Assembly (NCBI RefSeq): GCF_900450765.1
Contig: NZ_UGGU01000003.1
Location: 1,688,854-1,752,853, forward strand
Reading direction: 5' to 3'
DNA: 64,000 nucleotides
Source of the DNA: Fusobacterium necrogenes
GTDB lineage: Bacteria > Fusobacteriota > Fusobacteriia > Fusobacteriales > Fusobacteriaceae
Part shown: positions 1-64,000 of the stretch, one piece after another
Numbering within the stretch: the first letter of the stretch is position 1
Layout: every line of letters starts with the position of its first letter
The notes under the pieces: model-generated
The model's database searches: none
Told to the model about the DNA's origin: nothing
The model's input: only the letters and a program-made list of their open reading frames with translations
Translations under genes and position numbers: made by a program

Positions 1-38
1 TAAATTATAAAATTCTATAATTCCTCTAAAATACTCGA

Positions 39-395
39 TTACTTTTTAATAGGTTTTTTTGGACCTTTAACTGTTCTTGCGTTAGTTTTTGAACTTTGTC
101 CTCTTACAGGTAGATTCATTTTATGTCTTAATCCTCTGTAACATTTGATATCCATAAGTCTTTTTATAGAAAGTCTTACTTCTTTTCTTAGGTCTCCCTC
201 TACTTTAACAGTTTCAACAATAGCTCTGATTTTATTTACTTCTTCTTCAGTTAAATCCTTAACTCTTGTATCAAAGTTAATTCCAGCTTCTGTTAAGATT
301 TTTTGTGAAGTTGGTTTTCCGATTCCATAAATGTAAGTTAAAGCTATCTCAACTCTTTTGTTTCTTGGGATATCTACTCCTGCTATTCTAGCCAA
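39..395 (-). CDS. rpsM: 30S ribosomal protein S13
   Basis: S13 sits in the head of the small subunit and contacts 16S rRNA, S19 and P-site tRNA. The start chosen is a TTG at 395: translation from it gives [14 protein letters not shown], the conserved S13 N terminus, and GAGGAGG lies 8 bases upstream (404-410). The open frame reaches 455, but that extension has no family support. The product is 118 residues, the usual length, with a basic tail (KGPKKPIKK). It follows infA and rpmJ. The window ends 38 bases downstream, so rpsK, rpsD, rpoA and rplQ are expected outside it. Confidence 0.96.
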
Positions 396-567
396 AATTG
401 TTTCCTCCTCTATCGAAAATTTTATATATTTTACCAGTAATATGAACTGGCTCAATACTTTCGTCGATATGTTCCGTTTCCTAAATTCGGAGATGGCTCT
501 ACAGCCAACATATCTTTACAGTACTACATCTCTTATTGTCGTACTTTCAACAAACTCTCTTTCAAAA

Positions 568-681
568 TTATCCTTGAACCTGTTTATGTTTAGGGTTATC
601 ACATATAACTCTAATTTTTCCATGTCTCTTGATAACTTTGCACTTGTCACAAATAGGTTTAACTGATACTCTTACTTTCAT
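568..681 (-). CDS. rpmJ: 50S ribosomal protein L36 (zinc-binding form)
   Basis: A 37-residue protein too short for most gene callers. It reads [15 protein letters not shown] at the start and ends NPKHKQVQG. Cys11, Cys14, Cys27 and His32 form the zinc site of the C+ form of L36. AAGGAGGA precedes the ATG at normal spacing. It lies between infA and rpsM, its standard place in the alpha/spc region. The 172 bases between its stop and the rpsM start show no other gene and only a 4-bp GGCT/AGCC hairpin. Confidence 0.95.
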
Positions 682-704
682 TCATCTGTCCTCCTTTCGT
701 GATA

Positions 705-926
705 TTAATTTTTCTTCCTGTATACTATTCTACCCCTTGACAAGTCATAAGGAGAGATTTGTACAGTCACTCCATCTCCAGGTAAAATTTTAATATAATT
801 CATTCTCATTTTCCCAGAGATATGGCCTAAAATAGTATGCCCATTCTCTAACTCAACTTTAAACATCGCATTTGGAAGGGCTTCTAAAATAGTACCTTCT
901 AATTCGATAACATCTTTTTTTGACAT
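705..926 (-). CDS. infA: translation initiation factor IF-1
   Basis: IF-1 binds the 30S A site during initiation. The 73-residue product begins [11 protein letters not shown] and is a single OB-fold (S1-like) domain with the family motifs [18 protein letters not shown] and [21 protein letters not shown] directly precedes the ATG at 926. The frame stays open to 953, but that extension would carry the ribosome-binding site inside the gene and does not match the family. It sits between map and rpmJ. Confidence 0.96.
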
Positions 927-1027
927 AATTCCTCCTATCGAACAGAACTTCAAATTATTATAGCATGTAAATTACAAAAAGTCCATAAAAAATATTGATT
1001 TCTACAAACTTTTTTGATATTTTTACA

Positions 1028-1792
1028 CTAATCTATTTCACTTAAAATTACTGCTTTTCCATCAATTATTGCAATAGAATGTTCAAAATGTGCAGATCTT
1101 TTTCCATCCTTGGTTACAACAGTCCAACCATCATTTTTCATGTTAAGTTTATATGTTCCAACATTGACCATAGGTTCTATTGCAAGAACCATTCCGTTCT
1201 CTATTTTAAAGCCTCTTCCCTTTTTTCCAAAATTTGGTATCATAGGCTCTTCATGCATTGAAAGTCCCACTCCATGACCTGCATAATCTCTTACTACACT
1301 AAATCCATTTTTTTCTACATATTGTTGGATAGCATGGCCAATATCTCCTAATCTATTTCCAACCACTGCCATCTCTATTCCTATAGTTCTAGATTTTTCT
1401 GTAACTTCTAACAATTTTTTTGATTCTTCATCTATTTCTCCAACTGGAAAAGTTATAGCTGAGTCCCCAAAATACCCATTTAAATTTGTTACTGTATCTA
1501 TACTCACAATATCTCCATTTTGCAAAACTCTTCCATTAGGAACTCCATGAACTACCTCTTCATTTACTGATATACAAGTTGCGGCTGGAAAGGCTCCATA
1601 TGGTCCAGGAACTCCTATACACGCTGGTATAGCACCTTGACTTCTAATATAATCATCCACTATTTTATCTATATCATAAGTTGAAATACCAGGTTTAATA
1701 TATTTAGGTAAAATATCTCTATACAGCTTAGCAATTATTTGATTGGATTTTTTTATCTCTTTTATCTGTTCTAATGTCTTTATTATTGCCAT
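1028..1792 (-). CDS. map: methionine aminopeptidase, type I
   Basis: Removes the initiator methionine from new proteins after deformylation; cytosolic di-metal enzyme. All five metal ligands are present: Asp99, Asp110, His173 (AGHGVGLSMHEEP), Glu206 (LAIEPMV) and Glu237 (HFEHS), each offset by two from the E. coli enzyme. At 254 residues it lacks the N-terminal zinc-finger extension of some family members. It lies 25 bases downstream of adk and upstream of infA, the usual spc-alpha junction order. Confidence 0.97.
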   Translation of the reverse strand: MAIIKTLEQIKEIKKSNQIIAKLYRDILPKYIKPGISTYDIDKIVDDYIRSQGAIPACIGVPGPYGAFPAATCISVNEEVVHGVPNGRVLQNGDIVSIDTVTNLNGYFGDSAITFPVGEIDEESKKLLEVTEKSRTIGIEMAVVGNRLGDIGHAIQQYVEKNGFSVVRDYAGHGVGLSMHEEPMIPNFGKKGRGFKIENGMVLAIEPMVNVGTYKLNMKNDGWTVVTKDGKRSAHFEHSIAIIDGKAVILSEID

Positions 1793-1817
1793 TTATCAAT
1801 TCCTTTCTAATCTAAAA

Positions 1818-2459
1818 TTATCCAAGAATAGCAAAAATCTCTTGAGTTATAACGTCTACTTCTTTGGTTCCATCGATATCAACTAATAGATTTCTCGATT
1901 TATAAAAATCAAATAATGGAGCTGTTTGAGAATGATATTCTGTCAATCTCTTAGTTACAGTTTCAGCATTATCATCTTTTCTAGTAATTAATTCTGTTCC
2001 ACAATAATCACATTTCCCAGCTACTTTTGGTGGGTTGAATTTTACATGAAAAGATGCTCCACAAGCTGGACATACTTTTCTTCCTGTAACTCTTCCTACT
2101 ATTAATTCATCTGGAACATTTAATGATATAACTTTATCTAAAGCTATTCCCATATCTTTCATTAATACTTCTAGTGCTTCTGCTTGAGCTAAAGTTCTAG
2201 GAAATCCATCTAGGATAAAGCCTTTTTTACAATCCTCTTGTGATAATCTATCTTTGATTATTCCAATAATTGTAGAATCTGGAACCAATTTCCCTTCGTC
2301 CATGAATTTTTTAGCTTCTAGTCCCATAGTAGTTCCCTCTTTTATGGCTGCTCTTAAAATATCTCCAGTAGAAATTTGAGGTATTTCATATTTTTCTATT
2401 AAGAACTTAGCTTGAGTTCCCTTTCCTGCACCTGGTGCACCAAATAACATGATATTCAT
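1818..2459 (-). CDS. adk: adenylate kinase (zinc-LID type)
   Basis: Catalyses ATP + AMP to 2 ADP. The P-loop GAPGAGKGTQ is at residues 7-16, with the AMP-binding TGD at 31-33 and the DGFPRT motif near 84. The LID domain holds Cys130, Cys133, Cys150 and Cys153 (CPAC and CDYC), so a structural zinc is expected, as in Gram-positive adenylate kinases. It is 213 residues, the long bacterial form. It follows secY, but a terminator lies between them and a TATAAT box just upstream of adk, so adk-map-infA-rpmJ-rpsM may be partly transcribed on its own. Confidence 0.97.
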   Translation of the reverse strand: MNIMLFGAPGAGKGTQAKFLIEKYEIPQISTGDILRAAIKEGTTMGLEAKKFMDEGKLVPDSTIIGIIKDRLSQEDCKKGFILDGFPRTLAQAEALEVLMKDMGIALDKVISLNVPDELIVGRVTGRKVCPACGASFHVKFNPPKVAGKCDYCGTELITRKDDNAETVTKRLTEYHSQTAPLFDFYKSRNLLVDIDGTKEVDVITQEIFAILG

Positions 2460-2500
2460 TATGTTATCATCTCCTTAAATTATTTTGTTTTACCCTCTTA

Positions 2501-2529
2501 ATTATACTACACTTTCTAAAAAAATGCAC
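2501..2529 (-). promoter_or_regulatory. candidate promoter for adk-map-infA
   Basis: A perfect -10 box (TATAAT at 2506-2501) lies 42 bases upstream of the adk start, just after the secY terminator. The -35 region around 2524-2529 (GTGCAT) is a poor match, so this call rests mainly on the -10 box and the position. Confidence 0.4.
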
Positions 2530-2545
2530 GATTTTCTATTAAAAT

Positions 2546-2576
2546 AAAAAGGCACAACTTAAAAGTTATGCCTTTT
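2546..2576 (-). terminator. intrinsic terminator after secY
   Basis: On the minus strand AAGGCATAACTT pairs with AAGTTGTGCCTT around a tight loop and runs into TTTTTATTTT. It sits 11 bases after the secY stop and would end or attenuate transcripts from the spc genes before adk. Confidence 0.8.
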
Positions 2577-2586
2577 ATATAAAGCT

Positions 2587-3867
2587 TTATATAAATCCTT
2601 TATATTCTCTCATTACTAAATGAGCATTTATTTGTTGAACTGTATCAATAGCAACTCCAACAACAATAATCACTCCTGTTCCACCAAAAAAAACAGGAAG
2701 TCCAAATGCTGTAAAAAGAGCATATGGTAATATTGATATAGCTGCTAAGAAGAAAGCTCCCCCCCAAGTTATTCTTGTGACAACTCCTTCTAAATATTCA
2801 ACTGTTTCTGTTCCAGGTCTTATTCCTGGGATTGTTCCTCCACCCTGCTTTAGATTCTCTGCCACCTTTTCTGGATCAAATACTATAGCAGTATAGAAAA
2901 ATGAGAAAAATATGATTACAACAGCATATATTAACATATATACTGGATGATTTTGACTAAATATCATTGCTAACGTCGTTTTAATTGTGTATTCAGAAGG
3001 AATCACATTCACGATAGCAGATGGAATCATCATAACTACTGATGCAAAGATTACTGGCATAACTCCAGCACTATTTAATTTTAAAGGAATATATGAATTT
3101 TGACCCATACCTCCTCTTCCATTAAAGCCTTTTCCTACATAGTGAACAGGTATTTTTCTTTGTCCTAATTGGAAGATAACTATTCCAGCTACTACAAGTA
3201 TTCCAGCTAAAGTAATCAATCCTAATACAGGTATTAAAAACTTACTTCCTCTCATACTTTGTATTGTTTGAACAACATTCGACGGTCCACCTGAAATTAC
3301 GTTCAAAAAAATAAGAAGTGAAACTCCATTTCCTATCCCCTTTATCGAAATTTGCTCTCCAATCCACATCAAAAATACTGTACCAGCAGTCAAAGTAACT
3401 ATTGTAGTTAAGAAAAACATAGTTCCTGGAGTTGTGACAAGTCCAACTGACTGAAGCCATATACATACTCCAAAAGCTTGTATTATAGCAATTCCAATAG
3501 TTAAATATCTAGTCCACTGAGTAATCTTATTTCTTCCAGACTCACCTTCTTTTTGAATCTCTTCAATTTTAGGTATTATTACAGCCAACAGACTGAAAAC
3601 GATTGATGAGTTGATGTAAGGAACTATCCCAAGAGCAAATATAGATACTCTCTTGAAAGCTCCTCCAGAAAACATATTGATATAACCCAATATATCACTT
3701 TGTGCTGTCATAGTTGCTAATCTATCTACATCTACCCCTGGAGCAGGAATATAAGTCCCTACCCTAGCAACTAAAAACATCAACAAGGTGAAGACAATTC
3801 TCTCTCTCAACTCAGGAATCTTCATAATGTTATTCAACTTCATATTAAATTTTTCCATTAAAGTCAA
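2587..3867 (-). CDS. secY: preprotein translocase subunit SecY
   Basis: Core channel of the Sec translocon in the inner membrane, partner of SecE, SecG and SecA. The 426-residue protein has ten predicted membrane helices and the conserved N-terminal PELRERIVFTLLM and YIPAPGVD segments. The start is probably the TTG at 3867: AGGTGA lies 7 bases before it, whereas the in-frame ATG at 3858 would be 16 bases away, too far. It follows rplO and precedes the adk terminator, the usual end of the spc operon. Confidence 0.96.
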   Translation of the reverse strand: MTLMEKFNMKLNNIMKIPELRERIVFTLLMFLVARVGTYIPAPGVDVDRLATMTAQSDILGYINMFSGGAFKRVSIFALGIVPYINSSIVFSLLAVIIPKIEEIQKEGESGRNKITQWTRYLTIGIAIIQAFGVCIWLQSVGLVTTPGTMFFLTTIVTLTAGTVFLMWIGEQISIKGIGNGVSLLIFLNVISGGPSNVVQTIQSMRGSKFLIPVLGLITLAGILVVAGIVIFQLGQRKIPVHYVGKGFNGRGGMGQNSYIPLKLNSAGVMPVIFASVVMMIPSAIVNVIPSEYTIKTTLAMIFSQNHPVYMLIYAVVIIFFSFFYTAIVFDPEKVAENLKQGGGTIPGIRPGTETVEYLEGVVTRITWGGAFFLAAISILPYALFTAFGLPVFFGGTGVIIVVGVAIDTVQQINAHLVMREYKGFI

Positions 3868-3906
3868 AACAACTTCACCTCGCTTCTAGTCCTAGCAAGT
3901 TAAAAA

Positions 3907-4386
3907 CTACTTATTGTTCTTAGCAACATTAGCAAATGTTTTAACTTCTATAATTTCTATTAATCCACCTTTAGCTTCTATAGCAGCTCTGGCAGATGCA
4001 GAAACTTTATGAGCTTTTACAGTTAATTTTTTATCTAAAGTTCCATTTCCTAAAACTTTAATTCCATCCATCATTTTTCTAACTAATCCAGTTTCGAATA
4101 AGATTTCAGGAGTAACTTCAGCTCCATCTTCAAATCTATTTAATAGATCTAATGTGATTATAGCATACTCTTTCTTGAATAATGCATTAGAGAAACCTCT
4201 TTTTGGAACTCTTCTATAGATAGGCATTTGTCCACCTTCAAAGTAAGGTTTTACTCCTCCACCAGCTCTAGACTTTTGTCCGTTACTTCCTTTTCCAGCT
4301 GTTTTTCCTAATCCAGAAGATTCTCCTCTTCCAACTCTTTTTCTAGCTTTTCTTGGTACAGAAGGCATTAATTCATTTAATTTCAT
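3907..4386 (-). CDS. rplO: 50S ribosomal protein L15
   Basis: A 23S rRNA-binding protein of the large subunit. Its glycine- and arginine-rich N terminus ([26 protein letters not shown]) is an extended tail that threads through rRNA, followed by the globular C-terminal domain ending around [12 protein letters not shown]. It is 159 residues, slightly longer than the E. coli protein. It starts one base after the rpmD stop, so the two are probably translationally coupled. Confidence 0.96.
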
Positions 4387-4387
4387 A

Positions 4388-4573
4388 TTAAGCTTGCACC
4401 TCCTCTACTTTAAGTAAGTAAGAAACTTGAGCTAGTTTTCCTTTTAACTCAGGAGTTTCTACATGCTCCACAACATCATTCATCTTCTTAAGCCCTAGCG
4501 ACTTTACAGTTGCTATGTGGTTAGGCTTTCTTCCGATTATGCTTTTTACAAGCTCTATTCTAAGCTTTACCAT
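4388..4573 (-). CDS. rpmD: 50S ribosomal protein L30
   Basis: A 61-residue large-subunit protein of the short bacterial form. Family features are [31 protein letters not shown], the LGL-K motif and a C-terminal strand. It lies between rpsE and rplO, where this gene sits in most spc operons, with 12 bases to rpsE and one base to rplO. Confidence 0.95.
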
Positions 4574-4585
4574 CTAAATTCCCTC

Positions 4586-5089
4586 CTAGCTTAAGATATC
4601 TTTAACTTCTTTACCTCTTAAAGCAGCAATTTGCTCAGCTGTTCTAAGTGTTTTTAAAGCTTCTACTGTAGCTCTAGCAACGTTGTGTTTGTTTCTAGAA
4701 CCTTTAATTTTAGTTAAAATGTCATGCACTCCAACAAGCTCTAATATCTCTCTTGTTGCAGAACCAGCGATAACTCCAGTTCCTTCATAAGCTGGTGCCA
4801 TCCATAAAGTTGTTGCTCCCCATTTTCCTTGTGTTTCATGAGGAATAGTAGATCCTTTTAGAGAAACATCTACTAGATTTTTCTTTGCAGAAGAAAGTGC
4901 TTTTCTTATAGCATCAGGTACACCATTAGCTTTTCCTAATCCCAATCCAACTCTACCTTCTCCATCTCCAACAGCTGCTAAAACTGAGAAAGATATTGTT
5001 CTTCCTCCTTTAGTTGTCTTAGAAACTCTTGATATCTTTAATAATTTTTCTTGATATTGTTTTTCTTCTCTATTTGCTAACTTAGACAA
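4586..5089 (-). CDS. rpsE: 30S ribosomal protein S5
   Basis: Small-subunit protein involved in decoding fidelity and mRNA entry. The N-terminal double-stranded RNA-binding domain carries KISRVSKTTKGGRTISFSVLAAVGDGEGRVG; the C-terminal domain carries the GTGVIAGSATREILELVGVHD motif typical of S5. It is 167 residues. It is flanked by rplR (24 bases) and rpmD in the spc order. Confidence 0.97.
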   Translation of the reverse strand: MSKLANREEKQYQEKLLKISRVSKTTKGGRTISFSVLAAVGDGEGRVGLGLGKANGVPDAIRKALSSAKKNLVDVSLKGSTIPHETQGKWGATTLWMAPAYEGTGVIAGSATREILELVGVHDILTKIKGSRNKHNVARATVEALKTLRTAEQIAALRGKEVKDILS

Positions 5090-5113
5090 GTGAAATCCTC
5101 CTCTCTAATAGAA

Positions 5114-5482
5114 TTAGAAGCTTAATCCAGCTTCTCTAGCTGCCTCAGCAAGAGCTTCTACTCTTCCTGTGTACTTGTATCCTGATCTGTCGAATACGAT
5201 ATTTGTTATCCCCTTAGCTGCTGCTCTTTCTGCTAGTATTTTTCCTACAGTTTTAGCAGCCTCTACATTTCCACCATTTGCAATATTTGCTTTTAACGCT
5301 TTATCAATAGTTGATGCAGAAACTAAAGTTACTCCATTAACATCATCTATTAATTGAGCAAAGATATTGTTGTTTGATCTATATACAGAAAGTCTTGGTC
5401 TATCAGCTGTACCAGAAATTTTGTTTCTGATTGATAAATGCTTTCTTGTTCTTACAGCTTGTCTATCTACCTTCTTAAACAA
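5114..5482 (-). CDS. rplR: 50S ribosomal protein L18
   Basis: Binds 5S rRNA and helps anchor it in the central protuberance with L5. The protein is 122 residues with the conserved [29 protein letters not shown] and the C-terminal [24 protein letters not shown]. The start is a TTG at 5482; AAAGGAGG lies 8 bases before it and no ATG is available in frame nearby. It sits between rplF and rpsE. Confidence 0.96.
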
Positions 5483-5511
5483 CTGTCTTACCTCCTTTTA
5501 GTTAAGCTACC

Positions 5512-6045
5512 TTACGATTTTTTACCTTCTTTTCTTCTAACAACTTCGTCAGAATACTTAACTCCTTTTCCTTTATAAGGCTCAGGAGCTCTTTTAGCTC
5601 TTATATCAGCAGCAACTTGTCCTACTACATCTTTCTCGATACCATCGATATGGATAGTTGTATTCTTCTCTACTGTGAATGCAATTCCAGGAACTTCATC
5701 AATAATTACTGGATGTGAATATCCTAATGCTAATTCTAGTCCCTTTCCTTTTGCAGCTGCTCTATATCCAACTCCAACTAAGTTAAGAGTTTTTCTAAAT
5801 CCTTGAGAAACTCCTAAAATCATATTGTTTAATAAAGCTCTTGTTGTCCCATGTATAGCTCTTACAGCTGGCAAATCGTTTGGTCTTTCAACAACGATTT
5901 CATTTTCTACTTTTTTTATAGTTAATTCTGAGTTAAATTCTTTTGTTAGAGTACCTTTTGGTCCTTTTACAGTAACTACGTTTCCGTTCATTGTTACTTC
6001 AACTCCAGAAGGCACTATTATAGGTTTTTTACCTACTCTTGACAT
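5512..6045 (-). CDS. rplF: 50S ribosomal protein L6
   Basis: Large-subunit protein near the sarcin-ricin loop, where elongation factors bind. It has two repeated domains; the signature near the C terminus is the [23 protein letters not shown] stretch, and the start is MSRVGKKPI. It is 177 residues, the typical length. It lies between rpsH and rplR with short gaps. Confidence 0.97.
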
Positions 6046-6070
6046 TTACTAACACCTCCTAAGTTATTTA

Positions 6071-6466
6071 TTACCAAACAAATGCAAGAATTTCTCCACC
6101 TACGTTTTCTCTTCTAGCTACTCTATCAGTAACAATTCCCTTAGAAGTAGATACGATAGCAATTCCTAATCCTGATAATACTCTTGGCATATCCTCTACT
6201 GAAGAATATACTCTTCTTCCAGGTTTAGAGATTCTTTTAATTCCTTTGATAACTCTCTCTTTACCATCATATTTTAAGTAAACTCTTATATTTTTTTTAT
6301 TCCCATCAGTCACAACTTTATAGTTAGCTATATATCCTTCTTCTTTTAGGATTTCTGCTAATCTATCTTTTAAATTTGAATGAGGTACATCTACTTTCTC
6401 GTGCATTACTGCATTTGCATTTCTGATTCTTGTTAACATATCAGCAATTGGATCTGTTAAATACAT
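6071..6466 (-). CDS. rpsH: 30S ribosomal protein S8
   Basis: Primary 16S rRNA-binding protein of the platform; in E. coli it is also the translational repressor of the spc operon. The 131-residue protein begins [14 protein letters not shown] and ends with the family signature [27 protein letters not shown] saw no clear copy of the 16S S8-binding helix upstream of rplE, so autoregulation cannot be claimed here. Confidence 0.96.
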
Positions 6467-6492
6467 CTACGAAAATCCTCCTTCCTATAATA

Positions 6493-6780
6493 TTACCAAG
6501 ATGACTTTTTAACTCCTGGTATTACTCCAGCTCCTGCAAGCTGTCTGAATTTTACTCTCGAAATTCCAAATTCTCTCATGAATCCTCTTGGTCTTCCGTC
6601 TAACTGACATCTATTTCTTTTTCTAACTACAGAAGAATCTTTTGGAAGTTTGTTTAATTCAAACATTGCTTCCATATCTCCTTCAGCAACTCTCTTTTTT
6701 AGTTCAGCTCTTTTTTCAGCATATTTCTCGCATAGTTCAGCTCTTTTAACATCTCTAGCGATCATTGACTTCTTTGCCAT
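6493..6780 (-). CDS. rpsN: 30S ribosomal protein S14 (zinc-free form)
   Basis: Binds the head of the 30S subunit. At 95 residues it is the long form, with only isolated cysteines and no pair of CxxC motifs, so it is the C- (zinc-independent) type. The C-terminal block [41 protein letters not shown] is diagnostic. It lies between rplE and rpsH. Confidence 0.96.
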
Positions 6781-6802
6781 TTATTCTTTACCCTCCTCAC
6801 TA

Positions 6803-7354
6803 TTACTTTTTGAAAGGCATTCCAAACGCCTTAAGTAAAGCTCTTCCTTCTTCATCATTTTTAGCAGAAGAAACGATAGTGATAGACATTCCTAAAAGTT
6901 TTTCAACTTTATCAAATTCAATTTCAGGGAAAACTAATTGGTCTCTTAATCCTAAAGAGTAGTTTCCTCTTCCATCAAAAGCATTAGCTGAAACCCCTTC
7001 GAAGTCTCTTACTCTTGGAAGAACTACATTCACTAATCTATCTAGAAAATCGTACATTCTTTCTTTTCTTAAAGTAACTTTTGCTCCGATTGGCATTCCT
7101 TCTCTTAATTTGAATCCTGCTTCAGATTTCTTAGCTTTTCTCACTATTGGTTTTTGTCCACTAATTATAGTTAAATCACCCATTGCAGCATCTATTAATT
7201 TAGAATTTTGAGTAGCTTCTCCAACTCCCATATTTACTATTATCTTTTCTAGTTTTGGACATTCCATAACGTTATTAATTCCTAATTCTTTCATTAAAGC
7301 TGGAGATATAACGTCATTATATAATTTATGATATCTAGAAACGTATTTAGACAC
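6803..7354 (-). CDS. rplE: 50S ribosomal protein L5
   Basis: Binds 5S rRNA and contacts P-site tRNA. Family motifs are [47 protein letters not shown] and the C-terminal [23 protein letters not shown]-type ending. It is 183 residues, the usual size. It lies 18 bases after rplX and before rpsN. Confidence 0.97.
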
Positions 7355-7372
7355 TTACGTTTTCCTCCCTTC

Positions 7373-7714
7373 TTATAGAACTTCTCCTGATACCTTTGAG
7401 TATCTTACTTTCTTACCATCTACAAACTTATATCCAACTCTTGTTGGTTTTCCAGCTTTCTCATCAAATAACATTACTTTAGATGAGAATATAGCAGCTG
7501 GCTTACTAACAACTCCACCTTGTGGGTTTATTGGAGTTGGCTTCATATGTTTAGTTACTATATTTATTCCTTCAACTACAACTTTTCCTTTTTTAGGGAA
7601 TACTTTTACAACTTTACCTGTTTTTCCTTTATCTTTACCAGATATTACATAAACTGTATCTCCAGTTTTTACATGTAATGAATCTGGTACAAATTTAACT
7701 TTAGGTTTAGCCAC
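7373..7714 (-). CDS. rplX: 50S ribosomal protein L24
   Basis: Early assembly protein that binds the 5' end of 23S rRNA. It carries the KOW motif ([32 protein letters not shown]) and the [26 protein letters not shown] segment. It is 113 residues. It lies between rplN and rplE. Confidence 0.96.
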
Positions 7715-7738
7715 GATATTAGCCTCCTCTCTTAATTA

Positions 7739-8107
7739 TTAGATTACTTCTGGAGCTAGAGATAAAATTTTCATAAAGTTTTTAGCTCTTAACTCTCTTG
7801 CAACTGGTCCAAAGATTCTTGTTGCTTTTGGTTCATTATTGTTATTGATTATAACTCCTGCATTATCATCAAATTTTATATATGATCCATCTTCTCTTCT
7901 TAACTCTTTTTTAGTTCTAACTATTACAGCCTTAACTACGTCACCTTTTTTAACGTTTCCTCCAGGAATCGCTTCTTTAACAGATGCTACAACGATGTCT
8001 CCAATTTTTCCAAATCTCTTTTTAGATCCACCTAGTACTCTGATTATCATTAATTTTTTTGCACCTGAGTTATCAGCAACGTTAAGGATAGTTTGTTGTT
8101 GTACCAT
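7739..8107 (-). CDS. rplN: 50S ribosomal protein L14
   Basis: Forms part of the subunit interface (bridge B8). The 122-residue sequence shows the N-terminal [19 protein letters not shown] and the internal [34 protein letters not shown] signature. It lies between rpsQ and rplX. Confidence 0.97.
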
Positions 8108-8137
8108 TAAATTATCCTCCTCTCACAATAATTGGAA

Positions 8138-8389
8138 TTATCTAGCTTTCTCAACAATCTCTACTAGTCTCCATCTTTTATCTCTTGATAATGGTCTAGT
8201 TTCCATAATTCTTACTCTATCTCCAGTTTGAGCTACATTATTTTCATCGTGAGCTTTAAACTTAGTAGTGCTTTTTACTCTCTTCTTATAGATTGGATGT
8301 AAAGCCATTGTTTCTATTGCAACAACGATAGTTTTGTCCATTTTATCAGAAACAACTACTCCTTCTCTAACTTTTCTTTCGTTTCTCAA
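8138..8389 (-). CDS. rpsQ: 30S ribosomal protein S17
   Basis: Primary 16S-binding OB-fold protein. The 83 residues include [36 protein letters not shown] and [27 protein letters not shown], all standard for bacterial S17. It lies between rpmC and rplN, with 46 bases to rpmC. Confidence 0.97.
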
Positions 8390-8435
8390 GACATTAACCT
8401 CCTCTTCCTAAGAATCAATTTATATATGAATGAGA

Positions 8436-8618
8436 TTATCTTTCATTTAAGATTGTATTTATTCTAGCAATTTCTCTTCTAACTTCTCTGATTTTAGCAG
8501 TGTTAGTAAGTTGACCTAATGAAAGTTGGAACTTTAGGTTGAATAACTCTTCCTTAAGCTCTTTACACTTAACAACTAAGTCTTCAGTTGACATTTCTCT
8601 TATTTCCTTAGCTCTCAT
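8436..8618 (-). CDS. rpmC: 50S ribosomal protein L29
   Basis: A 60-residue two-helix protein at the exit of the peptide tunnel, next to the trigger-factor docking site. It begins [10 protein letters not shown] and contains [35 protein letters not shown], the family signature. Its start codon overlaps the rplP stop by one base, indicating translational coupling. Confidence 0.95.
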
Positions 8619-9040
8619 TAGTTTTCACCACCATTCTCTCTTTTTACTATTTTACATCTTACAGGAAGTTTCATAGACGCTTTTCTCAATGCTGCTAAAG
8701 CTTTCTCTTCAGTTACACCAGAAACTTCAAACATTATTCTTCCTGGTAGTACTACTGCTACCCAACCTTCAACACTTCCTTTACCTTTACCCATTCTCAC
8801 TCCAGCTGGTCTAGCTGTAATAGGTTTATCAGGGAATATTCTTATGAAAGTTTTTCCTTCTCTTTTAAATGTTCTGTTAATTGCAACCCTGCATGATTCG
8901 ATTTGTCTATTTGTTATCCAGTGTGGCTCAAGAGCTTGTAGTCCGTAATCTCCGAATGCTACAGTATTTCCTCTTTGAGCTGTACCTTTCATTCTACCTC
9001 TAAACATTTTTCTATGTTTTGTTCTTTTTGGCATTAACAT
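8618..9040 (-). CDS. rplP: 50S ribosomal protein L16
   Basis: Helps position A-site tRNA and 23S rRNA helices. The 140-residue sequence begins [25 protein letters not shown] and has the conserved [24 protein letters not shown]. The first ATG (9040) is used because GGAGGAG inside the end of rpsC is 10 bases upstream. It is separated from rpsC by two bases. Confidence 0.97.
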
Positions 9041-9042
9041 GA

Positions 9043-9699
9043 CTACGCTTCTCCTCCTTCCTTCTTAGCTGGAAGAACTTCACCATGGAAAACCCATACT
9101 TTTATTCCAAGAGCTCCATAAGTTGTGTGAGCTGTTGCTGTTGCATAATCAATATCAGCTCTTAATGTATGTAAAGGAACTTTTCCTTCAACTACCCACT
9201 CAGCTCTGGCAATTTCTGCTCCATTTAGTCTTCCTGAAACCATAACTTTAATCCCTTTAGCTCCAGCTCTCATAGCTCTCATTACAGCTTGGCTTACAGC
9301 TCTTTTGTATGCTACCCTTTTCTCAATTGAAGTAGCTATATTTTCTGCAACAAGTACAGCATCTTTATTAAACTCTTTAACTTCTTGTACTTTTACAGTT
9401 ACTTTCTTTCCTGTTAATTTCTCAAGATTTACTCTTAAGTTTTCTATTTCAGCACCTTTTCTTCCGATGATTATCCCCGCTTTAGCTGTGTAAACAAGAA
9501 CTACTACATTTGAAGGAGAAGTTCTTTCAATCTTTACTTTTGCTATTCCTGCGTGGAAGTAGTTTTTCTTAACATACTCTCTGATTTTTACATCCTCATG
9601 GAAGTACTTAGCGTATTCCTTTTTATCTGCATACCAGTTAGAATCCCAAGCTCTTGTAATTCCAAGTCTTAGTCCTCTAGGATCTACTTTTTGTCCCAC
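9043..9699 (-). CDS. rpsC: 30S ribosomal protein S3
   Basis: Lines the mRNA entry channel of the 30S subunit. It has an N-terminal KH type-2 domain ([24 protein letters not shown], with the GxxG-like loop GRKG) and the C-terminal signature [38 protein letters not shown]. It is 218 residues, with a short C-terminal tail. It lies 17 bases after rplV. Confidence 0.97.
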
Positions 9700-9716
9700 G
9701 GTCTTACCTCCTTAAA

Positions 9717-10049
9717 CTACTTTTCAGAAACAGCAACAACAATGTGAGCTGTTGGCTTTCTGATTATATCCGCTCTTCCCATAGCTCTAGGCATTATTCT
9801 TTTAAGAGCTGGTCCATCATTTATCATAATTGTTGAAACTACTAACTTATCTTCGTCCATCTTGAAGTTGTTAGTTGCATTAGCAATAGCTGATGCTAAT
9901 GTCTTCTTTATTAATCTAGCTGCTTTTTTATTTGTAAATTCTAGAATATCTAATGCTTCTTGTGCTGATTTTCCTCTCACTAAGTCAGCTACCAATCTAG
10001 CTTTTCTAGGAGACATTCTTACGTATCTCGTAATTGCTCTAGCTTCCAC
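9717..10049 (-). CDS. rplV: 50S ribosomal protein L22
   Basis: Its long beta-hairpin lines the nascent-peptide exit tunnel. The 110-residue protein includes ARAITRYVRMSPRKARLVADLVRGKS and the hairpin segment GPALKRIMPRAMGRADIIRKPTAHIVVAV. It lies between rpsS and rpsC. Confidence 0.97.
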   Translation of the reverse strand: MEARAITRYVRMSPRKARLVADLVRGKSAQEALDILEFTNKKAARLIKKTLASAIANATNNFKMDEDKLVVSTIMINDGPALKRIMPRAMGRADIIRKPTAHIVVAVSEK

Positions 10050-10090
10050 TAGTCCAACCTCCTCTTTACCTTCTCAAATATATACTTAAA

Positions 10091-10369
10091 TTATTTTTTC
10101 TTCTTTTTATCTACTCCATGTCCATAGTAAGTTCTAGTTGGAGCAAACTCACCTAATTTATGTCCAACCATTTGCTCAGTTACATGAACAGGAATGTGTT
10201 TTTTCCCATTATATACACCAAAAGTTAATCCAATGAAGTTAGGGAATATTGTTGATCTTCTTGACCAAGTCTTAATAACTGCTTTTAAGTTTCCAGAAGC
10301 CACTGCATCTTCAACTTTTTTCATTAAGTGGTGGTCACAGAAAGGTCCTTTTTTTAATGATCTAGCCAT
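10091..10369 (-). CDS. rpsS: 30S ribosomal protein S19
   Basis: Head protein that partners S13. The 92-residue protein begins [19 protein letters not shown] and contains the signature [45 protein letters not shown] short lysine run forms the C-terminal tail. It lies between rplB and rplV. Confidence 0.97.
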
Positions 10370-10398
10370 TCCTTATTAGCCTCCTCTCGAATTTAGAA

Positions 10399-11229
10399 TT
10401 ACTTATCGTTTCTTCTTCTTACGATAAACTTATCTGTAGTTTTCTTACCTCTAGTTTTAACACCTAAAGCAGGTTTTCCCCAAGGTGTTAAAGGAGCTTT
10501 TCTACCTACAGGATTCTTTCCTTCTCCTCCTCCATGAGGGTGATCAACTGGGTTCATTACAGATCCTCTTACGTGAGGTCTTCTACCCATATGTCTATTT
10601 CTTCCAGCTTTACCGATCTGTACTAAGCTGTGCTCTGAGTTTCCTACTTCACCAATAGTAGCCATACACTCACCGTGAATTAATCTTAATTCTCCAGATG
10701 GTAACTCTACGTGACAGTAAGTTCCTTCTTTTGCAACTAGTCTTGCTGCAGTTCCTGCAGATCTAACTAATTGTCCTCCCTTTCCTCTTTGTAGTTCAAT
10801 ATTATGAATTTGAACCCCTACTGGCATATCTTTTATTTTAAGTGCGTTTCCTGGTTTAATCTCAGCTTGAGATCCTGCCATAACCATGTCACCTTTTTTT
10901 AACCCTTTAGGAGCTAGTATATATCTTTTTTCTCCATCTACATAGAATAAAAGAGCTATATTAGCTGTTCTGTTTGGATCATACTCGATAGATTCTACTC
11001 TAGCAGGTATATCTAATTTATTTCTCTTGAAATCGATAATTCTGTAAAGTCTTTTGTGTCCTTTTTGTCTATCTCTACATGTTCTGTGTCCATAGTTGTC
11101 TCTACCATATGCAGATTTTAAAGGTACAGTTAAAGACTTTTCAGGTCTTACACTATCTAAATCCGTATTAACTAATCTAGACATTCCTCTTTGTCCGTTA
11201 GTAATAGGTTTCATTTTTCTAATAGCCAT
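10399..11229 (-). CDS. rplB: 50S ribosomal protein L2
   Basis: Conserved large-subunit protein close to the peptidyl transferase centre and needed for subunit association. It is 276 residues, with two beta-barrel domains and the key C-terminal HPHGGGEG loop holding the conserved histidines. It lies between rplW and rpsS. The 69-base gap to rplW is wider than neighbouring gaps and contains the near-palindrome TATATATA/TATATATA, with no other feature. Confidence 0.97.
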
Positions 11230-11298
11230 TTTTGCTTAACCTCCGAAAAAATTCCTTATTCTTTAGACCTATATATATCTTTAGCCGTTATATATTAA

Positions 11299-11586
11299 TT
11301 ATACTTCTTTAAAGTAAGTTATTGTACTTCCTTGTGCTAACTTAACGATAGCCTTCTTTTTAGCTTGAGTTTTATAAAGTTTCATTCCATGTCTTTTTAC
11401 AACTGGTTTAGAGTTTAAAGTAGATACAGATTCAACTTTTACATTAAATATTTCCTCTACAGCTTTTCTTATTTGAATTTTGTTAGCTTTTGGACTAACT
11501 TCAAAAGTATATTTGTTATACTCTCTTCTTAACATTTCACTTTTTTCAGTGATAACAGGTTTTTTGATGATATCATAAGCTGTCAT
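11299..11586 (-). CDS. rplW: 50S ribosomal protein L23
   Basis: Sits at the tunnel exit and docks trigger factor and SRP. The 95-residue protein contains IIKKPVITEKSEMLRREYNKYTFEVSPKANKIQIRKAVEEIFNVKVESV, the family signature. Its start overlaps the rplD stop by one base. Confidence 0.96.
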   Translation of the reverse strand: MTAYDIIKKPVITEKSEMLRREYNKYTFEVSPKANKIQIRKAVEEIFNVKVESVSTLNSKPVVKRHGMKLYKTQAKKKAIVKLAQGSTITYFKEV

Positions 11587-12218
11587 TATCCAAGCACCTC
11601 CTCTATTGTAGTTAGTGCTTCTTTAGTAAGAATTACTTTCTCTTGTTTTAATAACCAATAAACTCCTATTTCATTTGGCTGTAATACAACTGCATTCTCT
11701 AGATTTCTTACTGATAAATATAAGTTGTAATCTTTTATATCTGCTAAATCATTTACTACAAATAATTGCTTGTTAGTTGCATTTACTGCATTTGTTAAAG
11801 CAACTATTGTTTTTGTTTTTGGAGTTTCAATAGTTCCATCTAAAACTAAAATGTCTCCACTAGCAACTTTAGCTGATAAAGCTGATCTCAATGCTAAATT
11901 TCTTACTTTTTTATTCACTTTTTTCTCATATGATCTTGGTTGAGGTCCGAATGTTACTCCCCCTCCAACCATGTGAGGAGCTCTTATACTTCCTTGTCTT
12001 GCTCTACCAGTTCCTTTTTGTTTAAAAGGCTTTCTTCCTCCTCCTCTAACCATTGCTCTGGTCTTAGTAGCTGCAGTTCCTTGTCTAGCAGCTGCTAATT
12101 CTGCAGTTAGTACTTCATGAAGTACTGCTTGATTAGGCTCAATCCCAAACACTGTATCTTTAACTTCTACAGTTCCAGTTTGAGTTCCTGTCAAGTCATA
12201 TATGTTTAAAACTGCCAT
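11586..12218 (-). CDS. rplD: 50S ribosomal protein L4
   Basis: Large-subunit assembly protein whose extended loop reaches the exit tunnel ([35 protein letters not shown]). It is 210 residues. In E. coli L4 is the autoregulator of the S10 operon; whether that holds here is unknown, but unusual leader structures exist upstream of rpsJ and rplC. It lies between rplC and rplW. Confidence 0.97.
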
Positions 12219-12248
12219 TGTTTTCCTCCTTCCACATCTACTAATGAA

Positions 12249-12875
12249 TTATTTTTTTATAGCTGGTTTAACAACTATGTAACTATTTTTTGATCCAGGT
12301 ACAGCACCTTTTATTAGTAATAGATTGTTTTCTGCATCAACTCTAACTACTTTTAAGTTTTGAACTGTAACAGTTTCGTTTCCATATTGTCCAGCCATTC
12401 TTTTTCCTTTTAATACTTTTCCAGGCCAAGTTGACATTCCGATAGATCCACCTAATCTGTGATTTCTAGATACCCCGTGAGAAGCTCTATTTCCACCAAA
12501 TCCATGTCTTTTCATAACTCCTGATGTTCCTTTACCTTTTGAAGTTCCTGTAATATCTACGAACTCTACTCCAGCTAGCACATCAACTTTGATCTCTTGC
12601 CCTAATTCATAACCTTCAACTGAGTCAACTTTTAACTCTTTTATAAATCTTTGAGGGTTTACTCCCGCTTTCTTGAAGATTCCCATTACTGGTTTAGTAG
12701 TGTTTTTCTCTTTTTTCTCATCAAATCCTAATTGTAGAGCTGTATATCCATCGTTTTCTACAGTTTTCTTTTGTAGTACGAAGTTAGGACCAGCTTCAAC
12801 AACTGTCACTGGAATGAATTTTCCATCTTCAAAAATTTGAGTCATTCCAATTTTTTTAGCTAAAATTCCTGACAT
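12249..12875 (-). CDS. rplC: 50S ribosomal protein L3
   Basis: Early assembly protein near the peptidyl transferase centre. The 208-residue product begins MSGILAKKIGMTQIF; GGAGGTAGAAAT precedes this ATG, so the upstream in-frame extension to 12911 is rejected. The signature GFGGNRASHGVSRNHRLGGSIGMSTWPGKVLKGKRMAGQYG is present. It is preceded by an unusually long 183-base gap after rpsJ. Confidence 0.96.
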   Translation of the reverse strand: MSGILAKKIGMTQIFEDGKFIPVTVVEAGPNFVLQKKTVENDGYTALQLGFDEKKEKNTTKPVMGIFKKAGVNPQRFIKELKVDSVEGYELGQEIKVDVLAGVEFVDITGTSKGKGTSGVMKRHGFGGNRASHGVSRNHRLGGSIGMSTWPGKVLKGKRMAGQYGNETVTVQNLKVVRVDAENNLLLIKGAVPGSKNSYIVVKPAIKK

Positions 12876-13058
12876 ATTTCTACCTCCATCAAATAATATA
12901 TTGGTTGACAACTCGACCTCGTGGTTCTACCACTTTGCTTTAAAAAAACGCCAACTTGTATTATTCTGTAAGGAAATTTTTTTATTCCGATAATCTTCTT
13001 ATCAAACAAATCAAATTACTCGAAATATAACCTTACAATGTTTTCTAAAAATCAACTA
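12876..13058 (-). promoter_or_regulatory. structured gap between rpsJ and rplC, possible ribosomal-protein leader
   Basis: This gap is 183 bases in a cluster whose other gaps are mostly under 70. In the transcript TTGTAAGG (13038-13031) can pair with CCTTACAG (12973-12966), enclosing a GATAA-GAAGA-TTATC hairpin (13003-12989). Downstream, GTGGT-AGA-ACCAC forms a second hairpin (12933-12921), about 50 bases before the rplC ribosome-binding site. No reading frame or tRNA is visible. An internal autoregulatory leader is an inference. Confidence 0.4.
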
Positions 13059-13370
13059 TTAGATTTGTTTGATTTCTATTCCAACACCAGCTGGTAAGTT
13101 AACTGCTGTTAACGAAGCTATTGTCTTTTGTGTAGAATTGTTGATCTCAACCATTCTTCTGTGTACTCTCATTTCAAATTGTTCTCTTGAATCCTTGTTT
13201 ACATGCACTGATCTTAATACAGTGTACTTTCTAATTTTAGTAGGTAATGGCATAGGTCCTGCGATTTCCGCTCCAGACTTTTTAGCAACTTCCGCTATTT
13301 TTTTAGCTGATTGATCTAATAAAGTGTGATCATAAGCTTTTAAGTAGATTCTTAATTTGTTAGAAGCCAT
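13059..13370 (-). CDS. rpsJ: 30S ribosomal protein S10
   Basis: First gene of the S10 cluster; also known as NusE, which pairs with NusB in rRNA antitermination. The 103-residue protein begins [27 protein letters not shown] and has the signature [43 protein letters not shown] precedes the ATG. No other gene of the cluster lies upstream. Confidence 0.97.
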
Positions 13371-13388
13371 TTATTACTTTACACCTCC

Positions 13389-13442
13389 TTGAAAATTATC
13401 TTTAAGGATTTTCAAATATCCTTATACACTCTAAAGAGTATA
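13389..13442 (-). promoter_or_regulatory. rpsJ leader with two mutually exclusive hairpins and candidate -10 box
   Basis: A TATACT box at 13442-13437 suggests a start near 13430; the -35 region is T-rich and weak. In the short leader, AAGGAT (13423-13418) can pair with ATCCTT (13409-13404), or TTGAAAAT (13415-13408) can pair with ATTTTCAA (13396-13389). The two stems share bases, and the second abuts the GGAGGTG ribosome-binding site of rpsJ. A regulatory switch is inferred, not shown. Confidence 0.4.
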
Positions 13443-13535
13443 TCACACTTTCCCAAAAAAGAAAAGCTTTTTTTAAAATTTTTCATGAGTTTTTTAACTT
13501 TATACCTATTTAAAATTTTATATCTATTTACAACG

Positions 13536-14303
13536 CTATTTTTCATTTCTATGCATAAAATAATATGGAATAGCAACAAATATTGCTCCACCTAATATAT
13601 TTCCTAGCGTTACCCAAAATAGATTATAAAAATACCCAGTTATTCCAAATTCAAAAAAACTCCCTTTTAATAATCCAAATGTCAATGTTGTCATATTGGC
13701 AATACTGTGCTCGAATCCACATATAACCATAGCAAAAAGACACCAAAATATCATTATTAACTTTGCACTTTCTGAGTTTAATTTATAAGTTGTCCAACTT
13801 GCTAGACAAACTAAAATATTACATAAAATTCCTTTAAACAAAAGTTCTATCCAAGAATAATTTACTTTTGAAAATGCAAGATTCATAATATATTCTCCTA
13901 CACTTTTATCTAAACTTCCTGTACCTATAAATAGAAAGGTTAGCAGTATAGCTCCTATCCAATTTCCTAGATAACATGTCACAAGAGCTTTTAGAACTTT
14001 TTCTAACCTAATTTCCTTCTTTATATAGCTAACACATAATACAAAATTCCCACTTGTAAATAACTCCACTTTCAGTATAACTACTAAACTTAAAGCTATC
14101 GGAAAAACTACTCCAAAGCCAATTTTTTCTAAAACTGTTCCTTTTAAGTAAGTAGATATACTTGAGCTGAAGATTACTCCAATTCCTACAAATAACCCAG
14201 CTAAAATTGATGAAACCAAATATTTTTTAAAATCCTCTTCTAAACTTTTTATCTTCTCCTTCCCACTTTCTATCAGTTTGTCCATCTCTTTTTCTTTATA
14301 CAT
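13536..14303 (-). CDS. formate/nitrite transporter family channel
   Basis: A 255-residue inner-membrane protein with about six membrane helices. It carries FNT-family hallmarks: KVELFTSGNF in the second helix region, the GFEHSIANM motif with the central pore histidine (His199) and GNILGG near the end. The family (FocA, NirC, HSC) moves formate, nitrite or hydrosulfide as the protonated acid. Substrate cannot be told from sequence alone; no pyruvate formate-lyase or nitrite reductase gene is nearby. AAGGAG lies five bases before the ATG. It is a single gene between the tuf terminator and rpsJ. Confidence 0.85.
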   Translation of the reverse strand: MYKEKEMDKLIESGKEKIKSLEEDFKKYLVSSILAGLFVGIGVIFSSSISTYLKGTVLEKIGFGVVFPIALSLVVILKVELFTSGNFVLCVSYIKKEIRLEKVLKALVTCYLGNWIGAILLTFLFIGTGSLDKSVGEYIMNLAFSKVNYSWIELLFKGILCNILVCLASWTTYKLNSESAKLIMIFWCLFAMVICGFEHSIANMTTLTFGLLKGSFFEFGITGYFYNLFWVTLGNILGGAIFVAIPYYFMHRNEK

Positions 14304-14384
14304 ATTATCTCCTTAACAAAGTAAATTTTCCTTCCTAATATGTATTTTAAATTACTAAATTTAATAATATTTTTAATTATCAAA

Positions 14385-14421
14385 CAAAAAGAGGAAGTTC
14401 CCCTACAAAAGTCACTTCCTC
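14385..14421 (-). terminator. intrinsic terminator of tuf
   Basis: GAGGAAGT (14421-14414) pairs with ACTTCCTC (14398-14391) around a GC-poor loop, followed by TTTTTG on the minus strand. It lies 18 bases after the tuf stop. Confidence 0.85.
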
Positions 14422-14438
14422 TCATAAGTTTTCATTTA

Positions 14439-15623
14439 CTATTTAAGGATTTCAGCAACTACTCCTGAAGCTACTGTTCTTCCTCCCTCTCTGATGGCAA
14501 ATCTCAATCCTGTTTCCATTGCAATTGGGTGGATTAATTCTACTGTCATCTCTATGTTGTCTCCTGGCATTACCATCTCTACTCCTGCTGGTAACGCTAT
14601 CGCTCCTGTTATATCTGTTGTTCTAAAATAAAATTGTGGTCTGTATCCTGAGAAGAATGGTGTATGTCTTCCTCCCTCTTCTTTTGTTAATACATATACC
14701 TCTGATCTAAAGTTTGTATGAGGTGTTATTGATCCTGGTTTTGCCAATACTTGTCCTCTTTCTACTTCCTCTTTCTTTGTTCCTCTTAATAGCGCTCCTA
14801 TGTTATCTCCTGCTTGACCTTGATCTAGTAGTTTTCTAAACATCTCTACTCCTGTTACTGTAGTCTTAGCTGTGTCTTTGATTCCTACTATCTCTACTTC
14901 TTCTCCTACTTTGATTATTCCTCTTTCTACTCTTCCTGTTACTACTGTTCCTCTTCCTGTTATTGTAAATACGTCTTCGATTGGCATTAAGAATGGTTGA
15001 TCTACTGCTCTTTCTGGAGTTGGAATGTACTCATCTACTGCATTCATTAATTCGATGATTTTATCAACCCATTGTTGCTCTCCATTTAATGCTCCTAATG
15101 ATGATCCAGCTACTACTGGTACGTCATCTCCTGGGAATCCATATTCATTTAATAACTCTCTTACTTCCATTTCTACTAACTCTAATAACTCAGCGTCGTC
15201 TACCATATCAGCTTTATTTAAATATACTACGATATATGGTACTCCAACTTGTCTTGATAGTAGGATGTGCTCTCTTGTTTGAGGCATTGGTCCATCTGCT
15301 GCAGAAACTACTAGGATTGCTCCGTCCATTTGAGCTGCTCCTGTTATCATATTTTTTACATAGTCCGCGTGTCCTGGACAGTCAACGTGCGCATAGTGTC
15401 TTTTTTCTGTTTCGTACTCGATGTGAGCTGTGTTGATTGTGATTCCTCTTTCTTTTTCTTCTGGAGCTGCGTCGATATTATCGAAGTCAACTCTTTGAGC
15501 TAGTCCTAAGTCTGATAATACTTTAGATATAGCTGCTGTTGTTGTTGTTTTTCCGTGGTCAACGTGTCCGATTGTTCCAATGTTAACGTGCGGTTTGCTT
15601 CTTTCGAATTTTTCTTTAGCCAT
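14439..15623 (-). CDS. tuf: elongation factor Tu
   Basis: GTPase that delivers aminoacyl-tRNA to the ribosome. The 394-residue protein has the P-loop GHVDHGKT at 19-26, DCPGH near 81, NKAD near 136, and beta-barrel domains 2 and 3 ending [36 protein letters not shown] precedes the ATG. It lies immediately downstream of tRNA-Thr, tRNA-Glu and tRNA-Tyr with no terminator between, so it is probably transcribed with them. It is not in an str operon with fusA here. Confidence 0.98.
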
Positions 15624-15770
15624 TCTGGTTTTACCTCCAAATATTTTTATAATACTATAACTTATTTTACTACTATTTTTGAAAAAATTCTAGTTATTTC
15701 TTATATCACTTTAATTTTCATAAAAAAAAATCCACACATTATGCTCTTGCACTTCAGTGTAGTTGTTAAA

Positions 15771-15855
15771 TGGTGGTGAGGGAAGGATTCGAACCTTCGA
15801 AGGCAGAGCCGGCAGATTTACAGTCTGATCCCTTTGGCCACTCGGGAACCTCACC
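15771..15855 (-). tRNA. tRNA-Tyr (GTA)
   Basis: An 85-base class II tRNA with a long variable arm and encoded CCA. The acceptor GGTGAGG pairs with CCTCACC; the anticodon loop CTGTAAA sits in a CAGA/TCTG stem, giving anticodon GTA. It is the last of three tRNAs before tuf. Confidence 0.96.
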
Positions 15856-15874
15856 GTTTTATTGAGTTTTTTAG

Positions 15875-15949
15875 TGGTACCCCGTAGGGGAATCGAACCC
15901 CTGTTTCCAGAGTGAAAATCTGATGTCCTTACCACTGAACGAACGGGGC
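15875..15949 (-). tRNA. tRNA-Glu (TTC)
   Basis: A 75-base tRNA with encoded CCA. The anticodon loop TTTTCAC reads TTC, the T arm is AGGGG-TTCGATT-CCCCT, and the acceptor has a G-U pair at the first position. Nineteen bases separate it from tRNA-Tyr. Confidence 0.95.
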
Positions 15950-15952
15950 ATC

Positions 15953-16028
<76 letters not shown>

Positions 16029-16082
16029 ATCTTTTCTTAATCAACGCTTATTTTCTTTTTCCATGTCCCGCTGACGTATAAT

Positions 16083-16111
16083 ATAGTACCACATAATAAA
16101 AAAACTGTCAA
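16083..16111 (-). promoter_or_regulatory. consensus promoter of the tRNA-Thr-Glu-Tyr-tuf unit
   Basis: TTGACA (16111-16106), a 17-base spacer and TACTAT (16088-16083), followed by a GC-rich stretch (ACGTCAGCGGGACA) around the start site. Such GC-rich discriminators are typical of stringently controlled stable-RNA promoters; that control is an inference here. Confidence 0.85.
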
Positions 16112-16202
16112 TAACTTTTTTTTATTTTTTCATTTTTTAATTTTTCACTAAATCCCCTAGCGAATTAAAGCTTTTCTGTCTTTCCAATCTCTTTGATTTT
16201 AT

Positions 16203-17033
16203 TTAAATATTATAAATTTTTTTCAACTCCTCCTCTTTATATTCTCTTTTTTCTTTCATATTTTTTATTAATTCCTGATCAATATCTATTTTCTCATCTA
16301 TTTCTTTCATCTCACTTATTATTTCTACATTTTCTATTCCTAACTCTACATACTTGTCTTTTATTCTACGTAATATCTCTTGGCTAGTAGCTTTTACCCA
16401 TTTTTCTGTTCCCACTCTATCTAAACTATTTAATTGTAATTTTGTAAATTTTATATTTTTTAAAAACTTCACCATTTTTTCTGTATGCTCATCTGAATCA
16501 TTTAATCCCTCTATTATAAAACTTTCAAGATAAATTTCTCCCAAATACTTTTCACTTAAGTTTTTTAAACCTGCCATAATTTGTAAAACATCACTAGATA
16601 CAGAAGGTCTATTTATTTTTTTAAATATCATATTGTCCACACTATTCAAAGTTGGTATTATTAAATCTGCATTTTTTATCTCATTTACAACTACAGAATC
16701 ATCTAAAAGTAAGCCATTAGTTATCACACAGACTTTTACATCTGTATGCTCTTTTATCCAATCTATAATCTCTCCTATATCCTTACTTAAAGTTGGTTCT
16801 CCACTTCCTGAAAAAGTTATATAATCAGGCTTTATTTTTTTTAAAACTTCTTTTATCTCCTCTTTTATCTCTTCTGGATCTTTAAACCTTTCTCTTTTTA
16901 ATGTTAATTTTTTTGTTGCTCCACATTCACAAAATATGCAATTCATATTACAACTTTTAGGAAGCACTAAGTCTACTCCTAAAGAAATTCCTAATCTTCT
17001 TGAAGGCACAGGTCCAAATACATGTTTAAACAT
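16203..17033 (-). CDS. radical SAM protein of unknown substrate
   Basis: A 276-residue protein. Cys28, Cys32 and Cys35 form the CX3CX2C cluster motif that binds a 4Fe-4S centre and S-adenosylmethionine; GSGEPTL further on is the usual glycine-rich SAM-binding segment. The N terminus (FGPVPSRRLGISLGVDL) is typical of a widespread uncharacterised radical SAM group. The C-terminal quarter is highly charged and helical. It overlaps yvcK by 8 bases, so the two are translationally coupled, but this does not define its substrate. I cannot name the reaction. Confidence 0.8.
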   Translation of the reverse strand: MFKHVFGPVPSRRLGISLGVDLVLPKSCNMNCIFCECGATKKLTLKRERFKDPEEIKEEIKEVLKKIKPDYITFSGSGEPTLSKDIGEIIDWIKEHTDVKVCVITNGLLLDDSVVVNEIKNADLIIPTLNSVDNMIFKKINRPSVSSDVLQIMAGLKNLSEKYLGEIYLESFIIEGLNDSDEHTEKMVKFLKNIKFTKLQLNSLDRVGTEKWVKATSQEILRRIKDKYVELGIENVEIISEMKEIDEKIDIDQELIKNMKEKREYKEEELKKIYNI

Positions 17034-17997
17034 AAAACTCCTCCCATTTATCTATTAAAGAATATAGTGTTGCTGCTAATTTATACGGATGATGTCTTAC
17101 CATCCCTTTTGAATCAATTTCTAATATATCTCTATCCCTAATTTTAATCCCTCTTTCTTTTAGCTCTTCTTTATTCACGATAACTCTATCACTTCTTTGT
17201 TTTCTATATCTTGCTAATATCTCTTCTGGAATCTCTCTTGTATCTACTACTACCTCATCTATTACCTCATTTCCTATAACATCACATATAGCTTCTACAT
17301 GGTCTAAAGCATCATACCCTTCTGTTTCCCCTGGCTGTTGCATTGCATTACAAACATATACAATCTTCCCTTTAGTTTTCTTTAAACTCTCCTTAATTCC
17401 TTTTAATAAGAGATTCGGAATTAAACTCGTATATAAACTCCCTATTCCAAATACTACTAAATCTGCTTCTTCTAAAGCTTTTAAATTTTCTAAGGGTGCC
17501 TTTCTTTCATTTTTATAAAAAACCCTTTTAATTTTCTCTTTCGAAAAAGGTATATTAGATTCTCCTTCTACTATTTTTCCGCTTTCTGTTTCAGCATATA
17601 AAAATACTTTTTCCAAAGTTGCTGGTAATATTTTTGCTTTTATATTAAATAACTTTCTAAGTCTATCTACCGCATCTCCAATGTTACCCGTTATCTCATT
17701 CATAGCCATAATAAGAAGATTTCCCAATGGATGTGCCCCTATAGAACTTTCCTCTTTAAATCTATATTGAAATACATCTTCTATTATGGGTTCTACATCA
17801 CTTAGAGCAATTAGTACATTCCTCAAGTCTCCAGGTGGTGGAGAATCAAACTCCTTTCTTAAAGCTCCACTACTTCCACCATCATCAGCTACAGATACAA
17901 TAGCTGTCAGATCAATTGGTAAATATTTCAATCCCCTCAATACTACAGATATTCCACTTCCCCCACCTAATACTACTACCTTAGGTTTTCTATTCAT
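17026..17997 (-). CDS. yvcK: gluconeogenesis factor YvcK / CofD-like UDP-sugar-binding protein
   Basis: In Bacillus, YvcK is needed for growth on gluconeogenic carbon sources and for cell-wall precursor balance, and binds UDP-N-acetylglucosamine. The 323-residue protein has the N-terminal GGGSGISVVLRGLK, the DDGGSSGALRKEF and PPPGDLRNVLIALS motifs and a GAHPLGNLL segment, all diagnostic. It is not next to rapZ or whiA as in Bacillus and Clostridia; here its partner is a radical SAM gene. A promoter lies just upstream. Confidence 0.93.
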   Translation of the reverse strand: MNRKPKVVVLGGGSGISVVLRGLKYLPIDLTAIVSVADDGGSSGALRKEFDSPPPGDLRNVLIALSDVEPIIEDVFQYRFKEESSIGAHPLGNLLIMAMNEITGNIGDAVDRLRKLFNIKAKILPATLEKVFLYAETESGKIVEGESNIPFSKEKIKRVFYKNERKAPLENLKALEEADLVVFGIGSLYTSLIPNLLLKGIKESLKKTKGKIVYVCNAMQQPGETEGYDALDHVEAICDVIGNEVIDEVVVDTREIPEEILARYRKQRSDRVIVNKEELKERGIKIRDRDILEIDSKGMVRHHPYKLAATLYSLIDKWEEFYV

Positions 17998-18035
17998 AGT
18001 ATCACTCCTATATGCTACTCAACGCTATTTTTTAT

Positions 18036-18064
18036 ATTATCCCTCGAAATATAAAAAAAATCAA
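18036..18064 (-). promoter_or_regulatory. promoter of yvcK
   Basis: TTGATT (18064-18059), a 17-base spacer and GATAAT (18041-18036), about 38 bases before the yvcK start and just past the nanA terminator. Confidence 0.65.
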
Positions 18065-18070
18065 GTATAT

Positions 18071-18099
18071 AAAAAAGTCCCCAGACTCCTCCAGGGACT
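18071..18099 (-). terminator. intrinsic terminator of nanA
   Basis: AGTCCC (18099-18094) pairs with GGGACT (18081-18076) on the minus strand and is followed by a run of T, 20 bases after the nanA stop. Confidence 0.85.
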
Positions 18100-18119
18100 A
18101 AAATTTATTTCTATTTTTA

Positions 18120-19037
18120 TTATAGATATTTACCTTCTGTATCTCTTATTAATTTAGCTACAGCTTCTACTTTTGGCATATCCTCTTCTACAAGATTAGC
18201 TAGTGGAGAACGAACCCCTCCGATTTCTATGTTGTGGTTGATTTTTAAAGTAGCTTTGATTACTCCATACATATTTCCTTTGCAAGAGCATAGAGCTGTT
18301 ATGATGTCATTTACATCATATTGAATTACACGAGCTGTTTCGTAGTCTCCTTTTTTGAAGCACTCTAAAGCTTTAAGGAATAATTTAGGCATTGCACCAT
18401 AAGTTCCTCCAATTCCTCCCTCTGCTCCTATCATAAATCCTCCGATAAATTGCTCATCTGGACCATTGAATACTATCGTATCTTTCCCTCCAATAGCTTT
18501 GAATGTTTGGATATCTTGGATAGGCATAGAAGAGTTTTTAACTCCTATTACTCTAGGATTTTTTAACATTTCTTTATATAGAGATGGTGTTAAAGCAACT
18601 CCTGCTAATTGTGGAATGTTATAAATTACGAAATCTGTGTTAGGTGCAGCACTTGAAATGTCGTTCCAGTATTTAGCTATTGCATGCTCTGGTAAACGGA
18701 AATAAATAGGTGGTATAGCAGCGATTGCGTCTACTCCTAAGCTTTCTGCATGAGCAGCTAATTCCATACTGTCTGCTGTGTTGTTACAAGCTACGTGAGC
18801 TATTACTGTTAATCTTCCTTGTGCTTCTTTCATTATAGTTTCTAGAACTAATTTTCTCTCTTCTTTACCTTGATAAATACACTCTCCAGAAGAACCTCCA
18901 ACATATACTCCTTGAACTCCTGCTTCAATAAAGTATCTAGTTAAAGCTTTTACTCCTTCAACACTAATATTTCCTTCTTTGTCATAGCAAGCATAGAATG
19001 CTGGTATTACTCCATGGTATTTCTCTAAATTTCTCAT
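18120..19037 (-). CDS. nanA: N-acetylneuraminate lyase
   Basis: Cleaves sialic acid to N-acetylmannosamine and pyruvate through a Schiff base. The 305-residue TIM-barrel protein has the pyruvate-binding GGSSGEC (48-53), the catalytic Tyr139 in YNIPQLAGV and the Schiff-base Lys167 in GVKNSS. The YNIP-x-L-x-GV signature favours the sialate lyase branch over dihydrodipicolinate synthase. No nanE, nanK or sialic acid transporter is adjacent, so it forms a one-gene transcription unit with its own promoter, operator and terminator. Confidence 0.88.
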   Translation of the reverse strand: MRNLEKYHGVIPAFYACYDKEGNISVEGVKALTRYFIEAGVQGVYVGGSSGECIYQGKEERKLVLETIMKEAQGRLTVIAHVACNNTADSMELAAHAESLGVDAIAAIPPIYFRLPEHAIAKYWNDISSAAPNTDFVIYNIPQLAGVALTPSLYKEMLKNPRVIGVKNSSMPIQDIQTFKAIGGKDTIVFNGPDEQFIGGFMIGAEGGIGGTYGAMPKLFLKALECFKKGDYETARVIQYDVNDIITALCSCKGNMYGVIKATLKINHNIEIGGVRSPLANLVEEDMPKVEAVAKLIRDTEGKYL

Positions 19038-19107
19038 TTAAAAACACTCCTTTTCAATCAAATATTCCAATATTAATTTTTCGTTTTTAATGTTTCATAT
19101 TAAATCT

Positions 19108-19149
19108 TGTTCACGAGAACATTTTACTAAAATTAGAATATTTTGTCAA
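19108..19149 (-). promoter_or_regulatory. nanA promoter with inverted-repeat operator
   Basis: TTGACA (19149-19144), a 17-base spacer and TAAAAT (19126-19121). Immediately downstream, over the expected start site, is the dyad TGTTCTCGTGAACA (19121-19108; TGTTC-N4-GAACA). The position is classic for a repressor; the regulator is not in the window. Confidence 0.75.
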
Positions 19150-19173
19150 TATATATTTTAAAAAACTTCTTTA

Positions 19174-19212
19174 TAAAAAAAGGACTGCTACAAAATTTAT
19201 TGTAACAATCCT
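19174..19212 (-). terminator. intrinsic terminator after the 123-residue exported protein gene
   Basis: AGGATTGTTACAA (19212-19200) pairs over 13 bp, with two G-U pairs, with TTGTAGCAGTCCT (19193-19181), then seven T. It separates this gene from nanA. Confidence 0.85.
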
Positions 19213-19239
19213 ATTCTAACTTAATATTTATAACTTATA

Positions 19240-19611
19240 CTAATACAATCCATTATGTAACATCATATCTTTTCCCATCTCTTTTTCTAGTATTAATGTT
19301 ATCTCTATCTGATCTTTTGTATTTAACATTCCTCTTATCTCATCCGCTATCTGTTTTGCTATTCTGTCATATGATCCCTTATCAAATTTTCCCCATCCTC
19401 CATCTCCTGAGAATGATTCTATCTCCATATTTACATATATTCGTCCATGAAATGACCCTATGTCAATTCCATCTATTGACAATGAATTATTTTTATTATC
19501 TGTTAAAACACTATACTTAAATTCTAATTTATCCTCTAAATAATCATATGGTCCTTCTGCTACTACTATAAGTGATGTTATTAAAAACAATCCCATTAAT
19601 ATCTTTTTCAT
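19240..19611 (-). CDS. exported protein of unknown function
   Basis: A 123-residue protein with a signal peptide (MKKILMGLFLITSLIVVAEG, cleavage probably near VAEG). The mature part is acidic and mixed, with a glycine/aspartate-rich FSGDGGWGKFDKGSYDRIAKQI segment. I recognise no domain. It has its own terminator and probably its own promoter, since 185 bases separate it from the upstream thioredoxin-like gene. I infer periplasmic or outer-membrane location from the signal peptide only. Confidence 0.6.
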   Translation of the reverse strand: MKKILMGLFLITSLIVVAEGPYDYLEDKLEFKYSVLTDNKNNSLSIDGIDIGSFHGRIYVNMEIESFSGDGGWGKFDKGSYDRIAKQIADEIRGMLNTKDQIEITLILEKEMGKDMMLHNGLY

Positions 19612-19796
19612 CTGTCTACCTCCACACTTTATCTTTATGATATCATTCTAACACTTTTTTATTAAAAAAAGATTAAAATATTAAGATATTTTTAGATAAA
19701 AGTTAGGACCTATTAGAAAGCTAATTTAATTTATAGCTGACTCTCTTCTGCAGTCACTGTTACTTCTATTTCTTTATAGAAATATATCCTTTCTCA

Positions 19797-20279
19797 TCAC
19801 TCTTCTATCTCTACTTTATAATTTTGATCTTTAATTAATTTTTTAAACTCTTCTTTTTCAATATAACCGCTTATAACTTGAACTACCTTTCCTTCTTCAT
19901 TTATAAGGTAAGTTGTTGGATAGCTATCTATGTAATATTTATAAAACATAATCTTATCATTTATTATAGGAAAATTATAATTTTTTTCTTTTATTACATC
20001 CTTTAATTTCGCTTCCTCTTCATCATTAAAAGTTAAAAAAATTATATTTTTCTTATTCTCTCCATTTTCCTCATATAGAACTTTTAAATCTTCTAATGAT
20101 TTTTTACAATATCCACACCAGCTAGTCCAAAAAGTTAAATATACTTTCTTCCCCTTATATTGTTCTAAAGTATGTTCTTTTTGAAATTGATCTTTCAATT
20201 GAAATTCTGTAGCAGTTACTAAATTTCCAAATACACTTATTGTGTATACTAACATTAACAAAAATAAAAGTTTTTTCAT
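19797..20279 (-). CDS. exported thioredoxin-fold (TlpA/ResA-like) protein
   Basis: A periplasmic thiol-disulfide protein of 160 residues counted from the ATG at 20279. That start gives a clean signal peptide (MKKLLFLLMLVYTISVFG); an in-frame GTG at 20294 is possible but would place charged residues before it. The active site is WCGYC (Cys55 and Cys58), followed by the cis-proline region SYPTTYLINEEGKVV. The family reduces or oxidises exported proteins and cytochromes. It lies four bases (18 from the ATG chosen) after the PapD-like gene and is likely cotranscribed with it. Confidence 0.8.
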   Translation of the reverse strand: MKKLLFLLMLVYTISVFGNLVTATEFQLKDQFQKEHTLEQYKGKKVYLTFWTSWCGYCKKSLEDLKVLYEENGENKKNIIFLTFNDEEEAKLKDVIKEKNYNFPIINDKIMFYKYYIDSYPTTYLINEEGKVVQVISGYIEKEEFKKLIKDQNYKVEIEE

Positions 20280-20297
20280 AAATTTTTCTCTCACTTT

Positions 20298-20678
20298 CTA
20301 TTCAACTACATACTTTTGTTCTATTCTATACTTCATTTTTATCTTAGCATTTGACCCTTCACTCTTTAAATTTAATATTTCCTCTTCCAATATCAAAAAG
20401 TAACTTTTTTCTCCTTGTGTATCTCCATCTACTAAAACTTCAAAACTTTTACTACTAAAAGCTGGAATTAAAAGTGTATTTGGAGTTACTTTCACTCCAT
20501 ACACATCATTTTCTATGCTAAGTCTATATCTTAGTGGGTATTCCTTTGCATTTTCAAGTATAAAAGTTTTACTTCCTTTCTCTCCTTCCTTCACTTTGAT
20601 ATCCATATTTATATCACTAGTTCTTAAAGCAAAAATTGACATACTTAATATCATAAATAGTAGAGTTTTCTTAATCAT
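20298..20678 (-). CDS. exported single-domain protein resembling the N-terminal domain of PapD-type chaperones
   Basis: A 126-residue protein with a signal peptide (MIKKTLLFMILSMSIFA). The rest is beta-strand-rich, with a pattern like periplasmic fimbrial chaperone N-terminal domains: a G-x-K-x-FILEN strand, YPLRYRLSIE, VTPNTLLIPAFSSKSFEVLVDGD and YFLILEEEIL. No second Ig domain, usher or pilin gene is nearby, so the assignment is structural only. It is upstream of the TlpA-like gene, which suggests a shared exported-protein role. Confidence 0.55.
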   Translation of the reverse strand: MIKKTLLFMILSMSIFALRTSDINMDIKVKEGEKGSKTFILENAKEYPLRYRLSIENDVYGVKVTPNTLLIPAFSSKSFEVLVDGDTQGEKSYFLILEEEILNLKSEGSNAKIKMKYRIEQKYVVE

Positions 20679-21063
20679 TATTCTTCACTCTCCAATATAT
20701 AAAAGTTTTATTTTTAAATTATTTCTCTAATTATATTAAATACACTTTTTAAAATATTTTTAGTTCAAAAACAGAATATATTAAATATAAAAACGTACTT
20801 TTCGCAATAGTTATTACTTTAATTTTAATCTTTTTTTTCCATAGGTGTCAAGAGAATTTTTATTATTTTTATGTTTAATACTTAAAAAACTTACTAATTT
20901 TAAAATGACTAATTTATATAAAAAAAGTTGAACAGCATTAAAAAATATTTTACTCAAGTCTTTTTTGGATAACATCAAACAAAATATACAAAAGGAGATA
21001 CACATTAAAACATATATTCCCTGCTATTCTTCACTAAAACTTGAATTATAATTTTTAATGAAA
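20679..21063. other. AT-rich gap upstream of the exported-protein pair; no gene recognised
   Basis: These 385 bases separate the tRNA terminator from the PapD-like gene. The only long frame (20814-21005, minus) would encode 63 residues, has no ribosome-binding site and no recognisable similarity. A promoter for the exported-protein pair is expected here; TATAAT-like boxes occur near 20735, but no convincing -35 partner was found. Confidence 0.5.
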
Positions 21064-21098
21064 AGAAAAAAAGACCATAGATAAATTATCTATAGTCC
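21064..21098 (-). terminator. intrinsic terminator of the tRNA-Val-Asp-Phe-Cys array
   Basis: GGACTATAGATAA (21098-21086) pairs with TTATCTATGGTCT (21084-21072), then a run of T. It lies 29 bases after tRNA-Cys. Confidence 0.85.
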
Positions 21099-21126
21099 AT
21101 TATACTTTTAAATTATTATTTTTTAA

Positions 21127-21201
21127 TGGAGGCGACGACCAGATTTGAACTGGTGAATGGAGATTTTGCAGACCTCTGCCTTACCGCTTGGCGACGTCGC
21201 C
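21127..21201 (-). tRNA. tRNA-Cys (GCA)
   Basis: A 75-base tRNA with encoded CCA and the U73 discriminator typical of tRNA-Cys. The anticodon loop CTGCAAA gives GCA; the acceptor is GGCGACG/CGTCGCC. Confidence 0.95.
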
Positions 21202-21220
21202 ATATTTAATTGTTAGTCAG

Positions 21221-21296
21221 TGGTGCCCAAAGGCGGAATCGAACCACCGACACGGGGATTTTCAGTCCCCTGCTCTACCGACTGAGCTATCTGGGC
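21221..21296 (-). tRNA. tRNA-Phe (GAA)
   Basis: A 76-base tRNA with encoded CCA. GGGGA/TCCCC encloses CTGAAAA, giving anticodon GAA; the acceptor is GCCCAGA/TTTGGGC. Confidence 0.96.
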
Positions 21297-21301
21297 ATAA
21301 A

Positions 21302-21378
21302 TGGCGGGAGTGACGAGGGTCGAACTCGCGACCTCATGCGTGACAGGCATGCGCTCTAACCAACTGAGCTACACCCCC
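21302..21378 (-). tRNA. tRNA-Asp (GTC)
   Basis: A 77-base tRNA with encoded CCA and G73. CATGC/GCATG encloses CTGTCAC, giving anticodon GTC; the acceptor GGGGGTG pairs with CACTCCC with one G-U pair. Confidence 0.96.
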
Positions 21379-21385
21379 AAGACAA

Positions 21386-21461
21386 TGGTGGTCTCAACAG
21401 GACTTGAACCTGTGACCCCCTGCTTGTAAGGCAGGTGCTCTCCCAACTGAGCTATGAGACC
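21386..21461 (-). tRNA. tRNA-Val (TAC)
   Basis: A 76-base tRNA with encoded CCA. CCTGC/GCAGG encloses CTTACAA, giving anticodon TAC; the acceptor is GGTCTCA/TGAGACC. It is the first gene of the four-tRNA unit. Confidence 0.96.
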
Positions 21462-21482
21462 TTATTCTCAGTGCGCTTAGAT

Positions 21483-21511
21483 ATGATACACTATTTTATA
21501 TAATAAATCAA
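21483..21511 (-). promoter_or_regulatory. promoter of the tRNA-Val-Asp-Phe-Cys array
   Basis: TTGATT (21511-21506), a 17-base spacer and TATCAT (21488-21483), followed by GCGCACTG around the start. tRNA-Val begins 22 bases downstream of the -10 box. Confidence 0.75.
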
Positions 21512-21593
21512 TCCGGTTTATCCTAATTTATTTTAATATATTTCTATTTTAATTATTTTTATATATTTTTTTTTATTTTTCTAATTTTTTTAC

Positions 21594-21643
21594 AAAAATA
21601 AAAATGTACTTTCAATTCCATAACCAAGAATTAAAGTACATTT
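21594..21643 (-). terminator. intrinsic terminator after holB
   Basis: AAATGTACTTTAATTC pairs with GAATTGAAAGTACATTT (one bulge) across a 9-base loop, then a T-rich tail. It closes the long mutS2-to-holB operon. Confidence 0.8.
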
Positions 21644-21652
21644 CAGTTACAA

Positions 21653-22564
21653 TTATAACTCAAGAAATAAACTTATAAAAAATATCCTCATATTCATAGG
21701 AAATCTCAACATACTTTTCATAACAAGTCTTTCTTCTAATCCGGAAAAATCACCTAGTAGCTCTACATAATAACTGACTATCTCCTTATAAAGATTCCTA
21801 TCTGAAGTAGCTCTAACTATCTCTTCAGAAAAAAATATCTTCTCATATATTTTTAAATTATTCACATTATTCAAAAAATCTCTAAGTGCTTTATATATAT
21901 TTATTCTATATAATAATTCTTGAGTCTTTACATATTCTTTAATAGCCTTTCCTATCTCTCGGTAAGAATAACCTCCTTCTAAATCTATATCCAATAATTT
22001 AAATTTTTGAATATCTTCACTCTTTCCTCTAAAAAAGGAATACACGAAATCATCTACCCCTAACTCTTCAGCTGTTCTTCGTTTAATTTTTACAAGGATA
22101 CTCCTGGATTTTATAGTTGGAAGAATATTCAAATTACTATTTAAAAGAATAAAAAAGCTTCCTTTATTTGGCTCTTCTATAAGTTTCAAAAGAGCATTAC
22201 TAGATTCTTTTCTCATTTTACTAATATCTTTTATTATAAATACCTTTTTATTTCCTTCATAAGGACTTGAAGATGATTTATAAGCTAATTCTCTTATCTC
22301 ATCAATTTTTAATCCATCAGGATTATCTAGTATCTCTAAATCACTGTAAAGCATCTTCTCTATCCTTTTACAGATATTACACTCCCCACAAAAATCTCCC
22401 TCTAAAGTTTCACAACACAATCCTTTAGCAAAATGTAGAGCAAATTCCATAAGCAAGCTCATATCACTCCCATAGAAGAGATAAGTTCCAGAATCTTTTT
22501 CTAGCTTTAATTCATTTTTAAAAAACTCTTTTACCTCTTCATTGGAAATTATATCTTTTATCAT
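21653..22564 (-). CDS. holB: DNA polymerase III delta-prime subunit
   Basis: Clamp-loader stator subunit that helps load the beta clamp. The 303-residue protein has the AAA+ fold with a zinc-binding CxxCxxC-type cluster (GDFCGECNICKR) and the sensor region SSNALLKLIEEP. The P-loop region reads YGSDMSLLM and lacks a functional Walker A lysine, as expected for delta-prime, which does not hydrolyse ATP. It overlaps the mreB stop by one base and is the last gene of the operon. Confidence 0.88.
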   Translation of the reverse strand: MIKDIISNEEVKEFFKNELKLEKDSGTYLFYGSDMSLLMEFALHFAKGLCCETLEGDFCGECNICKRIEKMLYSDLEILDNPDGLKIDEIRELAYKSSSSPYEGNKKVFIIKDISKMRKESSNALLKLIEEPNKGSFFILLNSNLNILPTIKSRSILVKIKRRTAEELGVDDFVYSFFRGKSEDIQKFKLLDIDLEGGYSYREIGKAIKEYVKTQELLYRINIYKALRDFLNNVNNLKIYEKIFFSEEIVRATSDRNLYKEIVSYYVELLGDFSGLEERLVMKSMLRFPMNMRIFFISLFLEL

Positions 22565-23598
22565 TATCTCTCTGCCTTCTCTATCTGTCTTAAAACATTT
22601 AATTGGTCTAAAGCAAGACCAGCCCCTCTAACTACACTTTCTAACGGATTTTCAGCCAATTTTACTGTTAGGTTTGTATGCTTTGCTATCAATTCTGGGA
22701 AATTTCTAATAAGTGAACCTCCACCTGCCATTATCATACCTTTATCAATTATATCTGAAGCAAGTTCTGGTGGAGTTTGTTCTAATACATATTTTACACA
22801 TTCTACTATCTCCATTAGAGAATCATGTATAGCTTCCCTTACCTCTTCTGAAGTTATTACTACAGTTTTAGGAAGTCCCATTATTAAATCTCTTCCCTTT
22901 ATAGTCATTATCTCTTCCTCTTCTAGTGGTAATGCTGTTCCTATTTTTATCTTTACTTCTTCAGCTGTTTTATCTCCTATTAAAAGATTATGAGTCTTTT
23001 TTACATATTTCACAATGTCTGCATCAAAATTATTTCCAGCTGTTCTTATAGTTTTACTAACAACCGTTCCACCAAGAGAGATAACTGCTACGTCAGTAGA
23101 TCCTCCACCAATATCTATTATCATATTTCCCTCAGGTACAGATATATCCATCCCCGATCCAAGAGCTGCAGCTCTTGCTTCTTCTATCAAGTATGCTCTT
23201 TTAGCTCCGGCAGAAATAGCAGCTTCAAGAACAGCTCTTTTTTCTACACCAGTAACATCTATTGGAACACATATCATTATCTCGGGCATAAAAAAATTAT
23301 ATGAGCCAAAAACTTTTTTAATAAAATATTTTATCATAGCCTCTGTTACATCATAATCAGCTATAACTCCTTCACTAAGAGGTTTTACTGCCACTATTGT
23401 ATCAGGAGTTTTTCCCAACATCTCTTTAGCCTCATTTCCAACAGCTAATATCTTTCTACTCTCTCTTTCTACTGCTACAACAGACGGTTCATTTAAAACT
23501 ATTCTTCTATGCTTTTTACTATACACTAAAGTATTTGCTGTTCCCAAATCTATTCCTAAACTTCTATTAAACCCAATATTTGGAAATTTAAATTTCAT
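22564..23598 (-). CDS. mreB: rod shape-determining protein MreB
   Basis: Actin-like filament protein that directs cell-wall elongation at the inner membrane. From the ATG at 23598 (GGAGGAG nine bases upstream) the product is 344 residues. It has the phosphate loops GIDLGTANTLVY and MIIDIGGGSTDVAVISLG and the adenosine-binding MAGGGSLI. No mreC or mreD follows; holB does. The gene begins inside the end of mrnC. Confidence 0.93.
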   Translation of the reverse strand: MKFKFPNIGFNRSLGIDLGTANTLVYSKKHRRIVLNEPSVVAVERESRKILAVGNEAKEMLGKTPDTIVAVKPLSEGVIADYDVTEAMIKYFIKKVFGSYNFFMPEIMICVPIDVTGVEKRAVLEAAISAGAKRAYLIEEARAAALGSGMDISVPEGNMIIDIGGGSTDVAVISLGGTVVSKTIRTAGNNFDADIVKYVKKTHNLLIGDKTAEEVKIKIGTALPLEEEEIMTIKGRDLIMGLPKTVVITSEEVREAIHDSLMEIVECVKYVLEQTPPELASDIIDKGMIMAGGGSLIRNFPELIAKHTNLTVKLAENPLESVVRGAGLALDQLNVLRQIEKAER

Positions 23599-23977
23599 TT
23601 TCTTTCTCCTCCACACATAAATTTACTGCTAGTTCTATTAAATCCATTCTATTTTTTATATAAAATCCAGCTATTAAAGCTTCAAAAGCTGTTGCTTCTC
23701 TATACTCTTGTACATTACAAGATCTTGGAAAAGTCTTTATATTTCCATTCTTCGACCTATTTCCCAACATTTGGAATTCTTTATCTAATCTAGGAAAAAG
23801 CTCTCTGTACAGTTTACTTTGTTTTTTAGCATTTACACAATCTTTTACTTTTTTATTTAGATTTCGTAAATTCAAGCCCTTAGATATCCAATACTTTCTA
23901 ATGTTTAACTCCCATATTGAATCTCCTAGATAAGCTAATATTAGTCCACTAGTTTCTCTTAAATCTACATTGTCCAT
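23588..23977 (-). CDS. mrnC: mini-ribonuclease III
   Basis: Matures 23S rRNA in Gram-positive bacteria; an RNase III catalytic domain without the RNA-binding domain. The 129-residue protein has the signature LAYLGDSIWELNIRKY with acidic Asp19 and Glu23, and EATAFEALIAGFY. It overlaps cysS by 13 bases and mreB by 11. The cysS-mrnC pairing is the same as in Bacillus and Clostridia. A possible substrate, the 23S processing stem, is seen in the rRNA operon of this window. Confidence 0.93.
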   Translation of the reverse strand: MDNVDLRETSGLILAYLGDSIWELNIRKYWISKGLNLRNLNKKVKDCVNAKKQSKLYRELFPRLDKEFQMLGNRSKNGNIKTFPRSCNVQEYREATAFEALIAGFYIKNRMDLIELAVNLCVEEKENEI

Positions 23978-25383
23978 GTAGTCTTATCCTTTCCATCTTT
24001 TATTTTTATTCCCATTTCAGCTAATCTATCTCTTATCTTATCTGACATAGCCCAATTCTTTTCATTTCTCGCTTCTCTTCTAAGTTCAAGTATAAACTCT
24101 ATAAGTTCAGAAGTCATATTTCCTACAACTGTTTCAAGCTTTAATTTCACTCCTAAAGCCTCTTCCATAACATTTATAATATACTCAACAGTCTCTTTTA
24201 CTATCTCTGCTCCCTCTGCATTGATAGGAGTATCCACAGCTTTATTTAGCTCTTTTACCAATTCAAATATAGCTCCAAGTCCCATCGAAGTATTGAAGTC
24301 CTCATCCATAGCAGCTATAAATTTCTCTTTTGCTACAGCTAATTGCTCCTTTAATTCCATACAAGAGCTTCCATCAGCTTTTACATCTACTACTGCTTCT
24401 TTTCCTCTCATTATAGCATTCTCTATCCTTTCAAGAGAAGTTTTAGCTTGAGTAAGTTCTGCATCTGAAAAATCTATTGGCTTTCTATAGTGAGAGCTAA
24501 GCACAAACAGTCTTACAACTCTACCATCATAGTGCTCTAATACATCTCTAAGTAGGAAGAAATTTCCAAGAGATTTAGACATTTTTTCTCCATTTACATT
24601 GATATATCCATTGTGCATCCAATATCTTGCATAATCTCCACCACAACCACATTTAGATTGTGCTATCTCATTTTCATGATGTGGGAATATTAAGTCTTGT
24701 CCTCCTCCATGAATATCAAATGTATCTCCTAAATATTTATGAGACATAGCTGAACACTCTATATGCCAACCTGGTCTGCCTTGTCCCCAAGGAGAGTCCC
24801 AGCTTGGTTCTCCCTCTTTAGCCTTTTTCCATAGAGCAAAATCTAGCGGAGATTTTTTTATTTCACTTATCTCTATTCTTGCTCCACTTCTTAAATCTTC
24901 AAGATTTTGATGAGATAATCCTAAATACTCATCTTTGTATGATTCTACATCAAAATATACATCTCCTTGCGACTCATAGGCATGCCCTTTTTCTATCAGA
25001 GATTTAATTATCTTTATCATTCCACCTATATGCTCAGTAGCCTTAGGTCTAGTCATTCCCTCTTCTTTTAAATTTACCTTAGCTGTATCTTCAAAGTAAG
25101 CTTTAATATATTTTTCAGCTACCTCTTCACAACTTATCCCCTCTTCATTTGCTCTTTTAATTATCTTATCATCTACATCTGTAAAGTTTGAAACATAGTT
25201 TACCCTATATCCTCTAAATTCAAAATATCTTCTTACAGTATCAAAAAATATTGCTGGTCTAGCATTTCCTATATGTATATAGTTGTACACAGTAGGACCA
25301 CATACATACATTGATACCTCTCCATCTTTTATAGGTTTAAACTCTTCTAACTTTCTAGTAAAAGTGTTATATATTTTTATCAT
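23965..25383 (-). CDS. cysS: cysteinyl-tRNA synthetase
   Basis: Class I synthetase charging tRNA-Cys (a tRNA-Cys gene is also in this window). HIGN is at residues 37-40 and KMSKS near 268. Cys28, with the conserved WHIECSAMSHKYLG and HGGGQDLIFPHHENE blocks, forms the zinc/cysteine site. It is 472 residues, the usual length. It overlaps the upstream membrane-protein gene by four bases. Confidence 0.97.
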   Translation of the reverse strand: MIKIYNTFTRKLEEFKPIKDGEVSMYVCGPTVYNYIHIGNARPAIFFDTVRRYFEFRGYRVNYVSNFTDVDDKIIKRANEEGISCEEVAEKYIKAYFEDTAKVNLKEEGMTRPKATEHIGGMIKIIKSLIEKGHAYESQGDVYFDVESYKDEYLGLSHQNLEDLRSGARIEISEIKKSPLDFALWKKAKEGEPSWDSPWGQGRPGWHIECSAMSHKYLGDTFDIHGGGQDLIFPHHENEIAQSKCGCGGDYARYWMHNGYINVNGEKMSKSLGNFFLLRDVLEHYDGRVVRLFVLSSHYRKPIDFSDAELTQAKTSLERIENAIMRGKEAVVDVKADGSSCMELKEQLAVAKEKFIAAMDEDFNTSMGLGAIFELVKELNKAVDTPINAEGAEIVKETVEYIINVMEEALGVKLKLETVVGNMTSELIEFILELRREARNEKNWAMSDKIRDRLAEMGIKIKDGKDKTTWTM

Positions 25384-26633
25384 ATCTGCCTCCTAATCAC
25401 CATCTTTTTAAACTCTTCCACTGGAATTATAAGCTTTATCTTTACATTTTGATCCTCTCCATGTATTGTCGCTTCTACTCCTTCAAATCCCATAAATTCA
25501 AAAGATTCTAGCTTTCCATAAACAAAAGTCTCATCACTCAAAGCTACAACTTTTGTCCTTTCGTCAAATTTACTATCACCTATAATCACTATTCCATCTT
25601 TTTTTTCTATTTTTCTTCCTATATAAAAAGCTGAATTTTCATCTCCTAGCATTTTCAATACTTTTTCTATCTCCGGCGCCTCATCCTTTATTTTTATCAT
25701 AAATGAATTCTCATCAACTCTATAAAGTACCTCTCCATCTATCTCTTTCAAAATTTTTTCAATATCTATTCCAAGCAAATTTTTCCAAAGTATTAAAATT
25801 GACTTAATATCTATATTAACCCCTGTAACAAAAGGATTAAATAATAATTTATCCAATTTTGAAAAATCATTTACTGAAAAATATATATTATTTTTTCCAA
25901 AATATTTTAATAATTCCCTTTCATTCTTATTATTTTTAAAAATTTCGTTCTTTTCTTTATCTAAAACTAATTCAATATCTGATATTAATTTTCCATCCTT
26001 TATATCCACACTATTAATCAAATAATCCAGTCCATAAAACTCAACTTCTGTATTATTATATATAAATGTTCCTAATAAATTATCTCTTTGTAAATCTAAT
26101 CTCTCTTCTATTTCTTTATTATATAAATATTTTTTATCTTTTACCATAAAATCTTTTAGATTTTTCTCACCAAGGGAAAATATAAACAACCCCTTATAGT
26201 TTTTCATAAATAAATCTGTCTTTAATTTAGGTAGATACTTATCTTTGTACTCTCTTTTTAAAACATATAAATCATCTTTCAATTCAAAGTATCTTCCTAG
26301 ATTTTTTAAAAGAAAAAAATACCAATATCCTGTATCCACGACAACTGTAAAAGATTTTTCATTTATTGCATAGAACTCTTTGTCAGAAAAAACATAAAAT
26401 TTAGAAATATATTTCAAGTTTGAGATTTCAGAATTCAAACCACTTACTTTCTCCTTATCAAATAATTCCAATAAAAGAGTAAAATTCTTACTACTTATTC
26501 CCTCATTTGCATATATTATTTTAGTTTCTTTAGTTATAAAATCCCTAGGAGATGCCTTGTATACTACTTTATACCCCAAAAATATTCCTAAAATTAGTAC
26601 TACAACTGCTATAAATCCTACTATCTTTTTCAT
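25380..26633 (-). CDS. membrane-anchored protein of unknown function
   Basis: A 417-residue protein with a single N-terminal membrane helix (IVGFIAVVVLILGIFLGYKVV), which would place the large remainder outside the inner membrane. That part is lysine-rich, with alternating strands and helices, and I recognise no domain. It overlaps the cysS start by four bases and follows the nitrilase gene by 10, so it belongs to the mutS2-holB operon. No function is proposed. Confidence 0.65.
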   Translation of the reverse strand: MKKIVGFIAVVVLILGIFLGYKVVYKASPRDFITKETKIIYANEGISSKNFTLLLELFDKEKVSGLNSEISNLKYISKFYVFSDKEFYAINEKSFTVVVDTGYWYFFLLKNLGRYFELKDDLYVLKREYKDKYLPKLKTDLFMKNYKGLFIFSLGEKNLKDFMVKDKKYLYNKEIEERLDLQRDNLLGTFIYNNTEVEFYGLDYLINSVDIKDGKLISDIELVLDKEKNEIFKNNKNERELLKYFGKNNIYFSVNDFSKLDKLLFNPFVTGVNIDIKSILILWKNLLGIDIEKILKEIDGEVLYRVDENSFMIKIKDEAPEIEKVLKMLGDENSAFYIGRKIEKKDGIVIIGDSKFDERTKVVALSDETFVYGKLESFEFMGFEGVEATIHGEDQNVKIKLIIPVEEFKKMVIRRQI

Positions 26634-26643
26634 AAACTATCAC

Positions 26644-27474
26644 CTATTGGAATCTTTTATTTTCTATTCTTTTTATCTCTTTTTTTGTAAGATTTAGATT
26701 TTCCGTTTTAAACATCGGAGCTTTAAATCTAGCTCTTCTTACCTCTTCCTCTTTTAACTCACAAGTAAAAAAATCCTCTTTTAAGTACTCGCCCTCTACT
26801 ACTATCTCACCATTTGGTGCTACTACAAATGAGTTTCCAAAGAAAGTAACACCATCTTCCACTCCAGCTCTATTTACTGCTACAGAATATACTCCATTAA
26901 GTAAAGAGTTAGTTTTAACTATTGTTTTCCATCCCTCAGATAACTCCTCTTTTTTCTTTCCAACTACTGCAGGAGAATTAAATAATATAAAAACATACTT
27001 TGCTCCATCTTGGGCTAAAATATATTGAGTTGATTGGTGCCATACATCTTCACAAATTAATATTCCTAATCTTCCAAATTTTGTATCAAAGGCTCTTACC
27101 TTATTTCCTGCCATAAAGTTCCTACCCTCTTGATAAGCTCCATAAGTAGGAAGATATACTTTTCTATGCTTGTGTGCTACTTTTCCATCTTCTAAATAGT
27201 AAGCTGTATTGTATGGATATTCCTCTTCTCCTAACTCTACTGCTCCAAATATTATACTTATCTCCTTGCTCTTTTCTAGTAATACACTTGGTACTTCTTT
27301 TATAGCTACATCAAAAACTATATCATCTAATGAGTATCCTGTAAGTGATAACTCTGGAAATACTACTATATCATTTTTTTCTGCTATGGCTTTATCAATT
27401 ACTTCTAGCATCATATTTAAATTTTTCTCTACATTTCCTAGTGTTGGTTTTATCTGCCCTATATATACTTTCAT
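26644..27474 (-). CDS. carbon-nitrogen hydrolase (nitrilase superfamily)
   Basis: Hydrolyses an amide or nitrile bond. The Glu-Lys-Cys triad is visible: FPELSLTGY (Glu), HRKVYLPTYG (Lys) and GILICEDVWH (Cys). The sequence resembles the glutaminase domain of NAD synthetases but stops before any synthetase domain, so it stands alone at 276 residues. The ATG at 27474 is chosen because AAGGAG precedes it; a GTG six bases earlier overlaps that site. It follows the palindromic element in the operon after ispD. Exact substrate unknown. Confidence 0.85.
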   Translation of the reverse strand: MKVYIGQIKPTLGNVEKNLNMMLEVIDKAIAEKNDIVVFPELSLTGYSLDDIVFDVAIKEVPSVLLEKSKEISIIFGAVELGEEEYPYNTAYYLEDGKVAHKHRKVYLPTYGAYQEGRNFMAGNKVRAFDTKFGRLGILICEDVWHQSTQYILAQDGAKYVFILFNSPAVVGKKKEELSEGWKTIVKTNSLLNGVYSVAVNRAGVEDGVTFFGNSFVVAPNGEIVVEGEYLKEDFFTCELKEEEVRRARFKAPMFKTENLNLTKKEIKRIENKRFQ

Positions 27475-27489
27475 GTTCACTCCTTATCC

Positions 27490-27656
27490 AAGGAAATTAG
27501 AAATTCCTCTGTAAGTTAGAATATTGAGTAACTATGCTCATCTCACTAAAAATGCAAAACTCGGCTTTGCCTCAAACAGTTGCATTTTTTAGCGTTCGAT
27601 TTCGCTGTGTTCCTCTTATATTCTAACTTAATCGCCGTCATTTCTAAATTTCCTTA
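27490..27656. repeat. long-palindrome intergenic element, copy 1
   Basis: The core is CTAAAAATGCAA (27546-27557) paired with TTGCATTTTTTAG (27580-27592) around a small GGC/GCC hairpin, followed by AGCGTTCGATTTCGCT (27591-27606). Outside it, TAAGTTAGAATAT (27512-27524) pairs with ATATTCTAACTTA (27618-27630), and AGGAAATTAGAAAT (27491-27504) pairs with ATTTCTAAATTTCCT (27640-27654). It fills the gap between ispD and the nitrilase gene. The core recurs at 55549-55836 with different arms. Confidence 0.8.
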
Positions 27657-27680
27657 ATATACTCAAACTATAAATTGTTC

Positions 27681-28358
27681 CTATAAAAATTTTAAGTCCT
27701 CTTGAGTAGTAATCTTAATATTGTCATAATCTCCAAGAACTATTTTAACCTTTCCACCTATTCTCTCCACTAGAGATGAGTCATCAGTTCCTAAAAAGTT
27801 TTCTCTTTCAGCTATCTCATAAGCTTCTTTTAATAATTTTCCTTCAAAGGCTTGAGGTGTATGTACTGCTACTAGATCAGCTCTTTTAGGAGTAGATACC
27901 ACTTCAAAACTTTCATTTATTACTTTGATAGTATCCTTTACCTGTACTCCTACTACTGCTCCTAACCTCTCTTCTACTACTACTCTACAACACTCCTCTA
28001 TATACTTCTCTTTTAAAAATGGTCTTACTCCATCTTGAACTAAAATTATATCACTGTTATTATCATATTTTAGTGCATTGTATATAGAGTTTTGTCTCTC
28101 TTTTCCACCCTCTATTACTTTCACTATCTTAGATAATCCATATTGATTACAATAATTTTCTACTAAAGATACATTCTCTTTATTAGTAACTACTACTATC
28201 TCATCTACTATCTTAGAATTTTGTGCTACTTCCAATGGCATTATAAAAAGTGGCTTTCCTTTATACTCGAAAAATTGTTTAGGGTAACCTAGTCCCATTC
28301 TCTTTCCTACTCCTGCAGCTGCAACTATCATAGTTACTTTAAAGTTACTACTGTACAT
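27681..28358 (-). CDS. ispD: 2-C-methyl-D-erythritol 4-phosphate cytidylyltransferase
   Basis: Third step of the MEP isoprenoid pathway: CTP plus MEP to CDP-ME. The 225-residue nucleotidyltransferase has AAAGVGKRMGLGYPKQF at the N terminus (the CTP-binding GxGxRMG pattern), VQDGVRPFL and HTPQAF motifs. It starts within the last 25 bases of mutS2, with GGAGGA six bases before the ATG. No ispF is adjacent. Confidence 0.95.
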   Translation of the reverse strand: MYSSNFKVTMIVAAAGVGKRMGLGYPKQFFEYKGKPLFIMPLEVAQNSKIVDEIVVVTNKENVSLVENYCNQYGLSKIVKVIEGGKERQNSIYNALKYDNNSDIILVQDGVRPFLKEKYIEECCRVVVEERLGAVVGVQVKDTIKVINESFEVVSTPKRADLVAVHTPQAFEGKLLKEAYEIAERENFLGTDDSSLVERIGGKVKIVLGDYDNIKITTQEDLKFL

Positions 28359-30670
28359 CCTAGTCCTCCCTCTCCATGTCCTCCTAATCTGTACTCTTTT
28401 ACATATCTACATTTTTTCAAGTAGTTTAATATTCCCTCTCTTAGAGCTCCTGTTCCCTTACCATGAATTATATATACCTCAGTATATGAGTTCATAACAG
28501 CTCTATCTAAATAAGTCTCAAGCTCATATACAGCCTCATCTACCATCTTACCTCTTAAATCTATCTCATTTCTTACTGAAGTCTTAGTGTGTGAAAAAGT
28601 ATTATACTCTTTCTTAGCCTTTTCCTTTACAACTTTTACATCATCCATAGATACCTCTAATTTTAAGATACCTGCTTGAACTTGAACTGTCTCTTTTCCA
28701 CCATTGATTTTTAAAACATTAGCAAATTGATTTAAGCTATTTACAAATACCTTATCTCCAACTTTATAATCAACTTTTCTAGCAATCTTTGGTTTTTCCT
28801 CAACATTTTTATTTCTATCATCTTGAAGAGCCGATCTAAGCATATTAAGACTTTTTTGCACATTCTTAACATCCTCTTTCTTATTCTCTTCCTTTTGAAT
28901 CTTCTCAACAAGAGCTACTGCTTTAGCTTGCATCTCTTTCATCATCTTATCAGCTTTTTCATATGCCTCTTTTAGTATCTCATTTTTCTCCTTTTCCAAT
29001 ACTCTTAATTTTTCAGCATACTCATCTCTATCCCTTTGAGCTGCAGCTTTTAAAAACTCAACTTGTTGTTTCATAGCCTCTAGCTCATCAGCTTTCTCTT
29101 TTATATTAGCTATCATCTTTTCTATTTTTTTATTATCATCACCTATATAGCTCTTAGCTTTCTCTATTACCTCATCAGATACTCCAAGCCTTTTAGCTAT
29201 TGTAAGAGCATTACTCTCTCCGGGTATTCCTATCAATAATCTATAAGTAGGAGATAGAGTATTTACATCAAACTCCATAGAAGCTGTCTCTATTCCCTCT
29301 TCATTATATCCATGAGCCTTTACCTCACTATAGTGAGTTGTGATAAAAGATTTACACTTTCTATCTCTTAAATAATCTATAACAGCCATAGCAAAAGCTG
29401 AACCTTCTATTGGGTCAGTTCCTGATCCTAACTCATCTAGTAATACTAAAGAGCTTTTATTTACACTTTCTAAAATCTCCTGTACATTTTTTAAGTGTGC
29501 AGAGAATGAGGATAGAGATTGTTCTATACTTTGCTCATCTCCAATATCTGCATATACTCCTGTAAAGAACCCTATGCTTGTATGCTCATGAGCTGGGATA
29601 GGTATTCCTGATAGAGCCATAAGAGTTAGAAGTCCAGCTGTTTTAAGTGCTACTGTTTTTCCCCCTGTATTTGGTCCTGTGATAAGTAGAGTATTGTAAT
29701 CTTTTCCTATCTCAAATGTCAGTGGAACTATCTTATCAGCTGGTATAAATGGGTGTCTTGCATCTACTAAGCTCAACATCTCTTTATTATTTATATTAGG
29801 TATTACACAATTTTTTTCTATTCCATATACAGCTCTAGCATTTAAAATATCAAGAGATAGTATTGCTTCTCCTACTGCATCTATATCCTCTCTATTATTT
29901 CTCACATGCTCAGTTATTCTAAGTAGAATTTTTCTTATCTCCTCTTTTTCTTTTAACTCTAGCTCTCTCATCTTATTGTTTAGAGCTACTATTGAAAGAG
30001 GCTCTATAAATACGGTTTGACCACTAGAAGATCTATCATGCTCTATACCTTTTATAAGCCCTTTAAAGTCAGCTTTTACAGGAACTACACTTCTTCCATC
30101 TCTCTCTGTTATTATTCTCTCTTGAAAAGCTTTGGCTAAACTTGGCTCATCAAATAACTCATCAAATTTTCTTTTTATATTTATTGAAAGAGTTTTTTTA
30201 TGTATTCTTAGATCCCTTAAATCTAAAGAGGCATCATCTTTTATTTCTTTATTATTATCTATTGCTTTATTGATAATATCCTCTATTCCTCTCATTACAG
30301 GTACATCATGATATCTATCTTTTAAATCTCTATATTTTCCTAAATCCTCTAATCTAGTTTTAAAAAGTCTAAAAATTCTTAAATTAAAGTTTATATCCCA
30401 TAAATCCTCTACATCAAGATATGCTCCTATAAGTTGTGATTTCTCTGTCATTTTACAGATATCTTTCATCCCAGCAGTTTCAAATCCACCATCATATTTT
30501 ATAAAGTCTGTAAAATCTTTTAAAATATCTAGCTCTCTATTAAGTGAACTAAAATCTTTTAATGGAGATAAATTCATTATTTTATAATGATTTTCCTCAA
30601 TCACGCTATAAGCAGATAATTCCTCTCTTAATTTATCAAACTCTAATACTTTATAACTATGTGTATTCAT
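28334..30670 (-). CDS. mutS2: MutS2 family ATPase/endonuclease
   Basis: Acts on branched DNA or collided ribosomes rather than in mismatch repair. The 778-residue protein has a MutS core without the mismatch-recognition domain, Walker A GPNTGGKTVALKT, a Walker B region LLDELGSGTDP, a long coiled coil (roughly 510-630) and a C-terminal Smr nuclease domain (DLRGKMVDEAVYELETYLD, HGKGTGALREGI). It heads the operon running to holB and has an extended -10 promoter. Confidence 0.95.
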   Translation of the reverse strand: MNTHSYKVLEFDKLREELSAYSVIEENHYKIMNLSPLKDFSSLNRELDILKDFTDFIKYDGGFETAGMKDICKMTEKSQLIGAYLDVEDLWDINFNLRIFRLFKTRLEDLGKYRDLKDRYHDVPVMRGIEDIINKAIDNNKEIKDDASLDLRDLRIHKKTLSINIKRKFDELFDEPSLAKAFQERIITERDGRSVVPVKADFKGLIKGIEHDRSSSGQTVFIEPLSIVALNNKMRELELKEKEEIRKILLRITEHVRNNREDIDAVGEAILSLDILNARAVYGIEKNCVIPNINNKEMLSLVDARHPFIPADKIVPLTFEIGKDYNTLLITGPNTGGKTVALKTAGLLTLMALSGIPIPAHEHTSIGFFTGVYADIGDEQSIEQSLSSFSAHLKNVQEILESVNKSSLVLLDELGSGTDPIEGSAFAMAVIDYLRDRKCKSFITTHYSEVKAHGYNEEGIETASMEFDVNTLSPTYRLLIGIPGESNALTIAKRLGVSDEVIEKAKSYIGDDNKKIEKMIANIKEKADELEAMKQQVEFLKAAAQRDRDEYAEKLRVLEKEKNEILKEAYEKADKMMKEMQAKAVALVEKIQKEENKKEDVKNVQKSLNMLRSALQDDRNKNVEEKPKIARKVDYKVGDKVFVNSLNQFANVLKINGGKETVQVQAGILKLEVSMDDVKVVKEKAKKEYNTFSHTKTSVRNEIDLRGKMVDEAVYELETYLDRAVMNSYTEVYIIHGKGTGALREGILNYLKKCRYVKEYRLGGHGEGGLGCTVVTLK

Positions 30671-30707
30671 TTTTTTACTCCCTAATTTATTATTTCATTC
30701 ACCTCTT

Positions 30708-30736
30708 ATTATAGCATAAATCTCTAATTTTCTTAA
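30708..30736 (-). promoter_or_regulatory. extended -10 promoter of mutS2
   Basis: TTAAGA (30736-30731), a 17-base spacer and TATAAT (30713-30708) preceded by TGC (extended -10). It is divergent from the rpmB promoter. Confidence 0.75.
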
Positions 30737-30763
30737 CTTTATTCAAGAAAATTTAAAAAAAAC

Positions 30764-30792
30764 TTGAAATTTCCTCGATTTAATGATACAAT
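30764..30792 (+). promoter_or_regulatory. promoter of rpmB
   Basis: TTGAAA (30764-30769), a 17-base spacer and TACAAT (30787-30792), 48 bases before the rpmB start. AAAGGAGAG precedes the start codon. Confidence 0.75.
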
Positions 30793-30839
30793 TATATGCA
30801 TTGTGTATATAAATTATTTTAAGAAAGGAGAGAAACAGA

Positions 30840-31097
30840 ATGCAAAGATGTGAAATTACAGGAGTAGGACTAATCAGTGGAAACCAAATTTCTCATTCAC
30901 ACAGATTAACTAGAAGAGTTTGGAAACCTAACTTACAAGTAACTACTATCAATGTAAATGGAGCTCCTATTAAAGTAAAAGTTTGTTCTAGAACTTTAAA
31001 AACTTTAAAAGGTCTTAATGATGTAGAAGTTATGAAATTTTTAAAAGCTAACGAAACAACTTTAAGTACAAGACTTCAAAAAGCTATGGCAAAATAG
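30840..31097 (+). CDS. rpmB: 50S ribosomal protein L28
   Basis: Large-subunit protein. The 85-residue sequence has [33 protein letters not shown] and the [11 protein letters not shown] segment. Only one cysteine of the potential zinc site is present at the N terminus, so it is the zinc-free form. It is monocistronic here, with its own promoter and a shared downstream terminator, divergent from mutS2. Confidence 0.96.
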
Positions 31098-31108
31098 TTT
31101 TTAGTCAA

Positions 31109-31147
31109 TAAAAAAGACAGCTTAATTAAAAGCATGTCTTTTTTTAT
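31109..31147. terminator. bidirectional terminator between rpmB and merR-type gene
   Basis: AAAAAGACA and TGTCTTTTT pair, with inner GC/GC, around an AT loop, and T-runs on both strands. It serves rpmB (plus) and the convergent MerR regulator gene (minus), whose last codons it overlaps. Confidence 0.8.
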
Positions 31148-31965
31148 TTTTTGTACCTTCTTCCAATCTCTATTTTTATCTTAACTACATTTATATTTTC
31201 TGGTAATCCCTCTAATTCTGTTATGAGATACTCTTCATATGCATCTCCTAATATAATATAATTTTCTTTTTCTATTTTATCCAATATATCATTATATATT
31301 CTATCTATCTCATCTACTCCACCTTTATAATAATATACTGCATAAGTTTTTTCCTCTAACTCTTTTTCATCTTTTCTATCCTCTATAAATAAACAACATA
31401 CTCTTCCGAAGTTTCTCTTCTTTAAATCTTCTACAGATATTACAGAACCTATACTTATCACATCTATCTTATTTAACTTCAACATAAATTCATTGTACAT
31501 CTCTAACCACTCTTCTAAGGAGATTTCTAAATCTTTATCTGTCAAATTACTATAGATATATTTTCTGCTCTTCTCTTTTTTTATATAAAGTTTTTCAAAC
31601 TCAACACTCTCTCCTTCAAGAAGATTTTCCTTTATACTTTCAAATCTCCTTTTTATATTTCCTAATCTCTCTATCTCTCTATCTATTCCTACTATCTGCT
31701 CATCTACTAATTCTAATAGCTTAAGTACTGATGGTGTTGCAAAATATTCCTGCAATTTACTTATTGAAATATTCATCTCTCTAAATGCTAAAATTGTAGC
31801 TAAAATAGGAATTTGAGTTGAGCTATAATATCTATAACCCTTTGCATCTACCTCTATTGGTTGAAATAGTCCTATCTTATCATAATAAAAAAGAGTATCT
31901 TTCTTGATATTAAATTTTTTAGCAAATTCTCCTGTTGTATATAACTTTTTATCTCTTCTATTCAT
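31144..31965 (-). CDS. MerR-family transcriptional regulator with multidrug-type effector domain
   Basis: A 273-residue activator. The N-terminal winged helix (YTTGEFAKKFNIKKDTLFYYDKIGLFQPIEVDAKGYRYYSSTQ) is followed by a linking helix and a C-terminal GyrI/BmrR-like domain likely to bind drugs. The ATG at 31965 is used because AAGGTGG precedes it; a GTG at 31974 overlaps that site. It is divergent from a MATE exporter, and between them lies a 19-base-spacer promoter with a dyad, the hallmark MerR target. I infer it activates the pump on ligand binding. Confidence 0.88.
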   Translation of the reverse strand: MNRRDKKLYTTGEFAKKFNIKKDTLFYYDKIGLFQPIEVDAKGYRYYSSTQIPILATILAFREMNISISKLQEYFATPSVLKLLELVDEQIVGIDREIERLGNIKRRFESIKENLLEGESVEFEKLYIKKEKSRKYIYSNLTDKDLEISLEEWLEMYNEFMLKLNKIDVISIGSVISVEDLKKRNFGRVCCLFIEDRKDEKELEEKTYAVYYYKGGVDEIDRIYNDILDKIEKENYIILGDAYEEYLITELEGLPENINVVKIKIEIGRRYKK

Positions 31966-31982
31966 AAATCCCACCTTTTCTC

Positions 31983-32013
31983 TTGACTATGGAGTTACTC
32001 TATAGTTTATACT
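31983..32013 (+). promoter_or_regulatory. MerR-type promoter/operator of the MATE gene
   Basis: TTGACT (31983-31988) and TATACT (32008-32013) are separated by 19 bases, too long for normal RNA polymerase binding and typical of MerR targets. Between them lies the dyad ACTATGGAGT-T-ACTCTATAGT (31986-32006), nine of ten pairs matching. Confidence 0.88.
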
Positions 32014-32032
32014 ATTTCTGGAAATAAATCAA
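32004..32032 (-). promoter_or_regulatory. promoter of the MerR regulator gene
   Basis: TTGATT (32032-32027), a 17-base spacer and TAAACT (32009-32004) on the minus strand. Its -10 box overlaps the MerR dyad, so the regulator probably limits its own synthesis. Confidence 0.6.
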
Positions 32033-32049
32033 AGATTTAAGGAGTTTTT

Positions 32050-33387
32050 ATGGAAAATATAACTTTGTTTGAAAAAACACCACCTTTAAAACTATTTTTT
32101 AAAGCTGCCATACCAGGTTCTATTGGAATGCTTGCTTCAGCTATATATCTATTTTTTGATGGAGTTATTATCAGTAGACTTCTAGGAGAAACTGCATTTG
32201 CTGCTTTTAATCTCACTATTCCAATAGTTGTTTTAAACTTTGGTTTTGCTGATTTAATAGGATTAGGTTCCTCAGTAAATATTGCAATTTTATTAGGAGA
32301 AAAAAAGTTTGAAAAAGCATCTAAAATTTTTTCACTCTCTTGTTTTACTATACTTATATCTAGTACTATCTTAGGTATATTATTATTTCTCCTTGCTCCT
32401 ACTATTTTATACTCTTTAGGAGCTACTGGAGAGCTTGCTAGACAATCTATAAAATATTTGAGAGTATATGCTTTATTTTCTCCACTTACTACTATCACTT
32501 TTGCAGTTGATAACTATTTAAGAATTTGTGGAAAAATAAAATTTAGTATGTTTTTAAATATTTTAATGTCATTTTTATGTATCTCTCTTGAGATTTTATT
32601 CCTATATTTCTTAAATTTTGAATTAATAGGTGCTGCCCTTGCTAACTGTATAGCATTTTTTATATGTACACTTATAGCCTTTTCTCAATTTTTTTATAAA
32701 GATAGTAGCTTAAAGTTTTGTAAATTTAAAATTGAGTTAGAACTTTTAAAATCAATATTTATAAATGGAATGCCCACATTTTTAAATAATGTAGCTAGCC
32801 GTATCACTAATATTTTATTTAATTACTTATTACTCTATCTAGGTGGAATTTCAGCTGTTAGTGTCTATGGGATATTGATGTCTATTGATGCTTTTATCCT
32901 GCCTATTCTCTATGGTATGTGTGACGCCTTACAGCCAGCACTTGGATATAACTGGGGAGCTAAAAATTACTCTCGTCTTAAAGAGATAGAAAAATATTGT
33001 TTAATTGCTAGTGCTATAGCTTCCATAGTTACAAGTTTTATTCTCTTTTTCTTAACTGATGAGATCGCTTCCCTATTTATTGTAAAAAAAGATGAAACCT
33101 TTATAATGGCTATACCTGCCCTTATAATCTACGCTACAACATATCTCACTAGATGGTTCTCTTTTGCTATACAAAGTTTTATGTCAGCCATTGGAAAATT
33201 TAGTTTTGCAACTATTATTTCACTGTGTGTGAGCTTTATCTTTCCAATAATCTCTATTCCTATTTTATGGAATTTAAAACTTACAGGTCTTTGGTTGAAC
33301 TCATCTATTACTTCAATGCTGACAGGAATTATCTCAATACTTTTACTAAAAAAACTTTTAAGAAATTTTAAACAAAAAAATATATAA
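32050..33387 (+). CDS. MATE-family multidrug/cation antiporter
   Basis: A 445-residue inner-membrane exporter with about 12 helices in two MatE repeats. Features are PLKLFFKAAIPGSIGMLASAIYLFFDGVIISRLLG at the start and FINGMPTFLNNVASRITNILFN opening the second half. The MepA-like branch is likely but the substrate is unknown. TAAGGAG precedes the ATG. It is controlled by the adjacent MerR regulator through the overlapping promoter. Confidence 0.9.
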   Translation: MENITLFEKTPPLKLFFKAAIPGSIGMLASAIYLFFDGVIISRLLGETAFAAFNLTIPIVVLNFGFADLIGLGSSVNIAILLGEKKFEKASKIFSLSCFTILISSTILGILLFLLAPTILYSLGATGELARQSIKYLRVYALFSPLTTITFAVDNYLRICGKIKFSMFLNILMSFLCISLEILFLYFLNFELIGAALANCIAFFICTLIAFSQFFYKDSSLKFCKFKIELELLKSIFINGMPTFLNNVASRITNILFNYLLLYLGGISAVSVYGILMSIDAFILPILYGMCDALQPALGYNWGAKNYSRLKEIEKYCLIASAIASIVTSFILFFLTDEIASLFIVKKDETFIMAIPALIIYATTYLTRWFSFAIQSFMSAIGKFSFATIISLCVSFIFPIISIPILWNLKLTGLWLNSSITSMLTGIISILLLKKLLRNFKQKNI

Positions 33388-33405
33388 TTTTCTTATTAAA
33401 ATACA

Positions 33406-33443
33406 GAAGGGGACTGTTATAGCAATTTATATCAATCCCCTTC
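33406..33443. terminator. bidirectional terminator between MATE gene and lipoprotein gene
   Basis: GAAGGGGA (33406-33413) pairs with TCCCCTTC (33436-33443), with a further inner stem. It lies between two convergent genes. The T-run is weak on both strands. Confidence 0.6.
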
Positions 33444-33449
33444 ATCATT

Positions 33450-33785
33450 TTACTTATCTATTATCCTATACTCAATAACTTTCATTTTTCTATCATTAGG
33501 TTCAGCCAATCCGTTTGTTGCCTTTCCTTCATCTATTCCCTTTATTATTAATTTTACTTCAGGATAAACAGCTCCCTTTGTCTCAATCTCTTCTCTCAAT
33601 TTTCTATTTAGACTTTCAAGTGTATCATCATCACTATATAACCAATACCCTTGATTACTCTTAGTATCTTGGAATATTCTTACCTCGTGTCCATAGGTAT
33701 ATACTCCTTGATACTCTTTGACTTTTTGATTATTACATCCTAATAATATTGCTCCCAAAGTCAAAATTCCTAATATCTTTTTCAT
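33450..33785 (-). CDS. small lipoprotein of unknown function
   Basis: A 111-residue protein with a lipobox (ILLGC, Cys17), so it is expected to be lipidated and held at the inner or outer membrane. The mature part contains YQGVYTYGHEVRIFQDTKSNQGYWLYSDDD, a pattern seen in short exported domains without known role. AGAGGTGG precedes the ATG. It follows the two outer-membrane barrel genes after a terminator. Confidence 0.65.
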   Translation of the reverse strand: MKKILGILTLGAILLGCNNQKVKEYQGVYTYGHEVRIFQDTKSNQGYWLYSDDDTLESLNRKLREEIETKGAVYPEVKLIIKGIDEGKATNGLAEPNDRKMKVIEYRIIDK

Positions 33786-33803
33786 TTGAAACCACCTCTT
33801 TAG

Positions 33804-33829
33804 TTAAAAAAGAGGCATTGAAACCTCTT
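33804..33829 (-). terminator. intrinsic terminator of the second outer-membrane barrel gene
   Basis: AAGAGG (33829-33824) pairs with CCTCTT (33815-33810), followed by TTTT. Modest stem, four bases after the gene. Confidence 0.6.
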
Positions 33830-33832
33830 ATC

Positions 33833-34471
33833 TTAAAAATTAAATTTATACCCTATTGATAAAGTCGTTCTTGAATAGTCATAACTTTTCCTTAATTTTT
33901 CTCCATCATTAAATGAGTAATTTACATCTGCTTTATTTACTTTATACATAACTTCAAATAAAAAGTTATTATACTCTATTCCAGCACCTAGCCCATAGTA
34001 TAACCCATTATCTACTGACGTTTTTGCTATTGGTCCATCCCATGTCTCTATAGCATCTTTTTCTCCAAAGTTATAGGCATAACCTAAATCAGCCTTTAAA
34101 TATGGTTTTACATTAGTTCCAAGTGGTATATTGTACTTAGCTACTGCATACAATGGTAGAGACTTATACCCCGTATTTTTTATTATCTGAAATTTTTGAT
34201 TATAACTTAAATTTATTTTATCTGGATCTCCATGGTCCTGTAGTGCTATTCCTAATCCTAACTCCAAATTTGGATAAAACTCTTTTGTTCCTTCAATAGC
34301 AAACTCAAATCCTCCATCTCCATCAGCAGAACGATTTGATACCTCGCCTCTAATATAATCATTTTTAAACTCGCTTGAGATATCTACTCCTGTTTTAAAA
34401 TAAAGGTTCGTTCTCTCGTCTGCCATTGCTATCGAAGATAAAACTACTAATCCAAATAATATTTTTTTCAT
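33833..34471 (-). CDS. outer-membrane beta-barrel protein (paralogue 2)
   Basis: A 212-residue protein with a signal peptide (MKKILFGLVVLSSIAMA) and a mature part of alternating amphipathic strands ending in the aromatic TTLSIGYKFNF, with a C-terminal Phe typical for outer-membrane insertion. The motif SVDNGLYYGLGAGIEYNN is shared with the neighbour at 34525-35148. It is expected to form a small eight-stranded barrel. Role unknown; adhesion, stability and virulence roles are all possible for this fold. Confidence 0.8.
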   Translation of the reverse strand: MKKILFGLVVLSSIAMADERTNLYFKTGVDISSEFKNDYIRGEVSNRSADGDGGFEFAIEGTKEFYPNLELGLGIALQDHGDPDKINLSYNQKFQIIKNTGYKSLPLYAVAKYNIPLGTNVKPYLKADLGYAYNFGEKDAIETWDGPIAKTSVDNGLYYGLGAGIEYNNFLFEVMYKVNKADVNYSFNDGEKLRKSYDYSRTTLSIGYKFNF

Positions 34472-34524
34472 ATAAAAACCTCCATATATCCCGAATAATT
34501 ATGCAGATTATAGTCTAGATTTTA

Positions 34525-35148
34525 TTAGATGTCAAATCTATATCCAAATGATAATGTTGTTCTTGAATACTCATAATCAAATTTAGAGGATTTCGCACCA
34601 TTATATTCATGCTGAACCTTTGCTCTATTTACTTTATACATCAATTCCACTACAAAGTTATTATACTCTATTCCTGCCCCTAGTCCATAGTATAACCCAT
34701 TGTCTACTGACATTTTTATTTTCTCATTTTCTACCTTTAAATCCTTTTCATCAAAGTTAAAAGAGTATCCTAAATCAGTTTTTAAATATGGTTTTATATT
34801 GCTCTCTAAAGGTATATTATATTTAGCTACTGCATAAGCTGGTAATGATTTATATCCTGTATTTTGAAATTTCTCTCCTCCTATTTTACCTGCCTCTGGT
34901 CTTCCATGATCTTGATAAGAGAATCCAAGCCCTAACTCTAAATTTGGATAAAACTCTCTAGTTACCTCAGCTGTTAAATCAAAACCTAATCTATCACTCT
35001 CTGATTTATTGAGAGATTGTCCTGATGCCACTTCTATCTCATCAAATTTTCCTGAAATATCTAATCCTGTTTTTAAATAAAGATTTGCTCCATCTCCTGC
35101 CATTACTATCGATGACACAACTGCTAATCCTAATAATACTTTCTTCAT
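34525..35148 (-). CDS. outer-membrane beta-barrel protein (paralogue 1)
   Basis: A 207-residue protein with a signal peptide (MKKVLLGLAVVSSIVMA) and the same strand pattern as the gene 53 bases downstream. Shared blocks include GYKSLPAYAVAKYNIPL, VDNGLYYGLGAGIEYNN and YSRTTLSFGYRFDI. The two arose by tandem duplication and have since diverged in their loops. It has a near-perfect promoter 80 bases upstream. Confidence 0.8.
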   Translation of the reverse strand: MKKVLLGLAVVSSIVMAGDGANLYLKTGLDISGKFDEIEVASGQSLNKSESDRLGFDLTAEVTREFYPNLELGLGFSYQDHGRPEAGKIGGEKFQNTGYKSLPAYAVAKYNIPLESNIKPYLKTDLGYSFNFDEKDLKVENEKIKMSVDNGLYYGLGAGIEYNNFVVELMYKVNRAKVQHEYNGAKSSKFDYEYSRTTLSFGYRFDI

Positions 35149-35168
35149 AAACTAAAAATCCTCCTATT

Positions 35169-35196
35169 TTTGATAATATCCTCCCCTTTTATCAAA
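35169..35196 (-). promoter_or_regulatory. hairpin in the leader of the outer-membrane barrel gene
   Basis: TTTGATAA (35196-35189) pairs perfectly with TTATCAAA (35176-35169); the loop holds GGGGAGG, a second ribosome-binding-site-like sequence. It lies just before the real AGGAGG. Possible translation control. Confidence 0.4.
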
Positions 35197-35225
35197 TATA
35201 TAGACTTTATTAGTTATCATAAAGT

Positions 35226-35254
35226 ATTATATCAGTTTTTTAAAAATACGTCAA
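35226..35254 (-). promoter_or_regulatory. strong promoter of the outer-membrane barrel pair
   Basis: TTGACG (35254-35249), a 17-base spacer and TATAAT (35231-35226), with an AT-rich region upstream. Expected to be a strong sigma-70-type promoter. Confidence 0.85.
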
Positions 35255-35455
35255 TCTATTTTTAAAAAATATTTTTATGAAAGAATATTTTTATAATTTT
35301 TATTTTACTAAATTTTAGAAAATATTCATACCATTCTTTTTTATCTCATCCACTGAAATAAATTTAATGCTCTAGTATTCATATAATATTCCTAAGCTAT
35401 CTCTATCATTTCCCTGTTTATTAAGCAACTATTCTAAAACTTCAGTTATTTATAA
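35255..35455. other. AT-rich gap with no gene recognised
   Basis: Between the barrel promoter and the rpsR terminator. A weak inverted repeat (GAATATTTT at 35283-35291 with AAAATATTC near 35323) may bend or form an AT-rich stem. No reading frame with a ribosome-binding site was seen. Confidence 0.4.
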
Positions 35456-35486
35456 AAGAAAAAAGACTGAGATTTTCTCTCAGTCT
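35456..35486 (-). terminator. intrinsic terminator of rpsR
   Basis: AGACTGAGA (35486-35478) pairs perfectly with TCTCAGTCT (35472-35464) around GAAAA, then TTTTTT. It lies 13 bases after rpsR. Confidence 0.93.
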
Positions 35487-35498
35487 AATTAATTAAAA

Positions 35499-35717
35499 TT
35501 ACTTTTCAATTCTTGTATAAGGAATTAAAGCAATATTTCTAGCTCTTTTTATAGCTTTAGCTATTTTTCTTTGTAACTTAGCATTAGCTCCAGTTACTCT
35601 TGAAGGATTGATCTTTCCTTTATCAGATACAAATCTTTTTAAAAGGTCTACATTTTTATAATCAATTTCTTCAGCTTTTACTCTTAATTTAGCTCTTCTT
35701 CTTCTGAATTCTGCCAT
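35499..35717 (-). CDS. rpsR: 30S ribosomal protein S18
   Basis: Small-subunit platform protein that forms a heterodimer with S6. The 72-residue protein has the signature [34 protein letters not shown] and no zinc-binding cysteines. It follows rpsF directly; ssb, usually between them, is missing. Confidence 0.96.
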
Positions 35718-35756
35718 CTTTTTAACCTCCTCTTGATTTTTAACATTAACTGATTA

Positions 35757-36041
35757 TTAGTCTTGTTTAACTATGATGTATCTTAATACTTCTTCTATGA
35801 TGTTTAGTTTTAATTCAACATCTGATAATACAGTCCCGTCAATTTCAAAAGTAGTTAATACGTAGAAACCAGTTTTTTTCTTATCGATAGGATAAGCTAA
35901 CTTTCTTTCTCCCCATTTTTCGCTCTTCTGAATATTAGCTCCTGCAGCAGTTAAAACTCCAGTTACTTTTTCAATAACAGCCTCTCTACCTTCTTCAAGT
36001 ACAGTTGGGTTGATAATGAACATAATTTCGTATTTTTTCAT
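35757..36041 (-). CDS. rpsF: 30S ribosomal protein S6
   Basis: Platform protein that binds S18 before joining 16S rRNA. The 94-residue protein begins MKKYEIMFIINP and contains KRKLAYPI-like GERKLAYPIDKKKTGFYVLTTFEID. It has its own promoter 65 bases upstream, and a structured leader, so it is not simply read through from ftsZ, although no terminator separates them. Confidence 0.96.
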   Translation of the reverse strand: MKKYEIMFIINPTVLEEGREAVIEKVTGVLTAAGANIQKSEKWGERKLAYPIDKKKTGFYVLTTFEIDGTVLSDVELKLNIIEEVLRYIIVKQD

Positions 36042-36099
36042 TTTTTAACCTCCTCCCTATGGTTTTAGCCCAAAACACAAATGTTTTTGAGCAGGGTCG
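36042..36099 (-). promoter_or_regulatory. structured rpsF leader, candidate S6:S18 autoregulatory motif
   Basis: The transcript leader can fold CCCT (36095-36092) with AGGG before the GGAGG site, with an inner stem GCTCAAAAACA / GTGTTTTGGGC around a short loop. Leaders that bind the S6:S18 dimer occur before rpsF in many bacteria. The fold matches in kind; I cannot confirm the consensus bases. Confidence 0.45.
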
Positions 36100-36105
36100 T
36101 TTAAT

Positions 36106-36134
36106 ATTATATCAAAACTATATAATATTTTCAA
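36106..36134 (-). promoter_or_regulatory. promoter of rpsF-rpsR
   Basis: TTGAAA (36134-36129), a 17-base spacer and TATAAT (36111-36106). It begins 8 bases after the ftsZ stop. Confidence 0.85.
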
Positions 36135-36141
36135 GTATTTT

Positions 36142-37209
36142 TTATTTTTTTCTTACCCAAGGTGGTAAATCTAAGTTAGGTTTTTCTATTTGCTCCTCTG
36201 TCCCTGACGCAGCCTTTTCACTTTTTGCTTTATCTATACTGATAAATGGCTCATTTTTCTCTTCTTCATTTGCGAAATTATTAGCTATAATTGTAACTTG
36301 AACTCTATCTCCAAAATCTGGCTCTATAACAAGTCCAAACATTACATCGTCAGCTGTCTTACCAGCAGCATCCCTTACCATATCAGATATAGTCTGAGCT
36401 TCCATCAATGTAATATCTGGTGCCCCTGTTATATTTATAAGGATTTTACTAGCACCAAGAATAGATTTTTCTAATAATGGAGATAACAATGCCTTTTCAG
36501 TAGCTTTTATAGCTCTATTTTCCCCTTCTCCTTCTCCAAATCCTAGCACTGCTATTCCAGAATTTAACATTGTCGCCTTAATATCAGCAAAATCTAAATT
36601 GATAAGTCCATTTCCTATCATAAGGTCAGCTACACCTCTAATACCTATTTTTAAGATATTATTTGCTTCTTTAAATGCATTTTGTAATGTTATTGTTTTA
36701 TCAGGTAGTTCAAATAATTTATCATTTGGAATAATTACTAAAGCATCTACAGCTTTTTTAAGATTTTCTATTCCTACATCAGCATTATTTTTTCTCTTTC
36801 TTCCTTCAAATGAAAAAGGTCTTGTGACAACAGCAACAGTTAGAACACCTAATTCCTTGGCTACTCTTGCAATTACCGGAGCAGAACCTGTCCCAGTTCC
36901 ACCACCCATCCCAGCTGTAATAAATAGCATATCTGTCTCTTCTAATAGATTTTTTATCTTCTCTACGTCCTCTTCTGCCGCTTGTCTTCCTATCTCAGGA
37001 TCGGCTCCTGCTCCAAGCCCCCTAGTTAACTTTTCTCCTAGTTGGATTCTAATATCGGCCAATGACTTTCCCAAATCTTGAGCATCTGTGTTAGCTGCTA
37101 TATATTCCACTCCTCCTACTCCTGAAGAAATCATATCATTTATAGCATTTCCTCCTGCTCCACCTGCTCCTAACACCTTTATTTTTACTAAGTCTTGATC
37201 AAGTAACAT
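36142..37209 (-). CDS. ftsZ: cell division protein FtsZ
   Basis: Tubulin-like GTPase that forms the division ring. The signature GGGTGTGSA is at residues 103-111 and the N terminus has KVLGAGGAGGNAI. The C-terminal peptide NLDLPPWVRKK is the conserved tail that binds FtsA. At 355 residues it is at the short end of the family. GGGAGGG precedes the ATG. It is the last gene of the dcw cluster here, 18 bases after ftsA. Confidence 0.97.
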   Translation of the reverse strand: MLLDQDLVKIKVLGAGGAGGNAINDMISSGVGGVEYIAANTDAQDLGKSLADIRIQLGEKLTRGLGAGADPEIGRQAAEEDVEKIKNLLEETDMLFITAGMGGGTGTGSAPVIARVAKELGVLTVAVVTRPFSFEGRKRKNNADVGIENLKKAVDALVIIPNDKLFELPDKTITLQNAFKEANNILKIGIRGVADLMIGNGLINLDFADIKATMLNSGIAVLGFGEGEGENRAIKATEKALLSPLLEKSILGASKILINITGAPDITLMEAQTISDMVRDAAGKTADDVMFGLVIEPDFGDRVQVTIIANNFANEEEKNEPFISIDKAKSEKAASGTEEQIEKPNLDLPPWVRKK

Positions 37210-37227
37210 AATTTCATCCCTCCCTTT

Positions 37228-38562
37228 CTAAATGAAGTTTGAAAACCAATTTTTTACAGCTTTCAAAACCCCATTCTTCCTCTTCTCTTTTTCTTCTTCT
37301 ACCGATTCTTCCTCCAGCATTTTAGATAGGTCTTCTTTCTCCTCTTCTATCGGTTGTATAATTTTTTCATTTTTAACCTTTATTTCTTGGTGAGTGTAGC
37401 TACCTGTTTTTAGTTTCCTGTCCTCTTCTTCCATTACCTCATAAAAAATTCCAATGACAGTCGCCATACTAGTAGTAACCTCTTCTAAACCGCTAAATTC
37501 GCTAGGTAAAACTTTTCGTGCCACATACCCAGTTTTTTTATTAATTGTTTCTAATAGTTTTTCTACATTTATTATTCTATCTGACACAGCTCCACCAGTT
37601 AAAATTAGTCCCTTTCCCAAATAACCATTAAAACCTGACTTTTCTATAGTATCTTTTATATAATCTATTATCTCTTCAACTCTAGCATTAATGAAACTTT
37701 CTAATTCAAGTGCTGCAATATATTTTCCTTCTCCATAATAGATATAACCTTCTGGAGAAATATCTTTATTTCTGTATTTATTTAAAATTTCAATCGCTTC
37801 TTCTTCTTCATTCAATTTCAGAATATAAATTAAATCTGTTTTAAAATGCATTCCACCAAGTGGGATAGTTTCGGTATAGATAAGCTTATCATTTTTATAG
37901 AGAATAATATCAGTACTTCCCTCTCCTATATCAGCTAGAGCTACTCCCATTCTACTATCTTCTTCTCCTAATGTAGACTTAGCTGAAGCATAAGCATTCA
38001 AAACTATATTCTCTACATCCACACCTATTCTATTAATAGTTTCTACTAGCTTAGCAACTCTTTTTTTCTCTGTATATATCAAATGTACGTCACCTTGTAA
38101 CTTACTTCCTAATACTCCTAACGGATTTTTAACAATTCCTGAGTTATCAACTCTTATATTATATATCTCCGTTTTTATTAATTGTTCCTCTGAAGTTAGA
38201 ATTTTTTTCTTTGTATCTTCTAAAAGAGCTTTTATATGATCCTCTGTAATCTCCTCTTCATGAAAACTATACTCCATATTTACCGTTCTTGATTTTATTT
38301 TTTCTCCACCTATTCCAATAGTTATAGAGTCTATTTCTTGTTCTGTAGCTATTCTTAACTCTTCAATAACATTATTTATAGCCTTTGAAAGCTCTTCAGC
38401 ATCTCTAATTTCATTTTTTATCATTCCGACACTAGGACCTTCTACATACTTTAATACTTTCAATACCTCTCCATTAGAAGAAAGTTCTCCTGTGATAGCT
38501 TTTATTTTTGCATTTCCTATGTCTACTACTGTCTTTACAATCTTATCCCTATTTATTACCAT
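37228..38562 (-). CDS. ftsA: cell division protein FtsA
   Basis: Actin-like protein tethering FtsZ to the membrane. The 444-residue protein has phosphate motifs VDIGNAKIKAI and ADIGEGSTDIILYK, the adenosine motif LTGGAVSD and the 1C subdomain. The tail VLKAVKNWFSNF is an amphipathic membrane-targeting helix. GGAGGAG precedes the ATG. It overlaps ftsQ by 14 bases. Confidence 0.95.
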   Translation of the reverse strand: MVINRDKIVKTVVDIGNAKIKAITGELSSNGEVLKVLKYVEGPSVGMIKNEIRDAEELSKAINNVIEELRIATEQEIDSITIGIGGEKIKSRTVNMEYSFHEEEITEDHIKALLEDTKKKILTSEEQLIKTEIYNIRVDNSGIVKNPLGVLGSKLQGDVHLIYTEKKRVAKLVETINRIGVDVENIVLNAYASAKSTLGEEDSRMGVALADIGEGSTDIILYKNDKLIYTETIPLGGMHFKTDLIYILKLNEEEEAIEILNKYRNKDISPEGYIYYGEGKYIAALELESFINARVEEIIDYIKDTIEKSGFNGYLGKGLILTGGAVSDRIINVEKLLETINKKTGYVARKVLPSEFSGLEEVTTSMATVIGIFYEVMEEEDRKLKTGSYTHQEIKVKNEKIIQPIEEEKEDLSKMLEEESVEEEKEKRKNGVLKAVKNWFSNFI

Positions 38563-39247
38563 TTTTTTCTCCTCCGAACTCTTTAACTATAAAATCATTA
38601 AATCTGATATCTATATATTCAATCTTTCTAGTTTTTATAAGTTCACCATATAAAGTTTCTAATACTTTATATTTTTCATCTTCAACATCTAAATTTGTCT
38701 TTATAATAGTTCCATCAGTTAAAATAAGCTCTATGCAGTTATCATTTTTTAAATAAATTTGAGAAATTAATGTCCTTAATAAGATATCCTCTAATTTTTG
38801 TGATAATTTTAAAAGTTTTTCTAATTTTTCTTTATTTTCAGCAACTAAAAAATATATATTACTATCTAACTGTTCTTTTAAATATCCGAAAATTTTACCC
38901 TTACTATCTAATAAAAAAGTATTCTCTCCATTTTGAAGATAGTAAGCTAATTTCCTCTCCTGTATATAAATGGCTATTTTATCTAATCCTAAAATTTTTA
39001 TCTCTGCTTTTTCAACTCTTACATCAGTCTCTAAATACTCTTCTAAACTTTTAAAATCAATATCCCATATGTTATTATTATAAATTATTTTTATCATATC
39101 TGTCAATTCACTTGACAATATTTTTGAATTACTTTCTATTTTTATCTCTTTTACTTTGAAAAAATCCAAGACTAAAAATTTACTAGGAATTATATATATT
39201 AACCAACTAAATAAAAATATAAATACTAGTCTTAATATAAATTTCAA
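38549..39247 (-). CDS. ftsQ: cell division protein FtsQ/DivIB
   Basis: Bitopic divisome scaffold protein. The 232 residues comprise a short cytoplasmic tail, one membrane helix (roughly 4-25), a POTRA domain (FKVKEIKIESNSKILSSELTDMIK onward) and the beta domain. Similarity within this family is low, and position between ddl and ftsA supports the call. Confidence 0.85.
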   Translation of the reverse strand: MKFILRLVFIFLFSWLIYIIPSKFLVLDFFKVKEIKIESNSKILSSELTDMIKIIYNNNIWDIDFKSLEEYLETDVRVEKAEIKILGLDKIAIYIQERKLAYYLQNGENTFLLDSKGKIFGYLKEQLDSNIYFLVAENKEKLEKLLKLSQKLEDILLRTLISQIYLKNDNCIELILTDGTIIKTNLDVEDEKYKVLETLYGELIKTRKIEYIDIRFNDFIVKEFGGEKNGNK

Positions 39248-39258
39248 AAAAACTCTCC

Positions 39259-40125
39259 TTATTTTTTAAAAGTATCCACCATTATTTTCACTAAATCATC
39301 GAAAGTATACCCTTTAAGTGTACCTAAATCTGGTATTAAACTTGTTTTTGTCATTCCTGGACAAGTATTTACCTCTAAAAAATATACCTCTCCATCTTTT
39401 AATATAAAATCACTTCTTGAAATTCCTTTTAACCCTATTATCTCATGAATTTTTTCAGCATTTTCTATTGCTTTATCATAAGCTATTTTATCTATTTTAG
39501 CTGGATATTCATGAATAGATCCTCCAGCAGCATATTTTGATTCATAGTCATAAAATTTATTCTTAGGAATAATTCTTAATACCCCAAGTCCTTCTCCATT
39601 TAACACCCCTACTGTTAGTTCCTCTCCCTGTATCATCTCTTCTATTAAAGGTTTTCTTCCTTCTAGTACTTTAATAGCCTCTCTTACTTCCTCATGAGTA
39701 TTACAAAAATATATTCCTACACTTGATCCATCTCTTGCTGGTTTTACAACTACTGGAAACTCCTTTATTTCTTCAACATAGTTATAAGTTTTTGCAGTTT
39801 TTATTCCTACTGAATTAGCTATTGCTTTAGTATAAGCTTTATCCATTGCTATAGCACTTTCTAAAGCCCCAGATCCTGTATATGATTTTCCTAACATATC
39901 CAATAATCCTTGAAATGTTCCATTCTCTCCATAGCCACCATGAAAAGCTATATATGCTAAATCATATTCATTTTCTATAAAAGCTGAAAATAAATTTTTC
40001 TCTGTTACATCTACTCCATAGGCATTATAGCCTTGTTTCTGTAAACTTTCTAATATAGCTGTGCCACTTCTAAGTGAAACTTCTCTCTCCGAAGATATTC
40101 CTCCCATAAATACTGCTATTTTCAT
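39259..40125 (-). CDS. ddl: D-alanine--D-alanine ligase
   Basis: ATP-grasp enzyme joining two D-alanines for the peptidoglycan stem. The 288-residue protein has GGISSEREVSLRSG, HGGYGENGTFQGLLDMLGKSYTGSG and EVNTCPGMTKTSLIPDL motifs. At 288 residues it is compact but complete. It lies between murB and ftsQ, as in many dcw clusters. Confidence 0.96.
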   Translation of the reverse strand: MKIAVFMGGISSEREVSLRSGTAILESLQKQGYNAYGVDVTEKNLFSAFIENEYDLAYIAFHGGYGENGTFQGLLDMLGKSYTGSGALESAIAMDKAYTKAIANSVGIKTAKTYNYVEEIKEFPVVVKPARDGSSVGIYFCNTHEEVREAIKVLEGRKPLIEEMIQGEELTVGVLNGEGLGVLRIIPKNKFYDYESKYAAGGSIHEYPAKIDKIAYDKAIENAEKIHEIIGLKGISRSDFILKDGEVYFLEVNTCPGMTKTSLIPDLGTLKGYTFDDLVKIMVDTFKK

Positions 40126-40137
40126 CCTTCTTACCCC

Positions 40138-40986
40138 TTATTTATTATTTTTTAATATAACTATTTCTTCTTCTAAATTTATACCATACATAGAATTTAT
40201 CTTCTTTTTTACAAGTGCTAGTATTTTTAAAATATCTTCAAAAGTTGCATTTCCATGATTTATTATAAAATTTGGATGCTTAGAAGATATTTCTGCTCCA
40301 CCTATTCTTGTTCCCTTTAAGCCAGCTTCTGAAATTAATCTTGCTGAAAAATCTCCTACTGGATTTTTAAATGTACTTCCAAGATTTGGTTTATCTAAAG
40401 GTTGTTTACTCTCTCTAAGAATTTGTATCTCTTTTACTTTTTCTAAATTAAATCCTCTTTTAAATTCAAAGGTAGCACTTATAATTATCCATTTTTTTTC
40501 TTGAATCTCTGTATTTCTATAAGAAAATTTTATTTCATTTTTTTTCAAGCTTCTTATTTCATAATTTTCATCAAATACTTCTATCTCCTTAATACAATCA
40601 AATATTTCACTTCCATAAGCTCCACCATTCATATAGACTAATCCACCTATACTTCCTGGAATTCCAGCCAAATTTTCAAGTCCTGAATAATCATTTTTAT
40701 TCATAAAAGCTATAAGCTTATTAAAATCTAATCCTGCACCTACTCTTATAACTCCTTCTTTTAATTCTTCTATACTATTCAATTCTTTTAAAGATACAAA
40801 AGTTATATCTAAGTTTCCTTCATCAATAAGAGTATTAGTTCCATTACCTATTAAAAAAATATTTCCATATTTTTCATATATCTCTTTTAATTCACTTTTA
40901 TCCTCAACTATGATGAACCTTTTTGCTATTCCTCCTATTTTCATATTTGAATAATTTCTCATATTGTGATTTTCTAATATCTTCAT
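40138..40986 (-). CDS. murB: UDP-N-acetylenolpyruvoylglucosamine reductase
   Basis: FAD enzyme reducing the enolpyruvyl group to make UDP-MurNAc. The 282-residue protein shows the type II MurB pattern: NMKIGG at the start, GAGLDFNKLI, GLENLAGIPGSIGGLVYMNGGAYG and NPVGDFSARLISEAGLKG. It overlaps murC by one base. Confidence 0.95.
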   Translation of the reverse strand: MKILENHNMRNYSNMKIGGIAKRFIIVEDKSELKEIYEKYGNIFLIGNGTNTLIDEGNLDITFVSLKELNSIEELKEGVIRVGAGLDFNKLIAFMNKNDYSGLENLAGIPGSIGGLVYMNGGAYGSEIFDCIKEIEVFDENYEIRSLKKNEIKFSYRNTEIQEKKWIIISATFEFKRGFNLEKVKEIQILRESKQPLDKPNLGSTFKNPVGDFSARLISEAGLKGTRIGGAEISSKHPNFIINHGNATFEDILKILALVKKKINSMYGINLEEEIVILKNNK

Positions 40987-42341
40987 TATCTATATTTCCC
41001 TTCTAATTTTTCTGCAACTCTGTGAGCAATTTTTGATATATCTCCAGCTCCCATAAACATAAACACCCTATTTCCTTCAAAATTCATTATCATTTCATCT
41101 ATATTTTGTGGATTTTTTTCTACAATAGCTTTTGGCTTTGTAATTATATTCTGTAAATCCTCAATTGTAACTTTGAATATATTCTTTTCTCCAGCACTAT
41201 ATATTGGTAAAAGAATTAATTCATCAGCTTTTTCAAAAGCATCTTTAAAATTTTTCAATAAAAAATTCACTCTGCTATAACGATGTGGTTGAAATATAAC
41301 AGTTATTTTATCTTTTTCAATTGAAGTTGCTCCTTGTAAAGTAGCTTTTATCTCTGTTGGATGATGAGCATAGTCATCTATTACTCTCACTCCATTTCCG
41401 CTATAAAGTATCTCATATCTCCTTTTTGATCCTCTAAATTTACCAAATGCTTTTTCTATATCTTTTTCGTCTAGTCCAAATTCTAAAGCTAAATATATCA
41501 CAGGCAAGGAGTTTAAAATATTATGCTCTCCTGGAATATACAGAGTAAAATTCCCTATCTTTTTCTCTCTAATTACCACGTCATAACTAGTTTTTCCATC
41601 CTCTATCATTACATTTTCAACATAGATATCTGCAGTTTTGTCTTTCATACTATATCTAATTATTTTTTTATCTTTCTTACTAGAAACTAACTTGTTTAGG
41701 ATTTCACAATCTGAACAAATAAGAATTTCCTTAGAAGTCTGATCTATGAATTTAGAAAAAGATTTTATAATATTTTCTAAAGATCCATGATTTTCTAAAT
41801 GATCAGCTTCTATATTTGTAATTATTGAATAAGTTGGATTCATATATAAAAAAGAATTATCACTCTCATCAGCTTCAGCTATAAAATAATTTGATTTCCC
41901 TGGCTTAGCATTTGATCCTATCTCAGGAAGTATCCCCCCTATAACAATAGTAGGATCTAGCGATAACATAACTGAAGCTGCCATTGAACTAGTTGTTGTC
42001 TTTCCATGAGTTCCAGCTACTGCTATTCCACATTCTTCATTTAAAAGCATAGCTAATAACTCTCCTCTTTTTACAACCTTTATACCATTTTCTAAGGCAT
42101 ATATATACTCTGGATTCTCCTTTTTTATAGCACTAGAAGCTATTATCATATCAAAATTCTTTCCTTCAAGATTTTTTTCAGAATGCTGGTTATGAACTAT
42201 TATCCCCATACTCTCTAATTCATCAGTTACATAAGAACGACTTAAATCACTTCCTTCTACTTTATATCCCTTACATTTCATTATCTTAGCAAGACCACTC
42301 ATTCCTATTCCATTTATCCCTATAAAATAAATTTTTTTCAC
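40986..42341 (-). CDS. murC: UDP-N-acetylmuramate--L-alanine ligase
   Basis: Adds the first amino acid to UDP-MurNAc. The start chosen is a GTG at 42341: GGAGG is 7 bases upstream inside the end of murG, and reading from it gives MKKIYFIGINGIGMSGLAKIM, the family N terminus. The ATP loop AGTHGKTTTSSM and the DDYAHHPTEIKA motif are present. It is 451 residues. Confidence 0.95.
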   Translation of the reverse strand: MKKIYFIGINGIGMSGLAKIMKCKGYKVEGSDLSRSYVTDELESMGIIVHNQHSEKNLEGKNFDMIIASSAIKKENPEYIYALENGIKVVKRGELLAMLLNEECGIAVAGTHGKTTTSSMAASVMLSLDPTIVIGGILPEIGSNAKPGKSNYFIAEADESDNSFLYMNPTYSIITNIEADHLENHGSLENIIKSFSKFIDQTSKEILICSDCEILNKLVSSKKDKKIIRYSMKDKTADIYVENVMIEDGKTSYDVVIREKKIGNFTLYIPGEHNILNSLPVIYLALEFGLDEKDIEKAFGKFRGSKRRYEILYSGNGVRVIDDYAHHPTEIKATLQGATSIEKDKITVIFQPHRYSRVNFLLKNFKDAFEKADELILLPIYSAGEKNIFKVTIEDLQNIITKPKAIVEKNPQNIDEMIMNFEGNRVFMFMGAGDISKIAHRVAEKLEGKYR

Positions 42342-42342
42342 T

Positions 42343-43419
42343 TTAATTCCTCCAAATATCAAGAGACTCTATTATTTTCTCCACAGCATTCTCTTTTTTT
42401 AAATTTCTAATATTTACTTTCATCATCTCTAAATCATTTTTCTGCTCTAATAATTCTAGAGCTTTTTCAACCGCTAGACTAGCTTCTGAATTTTTATACA
42501 TTAAAGCTGCCCCAACTTCTTCTAATAATTTTCCATTATCATATTGACCTACTTTTATTGAATTATAAGGAATAATAACAGATGGTTTCCCTAACTGTAT
42601 TATCTCTGATATAGTTAGTGCTCCTGCTCTACACACTATCAAGTCTGCAGCTGCCATTATATTTATCATATTTTCAAAATATGGTCTAACTATATCTTGA
42701 ATCTTAGTCCTATTTATATTTCTCACTATCTCATCATAATTTTTCTCACCAGTAGCCCAATAAAGTCTAATATTTTTATCTTCTAATATCCTTTCCCAAT
42801 TTTTTAAAACTGCTTCATTTATTTCTTTAGCTCCAAGACTTCCACCTGTTATCAAAAGAACTTTTTCATTATCTTCTACTTTTAACTTTTTTCTTTCTTC
42901 AAGAGTTTTTACAAGATATATCTCTTCTCTCAATGGATTTCCTGTTACCATACACTTTTGCTGATACTTAATAGGAATATCATCATAAGTTTTTTCAAAA
43001 GCTAAAAATATTTTTTTAGCAAATCTATAAAAAAATCTATTCGTTCCTCCTAAGTTAGCATTTTGTTCTTGAAGATATATTTTTTTTCTAAAAAGCACTC
43101 CTCCAATCAAAACAGGAATAGATATATAATTTCCAAAACCTATTATCGCATCTGGCTTCTCTTTTGCCACTAAACTTATTCCTTGAAATACTCCTTTTAT
43201 ATAACCTAACATCTTTTTAAGAGTTCTAGGTGGCGCTATATTTAATCCTATAAATCTAAAACCTGCCCTAGGCACTATATCTCTTTCCATCCTTATGCTA
43301 GTGCCAACAAAAAGTACATCTATTCCCCTTTTTTTTAACTCATCTGCTACTGAAAGAGCTGGATATATATGCCCTCCAGTTCCTCCTGTCGTTAAGATTA
43401 CCTTTTTCAAATATCTCAC
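42343..43419 (-). CDS. murG: UDP-N-acetylglucosamine--undecaprenyl-pyrophosphoryl-MurNAc-pentapeptide transferase
   Basis: Peripheral membrane enzyme making lipid II from lipid I. The 358-residue GT-B protein has TTGGTGGHIYPALSVA near the N terminus and the donor-site block DLIVCRAGALTISEI. It overlaps murD by four bases and its last codons carry the murC ribosome-binding site. Confidence 0.96.
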   Translation of the reverse strand: MRYLKKVILTTGGTGGHIYPALSVADELKKRGIDVLFVGTSIRMERDIVPRAGFRFIGLNIAPPRTLKKMLGYIKGVFQGISLVAKEKPDAIIGFGNYISIPVLIGGVLFRKKIYLQEQNANLGGTNRFFYRFAKKIFLAFEKTYDDIPIKYQQKCMVTGNPLREEIYLVKTLEERKKLKVEDNEKVLLITGGSLGAKEINEAVLKNWERILEDKNIRLYWATGEKNYDEIVRNINRTKIQDIVRPYFENMINIMAAADLIVCRAGALTISEIIQLGKPSVIIPYNSIKVGQYDNGKLLEEVGAALMYKNSEASLAVEKALELLEQKNDLEMMKVNIRNLKKENAVEKIIESLDIWRN

Positions 43420-44711
43420 CTACCAAAAATATCTTTTACTAACTCTTTGAATACATTTCCTCTATGTTCAAAATTTTTAAATTGATCATAACTAGAAGTT
43501 GCTGGAGAAAACAATACTACTCTTTCTTCATACTTAGAAAATCTCCTTTTTATATCTTCTAAACAAGGCTTCAACTCTCTTAAAAGATAGACATTTTCAT
43601 ATCCTTCTTTTAACAGTTTCATATTTAATTCATCAGCTATCTCTCCTATTAAGTAAACACAACTTACATATTTTTCTATCAATTTCACCAAAGGAGTCCA
43701 ATCCAATTTTTTGTCATAACCACCACATATTAAAATACACTTCTGAAAAGCTTCTATAGCAAAAGCTGTTGATTCTATATTTGTCCCCTTAGAGTCATTT
43801 ATAAATTTTATCTTCCCATATTCAAAAAAATTTTCCATTCTATGCTCTAATGTTTTAGTAGTATATAAGAATTCTTTTATTTTTTCACTCTCTATTCCAC
43901 AAAGTTTAGCTGTTGCTACTACAAATAATACATTCTCTAAATTATGTCTTCCCTTTAAAGAAAGTTTTTCAACTTCTAAAATCTCTTCTTCTTTCCAATA
44001 AAGTTTTCCATTCTGCACATAGCAATCCCTTCTTATGTATTGAGACAATTCTATTTTTTGTCCAAAAATTAACTCCTCTCTCTTTATTATCTCTTCACAA
44101 TCACTATTTACTAAAAAATATTCTCTTTCATCTTGATTTTTACAAATATTAAATTTAGTATCGTAATATTCACCAATACTACCATATCTTACAAGATGAT
44201 CAGGAGTTAAATTTATTATCATAGAAATAAATGGTCTAAAATCTATTAAATTCTCTAATTGAAATGAACTGAGCTCTAATACTATATATTCTAATTCCTT
44301 CCTTTCTAAAAGTAACTCTGCAAAACTTCTTCCTATATTTCCAGCATATTCAGCCTTATGCCCTGAATACTTTAAAAGTTCTGCTATTTTTGTAGTTGTT
44401 GTGGTCTTTCCATTAGTCCCCGTTACAGCTATAATTTTTGTACTGACGTTATATTGTACCATATATTCATAACATAATTCAATTTCATCTATAACTTTTA
44501 TTTCTTTTTTTTGAGCTTCAAGTACCAATTTATTATAAGGTACTCCTGGACTTTTTATAAACACTTCAATTTCATCCAAATAATCTATTGCCTCTACTGA
44601 AGATAATCCTACCTTATCATCTACTAAAATCACATCATAATGTATACTTTCCAGAAGTTTTTTCGCTCCCACTCCACTTATTCCAGCTCCAAAAACCATT
44701 GCTTTTTTCAT
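43416..44711 (-). CDS. murD: UDP-N-acetylmuramoylalanine--D-glutamate ligase
   Basis: Adds D-glutamate to the peptidoglycan precursor. The 431-residue protein has an N-terminal Rossmann domain (VFGAGISGVGAKKLL), the ATP loop AVTGTNGKTTTTTKI, the LSSFQLE motif and FINDSKGTNIESTAFAI. It is separated from mraY by 74 bases with a strong hairpin. Confidence 0.96.
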   Translation of the reverse strand: MKKAMVFGAGISGVGAKKLLESIHYDVILVDDKVGLSSVEAIDYLDEIEVFIKSPGVPYNKLVLEAQKKEIKVIDEIELCYEYMVQYNVSTKIIAVTGTNGKTTTTTKIAELLKYSGHKAEYAGNIGRSFAELLLERKELEYIVLELSSFQLENLIDFRPFISMIINLTPDHLVRYGSIGEYYDTKFNICKNQDEREYFLVNSDCEEIIKREELIFGQKIELSQYIRRDCYVQNGKLYWKEEEILEVEKLSLKGRHNLENVLFVVATAKLCGIESEKIKEFLYTTKTLEHRMENFFEYGKIKFINDSKGTNIESTAFAIEAFQKCILICGGYDKKLDWTPLVKLIEKYVSCVYLIGEIADELNMKLLKEGYENVYLLRELKPCLEDIKRRFSKYEERVVLFSPATSSYDQFKNFEHRGNVFKELVKDIFGR

Positions 44712-44750
44712 TTTACTACCGCCTTTTCTCTTTCTTCCCTAGATAGATTT

Positions 44751-44787
44751 ATAACCACGGTTATATTTTTCCCGTGGTTATTTTTTT
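44751..44787 (+). terminator. terminator-like hairpin in the mraY-murD gap
   Basis: ATAACCACGG (44751-44760) pairs with CCGTGGTTAT (44772-44781), ten pairs. The T-run follows on the plus strand, opposite to the genes, so it looks like an antisense-strand terminator; on the gene strand it is a hairpin without a T-run. Confidence 0.55.
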
Positions 44788-45874
44788 AGATTATTCCTCT
44801 CATTCTTATTACTCCCAAAGCTATTATTCCAAACATTAAAGTAGCGATCCAAAATCTCATTGTTACCTTGGTCTCTGCAAGTCCACATAACTCAAAATGG
44901 TGGTGAATCGGAGCCATTTTAAACACTCTTTTTCCTCTCAACTTAAAAGAGCCAACTTGAATTATTACTGAAAGAGCTTCCATTACAAATACTCCACCAA
45001 TTATAGGTAAGATCAATTCTTGTTTTAAGAGAATTGCTACTACTCCTAAAATTCCACCAAGTGTTAATGAACCTGTATCTCCCATAAATATCTGTGCTGG
45101 ATAAAAATTATACCATAAAAAACCCAATCCTGAACCACATACAGCTGATAAAAACACTGTTATTTCTCCTGAACCTTCTGTATAAAAAAGATTTAAATGT
45201 CTACTTAATTCTATGTGTCCAGTAAAATATGCTACTACTCCTAAAATAGCAGAACATATTACCATTGGCATTATAGCTAATCCATCCAATCCATCAGTTA
45301 TATTTACTGCATTAGAAGTCCCCATCAATATTAACAAAATAAATAATAGCATTCCTATACTACCAATATATAGCATATTTTCTCCATATATTGGATTAAT
45401 TATTGATAAATCTATCTCTTTATTCCCAGTAAGTCCAAAATAATTTATAAATAACCACACTAAAATAGCTATAAAACTTTGTCCTAGTAACTTTTTCTTT
45501 CCTGATAACCCCTTTTTATTGACTGTAAATTTTTTATAATCATCAATAAATCCTATCCCTGCAAAACCAGTCATACTTATTAGCAATAATATAATTATTC
45601 TATTACTTATATCAGATACTAAAATATTAGTAATAAATATTGTCAGAATAATAAGTACTCCACCCATAGTTGGAGTTCCTTTTTTCGACATATGAGTAGC
45701 TGGTCCCTCTTCTCTAATTTTTTCAGCAAGCTTTTTCGCTCTTAAATAATTGATAAAAGGTTTCCCAACAATTAATACTATCATAAATGCCAAAATAAAA
45801 GCCATAAAACTTCTTAAATAGATAGATTTTAAAAATTGTAAACTTTGCACATATTCTCCAATTAAATAAAACAT
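44786..45874 (-). CDS. mraY: phospho-N-acetylmuramoyl-pentapeptide-transferase
   Basis: Integral membrane enzyme that makes lipid I. The 362-residue protein has about ten helices and motifs TPTMGG, FIDDYKK, NITDGLDGLA, FMGDTGSLTLGG and MAPIHHHFE. It lies 20 bases after murF. Confidence 0.97.
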   Translation of the reverse strand: MFYLIGEYVQSLQFLKSIYLRSFMAFILAFMIVLIVGKPFINYLRAKKLAEKIREEGPATHMSKKGTPTMGGVLIILTIFITNILVSDISNRIIILLLISMTGFAGIGFIDDYKKFTVNKKGLSGKKKLLGQSFIAILVWLFINYFGLTGNKEIDLSIINPIYGENMLYIGSIGMLLFILLILMGTSNAVNITDGLDGLAIMPMVICSAILGVVAYFTGHIELSRHLNLFYTEGSGEITVFLSAVCGSGLGFLWYNFYPAQIFMGDTGSLTLGGILGVVAILLKQELILPIIGGVFVMEALSVIIQVGSFKLRGKRVFKMAPIHHHFELCGLAETKVTMRFWIATLMFGIIALGVIRMRGII

Positions 45875-45894
45875 CTTACCTCATTCTCTCCCTC

Positions 45895-47172
45895 TTATTC
45901 TATTATCTCTTCCATTTTCATTCCTCTAGATCCTTTCAAAAAAACAACCTTTGAATCTGAAAATTCAGACTTTATATTTTCTTTTATAAGAAATTTATCT
46001 GAAAATACTTTTATCTTATTACTCTTTTCTACTAATTCATAGGCTTTTTCCATTCTCTCTCCATAAAGATATATTCTATCTACTCTTATATTTATAGCTT
46101 TTTTTATAACTTCTTTATGATAAGCTATCTCGTTTTCTCCGAGTTCTAACATATCACCTAAAACAGCTATTTTTATTCTATCATTATACAAACTATCAAA
46201 AGTTTCTAAAGAATACTTCATAGATATCGGACTAGCATTATAAGCATCATTTATATATAAAACTCCCATTCTATCAATTTTTTGAAATCTCATAGGTGTC
46301 AAATTCAACTTATTAAATCCTTTTTGAATATCATGTTTAGATATATCTAATAATTCTACCATAGCTACAGCCATAGCTGCATCTATACAATTATGCTTCC
46401 CATTTAAGTTAACTTGATAACTCTCTTTATCTAAAAGAAATCTTATTCCATTCTCACTATCTTGATAATCTTTTATCTGTTTTTTACAGCTATTTTCATA
46501 GCCAACAGTTATTGCTTTTACATTTTTAAGATAAAAGTCATCTCCAAAGACAACTAAATTCTTTGAATTAACATATTTTATCATCTCACTCTTAGCTTTA
46601 AAAACATTTTCTCTTGTTTTTAAATACTCTAAATGAGAGTCTCCTATATTGGTTATAAGGCCATAATCAGGCTGTGCTATTCTACATAACCTATCTATCT
46701 CCCCAAATCCACTCATTCCCATCTCAAGAACTAATACTTCATCTTTATCTTCTAATTGCAAAATAGTATATGGTAGACCTATATGATTGTTATAGTTTCC
46801 TTCCGTCTTTTTACATCTATATTTCTGAGATAAAATAGAGTATATCATATCTTTAGTAGTTGTTTTTCCATTACTTCCTGTTATAGCTATAACCTTTATA
46901 TTTAAGACTTTTCTATACTCTTTTGCTATTTCTTGCATACTTTCTACTGTATCTTTTACTTTAATTACTTTTTCATTACTACCAGAATAGTTATCAGCTA
47001 TAACAAGTGCAGCTCCATCTTCTAAAGCATTCTCTATATAAACATTTCCATTATTGATAGCAAAAAAAAGAGCATCTTTATTTACTTTTCTGCTATCCAT
47101 AGTTACTTTTGATATTTCATTCAAATTTTCTAATTTAAATTTCTTCCTTAATAATTTTGTAAGAATTTCCAT
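45895..47172 (-). CDS. murF: UDP-N-acetylmuramoyl-tripeptide--D-alanyl-D-alanine ligase
   Basis: Adds D-Ala-D-Ala to the tripeptide precursor. From the ATG at 47172 the product is 425 residues; a TTG at 47184 is also in frame, and neither has a strong ribosome-binding site. It has the ATP loop ITGSNGKTTTKDM, the EMGMSGFGEI block and YINDAYNASPISMKYSLETF. It is the first gene of the cluster here; murE, ftsL, ftsI, mraW and mraZ do not precede it. Confidence 0.94.
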   Translation of the reverse strand: MEILTKLLRKKFKLENLNEISKVTMDSRKVNKDALFFAINNGNVYIENALEDGAALVIADNYSGSNEKVIKVKDTVESMQEIAKEYRKVLNIKVIAITGSNGKTTTKDMIYSILSQKYRCKKTEGNYNNHIGLPYTILQLEDKDEVLVLEMGMSGFGEIDRLCRIAQPDYGLITNIGDSHLEYLKTRENVFKAKSEMIKYVNSKNLVVFGDDFYLKNVKAITVGYENSCKKQIKDYQDSENGIRFLLDKESYQVNLNGKHNCIDAAMAVAMVELLDISKHDIQKGFNKLNLTPMRFQKIDRMGVLYINDAYNASPISMKYSLETFDSLYNDRIKIAVLGDMLELGENEIAYHKEVIKKAINIRVDRIYLYGERMEKAYELVEKSNKIKVFSDKFLIKENIKSEFSDSKVVFLKGSRGMKMEEIIE

Positions 47173-47234
47173 AAATATTACCAAATTAATTTATAAATTA
47201 ATATGCCTTTCTTTATATTTAATACTAACAGTTT

Positions 47235-47263
47235 ATTGTATCATTAATAGCTATATAATACAA
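47235..47263 (-). promoter_or_regulatory. promoter of the murF-ftsZ cluster
   Basis: TTGTAT (47263-47258), a 17-base spacer and TACAAT (47240-47235). The two boxes also form an inverted repeat (ATTGTAT/ATACAAT), which may be coincidental. Confidence 0.65.
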
Positions 47264-47270
47264 TGAACTT

Positions 47271-47840
47271 TTATATATTTTTAACTAAATTCTCCTTCAA
47301 AAAGTTTGCAAAATCTAAAAGATTTCTGTAATTTTTTACTTTCATTCTCTTAATTTTAGTTAAATGCTCCATTCCGTGCCCTGTTTCTAACAATATTGGA
47401 GTTACATTTGCATTTATACCAGCTTCTATATCACTTATATTATCTCCTATCATAAAAGATTTTTCTCTATCTATATCAAACTCTTTTATAGCTTCTTCTA
47501 ACATCCCAGGATTAGGTTTTCTACAATTACACTCTACCTTATATTTTCCAACTCCTTTTTCTGGATGATGTGGACAAAAATAAAATTTTTTTATTTTTAT
47601 TCCCTCTTTTTCCAATATCTCTCCAATATAATTATTTAAAATTTCTAAATCTTCTTCAGTATAATATCCTCTTGCTATTCCTGATTGATTGGTAACTACT
47701 ACAAAAATATATCCCAAATCTGCTAGAATTTTTAATCCTTCTACTACTCCCTCTTCAAATTCAAAATCTTCTATTTTATGTAAATAATCTTTCTCTATAT
47801 TTATAGTTCCATCCCTATCTAAAATAATAGCTTTATTCAT
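47271..47840 (-). CDS. gmhB: D-glycero-D-manno-heptose 1,7-bisphosphate 7-phosphatase
   Basis: HAD-superfamily phosphatase of ADP-heptose synthesis for lipopolysaccharide cores. The 189-residue protein has catalytic DRDGT with Asp8 and Asp10, VVTNQSG, a zinc loop (CPHHPEKG and CNCRKPNPGM) and MIGDNISDIEAG. A Gram-negative trait. No other heptose gene is adjacent. A TATAAT box (47887-47882) upstream is a candidate -10. Confidence 0.9.
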   Translation of the reverse strand: MNKAIILDRDGTINIEKDYLHKIEDFEFEEGVVEGLKILADLGYIFVVVTNQSGIARGYYTEEDLEILNNYIGEILEKEGIKIKKFYFCPHHPEKGVGKYKVECNCRKPNPGMLEEAIKEFDIDREKSFMIGDNISDIEAGINANVTPILLETGHGMEHLTKIKRMKVKNYRNLLDFANFLKENLVKNI

Positions 47841-47939
47841 AATTTCAATCCCTTCTATCTCAAATCTTTAAAATCATTCTTATTATATCATAGTTTATTG
47901 GAGAATAGAAATAGAATAAAAATTACAAAAAATAAAAAA

Positions 47940-48057
47940 GCTTGGCAAGTTCCTATCCTCCCAGGAGGCTTCCCTCCAAGTACTTTCAGCGTTTACGGGC
48001 TTAACTTCCAGGTTCGGAATGTGTCTGGGTGTACCCCCGTAGCTCTTCTCACCAAGC
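47940..48057 (-). rRNA. rrf: 5S ribosomal RNA
   Basis: About 118 bases. The terminal helix GCTTGGT pairs with GCCAAGC, and the interior has CCGAACCTGGAAGTTAAG, the conserved 5S core. It is the last gene of the rRNA operon. The terminal helix is followed directly by TTTTTTATTTTTT, which could make it also act as terminator. Confidence 0.95.
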
Positions 48058-48081
48058 TAATGTCTATTTACATAGGCATTT

Positions 48082-48173
48082 GAAACTATATAGTAATATC
48101 AGGTAACGCTGATTCCTTTCAGTCATCTGCGTCTAAATAATCATAGTCGTAACTTCGTTACTTCTTGATTATT
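48082..48173 (-). other. 23S-5S spacer with processing strand and hairpin
   Basis: Holds the 3' strand of the 23S processing stem (48082-48094, partner at 51157-51169) and a hairpin (48136-48173) whose sequence recurs in the 16S-23S spacer. No tRNA gene. Confidence 0.75.
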
Positions 48174-48176
48174 TGA

Positions 48177-51088
<2,912 letters not shown>

Positions 51089-51297
51089 TTTAGTTTTTAA
51101 ATATTGATTGACAGCTAACTCTATTAAAATTAGAGTTAAATTGTATTATCTGATTTACTATATAGTTTCCAATGTCCATTAATAATAATGTTGCGTCCCA
51201 TTCTCCGAATGCGACATCTTTATAATCATAGTCGTAACTCCGTCACTCCTTGATTATAAGAACATTATCAATAGAATAGAGAAAGTATTGCTCCTTA
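51089..51297 (-). other. 16S-23S spacer without tRNA genes
   Basis: A 209-base spacer. It holds the 3' strand of the 16S processing stem (51261-51290), a hairpin (51220-51259) and the 5' strand of the 23S processing stem (51157-51169). The common tRNA-Ile and tRNA-Ala genes are absent. Confidence 0.85.
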
Positions 51298-52809
<1,512 letters not shown>

Positions 52810-52860
52810 TATTAAACTCAGTAAAATATACTGATTATTTACACCAATTTATTGTTGTGT

Positions 52861-52900
52861 TTGCATTACTTATCTTTCTCTATTCTGTTGCTAATGTCCT
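52861..52900 (-). other. 5' strand of the 16S processing stem
   Basis: In the leader of the rRNA transcript, AGAATAGAGAAAG (52886-52874) pairs perfectly over 13 bases with CTTTCTCTATTCT (51285-51273) after the 16S, with extended imperfect pairing on both sides. It is expected to be an RNase III site. Confidence 0.75.
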
Positions 52901-52935
52901 TATTCATCAGTACCGCTCTCTCGCGAACAAGGTAT

Positions 52936-52964
52936 ATGTTACCATAAATAATATTTTTCGTCAA
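52936..52964 (-). promoter_or_regulatory. promoter of the rRNA operon
   Basis: TTGACG (52964-52959), a 17-base spacer and TAACAT (52941-52936). The start lies about 120 bases before 16S. A GC-rich stretch (GTTCGCGAGAGAGCGG) follows shortly after. Confidence 0.8.
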
Positions 52965-52993
52965 TACTTTTTTTTATTTTTTGAATTTATAAA

Positions 52994-53031
52994 TAAAAAT
53001 CCCCCTTTAATAACTTAAAGAGGGATTTTTA
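52994..53031. terminator. bidirectional terminator upstream of the rRNA operon
   Basis: AAATCCCCCTTTAA pairs with TTAAAGAGGGATTT, with T-rich tails on both strands. It lies between the rRNA promoter and the MATE gene, with no recognised gene ending at it in either direction. Confidence 0.85.
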
Positions 53032-53158
53032 TTTTACTAATCTATATAAAATATTTTGGGGAAAGATTTATGGTATAATAATACTATTTTTCAATGTCAT
53101 TTATGTGAAATTTAAAAGTAATTTTTTATAATTTCTAACAGTTTTATAATACAATTCC

Positions 53159-53187
53159 TTGACTTTCATCTTTTTATATGTTAGTAT
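53159..53187 (+). promoter_or_regulatory. promoter of the attenuated MATE gene
   Basis: TTGACT (53159-53164), a 17-base spacer and TAGTAT (53182-53187), with TG one base before the -10 (extended). The transcript would start near 53193. Confidence 0.7.
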
Positions 53188-53192
53188 TCTTA

Positions 53193-53280
53193 TACCATCG
53201 GAGGGTAAATAACTATTGTAAGTTATGAGCTGGATAAGATGACGGGTGAAACTCCCGTTTCTTATCTGGCTCTTTTTTTT
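53193..53280 (+). promoter_or_regulatory. attenuator leader, candidate guanidine-IV (mepA-motif) riboswitch
   Basis: The leader carries CGGAGGGTAAATAACT, a small ATAACT/AGTTAT hairpin (53209-53226) and then a large terminator: GAGCTGGATAAGA (53227-53239) pairs over 13 bases with TCTTATCTGGCTC (53260-53272), capped by ACGGG/CCCGT, followed by eight T. GGAG (53200-53203) can pair with CTCC (53252-53255) inside the terminator. Guanidine-IV riboswitches sit before MepA-type MATE genes and act by termination; this fits, but I recall the consensus only partly. Confidence 0.55.
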
Positions 53281-53299
53281 AACAAGGAGGAATTAAAAA

Positions 53300-54628
53300 A
53301 TGAAAGAATCAACATTATTAAAAGGAAATATTTTAAAATCATTAATTTCCTTTGCTTTTCCTGTTTTATTAGCACTCTTTTTACAAGCTATGTATGGAGC
53401 TGCAGACTTAATAATTGTGGGGAAATTTGCTGGAACCTTTGAACAATCTGGAGTAGCTACAGGAAGTCAATTTTTTAATATGGTTGCTATGGTGATTACA
53501 GGTTTATCCATGGGAATAACTGTTTTAGTTGCTCAAGCTATTGGATCAAATAAAAAAGAAGAAGCTAGTCAAGGAATAGGAGTAGGAATAGCTATATTTG
53601 CTATTTTAGCAATTTTCATTACAATTTCAGTTACAATTTTTAGTGACATACTTACTCAATTTATGCATTCTCCTCCAGAAGCTTTTAAACAAACTAGCTC
53701 TTATATATTCATATGTGGAATTGGAACTACTTTTATTGTAGCTTATAATGTTATTGGAGCAGTTTTTAGAGGTATAGGAGATTCTAAAACACCACTTATA
53801 ACTGTTGCTATTGCGTGCTTTATAAATATTGTAGGAGATTTAATTTTAGTTGTTATCTTTAAAATGGGAACAACTGGAGCTGCTATTGCTACTGTTACAG
53901 CTCAAGGAATAAGTGTTATTATCTCTCTTATTTTTATCTCTAAGAAAGAGCTCCCTTTCTCTTTTTCAAAAAAATATATATCTTTTAATAAAAAATTAAG
54001 TAAAAAAATATTAGTTGTAGGAATACCAATAGCTTTACAAGAACTTCTTGTACAGTTCTCTTTTCTATTTATTCAAATTATTGTAAATAGCATTGGAGTT
54101 ATAGAATCTGCCGCTGTTGGAGTAGCTGAAAAAGTTTGTATCTTCCTTATGTTAGTTGCATCTGCTTATATGCAATCTATTTCAGCTTTTGTTGCTCAAA
54201 ATAATGGAGCTAGATATTTTGATCGTTCAAAAAAAGCTCTTTTCTATGGAATTAAAACAGCCTTTATAGCAGGAATAATAATGGGTTCTCTATCATTTTT
54301 TTGGGGAAATCATCTTTCAGCATTTTTCTCAAATGAAGCAAATGTTATTTTATCTTCTCATAACTATTTAAAAGCTTATGCTATTGATTGTCTGTTAACT
54401 GCTGTACTTTTCTGTTTTATAGGTTATTTTAATGGGTGTAGTCACACTGTTTTTGTTATGTTACAAGGAATAATTGGGGCCTTCTTCATTAGAATTCCTG
54501 CTGTATATTTTATGAAAAATATCAAAGATGCTAATCTTTTTCATATTGGATTAGGAACTCCTATCTCTACAGTTGTACAAATACTTCTGTGTCTCATTGC
54601 TTATAGAATCTATACAAAAAAAAATTGA
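53300..54628 (+). CDS. MATE-family efflux transporter (MepA-like)
   Basis: A 442-residue inner-membrane antiporter with 12 predicted helices in two MatE repeats: FAFPVLLALFLQAMYGAADLIIVGKFAG at the start and VGIPIALQELLVQFSFLFIQIIVNSIG in the second half, plus the GAVFRGIGDSKTP loop. AAGGAGG precedes the ATG. Expression depends on read-through of the leader terminator. If the leader is guanidine-responsive, guanidinium or a guanidino compound is the likely substrate; this is inference. Confidence 0.9.
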   Translation: MKESTLLKGNILKSLISFAFPVLLALFLQAMYGAADLIIVGKFAGTFEQSGVATGSQFFNMVAMVITGLSMGITVLVAQAIGSNKKEEASQGIGVGIAIFAILAIFITISVTIFSDILTQFMHSPPEAFKQTSSYIFICGIGTTFIVAYNVIGAVFRGIGDSKTPLITVAIACFINIVGDLILVVIFKMGTTGAAIATVTAQGISVIISLIFISKKELPFSFSKKYISFNKKLSKKILVVGIPIALQELLVQFSFLFIQIIVNSIGVIESAAVGVAEKVCIFLMLVASAYMQSISAFVAQNNGARYFDRSKKALFYGIKTAFIAGIIMGSLSFFWGNHLSAFFSNEANVILSSHNYLKAYAIDCLLTAVLFCFIGYFNGCSHTVFVMLQGIIGAFFIRIPAVYFMKNIKDANLFHIGLGTPISTVVQILLCLIAYRIYTKKN

Positions 54629-54653
54629 CTTTTTCAATATTTTACTATATACT
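54625..54653 (+). promoter_or_regulatory. promoter of the queuosine-precursor transporter
   Basis: TTGACT (54625-54630), which overlaps the MATE stop codon, a 17-base spacer and TATACT (54648-54653). Confidence 0.75.
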
Positions 54654-54691
54654 AAATGCTGTAAAATTAAATAAACTCTTGTTTAGACAAG

Positions 54692-54731
54692 GAGATGTTC
54701 TACACAGACAAACCATCTATAAAAAACTAGG
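54692..54731 (+). promoter_or_regulatory. preQ1-I riboswitch aptamer
   Basis: AGATG (54693-54697) pairs with CATCT (54714-54718), with the TTCTACACAGACAAACC loop and then the A-rich tail ATAAAAAACTAGG. This is the compact H-type pseudoknot pattern of preQ1 class I, whose consensus tail is AAAAAACTA. The downstream gene is a queuosine-precursor transporter, a known target. Confidence 0.9.
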
Positions 54732-54761
54732 CCAAAATTTAAAGTAATTATTTATTTTAAA

Positions 54762-54786
54762 GAGCAGAGTTTTTCTGCTCTTTTTT
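54762..54786 (+). terminator. expression-platform terminator of the preQ1 riboswitch
   Basis: GAGCAGA (54762-54768) pairs with TCTGCTC (54774-54780), followed by TTTTTT. It lies between the aptamer and the gene, so preQ1 binding is expected to favour termination. Confidence 0.88.
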
Positions 54787-54833
54787 ATTAGTTATTTTAT
54801 CTTCCTAGTTTTTAATAAATTTAGGAGGATAGA

Positions 54834-55544
54834 ATGATATTTAGAAATGAATTACTTTGGTTTTGCATGCTCGTTATTAACTTTGGATTAATACTTTTTG
54901 CTTATAAAAAATTTGGAAGAATTGGACTTTATGCTTGGATACCAATTTCAACTATTTTAGCTAATATTCAAGTTGTTCTTTTAGTTGATTTATTTGGTTT
55001 TGGAACTACATTGGGAAATATTCTATATGCAGGAGGATTTTTAGTTACAGATATTTTAGCTGAAAATTATGGAAGAAAAGAAGCTCAAAAAGCTGTATAT
55101 TTAGGATTTTTCTCTCTTATTGCAATGACTTTAATTATGCAGATAGCTGTATCTTTTACACCTTCTAATATTGAAGAGGGAATTATAACATTTAATGGTG
55201 TTAAAAGGGTATTTGATTTTATGCCAAGAATAGTAATAGCTTCTCTTATCTCATACCTTATCTCTCAAACTCACGATATTTGGGCTTATGAGTTTTGGAA
55301 AAAGAAATACAGTGAGCCAAAACATATTTGGATAAGAAATAATGCTAGTACTATGGTTAGCCAACTTATAGATAATGCTTGTTTTACTTTAATAGCTTTC
55401 TATGGAGTTTATCCAAAAGAGGTATTAATCGAAATTTTCCTAACTACATATTTTATGAAATTCTTAGTAGCTGTATGTGATACTCCATTTGTATATATAG
55501 CTCACTACTTAAAAAAGAAAAATCTAATAGAACAGGTTATATAA
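54834..55544 (+). CDS. yhhQ: queuosine precursor transporter (VUT/YhhQ family)
   Basis: A 236-residue inner-membrane protein with about six helices. The family motif FLVTDILAENYGRKEAQKAVYLGF and the central HDIWAYEFWKKK, WIRNNASTMVSQLIDN block are typical. It imports queuine, preQ0 or preQ1 for tRNA wobble modification; the riboswitch supports preQ1. GGAGG precedes the ATG. No que biosynthesis gene is adjacent. Confidence 0.93.
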   Translation: MIFRNELLWFCMLVINFGLILFAYKKFGRIGLYAWIPISTILANIQVVLLVDLFGFGTTLGNILYAGGFLVTDILAENYGRKEAQKAVYLGFFSLIAMTLIMQIAVSFTPSNIEEGIITFNGVKRVFDFMPRIVIASLISYLISQTHDIWAYEFWKKKYSEPKHIWIRNNASTMVSQLIDNACFTLIAFYGVYPKEVLIEIFLTTYFMKFLVAVCDTPFVYIAHYLKKKNLIEQVI

Positions 55545-55548
55545 ATCT

Positions 55549-55836
55549 TTAAATTGAAATCAAAAATAAAAGTAACTACTCAGGCATTTCATCTTTTAAG
55601 AAGAAAACTAAGAATTGTTCCATATTCTAAGAAGTTGATTAACTATGGCTTATCTCACTAAAAATGCAAGGGTTAAGTCTTTTGACTTATTGCATTTTTT
55701 AGCGTTCGATTTCGCTGAGTTAATCTAACTTCTCTTCATAAATTACACAATTCTTTGAGTTTTCTTTAATTGACTAAGAACTGAGTAGTTACCAGTAAAT
55801 TTTCCTTTACTATTACTTTCTCCGATTTCAATTTAA
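55549..55836. repeat. long-palindrome intergenic element, copy 2
   Basis: The core CTAAAAATGCAA (55658-55669) and TTGCATTTTTTAG (55690-55702) encloses a TAAGTC/GACTTA hairpin; AGCGTTCGATTTCGCT follows at 55701-55716. Nested arm pairs: AGAAGTTGATTAACT (55630-55644) with 55718-55733; AAGAAAACTAAGAATTGT (55601-55618) with 55747-55766; GTAACTACTCAG (55572-55583) with 55781-55792; TTAAATTGAAATC (55549-55561) with 55824-55836. It fills the gap between two convergent genes. Confidence 0.85.
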
Positions 55837-55841
55837 GAAAT

Positions 55842-57035
55842 CTATTCATCTATGTAGTTATCAAAATATCCTTGAATTAAGATAATTGGTGTTCCTTTAT
55901 CTCCACTTCCAGAAGTTAAGTCACAAAGAGATCCTATTAAGTCAGTTAATCTTCTTGGAGTAGTTCCTTGAGTTATCATTTGTCCTTTTAAGTCAGAATC
56001 TTTACTCTTAATAGCTTCAGTTACAGCTTTTTGTAATTCTTCTCCTTTTAAATCAGCTAAATCATTATCAGCTAGATATTTTAATTTTATTTCATTTGGA
56101 GTTCCATCTAATCCATCAGTATATCCTGGAGAAACAACAGGATCAGCAAGTTCCCAAATTTTTCCAACTGGATCTTTAAATGCTCCATCTCCATAAACCA
56201 TAACTTCAATATTTTTTCCAGTTTTATCTTTTAACATTTTTTGAATTTTTACAACTAATTCTTTGCAATCACGAGGAAATAATTTTACACTATCTTCAGT
56301 TGCTTTGTTTGAACCTAGTAATCCATAATCAGAATTATATCCAGAACCATTTATAGAAGTAGTTAGAATTTCATCCATTCCATAAACTATTTTAGCTCCA
56401 GCTTTTTTTAGTAATTTTTTAGTTCTCATACGAGTGTGGATATCACAATTTAATACACAATCAGTATATTTTAAAATAGCAGTAGGATTATTAGCAAAAA
56501 CAACTTCAACTTCTGCCCCTTGTTCTCTAATAAGTTGTGAATAATACTCTATATAGTTTACTCCTGTAAATACGTGAATTGGATTTCCAAATTTTTCAGT
56601 AAACTCAGCTTCAGTTAAAATATCTGTCCAAGGATTAACTCCTTTTTCATCTAGTAAATCGTAATCTATAAAATGGTTTCCAACTTCATCAGAAGGATAA
56701 CTAAACATTAAAACTATCTTTTTAGCTCCTCTTGCAATTCCTTTTAAGCAAACAGAAAATCTATTTCTACTTAAAATTGGAAATATAAGTCCTATTGTAT
56801 TCTCTCCATATTTCTTTTTTACATCAGCTGCAATATCATCAATTGTAGCATAGTTTCCTTGAGCTCTAGCTACTATTGATTCAGTAATAGCCACTACATC
56901 TCTATCTCTTAATACAATATTTTCTGATTCAGCAGCAGCTAAAACAGCGTCTACTGTAAATACAGATATGTCATCACCTTGCTTAATAATTGGTGCACGA
57001 AGTCCTCTTGATATAGTTCCTACTAATCTTCCCAT
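55842..57035 (-). CDS. CofE-like (coenzyme F420-0 glutamate ligase family) protein
   Basis: A 397-residue protein. The N-terminal part (ISRGLRAPIIKQGDDISVFTVDAVLAAAE, LRDRDVVAITESIVARAQGN) and GDGAFKDPVGKIWELADPVVSP match the F420-0:gamma-glutamyl ligase fold; most of the length is specific to a long bacterial branch. Fusobacteria are not known to make F420 and no cofC, cofD, cofG or cofH is here, so another amide-ligase substrate is likely. It is a single-gene unit, convergent with the queuosine transporter. Confidence 0.75.
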   Translation of the reverse strand: MGRLVGTISRGLRAPIIKQGDDISVFTVDAVLAAAESENIVLRDRDVVAITESIVARAQGNYATIDDIAADVKKKYGENTIGLIFPILSRNRFSVCLKGIARGAKKIVLMFSYPSDEVGNHFIDYDLLDEKGVNPWTDILTEAEFTEKFGNPIHVFTGVNYIEYYSQLIREQGAEVEVVFANNPTAILKYTDCVLNCDIHTRMRTKKLLKKAGAKIVYGMDEILTTSINGSGYNSDYGLLGSNKATEDSVKLFPRDCKELVVKIQKMLKDKTGKNIEVMVYGDGAFKDPVGKIWELADPVVSPGYTDGLDGTPNEIKLKYLADNDLADLKGEELQKAVTEAIKSKDSDLKGQMITQGTTPRRLTDLIGSLCDLTSGSGDKGTPIILIQGYFDNYIDE

Positions 57036-57142
57036 ACTCTTACTCCTTTTTTATTTATTTAGAATTTTTACAAGAGTATTATATCATATTTTTTGAAAAA
57101 ATATTATTAAAAATAAAAAAAATAAAAGAAAAATAAGTTATT

Positions 57143-58753
57143 TTAATTATTATAATTTTTAAATCCTCCAGAGAGATTATATACATCAAATCCATAATTC
57201 AATAGTATATTTTGAGCTGCATTTCCAGTTGTCCCTTTATTACAATGAACAACTATTTTTTTATCTCTAGGTAACTCATTTAATTTTTCCCTCAATTTTT
57301 CTAAAGGAATATTTATTGCTCCTTCTATGTGAGCTGAATTATATTGACTTGCTGAACGAGTATCAATTATTAAATATTCAGAAAAATTATCCTTTAGTTC
57401 TTCTGGAGTTATTATTTTATTTCTTCCATTTATAGCATTATCTAAAATCACTCCTGTATAAGCAACAGGATCTTTAGTAGTAGAAAAAGGTGGAGCATAA
57501 GCTAAATCTATATGAAATAATTGATCCACAGTTGCTCCAAAAGTTAAAAGAGTAGCAAATACATCTAATCTCTTGTCCACTCCATTTTCTCCAACTATCT
57601 GTACTCCTAGTAATTTACCTGTTTTTCTATCTGCAATAGCTTTTATTAACATCTCTCTCGAACTTTCTAAATATTCAGTTTGATTTGGTTTTATATTATG
57701 GATAATTTCAATATCATATCCTCTAGCTTCTGCTTCCTCTTGAGATAATCCAGTTTTTCCAACTACAAGATTAAAAACTCTAAATATTGAAGTTCCCAAA
57801 ACTCCTTTAAACTCTAGATTCCCTCCTGTTAATCTATCTCCTAAGATTCTTCCCATCTTATTAGCAGTTGACCCTAAAGGTAGATATAGTTCTTCTCCAG
57901 TTATACTTGAATATGCCAAAGCACAGTCTCCAGCTGCATAAATATCTTTTATATTAGTTTCAAGATATTTATTAACTTTTATAGCTCCCTCTCTACTAAG
58001 TTCTATCCCTATTCCTTGTAAAAACTCTGTATTTGGAATCACTCCTATAGCTCCAATTATAAGCTCTGCCTCAATATCTTTTCCATTAATAGTTTTTACC
58101 CTATTTTTTTCAATAGTTTCAATAGAATCCTTTAAAATTACTTCTATCCCTTGTTTTTTTAAATATTTTTCTAATATTCTACTGATGTCTTTATCTAATT
58201 TTCCCCCTATTCTATCTCCTTGTTCTATAAGAGTAGTTTTTATTCCTCTAGAAGTAAGGTTTTCTAACATCTCTAAGCCTATAAAACCTCCTCCTATAAC
58301 AAGAGCACTTTTAGGATTATTTTTATTTATAAACGCTTTTATTCTATCTCCATCTTCAATATTTCTAACATAGAAAATATTTTCCCCTTTATACTCTAAC
58401 TCTCTTGCTCTAGCACCACTTGTAATCACTAATTTGTCATAGGTATCTAAAAATTCCTCTCCAGTAATCTCATTTTTAACTAGAATTTTTTTCTCTCCTG
58501 CAATTACTTTTTCAACTTTATGAACTGTAAAAATATCTACATTAAACCTATCCTTAAACCATTTTACATCTCTAGGAGTTAAATTTTTTCTCGATATATA
58601 ATCCTCTCCTACATAATAGGGTATTCCACATCCAGAGTAACTTATATCTCTTCCTGCTGTATAACAAACTATCTCCACTTCTTCAATATTTCTTCTAGCT
58701 TTTGCTATTACAGAAGTTCCTGCTGCAACAGCTCCAATAACTACTATTTTCAT
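57143..58753 (-). CDS. CoA-disulfide reductase with C-terminal rhodanese domain
   Basis: A 536-residue FAD enzyme. The N-terminal FAD motif GAVAAGTSVIAKARR is followed by the active-site Cys42 (SYSGCGIPYYVG) and a NAD(P)H-binding VIGGGFIGLEMLENL. The C-terminal rhodanese domain (from about 440) has Cys504 in VVHCNKGTTGNAA. Such CoADR-rhodanese proteins reduce CoA disulfides, persulfides or polysulfides. It is last in the ArsR-thioredoxin-permease run, 12 bases after the permease gene. Confidence 0.88.
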   Translation of the reverse strand: MKIVVIGAVAAGTSVIAKARRNIEEVEIVCYTAGRDISYSGCGIPYYVGEDYISRKNLTPRDVKWFKDRFNVDIFTVHKVEKVIAGEKKILVKNEITGEEFLDTYDKLVITSGARARELEYKGENIFYVRNIEDGDRIKAFINKNNPKSALVIGGGFIGLEMLENLTSRGIKTTLIEQGDRIGGKLDKDISRILEKYLKKQGIEVILKDSIETIEKNRVKTINGKDIEAELIIGAIGVIPNTEFLQGIGIELSREGAIKVNKYLETNIKDIYAAGDCALAYSSITGEELYLPLGSTANKMGRILGDRLTGGNLEFKGVLGTSIFRVFNLVVGKTGLSQEEAEARGYDIEIIHNIKPNQTEYLESSREMLIKAIADRKTGKLLGVQIVGENGVDKRLDVFATLLTFGATVDQLFHIDLAYAPPFSTTKDPVAYTGVILDNAINGRNKIITPEELKDNFSEYLIIDTRSASQYNSAHIEGAINIPLEKLREKLNELPRDKKIVVHCNKGTTGNAAQNILLNYGFDVYNLSGGFKNYNN

Positions 58754-58765
58754 ATATCTCCCTCA

Positions 58766-59779
58766 CTATATTATAAATTGCTGGATAGCATTAAAAAAGT
58801 ATCCCACTATAATTATTCCCACAGTACAAATTCCTATAAATACCTTTAATAATTTAGGTTTTATAGCCTTACGTAACATTACTAAAGATGGAAGTGATAA
58901 AGTTGTAACAGCCATCATAAAAGCTAAAATACTTCCTAAATTTGCTCCCTTTGCAAATAATGCTTCAGCTATAGGTATAGTTCCAAAAATATCAGCATAA
59001 ATAGGAATTCCTATTAAAGTAGCTAAAATTACACCAAAGGGATTTTTACTTCCTAATATTCCTACAATCCATCTCTCTGGTATCCAGTTATGAATAGCAG
59101 CTCCTATTCCAACTCCAACAATTATATATGGAAAAACCTTCTTAAAAGTTTCCATCATCTGTTGTTTTGCATATCTTATTCTATCTCCTACACTTAATTC
59201 TGGAATATCTAAATCTATACTTCCAACACTTTTAGCATTACGAATAAAATCCTCTATCTCATCTTCTAATTTTAATTTCTCTATTATTGTACCACCAATT
59301 ACAGCAATTATAAGTCCTAATACTACATACCATACAGCAATTTTTATTCCAAATATACTCATTAACAATAATAAAGAACCTAAATCTACCATAGGAGAAG
59401 ATATAAGAAAAGAAAAAGTTACTCCTAAAGGTAATCCTGCTGAAGAAAAACCTATAAATAGAGGAATAGATGAACAACTGCAAAAAGGAGTTACAGTTCC
59501 TAACAGTGCTCCTACTATATTTGCCCATATTCCATGAAATCTTCCTAAAATCTTCTTACTTCTTTCTGGTGGAAAATAACTTTGAATATAACTGATAAAA
59601 AATATTAAGGAACAAAGTAGTATTGTTATCTTGATTACATCATAAAAAAAGAATTGAACTCCACCAAATAGATGTGTATCTCTTCCCATTCCAAATTTTA
59701 CTAATATATCTCCAACTAATAGATTTAACCATTTCATTCCTAGAATTTGATTTTGTATAAAACTCCATATTGTTCCCAT
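58766..59779 (-). CDS. ArsP/UPF0718-type permease
   Basis: A 337-residue membrane protein with eight or so helices. The signature VTPFCSCSSIPLFIGFSSAGLPLG with the CSCS motif is typical of the permease family that includes ArsP, an exporter of trivalent organoarsenicals; related members associate with thioredoxin-like proteins and ArsR. An ATCGATATATATCAAT dyad (59802-59817) lies just upstream. Substrate could be arsenic or another soft metal(loid). It is followed by the CoA-disulfide reductase gene. Confidence 0.8.
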   Translation of the reverse strand: MGTIWSFIQNQILGMKWLNLLVGDILVKFGMGRDTHLFGGVQFFFYDVIKITILLCSLIFFISYIQSYFPPERSKKILGRFHGIWANIVGALLGTVTPFCSCSSIPLFIGFSSAGLPLGVTFSFLISSPMVDLGSLLLLMSIFGIKIAVWYVVLGLIIAVIGGTIIEKLKLEDEIEDFIRNAKSVGSIDLDIPELSVGDRIRYAKQQMMETFKKVFPYIIVGVGIGAAIHNWIPERWIVGILGSKNPFGVILATLIGIPIYADIFGTIPIAEALFAKGANLGSILAFMMAVTTLSLPSLVMLRKAIKPKLLKVFIGICTVGIIIVGYFFNAIQQFII

Positions 59780-59801
59780 TTTTTTACTTTCACTCCTTTA
59801 T

Positions 59802-59817
59802 ATCGATATATATCAAT
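59802..59817. promoter_or_regulatory. candidate ArsR operator before the permease gene
   Basis: The dyad ATCGATATATATCAAT lies directly before the permease ribosome-binding site. ATTGAT/ATCGAT-type half-sites recur before the thioredoxin-like gene (60273-60296) and arsR (60594-60646). Confidence 0.5.
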
Positions 59818-59829
59818 CTATCTTTCTAA

Positions 59830-59878
59830 TAAAAAGGGATGTTACAATTTAAAAATTAAAGTAATTATAACAACCCCT
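59830..59878 (-). terminator. terminator between thioredoxin-like and permease genes
   Basis: AGGGGTTGTTATAATT pairs with AATTGTAACATCCCT (G-U pairs included), followed by TTTTTATT. It partly separates the permease gene from arsR-trx. Confidence 0.75.
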
Positions 59879-59887
59879 AAATTTTAT

Positions 59888-60250
59888 TTATAATTTTTTT
59901 AATAATTCTTTGATTTCATCTTTTGACAGAACTTTTCCATAAGAAACTACTTTTCCATCTACCCATAATCCAGGAGTAGACATAATTCCATATGTTGCTA
60001 TCTCTGCAAAGTCTGTAACATGCGTTAATTTTACATCTAATCCTAATTCATTTACTGCTTCTAAAGTATTCTTTTCTAGAGTATGACAGTTTTTACATCC
60101 TGGTCCTAAAACTCTAATCTCCATTTTGCTTACCTCATTTGTTCCTTCACAAGAACAACTTGTTTCTTGAACTTTAGGCTCCTCTTTTACCTCTGTTCCA
60201 CAAGAACATCCACACTCTTTCTTCCCAAATAACTTATCAAATATACTCAT
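59888..60250 (-). CDS. small thioredoxin-like redox-active disulfide protein with Cys-rich N terminus
   Basis: A 120-residue cytosolic protein. The C-terminal 77 residues are a glutaredoxin/thioredoxin-like domain with CKNC (Cys52 and Cys55 in GPGCKNCHTLEK) and STPGLWVDGKVV. The N terminus has CGCSCG (13-18) and CSCEG (32-36), which could bind metal or accept electrons. Proteins of this kind occur beside ArsP-like permeases and ArsR. It lies 60 bases after arsR. Confidence 0.82.
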   Translation of the reverse strand: MSIFDKLFGKKECGCSCGTEVKEEPKVQETSCSCEGTNEVSKMEIRVLGPGCKNCHTLEKNTLEAVNELGLDVKLTHVTDFAEIATYGIMSTPGLWVDGKVVSYGKVLSKDEIKELLKKL

Positions 60251-60310
60251 CTTTATACCTCCATTTTAATATCTATATATTTAAATTTATCAATATATTT
60301 TTTAAAATTT

Positions 60311-60580
60311 TTATATCATACTGTCAATAATACTTTTTACATCTTCTAATTTTTCTTTATTAATTGAATAGTGAGTCCACTTGCCATATTTTACACTATT
60401 TACAATTCCAGAATCACAAAGTATTTTCATATGATGAGAAAGTGTAGGTTGGCCTATATTTAACTGTTCTAAAAGTTTACAAGCACATTGTTCTCCCCCT
60501 TTTAATATTTCTAAAATCATTAATCTATTAGGATCACAAAAAGCTTTAAATATCTTAGCGGCTTCCTCAAATTTATTCAT
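60311..60580 (-). CDS. arsR: ArsR-family metalloregulatory repressor
   Basis: An 89-residue winged-helix repressor. GEQCACKLLEQL carries Cys32 and Cys34, matching the CxC As(III)/Sb(III) site of ArsR (ELCVCDL in E. coli), with a further Cys15. The recognition region is QPTLSHHMKILCDSGIV. AAGGAG precedes the ATG. It leads the run arsR-trx-permease-CoADR; a dyad over its own promoter suggests autorepression. Confidence 0.88.
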   Translation of the reverse strand: MNKFEEAAKIFKAFCDPNRLMILEILKGGEQCACKLLEQLNIGQPTLSHHMKILCDSGIVNSVKYGKWTHYSINKEKLEDVKSIIDSMI

Positions 60581-60615
60581 CTTTATCTCCTTTTCATATC
60601 GATAATTATAAATCT

Positions 60616-60645
60616 ATTATATGTCAACACATTGATATTTGTCAA
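60616..60645 (-). promoter_or_regulatory. arsR promoter with dyad
   Basis: TTGACA (60645-60640), an 18-base spacer and TATAAT (60621-60616). The imperfect dyad ATTGATATTTGTCAAT (60631-60646) covers the -35 box and part of the spacer, a suitable repressor site. Confidence 0.65.
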
Positions 60646-60654
60646 TATATTTAA

Positions 60655-60686
60655 AATAAAAAAGGTGGCAAAAGCCACCCTTTTTT
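60655..60686 (-). terminator. intrinsic terminator of pgk
   Basis: GGTGGC-TTTT-GCCACC hairpin with A/T flanks followed by TTTTTTATTTT on the minus strand. It lies 15 bases after the pgk stop. Confidence 0.92.
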
Positions 60687-60700
60687 ATTACATAGTTAAA

Positions 60701-61900
60701 TTATTTATCAGAAATAGATTCTACTCCTGGTAATACTTTTCCTTCTAAGTACTCTAATGAAGCTCCTCCACCAGTAGAGATATGAGTGAATTTGTCAGCA
60801 TATCCTAAGCTTATTGCAGCAGCAGCTGAATCTCCTCCTCCGATGATAGTTGTAGCTCCTGTTAAGTTAGCTATAGCTTCACAAACTCCGATAGTTCCTT
60901 TTGCGAAGTTAGGCATTTCAAATACTCCCATTGGTCCATTCCATACAACAGTTTTTGCTCCAGCAATCTCTTTAGCAAATAACTCTACAGTTCCTTGTCC
61001 AACGTCTAATCCCATTTGGTCAGCTGGAATTTCATCAACTGATACAGTTATATGAGCTGCATCGTTGTTAAATTCTTTAGCTACTACTGTATCTATTGGA
61101 AGAACTAATTTTCCATTAGCTTTAGCTAATAATTCTTTTGCTAATTCTATTTTATCTTCTTCAACTAATGAAGTTCCTATATTTTTTCCTAAAGCTCTTA
61201 GGAATGTGAACATCATTGCTCCCCCTACTAGAACTTTATCAGCTTTTACTAAAAGATTTTCAATAACTCCTATTTTATCAGATACTTTAGCTCCTCCTAA
61301 GATAGCAACTAGAGGTCTCTCAGGATTATCTACCGCTCCTCCTATGAATTTAATCTCTTTTTCCATTAAGAATCCTGCAGCAGTTTTTCCTTCTCCTATA
61401 TTAGCAGCTATTCCAACATTTGAAGCATGAGCTCTGTGAGCTGTTCCAAACGCGTCGTTTACGAATAGATCTCCTAAAGATGCCCAGTATTTTCCTAATT
61501 CAGGATCATTTTTAGATTCTTTTTTACCATCAAGATCTTCGAATCTTGTATTTTCGAACATCATGATTTCTCCATTTTTTAATTCAGCTACAGCCGCTTC
61601 TAATTCTGTTCCTCTTGTAGCTGGAACAAATTTAACTGATTGCCCTAATAATTCAGCTAATCTTTCAGCAACTGGTCTTAAAGATTTTTTAGCTAAATCT
61701 TCTTCAGTTTTTACTTTTCCTAAGTGAGAGAAAGCTATTACTCTTCCACCATTTTCTAATACATATTTTATAGTAGGTAAAGCAGCAACTATTCTATTTT
61801 CATCTGTTATTTTTCCATCTTTCATAGGTACGTTAAAGTCAACTCTCATTAATACTTTTTGTCCTTTAACGTTTAAATCTGTAACTATTTTTTTAGCCAT
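60701..61900 (-). CDS. pgk: phosphoglycerate kinase
   Basis: Glycolytic enzyme making ATP and 3-phosphoglycerate. The 399-residue protein has [19 protein letters not shown] at the N terminus, SHLGK, the [16 protein letters not shown] hinge region and the nucleotide motif [10 protein letters not shown] with [13 protein letters not shown]. It follows gap, from which it is separated by a terminator-like hairpin, a common glycolytic pair. Confidence 0.97.
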
Positions 61901-61928
61901 TTAGATTGCCTCCCGTTAATATCTTTTC

Positions 61929-61961
61929 TTAAAAATAGCGGAACCTAAAAGTTCCGCTATT
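61929..61961 (-). terminator. hairpin between gap and pgk
   Basis: AATAGCGGAAC pairs perfectly over 11 bases with GTTCCGCTATT, then TTTAAG. A strong stem with a short T-run; may be a partial terminator setting gap above pgk expression. Confidence 0.75.
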
Positions 61962-61995
61962 CTATTTCTATTTAGTTAATCTCAAATTCAGGTAA

Positions 61996-63003
61996 TTATT
62001 TAGATAATTCTACGAATTTTTTAAGAGTTCTGATTAATTGAGAAGTATAAGACATTTCATTGTCATACCAAGCAACAGTTTTAACTAATTGTTTGTCTCC
62101 TACTGTCATAACTCTTGTTTGAGTAGCATCAAATAATGATCCATAGTTGATTCCGATGATATCAGATGACACTAACTCTTCTTCTGTATATCCAAATGAC
62201 TCGTTTGAAGCAGCTTTCATAGCAGCATTGATTTCTTCTACAGTTACTGGTTTAGCTAAAACTGATACTAGCTCAGTTATTGATCCAGTTATTACAGGAA
62301 CTCTTTGAGCAGCTCCATCTAATTTTCCTTTTAATGAAGGGATTACTAATCCAATAGCTTTTGCAGCTCCAGTTGTGTTAGGAACGATGTTAGCAGCAGC
62401 AGCTCTAGCTCTTCTTAAGTCTCCTTTTCTGTGTGGACCATCTAATGTGTTTTGGTCGTTTGTATAAGCGTGGATAGTTGTCATTAATCCTTCTACGATT
62501 CCGAAATTATCCTCTAAAACTTTAGCCATAGGTGCTAAACAGTTAGTTGTACAAGAAGCTCCTGATATAACTGTTTCAGTTCCATCTAATATATCGTGGT
62601 TTACGTTGTAAACTACAGTTTTAAGGTCTCCAGTTGCTGGCGCAGAAATAACTACTTTTTTAGCTCCAGCTTTGATATGATCTTCTGCTTTTTCCTTTTT
62701 AGTAAAGAATCCTGTACACTCAAGAACAACGTCTACTCCTAGTTCTCCCCATGGTAACTCTTTTGGATCAGCCTTTGCATAAGTTTTGATTTCTTTTCCA
62801 TTTACTACAAAAGCATTTTCTTTAACTTCGATTGTTCCATCAAATCTTCCTTGAGCTGAGTCATATTTAAATAAGTGTGCTAGCATGTGAGCATCTGTTA
62901 AGTCGTTGATTGCTACTACATCAAACTCTGGATTTTCTACCATTAATCTCAATGCTAATCTTCCAATTCTTCCGAATCCGTTAATTGCTACTTTAACTGC
63001 CAT
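61996..63003 (-). CDS. gap: glyceraldehyde-3-phosphate dehydrogenase
   Basis: NAD-dependent glycolytic dehydrogenase. The 335-residue protein has GFGRIGRL (NAD motif), the catalytic Cys151 in [12 protein letters not shown], His178 and [17 protein letters not shown] near the C terminus. Asp33-Leu following the NAD-binding strand favours NAD over NADP. GGAGG precedes the ATG, with a consensus promoter upstream. Confidence 0.97.
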
Positions 63004-63070
63004 TTCTGTTCCTCCTAAATTTTGTTTAAACTATATAAATTTGTTTTATTTTGCTATTTTCTATGTGAAT

Positions 63071-63099
63071 AGTATATAATACCTTCCACTCTTTGTCAA
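63071..63099 (-). promoter_or_regulatory. consensus promoter of gap-pgk
   Basis: TTGACA (63099-63094), a 17-base spacer and TATACT (63076-63071). A 60-base leader follows. Confidence 0.87.
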
Positions 63100-63218
63100 T
63101 TAAGTCTTTTTTAATAATTCTATTAGAGTTAAATTTTATCTTTTTACGATTATTTTTTAATCAGTTGTATTCTAATATTTCAGATAGACACACTGTATTT
63201 TCTTCATATCGAAGAATA

Positions 63219-64000
63219 CTATATTCCTAATATTTTTTTCATATCATCAGGCAATTCCACTTCTACACTTTTTAATTCTCCAGTTTCAACATCTGAAAAC
63301 TCTGTTTTATAAGAATGTAGCATCTGTCTATCTATCCTTTTGTCAATCCCACCATAGAGCTCATCCCCCAACAATGGATGTCCTTCTAATGCCATATGTG
63401 CTCTTATCTGATGAGTTCTTCCAGTCAGTAATTCTGCCTCTATAAGAGTTAAATTTTTATCTGGAAATCTTTTTAATACTTTGATCTTAGTTTGAGCACT
63501 CTGACCTCCATCTTTTGGTCGCAACTCTATTCTTCTGAGCTCATTACCTACTTTTCCAATAGGTTTATCTATTAAAAACTCATCTTTTTCTACAATTCCT
63601 AATACTATTGCTTGATAAAATTTATTTACTACTCCTTTTTCTTGAAGATAAGATTGAGCATAAGCATTCTTAGTAACTATTATTATACCAGAAGTATTCA
63701 TATCAAGTCTATTATAAAATCTTGGAACCATAACTTTACCTGTTGTTTGTAAAAAATAGTTCACCACTCCGTTAGCTAAAGTTTTATCTACCTTTTTTTG
63801 AGTTGGATGGACTATTATATACGGGTCTTTATTTATCAAAAGTAGATTCTTATCTTCATAGACAACTTTTATAGGAATGTCCATTGGTTTTATTCCAGTT
63901 TCCTTCTCTTTTTCTCTTATATGGAGCCTATTTAACTTTCTCACTTTTTTACTATTATTTTTTACTCTTTTTCCATTTAAATATATCTCTAGATTTCTTA
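63219..64000 (-). CDS. RluA-family pseudouridine synthase, 5' end beyond the window
   Basis: The reading frame stays open to the window edge, and the upstream codons give LEIYLNGKRVKNN, which resembles an RNA-binding S4-like start, so the true start lies outside. The catalytic motif is NRLDMNTSGIIIV with the key Asp; the C-terminal part has LTGRTHQIRAHMALEGHPLLGDELYGG. It modifies rRNA or tRNA uridines; the precise target is unknown. A GTG at 63944 is a possible but unlikely internal start. Confidence 0.85.
   Translation of the reverse strand, partial: RNLEIYLNGKRVKNNSKKVRKLNRLHIREKEKETGIKPMDIPIKVVYEDKNLLLINKDPYIIVHPTQKKVDKTLANGVVNYFLQTTGKVMVPRFYNRLDMNTSGIIIVTKNAYAQSYLQEKGVVNKFYQAIVLGIVEKDEFLIDKPIGKVGNELRRIELRPKDGGQSAQTKIKVLKRFPDKNLTLIEAELLTGRTHQIRAHMALEGHPLLGDELYGGIDKRIDRQMLHSYKTEFSDVETGELKSVEVELPDDMKKILGI

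What the first reader, a model, noticed from the sequence alone, without database searches (positions are those of the whole stretch)
55549..55836. Copy 2 of the element: 288 bases, four nested arm pairs, between convergent genes
Here the arms are longer (four separate paired blocks of 12-18 bases, the outermost ending six bases before the next gene's stop) and the central loop has its own TAAGTC/GACTTA hairpin. Size therefore varies (167 against 288 bases) around a constant core. Its place between two convergent genes and that of copy 1 inside an operon argue against a plain terminator role. It may be a non-autonomous mobile element processed as a folded strand, a double-stranded RNA precursor or an RNase III target.
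Basis: partly seen in the sequence, partly recalled or inferred. Interest (0 to 1): 0.85.

Follow-up and report, generated by a model that had tools for sequence, protein, structure and literature searches.

The report
Nested hairpin elements that hop and replace
This 288-base stretch is one of about thirty copies, in this Fusobacterium-like genome, of a small non-coding mobile hairpin; the hairpins nest inside one another and swap places with gene terminators, and most copies carry a tip structure that recurs across many unrelated bacterial phyla.

Summary
55549-55836 is a long imperfect palindrome (RNA fold -84.2 kcal/mol, z -8.8; DNA z -9.2), and about 30 structured relatives lie between genes in the same genome, with strong compensatory change. 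It is absent from the orthologous site of a 96-97% identical relative, which has a plain 36-bp terminator there; two other relatives carry a different subtype in the opposite orientation. So it is mobile.

The element is layered. An "A" element with IS66-type ends (GTAACTACTCAG; elsewhere clean insertions with 8-bp target duplications) sits inside the outer arms of a "B" element, whose complete versions carry the inverted repeat of an IS1182-family IS. A-type copies insert; B-type copies replace a stem-loop (8/11 against 1/12, p=0.003), as reported for IS1272, an IS1182-family element.

16 of 22 sampled copies, though not this one, end in a 22-nt cap (AAACTCnnTTCnnTCARACAGT) that recurs on covarying 8-bp stems across many bacterial phyla. 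No Rfam family or paper was found for it. Wobble pairs are rare and equal on both strands, favouring a DNA-level hairpin. There is no HUH enzyme in the genome; RNase III or dsRNA roles are untested. What the cap does is unknown.

The parts
55549..55836 (+). whole layered hairpin element (focal copy)
   Evidence: fold z -8.8 RNA, -9.15 DNA; absent from G009 ortholog
55549..55561 (+). outermost left arm TTAAATTGAAATC (B/C-type outer arm)
   Evidence: exact inverted repeat with 55824-55836; same arms next to other B copies at C3:1271.8 kb and 891.6 kb
55824..55836 (+). outermost right arm GATTTCAATTTAA
55572..55583 (+). left terminal repeat of the nested A element, GTAACTACTCAG (IS66-type end)
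   Evidence: 12/12 complementary to 55781-55792; identical to ends of IS66-family IS in G004, G010, G011, G005
55781..55792 (+). right terminal repeat of the nested A element, CTGAGTAGTTAC
55603..55617 (+). A-type arm, outer helix (left)
   Evidence: pairs with 55748-55764; helix 1 of the alignment, 6/9 pairs with change on both sides
55748..55764 (+). A-type arm, outer helix (right)
55630..55644 (+). A-type arm, inner helix (left)
   Evidence: pairs with 55718-55733; helix 2, 8/11 pairs with change on both sides
55718..55733 (+). A-type arm, inner helix (right)
55660..55669 (+). core stem, left strand AAAAATGCAA
   Evidence: helix 5, compensatory changes in 4 pairs
55690..55699 (+). core stem, right strand TTGCATTTTT
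55670..55689 (+). loop of the minority type GGGTTAAGTC...GACTTA (6 of 22 copies; the other 16 have the AAACTCnnTTCnnTCARACAGT cap or a close variant)
55695..55716 (+). conserved one-sided motif TTTTTTAGCGTTCGATTTCGCT
   Evidence: present with few changes in 23 copies
54834..55544 (+). upstream gene, queuosine precursor transporter
   Evidence: TIGR00697 E 2e-64
55842..57035 (-). convergent gene, F420 ligase-like (PF01996)
27487..27660 (+). copy 1 of the same family (A-type), with a variant of the universal cap, between two tandem genes
   Evidence: empty site in G009 (97.6% right flank) and G011

Best explanation
The 288 bases are two nested, non-coding, palindromic mobile elements of one structured family. 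The inner A element is a miniature element with IS66-type ends, moved in trans by IS66 transposase with 8-bp target duplication. The outer arms belong to the B type, whose complete copies carry the inverted repeat of an IS1182-family IS and which, like IS1272, move by replacing a stem-loop (a terminator or another hairpin element) instead of duplicating a target. Repeated insertion of hairpins into hairpins builds the layers; deletion of the tip may shrink them again. The long hairpin exists mainly as DNA structure (target and product of the replacement reaction), and its survival beside genes depends on sitting after stop codons and out of divergent promoter regions. Shown: family, structure, covariation, mobility, nesting, matching ends, target duplications at other A copies, stem-loop exchange. 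Inferred: which transposase acts, the order of the layers at this site, the direction of the exchange at this site, and DNA-level function.
For: Mobility: G009 (flanks 96-97%) has a plain terminator instead of the element; G010/G011 have a B element in the opposite orientation; G005 has a plain terminator. A-type ends: GTAACTACTCAG matches IRs of IS66-family elements (NF033517 TnpC; same IR with the TnpC C-terminus just inside it in G011). Clean filled/empty pairs carry 8-bp duplications (L137/L141 AATAGTTT 8/8; L121/L165 AAAAAATA 8/8; L127 and L041 7/8). B-type: IS1182-family IS (NF033551) has IR GGGGCTGTTGCAAATT, also found at ends of B-type and related copies in G000, G009, G018, G006. Stem-loop in the sister allele for 8/11 B against 1/12 A loci, Fisher p 0.003. 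Nesting at orthologous loci: A centre exchanged for a whole B element in L053/L119 and L032/L433. Literature: IS1272 targets terminator hairpins, deletes them, leaves no duplication, inserts in both orientations, with repeated independent insertions (PMC5678879, PMC4923244). G.T and A.C mismatches about equal.
Against: The focal A element has no target duplication (5/8), and its outer arms lack the GGGGCTGTTGC part of the IS1182 repeat. This genome has no IS66 transposase and only a decayed IS1182 copy, so no active partner is left here. Some 'plain' stem-loops in relatives look like collapsed B arms (G005 site GAGCAAGT...ACTTGCTC; G010 at L042) or bare IS1182 repeats, so the exchange may partly run from element to short hairpin. 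Three of 11 B loci show no stem-loop. Many copies have no recognisable terminal repeats of either IS. Counting the focal copy as B-type is a choice.
Confidence: 0.7

Rival explanations
1. Palindrome collapse: long hairpin elements are ancestral at these sites and the short terminators in relatives are what is left after the tip is deleted (hairpin-cutting nuclease or replication slippage). No stem-loop replacement happens.
For: G005 terminator at the focal site and the G010 allele at L042 look like B arms without their centre; L145 and L416 hairpins look like bare IS1182 repeats.
Against: At L057 the same AGAGAGGG stem-loop is in both G009 and G011 while G000 has the element; at L132 the sister stem-loops in G010 and G000 are unrelated to element arms; A-type copies show target duplications, which deletion cannot make.
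Confidence: 0.2
2. The element is mainly a functional RNA (bidirectional terminator, mRNA stabiliser or RNase III substrate) kept by selection on transcripts.
For: 30/30 copies intergenic, none between divergent genes, many just after stop codons; relatives have a terminator at the site; very stable RNA fold.
Against: No terminator pattern found in it; orientation mixed in tandem pairs (14 sense, 9 antisense) and opposite at the same locus in relatives; G.T no commoner than A.C; copies differ between close relatives.
Confidence: 0.15
3. An IS200/IS605- or REP/RAYT-like element moved as single strand by an HUH (Y1) transposase.
For: Hairpins with one-sided conserved motifs; inverted pairs of caps in a Bacteroides genome recall REPINs.
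Against: No Y1 transposase in G000, G004, G006, G010 or G018, which hold from 9 to at least 45 matches each; of 30 Y1 loci in other cap-rich genomes only one had a cap within about 1.5 kb.
Confidence: 0.05

Closest known systems
IS1272 / IS1182 family stem-loop-replacing transposition (PMC5678879, PMC4923244)
   Same: targets terminator-like stem-loops, removes them, no target duplication, both orientations, repeated use of one site; Fusobacterial IS1182 repeat matches ends of B-type relatives
   Different: here non-coding 100-300 bp palindromes, not the IS; the elements are themselves hairpins and so become targets; IS1272 itself was not compared by sequence
MITEs of IS66 type
   Same: IS66-family terminal repeat GTAACTACTCAGC and 8-bp duplication at several sites
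   Different: the inside is not an IS66 remnant but a structured hairpin shared with elements that have other ends
Long palindromic intergenic repeats (ERIC/RU-1 127 bp, RU-2 168 bp; PMC2759123)
   Same: size, long imperfect palindrome, intergenic, multi-copy, non-coding
   Different: other lineage; nested layers and two transposase types seen here; no sequence relation tested
BOX/RUP/SPRITE of pneumococcus (review PMC10969869)
   Same: small elements that insert into one another; SPRITE is terminator-like
   Different: no common capped core reported there
REP/REPIN with RAYT (PMC3733652)
   Same: palindromic intergenic repeats across phyla, located after genes, inverted pairs
   Different: REPs are 20-40 bp with GTAG/CGTC tags; here 100-300 bp, a 22-nt cap, no Y1 transposase

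Membership tests
MITE (bacterial miniature inverted-repeat element) | short, non-coding, multi-copy | tested here: met
   30 copies at E <= 2e-6, 100-300 bp
MITE (bacterial miniature inverted-repeat element) | empty orthologous site in a close relative | tested here: met
   G009 at 96-97%; also L137/L141, L039/L435, L051/L432
MITE (bacterial miniature inverted-repeat element) | terminal inverted repeats shared with an autonomous IS | tested here: met
   12-bp repeats at 55572/55781 = IS66-family ends
IS66-type MITE | 8-bp target duplication | tested here: not met
   focal copy 5/8; met at L121 and L137 (8/8) and L127 and L041 (7/8)
IS1182/IS1272-type stem-loop-replacing element | stem-loop in the element-free allele, no duplication | tested here: met
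   G009 AAAGAGGAGCAAAATTGCTCCTCTTA at the focal site; 8/11 B loci
IS1182/IS1272-type stem-loop-replacing element | terminal repeat GGGGCTGTTGCAAATT at both ends | tested here: not met
   absent from the focal copy; present at least at one end in L057, L128, L130, L135, G018 and G006 copies
IS1182/IS1272-type stem-loop-replacing element | movement depends on IS1182 transposase | not testable with these tools
   needs an assay
REP/RAYT | Y1 (RAYT) transposase in genome | tested here: not met
   PF01797: 0 in G000
IS200/IS605-derived element | HUH TnpA in genome or beside copies | tested here: not met
Known RNA family (Rfam 15) | match to a curated covariance model | tested here: not met
   no match up to E 1
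Intrinsic terminator | G+C-rich stem followed by T run | tested here: not met
   0 found on either strand; simple pattern scan only

The most novel reading that the evidence does not exclude
The tip of most copies, a 22-nt cap AAACTCnnTTCnnTCARACAGT on a covarying stem of fixed length (8 bp) followed by a T-rich 3' bulge, is a bacteria-wide structural DNA module, an unnamed superfamily comparable in reach to REPs, that recurs inside lineage-specific long hairpins in many phyla and is recognised by a factor not yet known.
Probability: 0.45. Interest if true: 0.87.

Novelty: new variant of a known kind. Interest (0 to 1): 0.68.

Why it matters
It would link three things usually treated apart: MITEs, long intergenic palindromes and transcription terminators. 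Elements that are hairpins and replace hairpins would explain Russian-doll repeats and fast turnover of terminators between close species. The recurring cap, if confirmed, gives one handle on orphan palindromic repeats in many phyla and a concrete ligand with which to look for the protein that recognises them.

Tried and rejected
HUH/Y1 partner: absent in own genome and copy-rich relatives, and not beside caps elsewhere. Rfam: no match. Phage or plasmid carriage: no match of the focal element in plasmids or phages; only 13 stretches with the cap in 2.9 million viral contigs. A common neighbour gene of the cap across phyla: none in 504 ORFs within 2.5 kb. Papers holding the cap string: none found. 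Kink-turn reading of the cap's other strand: did not fit on paper, dropped. Integron attC resemblance: considered from memory, not tested.

Full report
OBSERVATION. The 288 bases at 55549-55836 form a long imperfect palindrome between a queuosine-transporter gene (stop at 55544) and a convergent F420-ligase-like gene (55842-57035). The fold is far outside shuffled controls as RNA (z -8.8) and as DNA (z -9.15).

FAMILY. A DNA search of the genome finds many dispersed relatives. A covariance model from 22 of them finds 30 places at E <= 2e-6 in this genome and copies in 21 of 61 searched genomes: all 12 of the genus, several other genera of the family, a few beyond; two genomes reach the scoring limit of 45. 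Pairing is kept through real covariation: 104 cells with changes on both sides against 33 in shuffles and at most 17 when partners are slid. Two arm subfamilies, A and B, share the core.

DNA OR RNA. In the Fusobacterial stems G.T mismatches (15) are no commoner than A.C (14); in the cross-phylum set they are 6 and 11. A structure selected as RNA on one strand should tolerate one kind more. This favours constraint or correction at DNA level; it does not exclude an RNA role, and correction of quasi-palindromes alone can also create compensatory changes.

PLACE. All 30 copies are intergenic: 23 between tandem genes (14 sense, 9 antisense), 7 between convergent genes, none between divergent genes (genes there are simple ORF calls). 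Some lie between what look, by eye, like genes of the purine operon.

EMPTY SITES. At the focal site G009 (96-97% identity) has a plain terminator; G010 and G011 have a B element in the opposite orientation; G005 and more distant species have plain terminators. For other copies, 32 filled/other comparisons were set up. A-type copies mostly show a clean empty site, several with an 8- or 9-bp duplication (L137/L141, L121/L165, L039/L435). B-type copies stand where the sister allele has a significant stem-loop in 8 of 11 loci, against 1 of 12 for A (p=0.003); the one A case has a 352-bp gap and is unreliable. At L057 two relatives share the stem-loop, so the element is the newcomer there. Elsewhere the direction is open, because some short stem-loops look like collapsed elements.

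ENDS AND PARTNERS. Long A copies, including the focal one, end in GTAACTACTCAG. The same repeat, often at broken contig ends as expected for multi-copy IS, bounds IS66-family elements in G004, G010, G011 and G005; in G004 and G011 the TnpC C-terminus is seen just inside it. Some B copies and the G018/G006 elements carry GGGCTGTTGCAA-like sequence at their ends, which is the terminal repeat of an IS1182-family IS, intact in G009 and G011 and decayed in this genome. IS1272, of that family, is reported to replace stem-loops, terminators included, without target duplication (PMC5678879, PMC4923244). That matches the B-type behaviour seen here.

NESTING. In L053 (this genome) against L119 (G009) flanks and outer A arms are the same, but what is an A centre in G009 is a whole B element here; at L032/L433 it is the other way round. 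A third structure, D, sits in one strand of the core stem at L025 and L059 here, and at the G009 ortholog of L040. The focal copy is A inside B/C outer arms. Layering therefore happens repeatedly.

THE CAP. In 16 of 22 copies (not the focal one, which has a GGGTTAAG loop) the core stem ends in AAACTCnnTTCnnTCARACAGT or a close variant. In 104 non-redundant copies the 8 flanking positions pair at 84-95% (shuffled 25-45%) with all four pair types at each of these positions, then pairing stops. The inner 2-bp stem covaries (GC/GC 98, AC/GT 14, GT/AC 5). All 20 genomes tested (chosen because they had a hit) contained it, 18 in more than one copy and up to 52, allowing one mismatch, against a single reversed-pattern hit. 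It is rare in viral contigs. No Rfam family and no paper with the string were found; subscription literature and ISfinder were not searchable.

VERDICT. A real, mobile, modular hairpin family. The mechanism is well supported for A (IS66) and reasonably for B (stem-loop replacement by an IS1182-like enzyme); the history of the focal copy is inferred. The function of the cap is unknown and is the most interesting open point.

Noticed in passing
G077 (Bacteroides sp., reached through L216): Most of about 35 caps lie as inverted pairs 180-430 bp apart (e.g. C2:41390+/41603-, C40:178429+/178639-), recalling REPIN doublets.
   Followed up: no
L025/L058, L059 (C3:~891.5 kb, ~1239.1 kb) and L431 (G009): A multi-hairpin structure 'D' (CCAATAGTAG...AATTTTGG) replaces about 17-20 nt of one strand of the core stem in both A- and B-type elements.
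   Followed up: partly
G005:C23 ~5.3 kb; G010 C55 at the L042 site (L429): Short terminator-like hairpins that look like B arms without the core, possible collapsed elements.
   Followed up: partly
L391 (G000:C3 ~866.2-868.2 kb): Decayed IS1182-family IS with intact-looking GGGGCTGTTGCAAATT repeats, next to a tRNA-like sequence.
   Followed up: no
L034/L118 and L048/L404: Same site in two close species holds an A element in opposite orientations.
   Followed up: partly
L170 (G004:C64) and many G004/G010/G011 contig ends: Multi-copy IS66-family element with GTAACTACTCAGCTA ends that breaks these draft assemblies.
   Followed up: partly
L044 (C3:~1101.2 kb, right flank): GGGACTGTTGTAAATTCTTAAG, resembling half an IS1182-type repeat, lies just outside an A-type copy.
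   Followed up: no
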